A stretch of 25,249 nucleotides of DNA from a virus: IMG/VR virus record IMGVR_UViG_3300020430_000084, positions 1 through 25,249 of that record; one strand, written 5' to 3'. Below are positions 1-25,249 of this stretch, piece after piece. A program made the position numbers and the translations under genes. Position 1 is the first letter of the stretch. Every line of letters begins with the position of its first letter. Below the pieces are notes generated by a model. That model had not been told where the DNA came from and did not search any database. It saw nothing but the letters and a program-made list of their open reading frames with translations.

Positions 1-3000
1 TGATTGCAGCAGGAGCAGCAAACTGTTCTCTATATGAAACGGTACTAGCAGATGCAACGTTAATATCTACTTCATTTGGTACACTTGTAACCCTATAGAG
101 ATTGTTGTAGTCTGCAAATCTATCATCTCTAATTCCATCAATTCTAATTACATCATTAATACTATTATGAATGTGCTCAACTGTTACATAACCTCTGATG
201 TGTCCAGTGGTTGTACCCACACCGACAACAGCAAGAGTGTTACCAATACCATATGCTGAACCACCATCAACAATTTTAATGTTTGAGATAGAACCAGAAG
301 CGTCAATCTCAATGTTTGCAGTAGCAAACTTACCAGTAGTAGAACCAGCAAATCCAACTAAACTTGCATTGTACAGAGTTTGAACACTACCAGATCCATC
401 ACCATAATTTGCACCAACACTAGTAATACCAACCTTAGTGATATAGTTGAGACCATGGTCTCCAGATGTGGTGACAGTATGGGCAATTCCAGAAGAAGAT
501 AAAATCTCAACTACATTAATGCCAGATACGTAGTCTCTAGTTCTCTTATTGATAACCTCTTTAGTAAGACTATTCTTAGGATTATTGACCTCAGTCAGAC
601 CAAGAGGAGTAGGCAGAGCAAATGTTCTGGTTTGCTCAGGATCAGAGGTAGGATTATCTCTATCAAGTTGAGGGAATAGATTCTTAAGTGGTTGAGAATA
701 CCTGAGATTTTGGAATGGTGCAACCTGTGGTTGAGAATCCGCAGCGATCAGGGTCAGGTGATAAACACCATCTTTTGCATTAGGAATATATTCCTGAATC
801 TCATCCTTCTTATAAACAAACAGAGTCGTATTAAACTCTTTACGCTCAAATCTAGGAAGATCAGTGGTTCTGAAGTTAACGTTATTGCTAAATGTTCCTG
901 GATTAGTGCTCAATCCAACACTGAATGACTTTCTAGTTGGAGTCGCTGTGACATTAAAGACACCATTAAATCCAGTATTACCAAGACCAGTTGTATTGGC
1001 AGTAGATACAATGTTTGTAATTTTAACCTTAGATCCAACAGACAGATCGTGAGGAACTTCTGTTTTTATTGTTGCAATACCAACAATTGCATCCCACTCA
1101 GTGCCAGAGATAAATCTTGGGTTTCTAATCTCAGATGTATTTGAGAGAACTACTGGGCTAACATTTTTAAATTTAGCTACTTCATTATTTGTGAATCCAA
1201 CAGTAGTACTAGATTCTTGAAGTACGAATGAATCTTTTGGTGGTCTGCCAAGAACAGTAGAATCCTTGGGTACAACATATCTTACCTTGTAAGTAGTGTC
1301 TTCTAGACCTCTATTATCTGGTGTTCTGCTGATAAAGGTTTTTGGTGTTGCTTCACCAAGAACAGTTGTTCCAAGTCCAACTACAGTGTTGTAAATGTCG
1401 TTGTTATCATTTACATTGACATACCACTGATTAAAGGTAGTATCATACTGAATTGGGTGTCCAATGTCACCAGATTTTTTATCAGATACTCTGGATTCAA
1501 TCTGAAGAATACCACCTTTACTGTTTACAGTAACGGCAGACGCACTAATAGTATCATTCAGAGTCTGTGCAAGTTTAACCTGGTCACTGTTAATACCTGC
1601 AGTGATAGCATAGTAAACTCTGTTATGGTCAAGACCATCTGGCAGTTCACCATCATCACTAAGAATACGTAAAGATTCACCAGAATTAAACTGGTGAGGT
1701 TCAGTTAAAGTAAAGATGTTAGAGGTAACGCTATTAATACCAATAGCAGTTCTACCAACAGTAGATAGTTTTTTGGAGGTTACTTCAAAGACACCCGTTC
1801 CTTGGGTGTCTGGCATGATAATTTCAGCAGTTTTAGTTGAAGGTACATTATTTTCGTTAATAATGACCTTCAGTTTGTCATCTACCTTTGCACCAATTCT
1901 ATATCCCTCAAGAACAGAATTTGGTGGGACATTCTGATTAATCTCATTGTAGAGATATAATCTGTTATCATTGCCAACATCAATTGTTTTTTGTACGTCA
2001 ATCGATGCAAATTCAATTGTTACTTCATCCCCATCAAGTTTTTGGGGTGGAATGATATGAGTAATATATCCTGTGTCATCTCTTGGGAATGCATCATCTC
2101 TATATCCAGAACAGACAAGAGCTTTTGCACCAAAGTTAGAGTTAGAGTTTGTAACAGAGTGGTCACCACCAGACTCTGCAATGAAGTGATTCGCATATCC
2201 AATTGCGAACACAGACACCAACTGCAAGAATGAATCATTCGATGCTTTGATGTGGAAGTTTTCGTAATCTGGTTTGTATACAGCAGAGGTATCTGTGTGT
2301 AAGTTACTTACAGCAGTAGAATCTTCATATACACCAGAGATTGCATTATATTTTACAAATGCATTATCATCTTTTTGAAGTCCAATACCAGTAAACTGGG
2401 CAACAACCATGGACTTAAATCCAGCTGCCTTGCTACCATCAGCATGCAGACCGCACATACCGTATACAGAACGGAGTGAGCAGTTAAAGATATATGGAGA
2501 TGCAGAAGTTACCGAGTCAACAACAATGTTGAGCGTTGGAGCACCCGCAACAATAGATGGAAGTGCGTTTGTTGGTGGAGTAGATACTTCATAATTAATT
2601 CTGGTCGGTCCTTGGACCTCACTAATTACGAATGAACCATTATATCCACCTGTAGGTACACCCTCAATTCTAATAGGAGTATCTACATCAAGACCACCAA
2701 TAGCTTCAGTCAGTTCAACTTCAATAGTGGTGCTAGAGTTAACACCATCACCTGCTTTAATACTATTGATACCAACGTTCTCGCCTTTAGATCCAACGAT
2801 TCTAAATTCGTCAATCTTGGTTTGAATGTCAAGACCAGTGTCTGGATAGTCTGGAGCAATATCTCTTCCACTAGAAGGACCAAATACCAGACCAATCTTC
2901 TCATAGAAGATGTCCAGGTCAGTTCTTGTGGATGTATAATTTAAGAAACTATCATTGAATCCAACTGGATTTACACCATCAGCATACTCAAAACAAGTAA

Positions 3001-3643
3001 GTTTATGGTGAGAGAAGTTTGGAACAACCTTGGTTGTACTATAGTCTCTGAATACTGACGCATTTGGATCAGCATCAAAGAAGGTAAACTGGTAGAAGTA
3101 GCAAGTACCAGTTACACGGAAGAGACAGGTCCGTTCAATATCAGCATCAGAAGGATCAGGAACGAACATCGGGCGGATCTTCGTTTTACGAAGGTCCATA
3201 CCAACAATAGATGTACCACGGGGGAGAATCACACCACCGTAGACAGAATTCATCTTATAAAGATCATTCTGTGGATCATTAATATCAAAGTTAGTATCTA
3301 ACGTAAATTGAGTTAGATCATTTGATGTAGATCCGCTACGAGTTAACCAATTGTCTCCTGCTATTGGAGCATCGTGTACTGGAATCCATCCAGGTCTGTT
3401 ATCAATAAGGTGCTCACCAGGATAAACGATAATAGTTGTTCTACTGAACCTATCGTTATCCAGACCTTTTTGATAAGAGAATCTCGCTGCTTCTATGAGT
3501 GCTCTCTGGATAGTTTTGAAGGGTCTGACAAGGGAGTTACCCTGGTTTTCAATACTATCTGTAGAGTCAATACTAGAAGGATCAACGTAAAGGATATCAC
3601 CTTTACTATTCTTGAGGAAATTATCTAAGCGACTAAGACCCAT
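1..3643 (-). CDS. Large virion structural protein, C-terminal end outside the window
   Basis: This frame is open without a stop from the ATG at 3643 to the window edge, giving at least 1214 codons with the 3' end missing. The protein starts MGLSRLDNFLKNSKGDILYV. Its segment around residues 40-50 (RPFKTIQRALIEAARFS) is typical of the first coil of pectate-lyase-like beta-helices, in which a parallel beta-solenoid forms a fibre or spike. Further on it is rich in G, V, T, N and D with short beta-prone repeats (for example GGSAYGIGNTLAVVGVG near the window edge) and no membrane segment. I recognise the N-terminus as that of the very large structural proteins of T4-like cyanophages, probably a tail-fibre or baseplate appendage component. 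The exact role is inferred. An AGGA lies five bases upstream of the ATG and an AATAAATA late-type box 30 bases upstream, so it may be separately transcribed late. Confidence 0.8.
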   Translation of the reverse strand, partial: MGLSRLDNFLKNSKGDILYVDPSSIDSTDSIENQGNSLVRPFKTIQRALIEAARFSYQKGLDNDRFSRTTIIVYPGEHLIDNRPGWIPVHDAPIAGDNWLTRSGSTSNDLTQFTLDTNFDINDPQNDLYKMNSVYGGVILPRGTSIVGMDLRKTKIRPMFVPDPSDADIERTCLFRVTGTCYFYQFTFFDADPNASVFRDYSTTKVVPNFSHHKLTCFEYADGVNPVGFNDSFLNYTSTRTDLDIFYEKIGLVFGPSSGRDIAPDYPDTGLDIQTKIDEFRIVGSKGENVGINSIKAGDGVNSSTTIEVELTEAIGGLDVDTPIRIEGVPTGGYNGSFVISEVQGPTRINYEVSTPPTNALPSIVAGAPTLNIVVDSVTSASPYIFNCSLRSVYGMCGLHADGSKAAGFKSMVVAQFTGIGLQKDDNAFVKYNAISGVYEDSTAVSNLHTDTSAVYKPDYENFHIKASNDSFLQLVSVFAIGYANHFIAESGGDHSVTNSNSNFGAKALVCSGYRDDAFPRDDTGYITHIIPPQKLDGDEVTIEFASIDVQKTIDVGNDNRLYLYNEINQNVPPNSVLEGYRIGAKVDDKLKVIINENNVPSTKTAEIIMPDTQGTGVFEVTSKKLSTVGRTAIGINSVTSNIFTLTEPHQFNSGESLRILSDDGELPDGLDHNRVYYAITAGINSDQVKLAQTLNDTISASAVTVNSKGGILQIESRVSDKKSGDIGHPIQYDTTFNQWYVNVNDNNDIYNTVVGLGTTVLGEATPKTFISRTPDNRGLEDTTYKVRYVVPKDSTVLGRPPKDSFVLQESSTTVGFTNNEVAKFKNVSPVVLSNTSEIRNPRFISGTEWDAIVGIATIKTEVPHDLSVGSKVKITNIVSTANTTGLGNTGFNGVFNVTATPTRKSFSVGLSTNPGTFSNNVNFRTTDLPRFERKEFNTTLFVYKKDEIQEYIPNAKDGVYHLTLIAADSQPQVAPFQNLRYSQPLKNLFPQLDRDNPTSDPEQTRTFALPTPLGLTEVNNPKNSLTKEVINKRTRDYVSGINVVEILSSSGIAHTVTTSGDHGLNYITKVGITSVGANYGDGSGSVQTLYNASLVGFAGSTTGKFATANIEIDASGSISNIKIVDGGSAYGIGNTLAVVGVGTTTGHIRGYVTVEHIHNSINDVIRIDGIRDDRFADYNNLYRVTSVPNEVDINVASASTVSYREQFAAPAAI

Positions 3644-3673
3644 TTTATTCCTACAAATGCTTTTGCTATGATT

Positions 3674-3681
3674 TATTTATT
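3674..3681 (-). promoter_or_regulatory. Candidate T4-type late promoter for the large structural gene
   Basis: The minus strand reads AATAAATA, one base from the T4 late consensus TATAAATA, 30 bases before the ATG at 3643. It overlaps the TAA stop of the preceding 60-aa gene. The same box at similar spacing precedes other genes here, but A+T richness makes chance matches likely. Confidence 0.4.
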
Positions 3682-3859
3682 CATTCTCTTTTGCATCCAA
3701 AATATACTCCACAGTATTGGCAACATCATTCATTGCATCCCTAAGGAATGGTCTTTGACCAGAATGTTGTTCCGATGGATGAGATGAATTATGCTTCTCA
3801 GTACATAATGTCCATCTCCACTGAGACATGATATCAGAATACCAGAGATTTATTTTCAT
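3677..3859 (-). CDS. Small conserved cyanophage protein, 60 aa, unknown function
   Basis: This is a 60-residue protein starting MKINLWYSDIMSQWRWTL. It ends in a helical segment (LRDAMNDVANTVEYIL) and an acidic tail. The open frame extends further upstream to an ATG at 4015, but those extra residues lie over the coding end of the 371-aa gene and look unrelated, so the ATG at 3859 is chosen. This gives a 26-base overlap with the upstream gene. The Met at residue 11 would avoid most of the overlap but would remove the WYSD segment. I recall similar short W-rich proteins in cyanomyoviruses, without a known function. No signal peptide or membrane helix is visible. It is probably translated by coupling from the gene above it. 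Confidence 0.6.
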   Translation of the reverse strand: MKINLWYSDIMSQWRWTLCTEKHNSSHPSEQHSGQRPFLRDAMNDVANTVEYILDAKENE

Positions 3860-4949
3860 GCGTTGGGTTGCTCCAATCGTTGGTAAAATTGCGTATATAT
3901 TCAATCTTATCCAAGTTATCTTGACTATCGAGAACAAACTCCTCATTAGCAAAGTGGAGTTTAACTCTAAACGATAAAGCCAATTCCATAATATGATCTC
4001 TCCTTTCCTTGTCATCGGGTAGAGAGAATATACTGAACATCAGTATATGATCAACATTACCTTGTTTGATCAAATATTCCAAATACACATGATTTCTTCC
4101 CTCATTATCTCCTGTCTGGTGAGGGAATGTATATCCCATTCTATTGCAGTATTCTTTTACTGTCAATGTCTGGAAGTATAAATCTATGTATTGAGTTTTA
4201 AATCCCTCATATTCTGCATACATGACCACATTCTCATGATCAAGAATGGGAACCCTCCTTGACTGAATATCTGTGTCGCCAAGGATTCTAAAGTATGCTC
4301 CTGGCCATTTTCTATGAGGTTGTCCATCCCTCAACAGAACTCTAACATCAATACTTATCCTAGTCTTACCAGTTCTATTAGGAACTGCACCATGAATATG
4401 CTCTTGAGTGAACAGCAAAAACTGATTCTGAGTTATATTAACAGGTTTACAATGATTTAAACAAAAGCGTTGGAATCTCTGATAATTCCAGTTCTCTTTG
4501 AGACAACCCTCAGTAATCCATCTACTCTTCTCTATGTCAAGTATCTGTAGAGAATTTGATTCATATGCATCAGTAAAAGGTAACCATATCGTTCTCAACC
4601 CCAAACCATTACCAACCCATTGACCCTGGTGGAATGGAAGAACAGTACCAACCTTATCTTGATCTGGAACAGTTATTCTAATATTACCAAACCTCTGAAC
4701 TAAAACATCCGTTGGTAATAAAGGAAGAACTTTCTCTGCAATTAATTCATCAAATCTTTGATAAAATTCCGTGTCCGCAATATCCTTACCAATTTTTTTA
4801 ACTAAATCTCCAATTAATTTGTATGGCACAACTTCGTGGAGATACTCCAGATCAACTACATCTGGATAATATTTTTGAATAGACTTCAATATAATATCAC
4901 GGAAGCGATATTTATCAGAGTCATAATTGTGAATTTGTGCGTCAAACAT
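3834..4949 (-). CDS. Fusion of a 2OG-Fe(II) oxygenase-like domain and a sporadic carbohydrate cluster (LIC12192-type) domain
   Basis: This 371-aa protein has two recognisable parts. Residues about 1-205 resemble phytanoyl-CoA-dioxygenase-like 2OG-Fe(II) enzymes: H107 in LPFHQGQW, a core strand (residues 119-126), H184/H186 in TQEHIHGAV, and R197 in GKTRISID as the likely 2-oxoglutarate-binding arginine. Where HxD/E is normal, the first motif reads H107-Q-G109, so the acidic iron ligand is not obvious. Residues about 243-340 (YAEYEGF, TVKEYCNRMGY, MFSIFSLPDDKERRDHI, LHFANEEF) match my memory of the LIC12192 family found with such oxygenases in bacterial surface-carbohydrate clusters. A role in glycan or surface modification is inferred. 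The ATG lies three bases after the mature end of tRNA-Thr and no in-frame ATG occurs nearby downstream. The gene overlaps the 60-aa gene by 26 bases. Confidence 0.75.
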   Translation of the reverse strand: MFDAQIHNYDSDKYRFRDIILKSIQKYYPDVVDLEYLHEVVPYKLIGDLVKKIGKDIADTEFYQRFDELIAEKVLPLLPTDVLVQRFGNIRITVPDQDKVGTVLPFHQGQWVGNGLGLRTIWLPFTDAYESNSLQILDIEKSRWITEGCLKENWNYQRFQRFCLNHCKPVNITQNQFLLFTQEHIHGAVPNRTGKTRISIDVRVLLRDGQPHRKWPGAYFRILGDTDIQSRRVPILDHENVVMYAEYEGFKTQYIDLYFQTLTVKEYCNRMGYTFPHQTGDNEGRNHVYLEYLIKQGNVDHILMFSIFSLPDDKERRDHIMELALSFRVKLHFANEEFVLDSQDNLDKIEYIRNFTNDWSNPTHENKSLVF

Positions 4950-4952
4950 AAG

Positions 4953-5024
4953 AGCCCCCGATCTGATTTGAACAGACGACCTGAGCTTTACAAAAGCCCT
5001 GCTCTACCACTGAGCTACAAGGGC
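4953..5024 (-). tRNA. tRNA-Thr (anticodon TGT)
   Basis: A 72-nt cloverleaf is seen on the minus strand. The acceptor GCCCTTG pairs with CGGGGGC (two G-T wobbles), the D stem is GCTC/GAGC, the anticodon stem is GGGCT/AGCTC with loop TTTGTAA (anticodon TGT, reading ACA), and the T stem is GTCTG/CAGAT with loop TTCAAAT. The discriminator is T and CCA is not encoded. It begins two bases after the stop of the 181-aa oxygenase gene and ends three bases before the ATG of the 371-aa gene. Confidence 0.93.
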
Positions 5025-5026
5025 AG

Positions 5027-5572
5027 TTATTGTGACCCCATTGGTGGGTCCACAAGGTAGATGTTACCCGATATTGTTGTTCCTTCATTGCCAGACATTA
5101 CAAAGTGCTCTACCCAGGAAGGGAATATTATCATTCCACCAGGAGGAATCTGTGGAATAAAGTCCATAGGAATAGTATTGGCATACATTCCCCATTGATT
5201 CATGTATTCCTTCCTGGCAGGATTCATGAATACTGTTTTGGAACATTGAACAGTGTCATATATGATAAAACTCCACTGAGCACCAGAATGAATATGAGGA
5301 TCTTGCCAATCCTCTTTTTTATACACATTCCTCCATACTTGTCCAATAGAAAAAGATTTATCTGAGAATTGACCAATACAATCTGAGATTATAGATCCCA
5401 AGTACTGATATGATTCATCAGTTAAAGAATCTCCAGAGAGACTTGAGTTCACTCCACACAAAAATGATGGAGCAAAAGTAGGATTGTCATTAAATTTAAT
5501 CCTATCTAGATCAACTTGCTCAACAAAAAAAGGTACAGAGAACATTGCATGTGGTTCTCTACTGTAATTCAT
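5027..5572 (-). CDS. Putative 2OG-Fe(II) oxygenase, small phage type
   Basis: This 181-aa protein has the pattern of the 2OG-FeII_Oxy_5-type proteins common in marine phages. H93 and H95 lie in DPHIHSGAQWSFIIY, followed by a PPGGMIIFPSWVEHFV strand-turn containing H156 (the likely distal iron ligand) and a last core strand TTISGNIYLV. In family members a basic residue often precedes the final strand to bind 2-oxoglutarate; here the positions before ISGN are threonines, so cosubstrate binding may differ. The substrate is unknown. The start ATG overlaps the TGA of the upstream 100-aa gene as ATGA, implying translational coupling. The stop lies two bases before tRNA-Thr. It is one of three oxygenase-like proteins in this window. 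Confidence 0.7.
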   Translation of the reverse strand: MNYSREPHAMFSVPFFVEQVDLDRIKFNDNPTFAPSFLCGVNSSLSGDSLTDESYQYLGSIISDCIGQFSDKSFSIGQVWRNVYKKEDWQDPHIHSGAQWSFIIYDTVQCSKTVFMNPARKEYMNQWGMYANTIPMDFIPQIPPGGMIIFPSWVEHFVMSGNEGTTISGNIYLVDPPMGSQ

Positions 5573-5871
5573 GACTCATCAATCTCTGCAAGCATCTCTG
5601 GATTTTCTAATTCTAGTTCAAAAAAGCATGGATGGCATTCTTCCATCACTAGATATCCAGAAGACTGGAATAAGAACTCTGGGGTATAACGAAGTTTGTG
5701 TGTATCAGCAGCAATCTTACAGGAATTATTTTCCTCTTCTGCTTCTGTCAGTTCATCCCAGGTAAATGGTATGCCATTTATAAAGTACATCTTAACTATT
5801 CGTTCTGGAGATCCTAGTTCCATGGGATCATACCAGCAGTATGCTTTATTAAGCTTAAGCTTCATACTCAT
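5569..5871 (-). CDS. Hypothetical protein, 100 aa
   Basis: I do not recognise this protein. It starts MSMKLKLNKAYCWYDPMELG, contains four cysteines (two close together in EECHPCFFEL) and ends in an acidic helix-like stretch rich in E and L. There is no signal peptide or membrane segment. Translation could also begin at the second Met (5865). The ATGA overlap with the 181-aa oxygenase gene indicates one transcript and coupled translation, so it may work with that enzyme, but this is only context. A CTAAATA box, a motif reported for cyanophage late promoters, lies 18 bases upstream. Confidence 0.65.
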   Translation of the reverse strand: MSMKLKLNKAYCWYDPMELGSPERIVKMYFINGIPFTWDELTEAEEENNSCKIAADTHKLRYTPEFLFQSSGYLVMEECHPCFFELELENPEMLAEIDES

Positions 5872-5889
5872 ACTGTTACCGTTTCCTAA

Positions 5890-5896
5890 TATTTAG
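5890..5896 (-). promoter_or_regulatory. Candidate late promoter (CTAAATA)
   Basis: The minus strand reads CTAAATA 18 bases before the ATG of the 100-aa gene, just after a 7-bp inverted repeat. Its position fits a late promoter for the 100-aa and oxygenase pair. It rests on a short motif alone. Confidence 0.35.
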
Positions 5897-5902
5897 TTTT
5901 AA

Positions 5903-5946
5903 GGGAAGGCGCTCTTTCTACATAGAGATCTTTTGTACTCCTTCCC
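5903..5946 (-). other. Inverted repeat downstream of tRNA-Leu
   Basis: GGGAAGG and CCTTCCC form a perfect 7-bp stem around a 30-base loop that itself contains CTCT/AGAG. It begins two bases after the 3' end of tRNA-Leu and ends just before the CTAAATA box. No T-run follows on the minus strand, so it is not a classic intrinsic terminator. A processing or mRNA-stabilising structure is possible. Confidence 0.35.
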
Positions 5947-5948
5947 GA

Positions 5949-6032
5949 TGGGAGAGGGGGGACTTGAACCCCCACGGGATTACTCCCAACAGATTTTAAG
6001 TCTGGTGCGTCTACCGATTCCGCCACACTCCC
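5949..6032 (-). tRNA. tRNA-Leu (anticodon TAA)
   Basis: An 84-nt class II tRNA is seen on the minus strand. The acceptor is GGGAGTG/CTCTCCC with one T-T mismatch, the anticodon loop is CTTAAAA (anticodon TAA), there is a long variable arm (TGGGAGTAATCCCG), and the T stem is GGGGG/CCCCC with loop TTCAAGT. The discriminator is A and CCA is not encoded. It decodes TTA, a codon favoured in A+T-rich phage genomes. Confidence 0.95.
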
Positions 6033-6038
6033 AAAGAA

Positions 6039-6206
6039 TCACTCCTCTTCAAGTTTTAGATCCCAAGTAGGAGGATGGAAATGACAATACTCATTAAAAG
6101 TAATTTTCATCTCCTTGTTGCTAAGGTTAGCATGTGCTGCTGCCGTTGGCAAGTTCCACTTTGCTGACCATAACATTTCCATTGATTTACGTGTTTCTGG
6201 ACGCAT
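6039..6206 (-). CDS. Small protein between two tRNAs, 55 aa, possible helix-turn-helix
   Basis: Translation of the minus strand from the ATG at 6206 to the TGA at 6041-6039 gives 55 residues starting MRPETRKSMEMLWSAKWNLP. The middle (NLPTAAAHANLSNKEMKITF) has the spacing of a short helix-turn-helix: an A-rich first helix, a turn at NLS and a second helix. The tail is HFHPPTWDLKLEEE. I recall similar short proteins (LPTAAAH followed by KEMK) in cyanomyoviruses, function unknown. It lies between tRNA-Leu (six bases downstream) and tRNA-Gly (33 bases upstream), so it probably shares their transcript. Met9 or Met11 are alternative starts, and there is no clear ribosome-binding site. Confidence 0.6.
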   Translation of the reverse strand: MRPETRKSMEMLWSAKWNLPTAAAHANLSNKEMKITFNEYCHFHPPTWDLKLEEE

Positions 6207-6239
6207 AGACTTTTTGTAATGATTGCCCCTTTAGGGGGA

Positions 6240-6311
6240 AGCGGAGTATCGGAATCGAACCGACGACATCTAACTTGGAAGGATAGCGTTCTACCGCTGA
6301 ACTAACTCCGC
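6240..6311 (-). tRNA. tRNA-Gly (anticodon TCC)
   Basis: A 72-nt cloverleaf is seen on the minus strand. The acceptor GCGGAGT/ACTCCGC is perfect, the D stem is GTTC/GAAC, the anticodon stem is CTATC/GTTAG with one T-T mismatch and loop CTTCCAA (anticodon TCC, reading GGA), and the T stem is GTCGG/CCGAT with loop TTCGATT. The discriminator is T and CCA is not encoded. It is the first gene after the sigma-70-type promoter at 6374-6402. Confidence 0.94.
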
Positions 6312-6373
6312 GAGTGTAATCTGCAAGAGATCTAGACTGAGACTTGGGCGACCCCTCAACTGATTACTTTTAT

Positions 6374-6402
6374 ATTATAATGTATGGTCTCTCAAAAGTC
6401 AA
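6374..6402 (-). promoter_or_regulatory. Near-consensus sigma-70 promoter for the tRNA island
   Basis: On the minus strand TTGACT (6402-6397) is followed after exactly 17 bases by TATAAT (6379-6374), matching 11 of 12 consensus bases at optimal spacing. It starts directly after the TAG stop of the 248-aa gene and points into tRNA-Gly, with transcription expected to start near 6367. A host-type promoter would let the tRNAs and the 55-aa gene be expressed early, unlike the surrounding late genes. Confidence 0.7.
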
Positions 6403-7149
6403 CTACCAAGGACCACCATAAGCAGGATCTTCAACAACAACCAGAGCTGCTTTAACCTCGTTCAATTTCTGTGTCGTAGTTACTCGTTGTCTCTCCAATC
6501 CCCACATTTCAAACTGTGCTTCCATCTTCAATTCTTGGTTCTCAGTTGCAACACTACATTGATTAACGACTGTAGATATACCAGCATTATATTGTGATAT
6601 CAAAGATGTCACATCCACATTAATATCAAACACAACTCCAATATCAGATCCACCATTTTGAAAATATTTGGTGCTTCTACCAACACCAATATTACTATTA
6701 GTTACTGTATAGTATCCCTCACCTACAAATACGGTGGCGTCATCACTATAATCTCCGCCAGATATTTTTGGATAATCATATCCTTTTATAACATCGTTCT
6801 TTATAGTTCCGTATGCAATCACTGCGGATCCAAGTGCAGAAATTCCCAGCTCAGCACCAGTAGAGGTAGTTACTCCACTAACCATAGATCCATACTTACT
6901 GGTTATATTTGATGTGCTAGTGCCATATAGAGACGTTGATAATCCAGTGTTACCACCGAGACTCTGGATACTCTGCTTTACTTCATTTGCAGCATCAATA
7001 GTATTCTTTGCCAACTGCTGAGATTCAACAGAAGGTAAAGTAAATTTGTCAAGATGCTTTTGTGTTTTGGCAATTTTAACTGGTATTTTAGAAAGGACCC
7101 CTTCCAGTTGATCCCTCTCCTCCCTCAGTTCCTCAGTTGTGACTGCCAT
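6403..7149 (-). CDS. Virion structural protein with terminal coiled coils, 248 aa
   Basis: The exact function is not recognised. The N-terminus (residues 4-35, EELREERDQLEGVLSKI) and C-terminus (about 205-238, ENQELKMEAQFEMWGLERQR) are heptad-like coiled coils. The centre is S/T/G-rich and beta-prone, with a moderately hydrophobic stretch (ELGISALGSAVIAYG) that is not clearly a membrane helix. The C-terminal PAYGGPW is distinctive and, as I recall, occurs in cyanomyovirus proteins detected in virions. A trimeric appendage is possible. It lies 49 bases downstream of an oxygenase gene, with an AATAAATA box 21 bases before the ATG, so it probably has its own late promoter. It is the last leftward gene before the tRNA island. 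Confidence 0.65.
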   Translation of the reverse strand: MAVTTEELREERDQLEGVLSKIPVKIAKTQKHLDKFTLPSVESQQLAKNTIDAANEVKQSIQSLGGNTGLSTSLYGTSTSNITSKYGSMVSGVTTSTGAELGISALGSAVIAYGTIKNDVIKGYDYPKISGGDYSDDATVFVGEGYYTVTNSNIGVGRSTKYFQNGGSDIGVVFDINVDVTSLISQYNAGISTVVNQCSVATENQELKMEAQFEMWGLERQRVTTTQKLNEVKAALVVVEDPAYGGPW

Positions 7150-7170
7150 AAATCTTTATAACCTTTCTTT

Positions 7171-7178
7171 TATTTATT
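7171..7178 (-). promoter_or_regulatory. Candidate late promoter for the 248-aa structural gene
   Basis: The minus strand reads AATAAATA 21 bases before the ATG at 7149, the same spacing as the perfect TATAAATA box before gp26. It lies in the only non-coding gap of this cluster (7150-7198). Confidence 0.45.
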
Positions 7179-7198
7179 TGGAGATCCAGACAAACTAC

Positions 7199-7876
7199 TC
7201 AAAGTTCCAGCCACTGAGAAGGATGCGTTGATCCTTGATGGTAATCTGGGTTCTCAGGTTTGAGTGTAACTCTGACATCACCAGGAATAACAATACGCTC
7301 TCCCTTACGATCAGCAAACTGCTGAGTGAAGTGTCCAATCTTACTTGGGAAGATCACAACCGTGCCCTCCGTGGGAGTAATGGTATAAACATTACAGTTG
7401 TACTTATTGTATCCACCGATCAGATTCCTTTGAATCGCTGTGGAGAAGAGATCACCAACACACTCATTCGGATTCTTCTCTTGTGCAACACAGAATTTAT
7501 CCGAAGTTGAATCAGTATTCAAATAATACACAAAACTCAAATCAGAAGCATTGTGATTATGAGGTTTGACTGATGGAGTCTCATTATCTTTGTGGTATCC
7601 AACCCACGACTTGATGATATGATAATCCAACTTTGAATGATCAACGATCATACAGTCAAAGTAATTATCAATATGAGTTCTTAGTTCTTTGAAGAATGGT
7701 TTGCAGCATTCTTTTTGATGAGCAAAGATCCTACCAGAATATTCTGGACTCTCGTTCTCATACCCATTAAACCAATAGTCACGGAGTTCATCAAGATGCT
7801 CTTTGATAAGGTCGTGACACTCCACCTCCCCCTGATAAACCATCAGAGGGAATGCTTCATGTACCTTGTAGGTCAT
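7199..7876 (-). CDS. Putative 2OG-Fe(II) oxygenase, 225 aa
   Basis: This is a double-stranded beta-helix type oxygenase of the phage 2OG-FeII_Oxy_5 kind. Residues 104-118 read VKPHNHNASDLSFVYYL, giving H106 and H108 as candidate iron ligands. GTVVIFPSKIGHFTQQ supplies H182, and GERIVIPGDVRVTL supplies R194 as the likely 2-oxoglutarate-binding arginine followed by the last core strand. The N-terminal half (HEAFPLMVYQGEV) matches the usual opening strand of such proteins. The substrate is unknown; hydroxylation of a virion or host protein is possible. The ATG overlaps the stop of the upstream fibre-domain gene as ATGA, so it is translated with the spike/fibre genes. Confidence 0.75.
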   Translation of the reverse strand: MTYKVHEAFPLMVYQGEVECHDLIKEHLDELRDYWFNGYENESPEYSGRIFAHQKECCKPFFKELRTHIDNYFDCMIVDHSKLDYHIIKSWVGYHKDNETPSVKPHNHNASDLSFVYYLNTDSTSDKFCVAQEKNPNECVGDLFSTAIQRNLIGGYNKYNCNVYTITPTEGTVVIFPSKIGHFTQQFADRKGERIVIPGDVRVTLKPENPDYHQGSTHPSQWLEL

Positions 7877-8481
7877 TTGCCGTTGATATTATATTCCCTA
7901 TTATCGCCTGGATAGTCCAGTGGTGTCAACCCCTGATACTCTGAAATGTTCTTGGTAACATCCTTACGAACACCATACACAACAAAATCACAGTTGATTG
8001 CTGTGCCCGCATTGTTTTTAATAGAGACTCTAGACCCCCATTCAACCTTCTCAACAAACAGTTCTTGCCAGTGACCATTAGGAGTCAATGTAATACCCAA
8101 AGTCTCCATGTCAACAAGATCCTTCCAGTATTCTGGAAGTTGAATGTAATTCTCGTTTACAAGTTTGCCCCTAAAGTATACCTCTGCATCTGGTCCTTCA
8201 AGACAAATATATCTCAGTCTATGACCTTCTTTAGTTGGGTGAGAGATATCAAAAGATTTCTTTGCATCCCAAATCGGTGCTTTTACAGACAAGATTCCTC
8301 CTGCCCACTTCAAATCAGTGCATTCAATAAAGTTATGCGTCCTCAGAGGACATGCGTCTGCTGGATAGTCGTTATCACCAGTCCATGGATAGATAGGAAA
8401 TCTCCAATCACTAGTGGGAGCACCACTCCATGTACCGTCACAAGCAGGACTGCCGTTTATTTCTGTTACAAATTCGGGCAT
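7873..8481 (-). CDS. Tail fibre/spike-associated structural protein, 202 aa, second copy of the shared domain
   Basis: Residues about 72-192 form a domain also present in the next gene upstream: AKKSFDISHPTKEGHRLRY, CLEGPDAEVYFRGKL, LPEYWKDLV, a core strand around residues 128-134, and a C-terminal EYQGLTPLDYPGDNREYNI. This K-F-I-x-HP...EGP...VY-RG pattern occurs at the C-termini of phage fibre and appendage proteins. The N-terminal 60 residues are different from its neighbour: short, with aromatic and W/P-rich segments and three cysteines. A GAGG lies five bases before the ATG, and only two bases separate it from the upstream stop. It probably arose by tandem duplication and then changed its N-terminus. 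It has no enzymatic signature. Confidence 0.7.
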   Translation of the reverse strand: MPEFVTEINGSPACDGTWSGAPTSDWRFPIYPWTGDNDYPADACPLRTHNFIECTDLKWAGGILSVKAPIWDAKKSFDISHPTKEGHRLRYICLEGPDAEVYFRGKLVNENYIQLPEYWKDLVDMETLGITLTPNGHWQELFVEKVEWGSRVSIKNNAGTAINCDFVVYGVRKDVTKNISEYQGLTPLDYPGDNREYNINGK

Positions 8482-8483
8482 AA

Positions 8484-9254
8484 TTACCTCTTCGTGTCGT
8501 AATGATATCCAGATACTGAATACTCATCATTATTGCCTGGATAATCTGCAGGAGTTGAACCTTCGTACTCTGAAATAAGTCTCTCCCCATCCATACGTTC
8601 ACCATAGACATGATAATGACAGTTAATGGGTTTATCAGAGTCAAGGAAGACTCTATTATCTTCAATCTTTTGAACAACAATACTTTGATGACCTCCCACT
8701 GGAGTAATAGAGACAGTAATTGAATCTGAATCTACCAAATTTTTCCAATATTCTGGAAGATCAATAGTATTATGATTCTTCAGTTTACCTCTTATGTATA
8801 CGTCATTTGTTGGTCCTTCAGGACAGGTATGACGTAATCTCCAACCTTTTTTAGTTGGGTGAGGAATGTCAAAATTCTTCTTTGCTGAGAGAATATGAAC
8901 CCCACAACGAGACTTAACTTCACCTTGAGCGGTGATGTCACCTCCAGCATTAATATTCTGAGCAGCATCTACAACACCTAAAAATGCTGCTGGACCATCA
9001 ACAGCAAGAGAATATGGGTTATTAATTCCTGTACAAAGAGCACCAGGAATCAGTGGAGGTACTGTAATATCTGCGTTTGATGCTGGACCAATCATGACAG
9101 TTGCTGTCAAAAATGGTGGAATATCCCCAACAACCATGGGACCTTCAAGAAAAGCACCACCTCTAATTTGAAGTGGTCCTTTACCAAGAACCATGGTGGG
9201 GTCACCCTCACCAACATATAACGTCTTTTTAACTTCTAAATCAGGTACTTTCAT
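8484..9254 (-). CDS. Tail fibre/spike-associated structural protein, 256 aa, first copy of the shared domain
   Basis: The N-terminus (residues 5-45, LEVKKTLYVGEGDPTMVLG) is made of short beta strands with G and P turns, like a trimeric fibre shaft or adaptor. Residues 122-241 carry the shared domain: AKKNFDIPHPTKKGWRLRH, CPEGPTNDVYIRGKL, LPEYWKNLV, SITVSITPVGGHQSI, SEYEGSTPADYPGNNDEY. The equivalent domain lies in the 202-aa protein just downstream. Its start codon overlaps the stop of the beta-helical spike gene by one base (TAATG), showing coupling with the spike module. A baseplate spike or short fibre role is inferred from this position and fold. Confidence 0.72.
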   Translation of the reverse strand: MKVPDLEVKKTLYVGEGDPTMVLGKGPLQIRGGAFLEGPMVVGDIPPFLTATVMIGPASNADITVPPLIPGALCTGINNPYSLAVDGPAAFLGVVDAAQNINAGGDITAQGEVKSRCGVHILSAKKNFDIPHPTKKGWRLRHTCPEGPTNDVYIRGKLKNHNTIDLPEYWKNLVDSDSITVSITPVGGHQSIVVQKIEDNRVFLDSDKPINCHYHVYGERMDGERLISEYEGSTPADYPGNNDEYSVSGYHYDTKR

Positions 9255-9838
9255 TATAGAAATCCTCCTCCTCTCTGTTGACTCTCAAATGCAGATGTTC
9301 CTTTAGAAGCCTTAACCGTTGTTCCAGAATCAGCACAATCAATTAATCCACCGTAAAAATTAAGCGCAGCATTACCAACCAGTTCACATGTACCAGATGA
9401 TAAAAATTTAGCAACCGCATCACCATCAATCTCAATATTTTTAGATTTTATGGTAATCTTTTCATTAGACTCAATATTAATATGTCCACTCTGGTTATTA
9501 GGACCAGTCGCTTTTATATCAATATTTCTAGCATCTAATCTAATTCTTCCCTTCGGTGCTTTAAGTATTATATCACCTCTCGCGGCATTTATCACCATGG
9601 AAGTATCATCCACAGGATCTTCACCACAATGAATCTGATAGACTCCAGGACACCTATTGATTGTTCCTCCTGCCATCGTACCAGATGACATGAGCATCAT
9701 ATAATGTTCAGCAGACATACCAGGATGTCCATTGCGGACTATAACTCCAGCATATTCATACTTTGGAGTTATATGCCCAAACTTAATATGTCCGAAGTCG
9801 TTGCCCAGTTCTATTGGGTTATGAATCTTTGGTGACAT
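9254..9838 (-). CDS. Beta-helical tail spike protein, 194 aa, like the C-terminal part of T4 gp5 / VgrG
   Basis: Residues 85-140 are a run of alternating short strands (SMVINAARGDIILKAP, GRIRLDARNIDIKA, GHINIESNEKITIKSKNIEI) typical of the triple-stranded beta-helix at the needle of T4 gp5 and of VgrG proteins. The N-terminal half contains a G/H/M-rich segment, and the C-terminus ends FESQQRGGGFL. T4 carries such a needle as the C-terminal domain of gp5; here the gp5-like protein directly upstream lacks it, so this small gene probably supplies the membrane-piercing needle as a separate subunit. It begins 15 bases after the stop of the gp5-like gene and its stop overlaps the next start. Confidence 0.7.
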   Translation of the reverse strand: MSPKIHNPIELGNDFGHIKFGHITPKYEYAGVIVRNGHPGMSAEHYMMLMSSGTMAGGTINRCPGVYQIHCGEDPVDDTSMVINAARGDIILKAPKGRIRLDARNIDIKATGPNNQSGHINIESNEKITIKSKNIEIDGDAVAKFLSSGTCELVGNAALNFYGGLIDCADSGTTVKASKGTSAFESQQRGGGFL

Positions 9839-9853
9839 TTTTTATTATACCTA

Positions 9854-12763
9854 TTAGTATCCGCCGCCATATCCGCCGCCACCAGATGGTGGAGATGGTG
9901 GTGGAGATGGTGGTGGTGGCGTTGGAGGTGATGGTGGTGGCGCAGACGGAGGTGCTGGCGAAGGAGCACTCGGTGGTGCTGGAGCAGGTGAAGGAGGCGC
10001 TGGTGATGGTGGAGCAGCAGGAGGAGTTGCCTGCATTGGTGACCCAACATTTGCATTAGGAAGAACTGTGCCCATATTATTTGGAGTTCCATCAGTATTT
10101 GCAGCATCACCAAGGTATGCATTAGAAACAACTGTCTGACCCGTGGTTGGTGTATCAGACGCAGTTGGTTGCTGTGCTCCAGTTGGTCTTGTAGGTCCAA
10201 GAACAGTCAGTATCTGACCACCTGACCATCTGAATCTACTGTCATAATTAGCCAAACTTTCAGCAATACTATCCCATACAAGTGGATGAGGATTTCTTGT
10301 ATGTGTAGCACCCAGCATCTTCACACCTCTATGTTGATGTGTTGGACCGAAGTATGGTTTTCCATTAATATATCCAGCAAATTCAGGGTTGGCAACAATA
10401 CCAACACAATTAACTACAGACACAACTCCAATAAGATTCGTAATAACATCGTCTGGCAGATCACCATCCTTATCATCACCAATCCTCTCAACACAGAAGA
10501 CAGGTTTTAATACTGCATTATAACCTGTTTCAGATTCAATGTAGATAAGAGGTCTCTCAATGAAACCTTTTCCTGCTTTGACAATTCTAAGGGATTGAAG
10601 AACACCAAATGGACCAAATGTGGGAACTACTTCTGACCCATTACTTGGTTCAATTACAACTTTGTCACCAGCACTATAATTTATACCATGATTCTCGATA
10701 TTAATGTCACACAAATAGAGTATTGTAGGATAACTGCCAATATCCATAGTTGGGAAGGCATCAAATTCTGTTTCCCCATTTGGTCCTGTGCCAGGAATGA
10801 CAGTTGTTCTTCTAAGTCTTGACAATCTCTCTTCTTGAGTCTCCCCACTAGGAAGTCTACTTCCAGAATCAGGATCTCCCTGACCGCCGCCGCCACCTGG
10901 GGTCACTCTGCCTCCAGGTCCGATGACAGGAACGCCACCTTCAAGAATTCTTCTATCTCCAGGAGCAATTAAAGTATCATCGTCTCCTAAATTAATATCT
11001 GTAGAACTATCCCCTCCAGGTGGGAATTTTTCCCATCTACCATCTCCCCTTTTTACTACAGTCCAATCTGCTGGTGCCCAAACTCTACCATCACCACCAA
11101 GATCTCCGTCTGGTCTGGTTAAAAATCCACCACCAGGATCCTTCACAACAACCTGAACAACTTTAAGTGTAGGTTCTCCAGTTTGAGGATCAAATCCACC
11201 ATCTGGAGCAGTTACAACTTGGGTACGTACTCCGCCACCTTTACCACAATTATCTGTAATTTTTAGTTTAGGTGTTTTTTTATATCCCAATCCACCAGCA
11301 ACTAAGTCAATACCCAAAAGTTGTCCTGCAGCACTAATAATTGCATTTCCTTTAGCACCAGATCCACCTCCACCCCAGAATTGAACTGTAGGGGGTCCAC
11401 AGAATACAGGTCCAACATTACACTTGCTTGCAGCAGAAGTTGCATCACTAATTAAATTATCAAAATCAATCATTGCAAGATTGTCAATATCAACCAGGTT
11501 TGTAGCATCTGCAGCAAGTTGCTTTGCACTGTTGATAATTGAATCCAAATTCAATTCCATTGGTGGAGATCCACCATCAAAAATACTCCACTCTTTAGTA
11601 TCTGGACACTCTTGATTCTCTTCACAAGCAAGGAATCCTGCAATTTGTCCTAAGATTCCAAGGATAGATCCAGCAATACTAAATGCTCCACCAAGTAAAG
11701 AAGAGATATTGCCGATAATTGAATCAATAGCACCCGCTAAAGCACCAAGAGTATTACCTAAAAGACTACCAATAAAGTTCTGAACTGCACATGCAGGAAC
11801 ATTGATATACTTATCAAGCATATCTGTGAGAAAATTACCCACCATTGATTTAAGGTTGCCTATCATCTTATTAAACAGACAAACAATCAGTTCAATAAGG
11901 GCATCCTTTGCAACCTTTGCCTTATCTCTATCTGGAGGGTTAATTAGTTCTATTAATTTTTTGGTCTGTTCGTTGATTTGTTCTTCAACAAACTTCCTAA
12001 TTTCTTTGAATAAAGTTTTGAGACCGAGAGATATAAATTCAGATGCTTCAGAAGCTTTTTCTTGAATCCACTGCCGCTTATCAGAAATCCACCCTTGAGC
12101 AGCAGTCTCCCAAGTATTTAATTGGTCCGTAGCTCTCTCAATCTTTTGTATTAGTTCCTTCATATAGATGCCTAAAGCACCCAAATTAGTTTTATCACAC
12201 TCAGTAGGAACAGATAAAGGGAACGATGGTTCCTTTACCATCGTCTTGTCACTAAGTGACATAATATTTGGATGAGTAAACCCTTCTAACGGTTTACCCT
12301 GTGTAGCAGGAATAGAATAACCACCAACAAGATCCCAATCCTTATATCCACTAAAAGGAATGAATCCATTATTGTTTGGTTGATTCTTAGTTAAAAGAAT
12401 CTGGTCATTATTTGGAATAGTTCCGACATAAATTGGATCTTCTTTTTTTGCAGGATCTCCCCAGAACCCAAAGATTTGAGATCCTTGAGTGATACCTGGA
12501 GTTAATCCAGTTTTTTTATGTCCAGATCCTGCACTAGAAGAAGATATTACAACCCAAGGAAGTTGATCATCAGGTTGAACATTTTTGTCAGGAGAATGAA
12601 CGCCTTTTATTCTAACCTTTACACGATATCCCCAGTTTTTTAATTCGGCACGATCAGCTTTAAGCTCGTCGTCCCTGGACCAAACTTCTCTGGGTGCTAC
12701 AACGCCTTCCCAAAACAGGGAAGACCTTCCTTTATCGTAAAATGGATGCTGAATGAAAGACAT
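9854..12763 (-). CDS. gp5: gp5-like baseplate hub/spike protein with OB fold and proline-rich tail, 969 aa
   Basis: Residues about 15-120 match the OB-fold domain of T4 gp5: FWEGVVAP, RVKVRIKGVHSP, DQLPWVVISSS, GSQIFGFWGD, DPIYVGTIP. This domain sits on the gp27 hub under the tail tube. Residues 200-275 are helical and charged, and 322-380 hold a hydrophobic G/S/I/L-rich stretch ending in cysteines. Residues 490-750 contain repeats of the G-x-G-Y/F...P type (GLGYKKTPKLKI, GKGFIERPLIYI) also seen in gp53 here. Residues 914-969 are almost only P, S and A, ending GGGGYGGGY. I see no T4-type lysozyme domain or catalytic residues, unlike T4 gp5 (575 aa), so the name rests on the OB fold and position. 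CP12 ends ten bases upstream. Confidence 0.72.
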   Translation of the reverse strand: MSFIQHPFYDKGRSSLFWEGVVAPREVWSRDDELKADRAELKNWGYRVKVRIKGVHSPDKNVQPDDQLPWVVISSSSAGSGHKKTGLTPGITQGSQIFGFWGDPAKKEDPIYVGTIPNNDQILLTKNQPNNNGFIPFSGYKDWDLVGGYSIPATQGKPLEGFTHPNIMSLSDKTMVKEPSFPLSVPTECDKTNLGALGIYMKELIQKIERATDQLNTWETAAQGWISDKRQWIQEKASEASEFISLGLKTLFKEIRKFVEEQINEQTKKLIELINPPDRDKAKVAKDALIELIVCLFNKMIGNLKSMVGNFLTDMLDKYINVPACAVQNFIGSLLGNTLGALAGAIDSIIGNISSLLGGAFSIAGSILGILGQIAGFLACEENQECPDTKEWSIFDGGSPPMELNLDSIINSAKQLAADATNLVDIDNLAMIDFDNLISDATSAASKCNVGPVFCGPPTVQFWGGGGSGAKGNAIISAAGQLLGIDLVAGGLGYKKTPKLKITDNCGKGGGVRTQVVTAPDGGFDPQTGEPTLKVVQVVVKDPGGGFLTRPDGDLGGDGRVWAPADWTVVKRGDGRWEKFPPGGDSSTDINLGDDDTLIAPGDRRILEGGVPVIGPGGRVTPGGGGGQGDPDSGSRLPSGETQEERLSRLRRTTVIPGTGPNGETEFDAFPTMDIGSYPTILYLCDINIENHGINYSAGDKVVIEPSNGSEVVPTFGPFGVLQSLRIVKAGKGFIERPLIYIESETGYNAVLKPVFCVERIGDDKDGDLPDDVITNLIGVVSVVNCVGIVANPEFAGYINGKPYFGPTHQHRGVKMLGATHTRNPHPLVWDSIAESLANYDSRFRWSGGQILTVLGPTRPTGAQQPTASDTPTTGQTVVSNAYLGDAANTDGTPNNMGTVLPNANVGSPMQATPPAAPPSPAPPSPAPAPPSAPSPAPPSAPPPSPPTPPPPSPPPSPPSGGGGYGGGY
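9857..10024 (-). repeat. Low-complexity proline-rich coding tract
   Basis: This stretch encodes residues 914-969 of the gp5-like protein. The plus strand is nearly all GGTGGA/GGTGGT/GGAGCA-type triplets, and the protein reads as PPSPAP and PPPPSPPPSPP units before a GGGGYGGGY end. Tracts of this kind change length by replication slippage. The frame stays open throughout. Confidence 0.8.
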
Positions 12764-12773
12764 TTATGATAAA

Positions 12774-13001
12774 TCAATCGTCGTATACTAAACACTCTGG
12801 TTCTGATGGATTCTGATCACAGAACAGTTCTAAGTAAGTGGGATCATGATGATCTCCAGCTTCAATTTCTTTCTTGTGATTTTCTACATACTCTTCCAGA
12901 TCATGCAGTTCGCCTTCAATGTGACGACGCATTTGTGGATTGGTTGTAGGATCTCGAAGAATCTCTTTATCCTTCTCGATGTGTGCTTCGATGTTTTCCA
13001 T
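12774..13001 (-). CDS. cp12: CP12, Calvin-cycle inhibitor (phage auxiliary metabolic gene)
   Basis: This 75-aa protein ends LELFCDQNPSEPECLVYDD, the hallmark CP12 C-terminus: C61 and C70 with eight residues between them enclosing DNP-like QNP, then YDD. In cyanobacteria this disulphide-bearing tail enters the active site of GAPDH, and CP12 clamps GAPDH and phosphoribulokinase to shut down the Calvin cycle. Cyanophages use CP12 to steer host carbon toward NADPH and nucleotides. The N-terminal half is helical and charged (MENIEAHIEKDKEIL, GELHDLEEYVENHKKEI). It lacks the N-terminal cysteine pair and the usual AWDxVEE core, so PRK binding may be altered. It lies between the hub and gp5-like genes, 23 bases downstream of an AATAAATA box. 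Confidence 0.85.
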   Translation of the reverse strand: MENIEAHIEKDKEILRDPTTNPQMRRHIEGELHDLEEYVENHKKEIEAGDHHDPTYLELFCDQNPSEPECLVYDD

Positions 13002-13023
13002 GATGGTTTATCGAGTTATTGAT

Positions 13024-13031
13024 TATTTATT
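13024..13031 (-). promoter_or_regulatory. Candidate late promoter before cp12
   Basis: The minus strand reads AATAAATA, one mismatch to TATAAATA, 23 bases before the cp12 ATG. It overlaps the last bases of the hub gene including its TAA stop. If real, cp12 and the gp5-like gene would be transcribed late. Confidence 0.4.
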
Positions 13032-14658
13032 AGTATAATTCCAGATAATCATCTGGATTGAAGTTAGGATCATCATATCCAGCATCTAAATCAACGTCAT
13101 AACTCTCACCTTTACCCGTATTTGTGCGATCAATAACATTTCCACCACTATCAGTAGTGCCATTTGGTTCCCAAGTGCCACTATTCCATCTGTTAACGAG
13201 ATCTCTCTCTTCCGCAGCTAAGGTTCGTGCTATCTCCTGATCAGTATTACCAAACTCGGAGAATGGGTTAGACGATTTAGAACCAAATATACCTTTTGGA
13301 CTTTCTTGCCCAGTTGTTACAGGACTTTGAGTTGACGCTGTACTTCTATTTGGTTGTCTGCCGTATGAATCCCTGACTAATCTCATTTTAGTCATTGTAT
13401 GACTTTGAGTCAAGTGTGTGCATACATCCGCACAAATATAAAGACCACTTAACTCCTTATCAAAGTCTTCACCTTTTTCCATTTTAGCATCTTTTTGAGG
13501 GAAGTCTGCATGGATGATAGTTCCTGCTCTTATAGTGTAGTCACCTGGAATAACAATTTCAATTTCTAAACTGAATAGTTTATTGTAAGTCATAGCACTT
13601 TGCAGTATGACTTCATCCAACTTTAGATTCGGTTCTGTTGCCTGATCCACCTGTTCTTCTACAGAACCTGTAGGCAAATTGCCAACATTATCTGTTTTGG
13701 TAAATCTTTTAGATACCGTGCTCTGGAATAGATCAGTAAAAATCTTTGCTAATTCTGGAACTTCAATACCACCATGTACTTTTTGCTCTTCAGTTGTTAT
13801 CTCTTGTGCTTTTGTATTGAATACGTGAGAATAAGTATTTGATGTTTCTAATATTGTACCATATCCACCAGATTTAAGATTCTTAGATACACTTATACTT
13901 TGATCTGCATTAAAACTAACAATCTTAGATTCATATCCTACAGGAAGTTCCGTACTATTATTGTAGATATACGCCCTAGTAGCATCCGTATCATCGAATA
14001 AGTTATCAATAGATCTGAAATTATACCCATCAAAGGTCTCATAAAATAAGTATCCAGCACTATTTTGTGACTTAGCAGAGACTCCTCTAGTAGCAATCTC
14101 TCCAAGCAATCTAAAAGGTTTCTTTCCTCTACCTTCGACATTTAACTTATTTGCAGTGGTATCTAATACTATATTTTTTTGACTCTTCAATATATCGCTA
14201 ATAATTGTAGATGCAGTGGCACTAATCTCACCATCAAATCTACGATAAACTTCACATGCAGTCAAATCGTTAGCAACAGCTTCTCTTGAGAATAAGTCAA
14301 TTACATAAATCAATCCACTCTGAGAAGAGCTAATATTTCTTATTTTCTCAATATAGAGAGCAGTATCATCCTCATACTTTAGTTTGTTGCCATAAGCATC
14401 TTCAATATTTAAATGAACTTTCTCTGATCCAGATAACTTAAGAAACTGTAATGCTGATATCGCCTCAGATCCCCCACCAACTTCATGTCCAGAATCTGCG
14501 ACCAAAATCGAGAATCTTACTGTTGGTTCCAGTATACTCTCATAGTAATCACATTCAACCACACCAGCGGAGATGTCCTTACTTTCATTAACTTTATTTG
14601 AAAATATTTCTAATTTTGAGATATTTCCAGATTTTGCTGCTACGTTTGGTGTAGACAT
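13030..14658 (-). CDS. gp27: Baseplate hub protein, gp27-like, 542 aa
   Basis: This is likely the trimeric hub that links the tail tube to the gp5 spike. The N-terminal segment (KLEIFSNKVNESKDISAGVVECDYYESILEPTV, split here by residues 15-47) resembles the first tube-like domain of T4 gp27 and related hub proteins. Residues 48-150 contain alternating strands with EKVHLNIEDAYG and ALYIEKIRN. Residues 395-450 (IVIPGDYTIRAGTIIHADF, LYICADVCTHLTQSHTMTK) resemble the second hub domain with its beta-barrel. The last 90 residues are polar and disordered. It is longer than T4 gp27 (391 aa). Position directly after the tape-measure genes and before the gp5-like spike gene supports the hub role. The symbol is by analogy; sequence similarity to T4 itself is weak. 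Confidence 0.62.
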   Translation of the reverse strand: MSTPNVAAKSGNISKLEIFSNKVNESKDISAGVVECDYYESILEPTVRFSILVADSGHEVGGGSEAISALQFLKLSGSEKVHLNIEDAYGNKLKYEDDTALYIEKIRNISSSQSGLIYVIDLFSREAVANDLTACEVYRRFDGEISATASTIISDILKSQKNIVLDTTANKLNVEGRGKKPFRLLGEIATRGVSAKSQNSAGYLFYETFDGYNFRSIDNLFDDTDATRAYIYNNSTELPVGYESKIVSFNADQSISVSKNLKSGGYGTILETSNTYSHVFNTKAQEITTEEQKVHGGIEVPELAKIFTDLFQSTVSKRFTKTDNVGNLPTGSVEEQVDQATEPNLKLDEVILQSAMTYNKLFSLEIEIVIPGDYTIRAGTIIHADFPQKDAKMEKGEDFDKELSGLYICADVCTHLTQSHTMTKMRLVRDSYGRQPNRSTASTQSPVTTGQESPKGIFGSKSSNPFSEFGNTDQEIARTLAAEERDLVNRWNSGTWEPNGTTDSGGNVIDRTNTGKGESYDVDLDAGYDDPNFNPDDYLELY

Positions 14659-14685
14659 GGTAACTATTGATTACTTATTATTTAA

Positions 14686-17376
14686 TCAAGTAGGAGAGAC
14701 TACTTGTTGATCTTTAGGGACATTTTTGTATATGGCTCTACCTCGTGCATTCGTACCGACCCTAACTCTTACATATTCAACCTTCTCAACTACCACCACA
14801 TCTGTTCCATTCTGTTCATATCCTGCTTGCGATGAAACATCAGCAGCATCATTTGTAGGATTAGTTGTTGTAACGGTAGGGGTTTTATTTGCCCCATGAG
14901 TATTGATCCATTGACCAGGATCTAAAGTTCCACTTCCACCATTTATACCAAAAGCACCTTGAGAATTAGCTATCTCCCAATGTAGGTGAGGAGCATATCT
15001 TGTCAAACTACCAGAACCAGAACCACCAACATTACCAAGTAATGCACCTGCTTTAAATTTTGCACCTACACTCAGAGCGGGAGGTCTATCTAAGTGACCA
15101 AAGAAATGATATGCATTGTGTACAGAATCCTTCCACATAATCCAATATCCATAACCACCATCATTTGCTCCTCCAAGTGCATTATTACCATCAACTACTT
15201 CACCATCCAAATATGCATACATTGGCGTTCCAGGGTCAGCACCAACATCATATCCTTTGTGGTTTGACTGTGTACTTCTTCTAAAACCCTTACCAGATGT
15301 GATTACAATACCACCTCTACCTGCTTGTTCTGCAAGGTCCGAAGCAGCAAAAGGACTATATGAGATATTAAGTGCAGCGCCCTCCCTGCCATTATAAGCA
15401 ACAGTTCCAGACTGACCAGTGAGAGCTGCTAATTTATCAGAACCAGCTAATGTTGCACCAGCAGAGGGCAATCTAGCACCAGGAATTAGAGGGTTAGTTC
15501 CTCCAGTTGTAGGAGATCTAGGACCAGTAGCAACCTCTTGCTTTTTACCCTCAATACCTTTAATTACATTAAGTGCTTGTGTCGCATCTCTACCAACTTC
15601 AGTTAAAAAACTCTGTTCAACTATTCTGGTTAAACCTCTGACCCTCTTCCTCTGTTGTTGTGGAGTTTCAATAATGTAACCACCACCTGCTAACTTTTGC
15701 AGTAGGTTTCTAATTAGATTTACTGGTGCAGGAACGGCAGCATCAAAAAACGAGACCAGAGATGCAACTATATCTTTAATTGCTTTATTATCTGGTTTCT
15801 TACCTGCAAGAAGGTCGGCACCAAGTGCCATAATCTTACTGATAATGCTAGAGTTCGTTGATCTTAATTTTTTTACAGCATCTTTAATCTTCTTAAATGG
15901 ACTAACGTTTTCGGCAACATTACTCATAAAAGAGAATAGTCTATTAAATATACTTCCCTTCTTACCCTCAGCTTTTTTTGCTGCATCCTTATTGACCGTC
16001 ATATGCTGGTCTCTAGAAGGCATTATCCGTTTAATTCTGGCATTTCTAGCCCTCTTCTTCATCTCATCTTCATATTCTTCCTCACCAACAACTCCACCCT
16101 TCTTCTTGGCTTCTAAACCAGCTTCTCCTGCAGCGCCAGAATCTTCACCGCCAGAGATAACATTATATAAACTGACACCAATCTGATCACCAATAACACC
16201 ACCAATCAATCCACCAATTGTTGCACCTGCACCACCGACAAGTAAATTACCAACAAAAGGAACAACAGATCCAACAATACCACCAATAGCACCACCAAGG
16301 AAGGTTCCTAGTGCCTGACCAACTCCAGCACCTACAGCACCTGCAGCTGCTTTACCTAAAGGTTCTTTTAAAATAAATGCTCTTACACCAAAGTCGATCA
16401 GTGGACCAACAATTGGAATCTTACCAGCAATCTTACCTACAGCTTTACCTGCAACTTTAGTTACACTCTTTTGAACGAACTTTTGTGCTCCACTTTGAGC
16501 TGCTCTTGATCCACGCGATGCAAGACTCGAACCCTTATCTAATCTTCTTAAATTTTTTCTTCCAAACCTTTCGGCAAATCTCCTATCCCCAAATCTCCTA
16601 CGGTATCGCTGCTGTACGGATCTTCTGGTGCGTCTACCACTTAGATCTCTACCAGCACCACGATCCCTACCCCTATTATATCCAGTATCTGCCGCAGTGG
16701 TCGCAGCAACCATCAATGCGATCAACGCCAAATTCATAAATTTGGTAAAGTGACCTTGGAAGGATTTAAACGTCTCCAATCCTTCATCACCAAATAAATT
16801 TTTAGTTACTTCCTCTACCTTATCCTTTACTTTATATCCAAACGTAATAGCAGTTACTATCTTATCTGCAAGTCCAGCAACCACATCACCAATAAATTTA
16901 AGTATAGGTTCAAAAAATTTAACTACTCCTGCAATTTTTGGAGCGAGATCTACTAAAAGATATAGTAATCTACCTATAAGGATAGTTCCAAAAAAATCCT
17001 TTAACTTTTGAAAAAAACCAACTTTAGGTAATTTAATCTTAGGTAACTTGATGCCTTTCCCTTTTTTCTTTTCTTTTTTATCCTCTTCTTTTGCTCGATT
17101 ATCTTTTTCGGCTTGTCTTGCTTCAAATTTTTGAGTCTTCTTATTGAACTTTAAAGTTCGTCCAATAATCTTCTCAATTTTCTTTGTTTTTACTCTAATC
17201 TCGGCAACATTATCTTCTAAAGAAGATTTTTCATCTTCCCCATCACCTTCAGTAGGTTTCTTTACTAAGTCTCCACCAGCAGGTTTCTTATAAGGAACAA
17301 GAGTTGCTGTTGGTTTTGTTGTTGCAAGTGCTCCGCCGCGACCTGAGGGTAAAAATCTTTCAGAATTAACTGCCAT
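14686..17376 (-). CDS. Tape-measure-like tail protein with C-terminal M23 peptidase domain, 896 aa
   Basis: Residues 51-145 (SSLEDNVAEIR, a basic coiled coil, then FFGTILIGRLLYLLVD) match a segment of the 855-aa protein encoded just upstream. Residues 235-280 are extremely arginine-rich. Residues 340-405 form a long glycine-zipper hydrophobic region (AAGAVGAGVGQALGTFLGG), suited to membrane insertion. Residues 700-805 are an M23 (LytM-type) zinc endopeptidase: H706 and D710 in HKGYD, H761 in HFFGHL, H797 and H799 in APHLHWE, so all metal and catalytic residues are present. Such domains cleave peptidoglycan cross-links during DNA entry. Length, helical makeup and position after the gp26/gp51 pair fit a tape measure inside the tail tube. 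One base separates it from the preceding stop. Confidence 0.75.
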   Translation of the reverse strand: MAVNSERFLPSGRGGALATTKPTATLVPYKKPAGGDLVKKPTEGDGEDEKSSLEDNVAEIRVKTKKIEKIIGRTLKFNKKTQKFEARQAEKDNRAKEEDKKEKKKGKGIKLPKIKLPKVGFFQKLKDFFGTILIGRLLYLLVDLAPKIAGVVKFFEPILKFIGDVVAGLADKIVTAITFGYKVKDKVEEVTKNLFGDEGLETFKSFQGHFTKFMNLALIALMVAATTAADTGYNRGRDRGAGRDLSGRRTRRSVQQRYRRRFGDRRFAERFGRKNLRRLDKGSSLASRGSRAAQSGAQKFVQKSVTKVAGKAVGKIAGKIPIVGPLIDFGVRAFILKEPLGKAAAGAVGAGVGQALGTFLGGAIGGIVGSVVPFVGNLLVGGAGATIGGLIGGVIGDQIGVSLYNVISGGEDSGAAGEAGLEAKKKGGVVGEEEYEDEMKKRARNARIKRIMPSRDQHMTVNKDAAKKAEGKKGSIFNRLFSFMSNVAENVSPFKKIKDAVKKLRSTNSSIISKIMALGADLLAGKKPDNKAIKDIVASLVSFFDAAVPAPVNLIRNLLQKLAGGGYIIETPQQQRKRVRGLTRIVEQSFLTEVGRDATQALNVIKGIEGKKQEVATGPRSPTTGGTNPLIPGARLPSAGATLAGSDKLAALTGQSGTVAYNGREGAALNISYSPFAASDLAEQAGRGGIVITSGKGFRRSTQSNHKGYDVGADPGTPMYAYLDGEVVDGNNALGGANDGGYGYWIMWKDSVHNAYHFFGHLDRPPALSVGAKFKAGALLGNVGGSGSGSLTRYAPHLHWEIANSQGAFGINGGSGTLDPGQWINTHGANKTPTVTTTNPTNDAADVSSQAGYEQNGTDVVVVEKVEYVRVRVGTNARGRAIYKNVPKDQQVVSPT

Positions 17377-17377
17377 C

Positions 17378-19945
17378 TTATTCTACCTCAGTAATTCCAT
17401 AGATAGCAAGCATCATCATTCTGGTCTCTGTTTGCTCGAATACTGGAAAATCTGTAGGTAAATCTCTATTTCCATCAGATCCTGGAGTAGACTTGTCTTG
17501 AGGTGGTGGTCCTCCAAGTCTTCCTCCAACCACATTGACTTTTGGTTGTGGTGCTGCTGGAGCAGGAGGCAAATTACCTTTACCTATCATTGCAGGAGCA
17601 GGTTTAGCACTAGGTGAAGGGGGTTTTGTAGTCGCACTAGAAGGCACAGCACCCGTAAATGGGGCACCAGCGCCACTACCTACCTTGTTCTTATTATCAG
17701 GTCCCTTCATTTCTTCACCTTTATTCTCTTCCTTCTTCGCCTGCATTCTCTTCTTTGCTGCAGAGCGACCCATCGGTCTGGGTTTTGCCTTGGCCTTCTT
17801 CTTCTCCGCTTCCTTCTTCTTTTCAGGATTGGCACCGAGAGGATTCTTTCTTCTTCTATTCCTATCTATCTTAGGATAACTCTTCTTCGCATCCTGCAAA
17901 TCCATGACCTGGAACTCATCTAGTCCTTTAGTATTCAGTTGCTCCATTCCGTAGAGATAATTTGCTACGTTTTGAATTCTTGGATTATCTGGTCCTGCAG
18001 GTCCGAGGTCATCAGGAGTGATATAACAGTCCCTCAAAGTTTGCATCACTCTTTCCATATCAAAATCCTTAGCACCAACTACACCACCACCTTGAGCGAA
18101 TTGGAGATCAGAGAACTTACTGAAGTCTGGTTTATTTGTTCCTCCACCTAATTTGTTCAAATTAAGCAGGAATGGTGCTCCAAACTTATCGACCGCTGCT
18201 TTAGACATTACAACCTCACCAGGTTGAGCAACAATCATCTGAGTATCCTTTCCTGCACCTTTAACTCTCTTACCAGTGGATTGTGTTATCTTACCGCCAC
18301 CTGGCAGGGTTCTCTTATTACGCTGAACTCTACCACCACCTTTCAGTTTTTGTGGTCCATCCATCTGACCTTTCAGATCCAACGCCTTTGTTTGCATCTC
18401 AGTTGGATTATTCGGATCGAATTTTTCACCAGCAACATTGGTTTGAGTTTCACTAGTGGTGGTGGTCTGTGCGGGTTGCTTATCATCATCTCCACCCATG
18501 AGTGCCATTGCACCCAGTCCAAGAGCACCAATACCAAGCGCCGCTGCTGCAAGTTTATTCTTTCTAACGAACTTAAGAAGACCTGGAATACCCTTCTTCA
18601 CCATGAAGACAGAAAGTTTTACTACACCTGCAAGAACAGATCTAATCAATGCACCCAAGGGAGTTGCGAATAGGACAAATGCAGACAGCAGTACTGGCCA
18701 CCAGTCCTCTAAGAATCGTCCAAGTGCTTCTACCTTTTCCTGATTCTCTTTATTAGCCAAGAACTCCATTAATTTATAGAGTACTCTTCCAAGTAAGACA
18801 GTTCCAATAAATTTAAATAATCTATCCAATAAGTCAAAAGAAGGTGCGGCAAGTTTTCTTGCCTGATTCATGAATCCCTTACGCATGGATTCTAGAGTAT
18901 CTTCTCTCTTCTTCCTTTTATCTTTTTGCCTATTCTTTTTATTTTGATCGGCTTGCTTCTTATTAAGCTCAAATTGACCATTGAGAACTTTGAATATCTT
19001 CTCAACCGACTTTCTTATTGCAGCAACATTCTCCTCAAGAGATGCCTTACGCTTCTTTTTCTTACCATCACCAGGAGGAAGAAGAAGTTGAGGTTTCTCT
19101 GGACCACCTTGTAATTGCTTTGTATTGAAAAAACTAGATTTTGATACTGATGTTGTCTTTAATCTAAATCTATTTTCAGGGTCTTCTTGCCTCTTATCAG
19201 CAACTTCACCTCTTTTAAAGTTAGCGATCTTCGCTTTATCTTCAGGAGGTGCAGATCTACCTTGTTTTTTCTGCCATTCCCCTAAAGCAGAATAGAATTC
19301 GCCGTATGTAGTATATCCCTCAGCAAATATCTCCTCAAGGAACTCTTCTCCTAGAATCGCCTTAATATCTTCAGGAAGATCAAACTCTTCCAATTCATCT
19401 GGTCTCTTTCCAGGATCTGGATTAGCATCCCTTACCTTTTCATATACCTCTTTCTTTGAGATACCGCGTCTTTTTACCAGTGCTCCACCTTTTGGTGGTT
19501 TGACACGAGACATCTCCTGAAGCATGGAGGGTTCGTCATCACCAGCGTAAGGATTATCAGGATCTACTTCATCATTATAAGATTCTTGTACATCAGGTTT
19601 TTTTACCTTGGTCTCTTTTGGTTCCTTAGGTAAACTAGGTTTCTTTGGTTTATCTACAACATAATACTGCCACAAGAACAGAACATATTGTTCTTGCTTC
19701 TCATAATCCTTTTTATTTTTCTCTTGTCCGACTTCTACTGCTGCTAAAGGAAAGTCTTTAGTATGCTTTTTAAAATTCCTTACAAATGTTGAATATATTT
19801 TATCTGGATCTACACCAAATTCTCTAGATACAAGATATCTATGGTAAGAAAGACGGGCACCAGCATAAGTGCTCCACTTAAGCTCATTTTGCTTAATCTG
19901 GGAGAGTGGAACAAATTCTCTAATGAATACTGGTGTTTTAGCCAT
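17378..19945 (-). CDS. Tape-measure-like tail protein, 855 aa
   Basis: This is a long, charged, mainly helical protein. Residues 1-100 are a globular start (FIREFVPLSQIKQNELKW). Residues 100-300 are K/E/P-rich. Residues 301-400 contain ASLEENVAAIRKSVEKIF, a basic coiled coil and LFKFIGTVLLGRVLYKLME, all paralleled in the 896-aa protein. Hydrophobic segments at about 413-448 and 464-484 could span a membrane. Residues 571-602 (IVAQPGEVVMSKAAVDKFGA then GGGTN) resemble a motif near the ends of other phage tape measures. The C-terminus is K/P-rich and disordered. Its ATG overlaps the TAA of the gp51-like gene by one base (TAATG). The order chaperone pair then tape measure is the general rule in long-tailed phages, which supports the role; T4's own tape measure is gp29. 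Confidence 0.65.
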   Translation of the reverse strand: MAKTPVFIREFVPLSQIKQNELKWSTYAGARLSYHRYLVSREFGVDPDKIYSTFVRNFKKHTKDFPLAAVEVGQEKNKKDYEKQEQYVLFLWQYYVVDKPKKPSLPKEPKETKVKKPDVQESYNDEVDPDNPYAGDDEPSMLQEMSRVKPPKGGALVKRRGISKKEVYEKVRDANPDPGKRPDELEEFDLPEDIKAILGEEFLEEIFAEGYTTYGEFYSALGEWQKKQGRSAPPEDKAKIANFKRGEVADKRQEDPENRFRLKTTSVSKSSFFNTKQLQGGPEKPQLLLPPGDGKKKKRKASLEENVAAIRKSVEKIFKVLNGQFELNKKQADQNKKNRQKDKRKKREDTLESMRKGFMNQARKLAAPSFDLLDRLFKFIGTVLLGRVLYKLMEFLANKENQEKVEALGRFLEDWWPVLLSAFVLFATPLGALIRSVLAGVVKLSVFMVKKGIPGLLKFVRKNKLAAAALGIGALGLGAMALMGGDDDKQPAQTTTTSETQTNVAGEKFDPNNPTEMQTKALDLKGQMDGPQKLKGGGRVQRNKRTLPGGGKITQSTGKRVKGAGKDTQMIVAQPGEVVMSKAAVDKFGAPFLLNLNKLGGGTNKPDFSKFSDLQFAQGGGVVGAKDFDMERVMQTLRDCYITPDDLGPAGPDNPRIQNVANYLYGMEQLNTKGLDEFQVMDLQDAKKSYPKIDRNRRRKNPLGANPEKKKEAEKKKAKAKPRPMGRSAAKKRMQAKKEENKGEEMKGPDNKNKVGSGAGAPFTGAVPSSATTKPPSPSAKPAPAMIGKGNLPPAPAAPQPKVNVVGGRLGGPPPQDKSTPGSDGNRDLPTDFPVFEQTETRMMMLAIYGITEVE

Positions 19946-20118
19946 TAGTTACGATTATTTTCTTGTTGCGCTTTTAGTTTCTCCTCTTCCAAATGAGCCT
20001 TCAATAGTGCAACATAAACTTCCCGCTCCCATGGAATTAGATTCTCTACCTCGGTCAATGAATATTTATGGTACTGGAGTAAAGCGAAGTTTAACTTATA
20101 GTAGTTCTCCAAATCCAT
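19945..20118 (-). CDS. gp51: gp51-like small baseplate/tail assembly protein, 57 aa, probably also made as a gp26 frameshift extension
   Basis: From the ATG at 20118 to the TAA at 19947-19945 this encodes 57 residues: MDLENYYKLNFALLQYHKYS, then LTEVENLIPWEREVYVALLK and a charged helical tail. The pattern (aromatic segment, S-L-x-E, then PWERE-Y-V-x-LL) resembles short proteins annotated gp51 in cyanophages and the second partner of tail-assembly chaperone pairs. T4 gp51 is much longer (249 aa), so homology to it is uncertain. No ribosome-binding site precedes the ATG. The frame is open upstream into the end of gp26 in the -1 register, through codons for RIALSH, from a TTTTTTC heptamer. The stop overlaps the next ATG as TAATG. 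Confidence 0.7.
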   Translation of the reverse strand: MDLENYYKLNFALLQYHKYSLTEVENLIPWEREVYVALLKAHLEEEKLKAQQENNRN

Positions 20119-20849
20119 GTGGGAGAGGGCTATGCGAAAAAACTCGATAAACCTTCCAATACAACAGTGCTTGTCACTTTAGTATTTGGATTTGTAACTT
20201 CAATATCATGAGATAGTTTAGGCATGGTCTCAAAAAACTTCTCAATCAGTTTGAATTGAGATGAATTCATTTGATCCAAGAATGCTATCACTTCATCTTT
20301 TGGTACTGAGTCCAGATCCCAAGTCTCTTCTGCTGTAAGAATTTGACTAATACAAGTAGCAATCAAATCAAATGACTGCTCAACATTATTCTCTCCAGAA
20401 AAATCAAAGTTGCTCTTGATGAATTGCTCCAAAGATGGATACTTCATCTCCATAGCAATACTGCTATCAATCTTAATCAACCTATCATGCTTATCATTCT
20501 TTTTGACTTTGATTTCGTCAATATTAATAGTTACTGGAACGTAAGTCTCTTCATCATCAGGACAAAGGACATTTACTTCAATTTCTTCACCGACAGACTT
20601 ACCACGAATATTTAAGAACAAATATTCAATATCAAAAGTTGGTAAAAACTCAACTTTAATACCATCTGTCAAAATGCAATTTTTAATTACAGTTTTAATT
20701 GCAGTAGTAATCTGTTTTGGATCTTCACTTTCTAAAGCAAGAACTAAGAGTTTTTCTTCTCTTACTAAAAATGGTCTAAACTGCAACTCTTCTCCCGTAG
20801 AGGGAAGAACAAGATCATAAGTTGGAGCTGCTATAGTAGGTAATGGCAT
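19945..20849 (-). CDS. Predicted gp26-gp51 -1 frameshift fusion, about 301 aa
   Basis: If ribosomes slip -1 on the heptamer at 20142-20136, gp26 is read through its second last Phe (residue 238), continues with RIALSH, and then runs into all 57 residues of the gp51-like frame. That gives about 301 residues in place of the 239-aa zero-frame product. The junction reads LSSFFRIALSHMDLENYY and looks like ordinary protein. Lambda G/G-T shows the same logic: a small fraction of ribosomes make the extended chaperone, which binds the tape measure. This entry is a prediction, not a separate gene. Confidence 0.6.
20106..20126 (-). other. Small hairpin downstream of the slippery site
   Basis: On the minus strand TCTCC (20126-20122) can pair with GGAGA (20110-20106) around an 11-base loop containing the gp51 ATG. 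It begins nine bases after the heptamer, close to the usual distance for a frameshift stimulator. Five base pairs is weak, so support is limited. Confidence 0.3.
20130..20849 (-). CDS. gp26: gp26-like baseplate hub/tail assembly protein, 239 aa
   Basis: The sequence matches the T4-type base plate protein family to which T4 gp26 (208 aa) belongs: LVLPSTGEELQFRPFLVREE at residues 13-32, then KLLVLALESEDPKQI, IKTVIKNCI, a DIEYLFLNIRGKSVGEEI core (residues 68-85) with a following cysteine and D/E pair, and a C-terminal acidic helical part. The protein helps assemble the baseplate hub in T4. The fold also resembles tail-assembly chaperones that fold the tape measure. A perfect TATAAATA late promoter lies 22 bases upstream of the ATG, so it heads the gp26-gp51-tape-measure unit. 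Its last codons are AGT TTT TTC GCA TAG, containing a slippery heptamer for -1 frameshifting into the gp51-like frame. Confidence 0.78.
   Translation of the reverse strand: MPLPTIAAPTYDLVLPSTGEELQFRPFLVREEKLLVLALESEDPKQITTAIKTVIKNCILTDGIKVEFLPTFDIEYLFLNIRGKSVGEEIEVNVLCPDDEETYVPVTINIDEIKVKKNDKHDRLIKIDSSIAMEMKYPSLEQFIKSNFDFSGENNVEQSFDLIATCISQILTAEETWDLDSVPKDEVIAFLDQMNSSQFKLIEKFFETMPKLSHDIEVTNPNTKVTSTVVLEGLSSFFA
20136..20142 (-). promoter_or_regulatory. Putative -1 ribosomal frameshift site (T TTT TTC)
   Basis: The minus strand has six T then C, in the X XXY YYZ phase relative to gp26 (codons TTT TTC). Both tRNAs can re-pair after a one-base backward slip. The next -1 codons are CGC ATA GCC CTC TCC CAC ATG GAT, continuing into the gp51-like frame with no stop. 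The zero-frame stop TAG follows one codon after the heptamer, which favours pausing. Confidence 0.6.
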
Positions 20850-20870
20850 AGATTATCAATTCGCGTATTT

Positions 20871-20878
20871 TATTTATA
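20871..20878 (-). promoter_or_regulatory. T4-type late promoter upstream of gp26
   Basis: The minus strand reads TATAAATA, a perfect match to the T4 late -10 consensus, 22 bases before the gp26 ATG and just after the gp54 stop. It is the best late promoter in the window and probably starts the transcript for gp26, gp51 and the tape-measure-like genes. Confidence 0.65.
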
Positions 20879-20881
20879 GGG

Positions 20882-21784
20882 TTATGTGTTAGCTTTGAAC
20901 GTGGTTCCAGACCAAAGACTAGAACTTCTCCGATTTACAATATCACCAGCGTTAGCTAACGCACTTCTAGCGATACTGGCAATATCCTGATTTAGAACGT
21001 CAGGATTGCCTGGAGAATTTGGATTACGTCCACGATTTGAGGAATAACTAGAATCAACTTTTGATTCTATACTAGAGAGGAAGTATCGAGTATATGTAAA
21101 TGATACTGTTGTTTTTAAGAGATTTGATCCATCATAACTGATTGCCATGGAACTGACTGCCTTTGGAAATGCCTGAACAAATTCATAAACTAATATGTTT
21201 TGATTAGCGTCCTTTCCAAATCCCAGATCTTTTTCAAATTTAACAATAGTCAACTCTGCCTGATATTCCTCTGGATATCTCAAACTAGTTTGATATGTGG
21301 GGGACTTTCTGGCAGTATCATTCTTTCTATCATCACCAATTATATATCCCATCCATTCCTCAAAAAACTTTATCTGCTGATAACTTTTTTCAGGATTAGT
21401 AGTTTGCGATAAACTAATAGCATTAGTTGGGGGAGAATCCATTGTCACCAAAAAGGTGAAATCAATTGTTTCATCATACAATCTAGCATATGCATGCTTC
21501 TCAATAACTCCCCTGTAATCTCTATTAGTCTCTATAGTACCTAAACTAGAACCAGGTAGAGATGCTTCAACACATGTTAACTCCAATAATTCATTATCAA
21601 AACCATCAAACGACCACCCTTTTGGTTGCTTTACAATAACAGCATAGGTTGATGTCAGAGATGGGCGCATTATCTTTGAGCGCAACTCTGACATTTTTAC
21701 GCCAGGATGAATTGGGGTGCTAGTTGAACCACCTGCTTCTGGGTTAAACCCACCTGGTATTGATTCTCTTGATGAGCGAGCCAT
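20882..21784 (-). CDS. gp54: gp54-like baseplate tail tube initiator, 300 aa
   Basis: Together with gp48, T4 gp54 (320 aa) forms the platform on the baseplate from which the tail tube polymerises; both share the tube-protein fold of gp19. Here residues about 33-75 (SELRSKIMRPSLTSTYAVIV) match the start of the fold, with LELTCVEASLPGSSLGT as a central strand and turn. Residues 134-150 (YQQIKFFEEWMGYIIG) and 203-240 (ILVYEFVQAFPKAVSSMAIS, then LLKTTVSFTYTRYF) follow the late-half pattern of tube proteins. The first 30 and last 60 residues are polar and flexible. It is the first gene of the leftward block, divergent from gp4, and it ends just before the TATAAATA box of gp26. gp48 is the main alternative assignment, but the rightward 470-aa gene fits that better. 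Confidence 0.7.
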   Translation of the reverse strand: MARSSRESIPGGFNPEAGGSTSTPIHPGVKMSELRSKIMRPSLTSTYAVIVKQPKGWSFDGFDNELLELTCVEASLPGSSLGTIETNRDYRGVIEKHAYARLYDETIDFTFLVTMDSPPTNAISLSQTTNPEKSYQQIKFFEEWMGYIIGDDRKNDTARKSPTYQTSLRYPEEYQAELTIVKFEKDLGFGKDANQNILVYEFVQAFPKAVSSMAISYDGSNLLKTTVSFTYTRYFLSSIESKVDSSYSSNRGRNPNSPGNPDVLNQDIASIARSALANAGDIVNRRSSSLWSGTTFKANT

Positions 21785-21791
21785 CTAAATA
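21785..21791 (+). promoter_or_regulatory. Candidate late promoter for gp4 (CTAAATA)
   Basis: CTAAATA on the plus strand lies 36 bases before the gp4 ATG, in the 43-bp gap between the divergent gp54 and gp4 genes. It directly abuts the gp54 start codon. I see no equally good box on the minus strand for gp54. Confidence 0.4.
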
Positions 21792-21827
21792 AGTCTAAGG
21801 ATCCGTATATAATATGTAGCCGACTTT

Positions 21828-22274
21828 ATGAAGGAAAGTATTAAGAGCAGATATAAACCATCATTCCCCAAAAAATATAAGGGGAATCCAAATAACATTA
21901 TATGTAGAAGTAGTTGGGAGAGAAAATTCTGTGCTTGGTGTGACTTGAATGAGAATATTGTAGAGTGGGCGAGTGAAGAGTTTTGCATCCCATATCTATC
22001 ACCCCTCGATGGTAGAGTCCACCGATACTTTCCAGACTTTTTAATAAAAGTAAAAGAGAAGAATGGATCAACAAAAACCTATGTGGTTGAAGTAAAACCC
22101 AAAAAGCAAACTCAACCTCCACAAAGAAAGTCTAAAAAAGTAACTAAATCATTCATTTATGAAGCAAAGACATACGAAGTAAATAAAGCTAAATGGAAAG
22201 CAGCAACAGAATGGTGTAAAGATCGACGACTTGAATTTAAGATTATAACCGAAGACGAACTAGGAATCAAGTAA
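21828..22274 (+). CDS. gp4: Head completion protein gp4, PD-(D/E)xK nuclease-like, 148 aa
   Basis: This is the homologue of T4 gp4 (gp50/65), needed for finished heads to accept tails. The sequence shows a TnsA-like restriction-endonuclease core: SSWERKFCAW with E31, VEWASEEFCIPY, HRYFPDFLI with D70, and VVEVKPK with E88 and K90, which together make a complete PD...ExK site. The C-terminal third is basic (KAKWKAATEWCKDRRLEFKI) and could bind DNA. The length is about that of T4 gp4 (150 aa). It is the first rightward gene, and its TAA overlaps the next ATG by one base (TAATG). In T4 gene 4 also neighbours genes 2 and 53, which are both matched or suspected here. Confidence 0.82.
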   Translation: MKESIKSRYKPSFPKKYKGNPNNIICRSSWERKFCAWCDLNENIVEWASEEFCIPYLSPLDGRVHRYFPDFLIKVKEKNGSTKTYVVEVKPKKQTQPPQRKSKKVTKSFIYEAKTYEVNKAKWKAATEWCKDRRLEFKIITEDELGIK

Positions 22275-22906
22275 TGTCAAAAAATACACTATTTGAAGAT
22301 TTACAGCAAGAAGTTGATATAGAGTCTGGTAAGTCACCATTCTTTTACCGAAGGGCATTTAGAAGATTATCAAAAAAATATGCTGCAGACCCACAAAAAC
22401 TCATTAGAGATGAATTGAGTGATCGTAATAGTGATAGTCCAGATGATAATGTAATCAGAAGATTCCCAAAACAGGGACATCTCTTTATGTTTGAATATTC
22501 ATCTGAAAAAGATAATGTATCTGTATTTGACCCATTTCCACTAGTATTTGTAATTAAACTTGAAGGAACTTCTTTTTTAGGTTGCAATTTGCATTACATT
22601 CATCCACTAAAAAGAAGAATAGTTGTCAATAATCTTCGTCGCAACAAGTTGACATTACCCTATAATTCCATATCTAAATATAATATAAGTCAAATTAAAG
22701 GTCTGTTGCTAGACGTTGCTAGATCTGAGTGGACATCCGCTTCTAATTTACCAATAGAAGACTTCGTTAGTATTGAAGACGGCAAATCACGCTCTATTAA
22801 TATCACAGACGTTTGGAAGAATAATAACCGATCCTTTAGGAAAATGCTTCGCGGAGCACTTATATATAAAGGATATGGAACAAACGATGAAGATTTTAAA
22901 GGTTAA
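22274..22906 (+). CDS. Putative DNA end protector, gp2-like, 210 aa
   Basis: The centre (residues 68-115: GHLFMFEYSS, VFDPFPLVFVIKL, SFLGCNLHYIHPLKRRIVVNNL) has a pattern that I recall from proteins labelled T4-type DNA end protector (gp2) in marine phages: a small F-x-Y strand, D-x-F-P-L, then a G-x-N-L-H-Y-x-x-P motif. T4 gp2 caps the ends of packaged DNA against RecBCD. The N-terminus is basic and helical (FFYRRAFRRLSKKY), the C-terminus helical and basic (NNNRSFRKMLRGALIYKG). In T4 gene 2 lies beside gene 4, and here the gene is translationally coupled to gp4. The assignment rests on motif memory and context, so it is moderate only. Confidence 0.5.
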   Translation: MSKNTLFEDLQQEVDIESGKSPFFYRRAFRRLSKKYAADPQKLIRDELSDRNSDSPDDNVIRRFPKQGHLFMFEYSSEKDNVSVFDPFPLVFVIKLEGTSFLGCNLHYIHPLKRRIVVNNLRRNKLTLPYNSISKYNISQIKGLLLDVARSEWTSASNLPIEDFVSIEDGKSRSINITDVWKNNNRSFRKMLRGALIYKGYGTNDEDFKG

Positions 22907-22911
22907 TTAAA

Positions 22912-24324
22912 ATGCCACAACCAGCAGAGGTAACAGCAAAAGCATCCGTATTTAAAGGCCAACTCGAAGATGGTAGTGGTGGAAATCAAGTCTATGTATC
23001 TCCTAACCACAGACTAAGTGCCCGCGCGGGTAGCAGTCCTCGATCTGGAAGTGTTCATATTAACTATGCTGTTGTAATTGACCCCAAAACAAAACAACAA
23101 ACAGTTTATGAACGAGAATACTTTCTTGGGCAACCACAACCTTTAGATCCAAAGAAAGCAATAGCGACAAGAGGACCTGATGGTACATTTACTCCTACTA
23201 AATACGCAACTGACAATGTAGATCCTAGAATTGTTAAAAAGTTAACCAATAATGAGACAACACAGGCAACCTTAGCTAATGTTTCAGACTATACAGCAAA
23301 GAGTAGTCTAAAGCAAGTATCTGCTGACGGCAAACCTCCATCAGCGACAGAAGTAGCAGAGGTATTAGATCTACCAGTTGAAGATAGTGGTCCAGAATTG
23401 CCTGACAACACTGGAGGCAATGATGAAGAGGCTGCTGGAGATGGATCTCTAAATGGTACAACAATAACTAGTTCTGCTGGACAAGACACAGTAAATCTCG
23501 GTGCCGATGGTAAGAATGATTTAAAATATCCAGTAGATGCAAGTGGTAACGAATCTGATTATGTCAAATTCACCGCCATGAAGTATGAGGCAACTAAATT
23601 AAACACTAGTGGTGGTTTTGGAACAACTTATCAGCAAGGAACATCAGTAGGTCAAAGTGTTCAACTACCAATTCAAGGTGGTATTCAAGATGCCAACGCT
23701 GTTGGTTGGAATGAAGATAACTTAAGTGCGCTTCAAGCTGCTGGAGCAGATGTTGCATTAAAAACTGTTTCAGGTGGTATTGGTTCTGGTATTGCTTCTT
23801 TACTTGCACAAATAAAAAATCTGCAAGATAATAATGCTGAAGTTAAATCTGCAATTACAAATGCCATTGCTGGACAAGCAGTTGGTTCTAATATTATTGC
23901 AAGAACTGAAAGGTCAATCTTCAACCCCAACACAGAACTGTTATTCCAAGGTCCACAGTTAAGAGCCTTCAGTTTTAACTTTAAATTAACACCCAGATCT
24001 CAAGCAGAAGCAAATGAAGTGAAGTCAATCATCAAGTTCTTCAAATTTCATATGGCACCAAAGACAACTGACGCAAATATATTCTTGAAGGCACCCAATA
24101 TATTTAAAATACAATACTTCCATAGAGGGACAGAGCATAGTGGTATAAATCTAATTAAGGACTGTGCTTTACAGTCATGTTCTGTAGATTACACACCAGA
24201 TGGCACATATATGGCATATGACGATGGTGCCATGATCTCCTATGATTTGAATTTGCAATTTATGGAACTTGTTCCAATCTACGCCAAGGATTACAGCGAA
24301 AGCGATCACTCAATCGGATACTGA
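22912..24324 (+). CDS. gp48: gp48-like baseplate tail tube cap, 470 aa
   Basis: This is probably the gp48 counterpart, which caps the baseplate hub and, with gp54, seeds tube assembly. The N-terminal 220 residues are low in hydrophobics and rich in G, D, S, N and T, as in the flexible first part of T4 gp48 (364 aa). Residues about 343-460 match the tube-like domain of gp48: RSIFNPNTELLFQGPQLRAF, FNFKLTPRSQAEANEV, IIKFFKFHMAP, then CALQSCSVDYTPDGTYM and the final strand YDLNLQFMELVPIY. T4 gp48 has a clear parallel in its TWDLTPRSTEDL and TPNGNFN segments. The gene starts five bases after the upstream stop and is followed after three bases by gp53, so one operon makes tube-cap and wedge proteins. 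Confidence 0.75.
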   Translation: MPQPAEVTAKASVFKGQLEDGSGGNQVYVSPNHRLSARAGSSPRSGSVHINYAVVIDPKTKQQTVYEREYFLGQPQPLDPKKAIATRGPDGTFTPTKYATDNVDPRIVKKLTNNETTQATLANVSDYTAKSSLKQVSADGKPPSATEVAEVLDLPVEDSGPELPDNTGGNDEEAAGDGSLNGTTITSSAGQDTVNLGADGKNDLKYPVDASGNESDYVKFTAMKYEATKLNTSGGFGTTYQQGTSVGQSVQLPIQGGIQDANAVGWNEDNLSALQAAGADVALKTVSGGIGSGIASLLAQIKNLQDNNAEVKSAITNAIAGQAVGSNIIARTERSIFNPNTELLFQGPQLRAFSFNFKLTPRSQAEANEVKSIIKFFKFHMAPKTTDANIFLKAPNIFKIQYFHRGTEHSGINLIKDCALQSCSVDYTPDGTYMAYDDGAMISYDLNLQFMELVPIYAKDYSESDHSIGY

Positions 24325-24327
24325 TAA

Positions 24328-25249
24328 ATGGCCAACTATTTTACACACGTTCCAAGTATTGCATACATTTCAAGAGATCTTGAAAATAAAACTCTTAATG
24401 ACTATACCGTCACTAAGAACTTATTTAAACGTGCAAAAATTAGAGAGGACATATTCCAGAATGTAAGTTATTTTAACAAGTATACCATCATAGGAGATGA
24501 GAGACCTGATCAAATAGCTGCCAAAGTATATGGCGATGCTTCTTTAGATTGGGTAGTTCTACTATCCAATAACGTACATAATGTGTATGAAGAGTGGCCA
24601 AAGAGTCAGATTGCTCATGATAAGCACTTACTTGAGAAGTATGGAGACTATAACACTTTATACAATGGTGTTCACCACTATGAAACAGTTGAACGTAGAT
24701 CTAGAAGTGGTTTTATAATTGTAGAAGGAGGCGTTGAAGTCAATGAGGGATTCTTTAATGCGCCAGAATATCAAATTGAGTTAGATACAAATGTTATTTT
24801 ACCGTCAGAAGTTCCTGGAGACTTTGCAGCTGGAACAGGAACTTATGATCCAGTTACTGGAGAGGTAAAAACAGTAACAATAACAAACCCAGGAACTGGA
24901 TATACTGGAACTGCCGAAGTAACTTTTGAAGATCCACCAAATCCAAGATTAGCAACTCTATCAGTTACACTAAACGTTCCCCCCGATGACCGTGAAATAG
25001 GAACAATTACTGTTATTGATTCAGGAACTGGATATACATTCCAACCCAAACTAACCTTCAGCGATCCCCCTCCAACGGTGACAGCGGTTCTTGAGGCGTC
25101 TATTGGTGCTGGAGGATCTATTACAAGCGTTGAAATTACCTCCGCTGGTGATGGATATACTTTTGTCCCCACAATCACCTTCCCACCCCCACCAAACATC
25201 ATTGAGAGTGCTGTATTCGTCAATGATGGTAATGTAACAGTTGATGGAG
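24328..25249 (+). CDS. gp53: Baseplate wedge protein gp53 with a repeat-containing extension, C-terminus outside the window
   Basis: Residues 1-105 match T4 gp53: a short N-terminal stretch, LFKRAKIREDIFQNVSYFN, YTIIGDERPDQIAAKVYG, then DASLDWVVLLSNNV and a Y/W-rich segment. T4 gp53 (196 aa) joins the wedges to the hub during baseplate assembly. Here the frame stays open to the window edge (307 codons), so the protein is longer than T4's. Residues about 170 onward carry repeats of the type GTGYTxxxxxTFxDPP, at codons starting at 24892, 25024 and 25147. The same G-x-G-Y motif appears in the gp5-like protein. The ATG follows the gp48 TGA after three bases. The C-terminus and repeat number are unknown. 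Confidence 0.82.
   Translation, partial: MANYFTHVPSIAYISRDLENKTLNDYTVTKNLFKRAKIREDIFQNVSYFNKYTIIGDERPDQIAAKVYGDASLDWVVLLSNNVHNVYEEWPKSQIAHDKHLLEKYGDYNTLYNGVHHYETVERRSRSGFIIVEGGVEVNEGFFNAPEYQIELDTNVILPSEVPGDFAAGTGTYDPVTGEVKTVTITNPGTGYTGTAEVTFEDPPNPRLATLSVTLNVPPDDREIGTITVIDSGTGYTFQPKLTFSDPPPTVTAVLEASIGAGGSITSVEITSAGDGYTFVPTITFPPPPNIIESAVFVNDGNVTVDG
24891..25175 (+). repeat. In-frame repeats of a G-x-G-Y beta module in gp53
   Basis: The 15-base string AGGAACTGGATATAC occurs at 24891-24905 and again at 25023-25037, 132 bases (44 codons) apart. A diverged third copy follows 41 codons later, near 25147-25160. Each encodes G-T/D-G-Y-T followed about 7-10 residues later by T-F-x-x-P-P. The array continues toward the window edge. 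Confidence 0.75.

Follow-up and report, generated by a model that had tools for sequence, protein, structure and literature searches.

A phage fusion of TIGR04324-related and LIC12192 domains whose iron motif reads HxG instead of HxD

The gene described here lies in a 25,249-nucleotide stretch of viral DNA (the window; IMG/VR record IMGVR_UViG_3300020430_000084) and belongs to a conserved phage fusion of two known bacterial neighbour families, a 2OG-Fe(II) oxygenase-like family related to TIGR04324 and the LIC12192 family (TIGR04323). What is new is that the oxygenase half of this fusion carries HxG in its iron motif. The explanation that we favour over its rivals, with confidence a little short of even, is a catalytically active Fe/2OG enzyme with a two-histidine iron site and a carbohydrate substrate. 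Such an enzyme would hold Fe(II) in an N-terminal double-stranded beta-helix domain through H107 and H186 and 2-oxoglutarate through R197, the usual Asp ligand having been given up at what is now G109. The LIC12192 domain, with a predicted recombinase-like fold, would probably be a substrate- or partner-binding module, and the two domains would modify, most likely oxidise, one carbohydrate (perhaps a nucleotide sugar, a lipid-linked sugar or a surface glycan). In the cyanophage lineage the gene would be tail-fibre-side cargo, and its product may act on a host surface glycan or a virion glycoconjugate.

The fusion gene and its setting

The window comes from the tail region of a T4-like cyanophage; one baseplate stretch matches 405 phage records, nearly all of them Synechococcus or Prochlorococcus phages. 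The original prediction of a gene at 3834-4949 was borne out on the minus strand as one intact frame, and full-length viral relatives are likewise single frames, so that neither a frameshift nor an assembly join is required. The gene occupies a slot between a tRNA-Thr gene and a tail-fibre gene (Table 1), the latter matching phrog_529 (tail fiber protein) with about 54% identity to cyanophage tail fibres. The position of the tRNA-Thr relative to the fusion gene is kept in many relatives. The equivalent slot of the cultured phages S-SM2 and SynMITS9220M01 is without the fusion gene and holds one small ORF only, and tblastn searches of the phage collection with three representatives as queries gave no fusion-gene match in cultured phages. 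Because the ATG lies 2 nt past the 3' end of the tRNA, a possible ribosome-binding GGGGG would sit inside the tRNA gene (window 4949-4957); the arrangement in L009 is similar. The late T4 promoter TATAAATA has one match in the window, away from the fusion gene, which is no more than chance.

Table 1. Positions of the fusion gene, its domains and motif residues, and neighbouring features in the window
Feature	Position	Strand	Residues or extent	Basis and remarks
Tail-fibre gene	2..3676	-	start near 3643; open at window edge	directly downstream of fusion gene
Fusion gene P0001	3834..4949	-	371 aa	ATG at 4949, TGA at 3836-3834
LIC12192 domain (TIGR04323)	3894..4211	-	247-352	hmmscan NCBIfam, E 4.1e-15
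TIGR04324-related 2OG-Fe(II) oxygenase-like domain	4338..4907	-	15-204	hmmscan NCBIfam, E 2.1e-23
Expected 2-oxoglutarate-binding arginine	4359..4361	-	R197	invariant in 139/139 rows aligned there
Distal iron histidine	4392..4394	-	H186	invariant in 140/140 HxG rows
HxG replacing HxD iron motif	4623..4631	-	H107-Q108-G109	homologue alignment; H107 invariant in 140/140 HxG rows
tRNA-Thr(TGT)	4952..5024	-		ARAGORN and sequence; 3' end 2 nt ahead of fusion-gene ATG
2OG-FeII_Oxy_5 gene	5027-5572	-		profile match; tail region
2OG-FeII_Oxy_5 gene	7199-7876	-		profile match; tail region

The presence in a phage of an oxygenase-like domain fused to a LIC12192-type domain, as had been proposed, was confirmed by matches to both NCBIfam profiles. 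For TIGR04323 the cut-off of 55 bits is barely exceeded, with 55.8 bits in the whole protein and 58.9 bits for the C-terminal part alone, and most scanned fusions of other lineages miss it. The N-terminal half scores 83.2 bits against TIGR04324 (sporadic carbohydrate cluster 2OG-Fe(II) oxygenase), below the cut-off of 150 and within the range of 64-100 bits given by all relatives scanned. Pfam PhyH is a weak hint only (E 0.088), no PHROG profile matches the fusion protein, and Pfam Asp_Arg_Hydrox (the AspH family) does not match it at E<=1. The N-terminal half thus holds up as TIGR04324-related, but its label as an oxygenase is not safe because the Asp of the HxD...H triad is missing. With true TIGR04324 proteins it has in common the match over residues 15-204, the distance between the first iron His and a conserved Trp, and a LIC12192 partner; it differs in reading HxG rather than HxD, in being fused to that partner, and in its score.

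Codon comparison showed both halves to be under purifying selection, with dN/dS about 0.03-0.20 where dS was measurable. Synonymous divergence from the window gene was unequal between the two halves in L001 (0.27 and 0.07) and L007 (0.40 and 0.84), suggesting recombination within the fusion gene.

The HxG iron site

The metal site was examined in an alignment of 140 non-identical HxG homologue rows, in which the R197 and D201 columns cover 139; a role for R197 in binding 2-oxoglutarate would be expected from the superfamily. In place of the canonical HxD/E...H facial triad the fusion protein reads HQG...H, and because the triad is incomplete the domain may be inactive or run another reaction. 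True TIGR04324 proteins of bacteria have HSD or HAD, and the Pseudomonadota gene pairs retain HxD; the fused clade and the KSB1 proteins have HQG or HTG at identical spacing. Two of the IMG/VR scans had used patterns containing HQG, which could bias recovery toward HxG, and the collection was therefore rescanned with a C-terminal-only pattern. HxG was still near-universal, and search bias was rejected as its source. The one exception, the viral fusion L219 (496-1608), reads HKD within an otherwise normal frame, and its nearest relatives, about 66% identical, have HQG. This HKD appears to be a natural reversion to HxD.

The 140 rows offered no replacement carboxylate peculiar to the HxG clade. 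E183, three residues ahead of the distal His, is Glu in just 85% of them. D201 is the only fully conserved acidic residue, yet among the aligned HxD rows that column holds D, D, N, N, N, N, N and S, the remainder being gapped, and one gapped row, the Azospirillum StrG-like L084, reads TRVSLDFRF by direct sequence. With Asp also in two HxD rows and in L084, D201 does not set the HxG clade apart. A tree built without L219 clustered the HxG rows with weak support (83/82), placing the KSB1 proteins beside the viral rows and a Roseivirga protein among them.

The AF2 model of the fusion protein (mean pLDDT 91.8) gave 223 Foldseek matches in the PDB at E<=0.001, and the best 50 of these 223 are all Fe/2OG enzymes, at low query-normalised TM-scores of 0.27-0.36. 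The CurA halogenase domain stands first among the matches listed (E 4.9e-8), which also include PtlH and SyrB2 at low TM; PtlH, a hydroxylase, has the higher TM. The window protein has no sequence relative in the PDB. When the family profile was compared with PDB sequences, the best match was PtlH (E 0.0019), and CytC3 gave E 1.6.

Distribution and genomic context of the fusion

Four IMG/VR scans returned 37, 83, 226 and 114 relatives, with overlap, of which at most 80 per scan were taken on. Every complete viral copy found in these scans is fused in a single frame, and no separate or frameshifted phage version was found in them, in keeping with the fusion as originally described. The C-terminal-only scan recovered 86 ORFs with both domains and 0 with the C-terminal domain alone; earlier viral cases with that domain alone had been cut at contig ends. 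Tandem fusion genes were seen in L218 (1653-3949) and L221 (1178-3474), where the C-terminal domain of the first copy is divergent and FVDE replaces FANE.

In most bacteria examined TIGR04323 is a stand-alone protein, whereas here it forms the C-terminal half of the fusion. Of the 398 sampled Pseudomonadota genomes, six have TIGR04324 over the cut-off, and it is in these six and no others that TIGR04323 also exceeds its own, in the adjacent gene; in the KSB1 phylum adjacent separate genes occur in 2 of 82 genomes (G003 and G772). The fused form was present in one bacterium, on a Roseivirga contig (L086), and 240 further genomes sampled from its order gave no match. As L086 is nested among viral rows, transfer of the fusion between phage and bacterium is possible. 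L086 lies nearest to L270, whose contig includes a DNA polymerase stretch resembling that of Flavobacterium phages. Bacterial adjacency, taken with the fusion, supports one joint function of both domains and would assign it to the TIGR04323 and TIGR04324 families alike. No paper on TIGR04323, TIGR04324 or LIC12192 was found in the open-access literature searched.

Gene context was surveyed in 106 viral loci, all non-identical and 7 kb or longer, whose flank lengths differ. In the lineage of the window a tail-fibre homologue lies nearby in 29/29 loci, and an epimerase or sugar-nucleotide gene was detected near the fusion gene in 0/29. In the other viral lineages a sugar epimerase is nearby in 43/77 loci (a raw count, before any comparison with a background rate) and a radical-SAM gene in 23/77, and a tail-fibre homologue was detected nearby in 0/77. 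Both cellular loci inspected (L086 and L087) are polysaccharide clusters with an ABC-2 transporter, a GT2 glycosyltransferase, a GDP-mannose dehydratase and epimerases, which agrees with the earlier description of the two halves as neighbours in bacterial surface-polysaccharide clusters. A link of the phage protein to carbohydrate is suggested by this context of homologues at 33-39% identity.

Possible chemistry and the C-terminal domain

The protein can be read in three ways besides the one we favour. In a Fe(II)/2OG halogenase, G109 would leave the iron open to chloride or bromide, and the enzyme would halogenate a sugar or a substrate linked to a glycan. In Fe/2OG halogenases the Asp position is usually taken by Ala or Gly, so that halide can bind, and retention of both His and the 2OG Arg alongside HxG is a pattern used for picking such enzymes (PMC8407142; PMC11186838). 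The fusion protein has this HxG/A...H motif and the Arg, in the role expected from its superfamily; HxG is nearly fixed in the clade and its Pseudomonadota relatives have HxD; and CurA and SyrB2 are among the structural matches listed. With CurA Hal, SyrB2, WelO5 and AdaV it shares a related predicted fold and HxG or HxA with two His, but no significant sequence match, and halogenation here is a candidate only. Human AspH, however, is a natural two-histidine HxG hydroxylase, FIH with Asp changed to Gly keeps some activity, and the authors of the AspH work want experimental tests rather than function assigned from the triad (PMC10947486). The metal site HxG...H is common to AspH and the fusion protein, although the latter lacks the AspH-family Pfam match. 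The low TM-scores, the higher TM of PtlH and its better profile match than that of CytC3 also count against a halogenase, and on balance we think it unlikely. We do not think that the Foldseek matches (CurA, PtlH and SyrB2) and the HxG precedents discriminate a halogenase from a hydroxylase.

The loss of the Asp ligand with no HxG-specific invariant acidic replacement would also suit a non-catalytic pseudo-oxygenase, retained for binding or structure, yet invariance of H107 and H186 (140 rows) and R197 (139 rows) across distant lineages would be unexpected had metal and 2OG binding been lost, and HKD in the normal frame of L219 would suit a site that remains functional; a non-catalytic domain seems improbable to us. 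A third reading, in which the substrate is the tail-fibre protein of the phage and not a glycan, would fit the constant tail-fibre neighbour in the lineage of the window, the two further 2OG-FeII_Oxy_5 genes in its tail region, and the lack of the gene from the equivalent slot in S-SM2 and SynMITS9220M01. That neighbour was not detected near the gene in the other viral lineages, where sugar genes are often near, and the cellular homologues lie in polysaccharide loci; moreover, the position may say nothing on substrate, because slots beside tRNA genes often carry inserted cargo. We regard a tail-fibre substrate as very doubtful and prefer an active two-histidine enzyme acting on carbohydrate.

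Even with hydroxylation as its reaction, that enzyme would add one more to the natural Fe/2OG enzymes with two histidines. A bolder and rather doubtful proposal is that the HxG clade comprises widespread viral Fe/2OG carbohydrate halogenases with a recombinase-fold module, in cyanophages and other environmental phages. We know of no Fe/2OG halogenase with a sugar substrate, and phage proteins that share a halogenase-type metal site offer a ready test set. VirX1 is flavin-dependent and hence of another enzyme class than Fe/2OG. As the halogenase of cyanophage Syn10, it provides a precedent for cyanophages that carry a halogenase gene (PMC8407142).

The C-terminal part, which had been put forward as LIC12192-type, matched that profile when tested, and its model (pLDDT 83.6) resembles serine recombinases. 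Recombinases or resolvase-like entries make up 16 of the first 17 Foldseek matches (best E 1.9e-4), TM against serine-recombinase catalytic domains is about 0.5-0.65, and the closest folds include TP901-1 integrase and gamma-delta resolvase. A serine-recombinase profile aligned weakly to the domain with hhalign (probability 30%, E 5.5e-4), and no sequence match was found in the PDB. The LIC12192 domain is predicted to be a serine-recombinase catalytic-domain fold without the catalytic residues, to our knowledge the first structural hypothesis for this family. The Ser and Arg motifs of the recombinases (YxRxS and DRLxR) are absent by inspection, and comparable places read Y-A-E-Y-E or Y-A-G-W-N and S-x-x-S-L-P.
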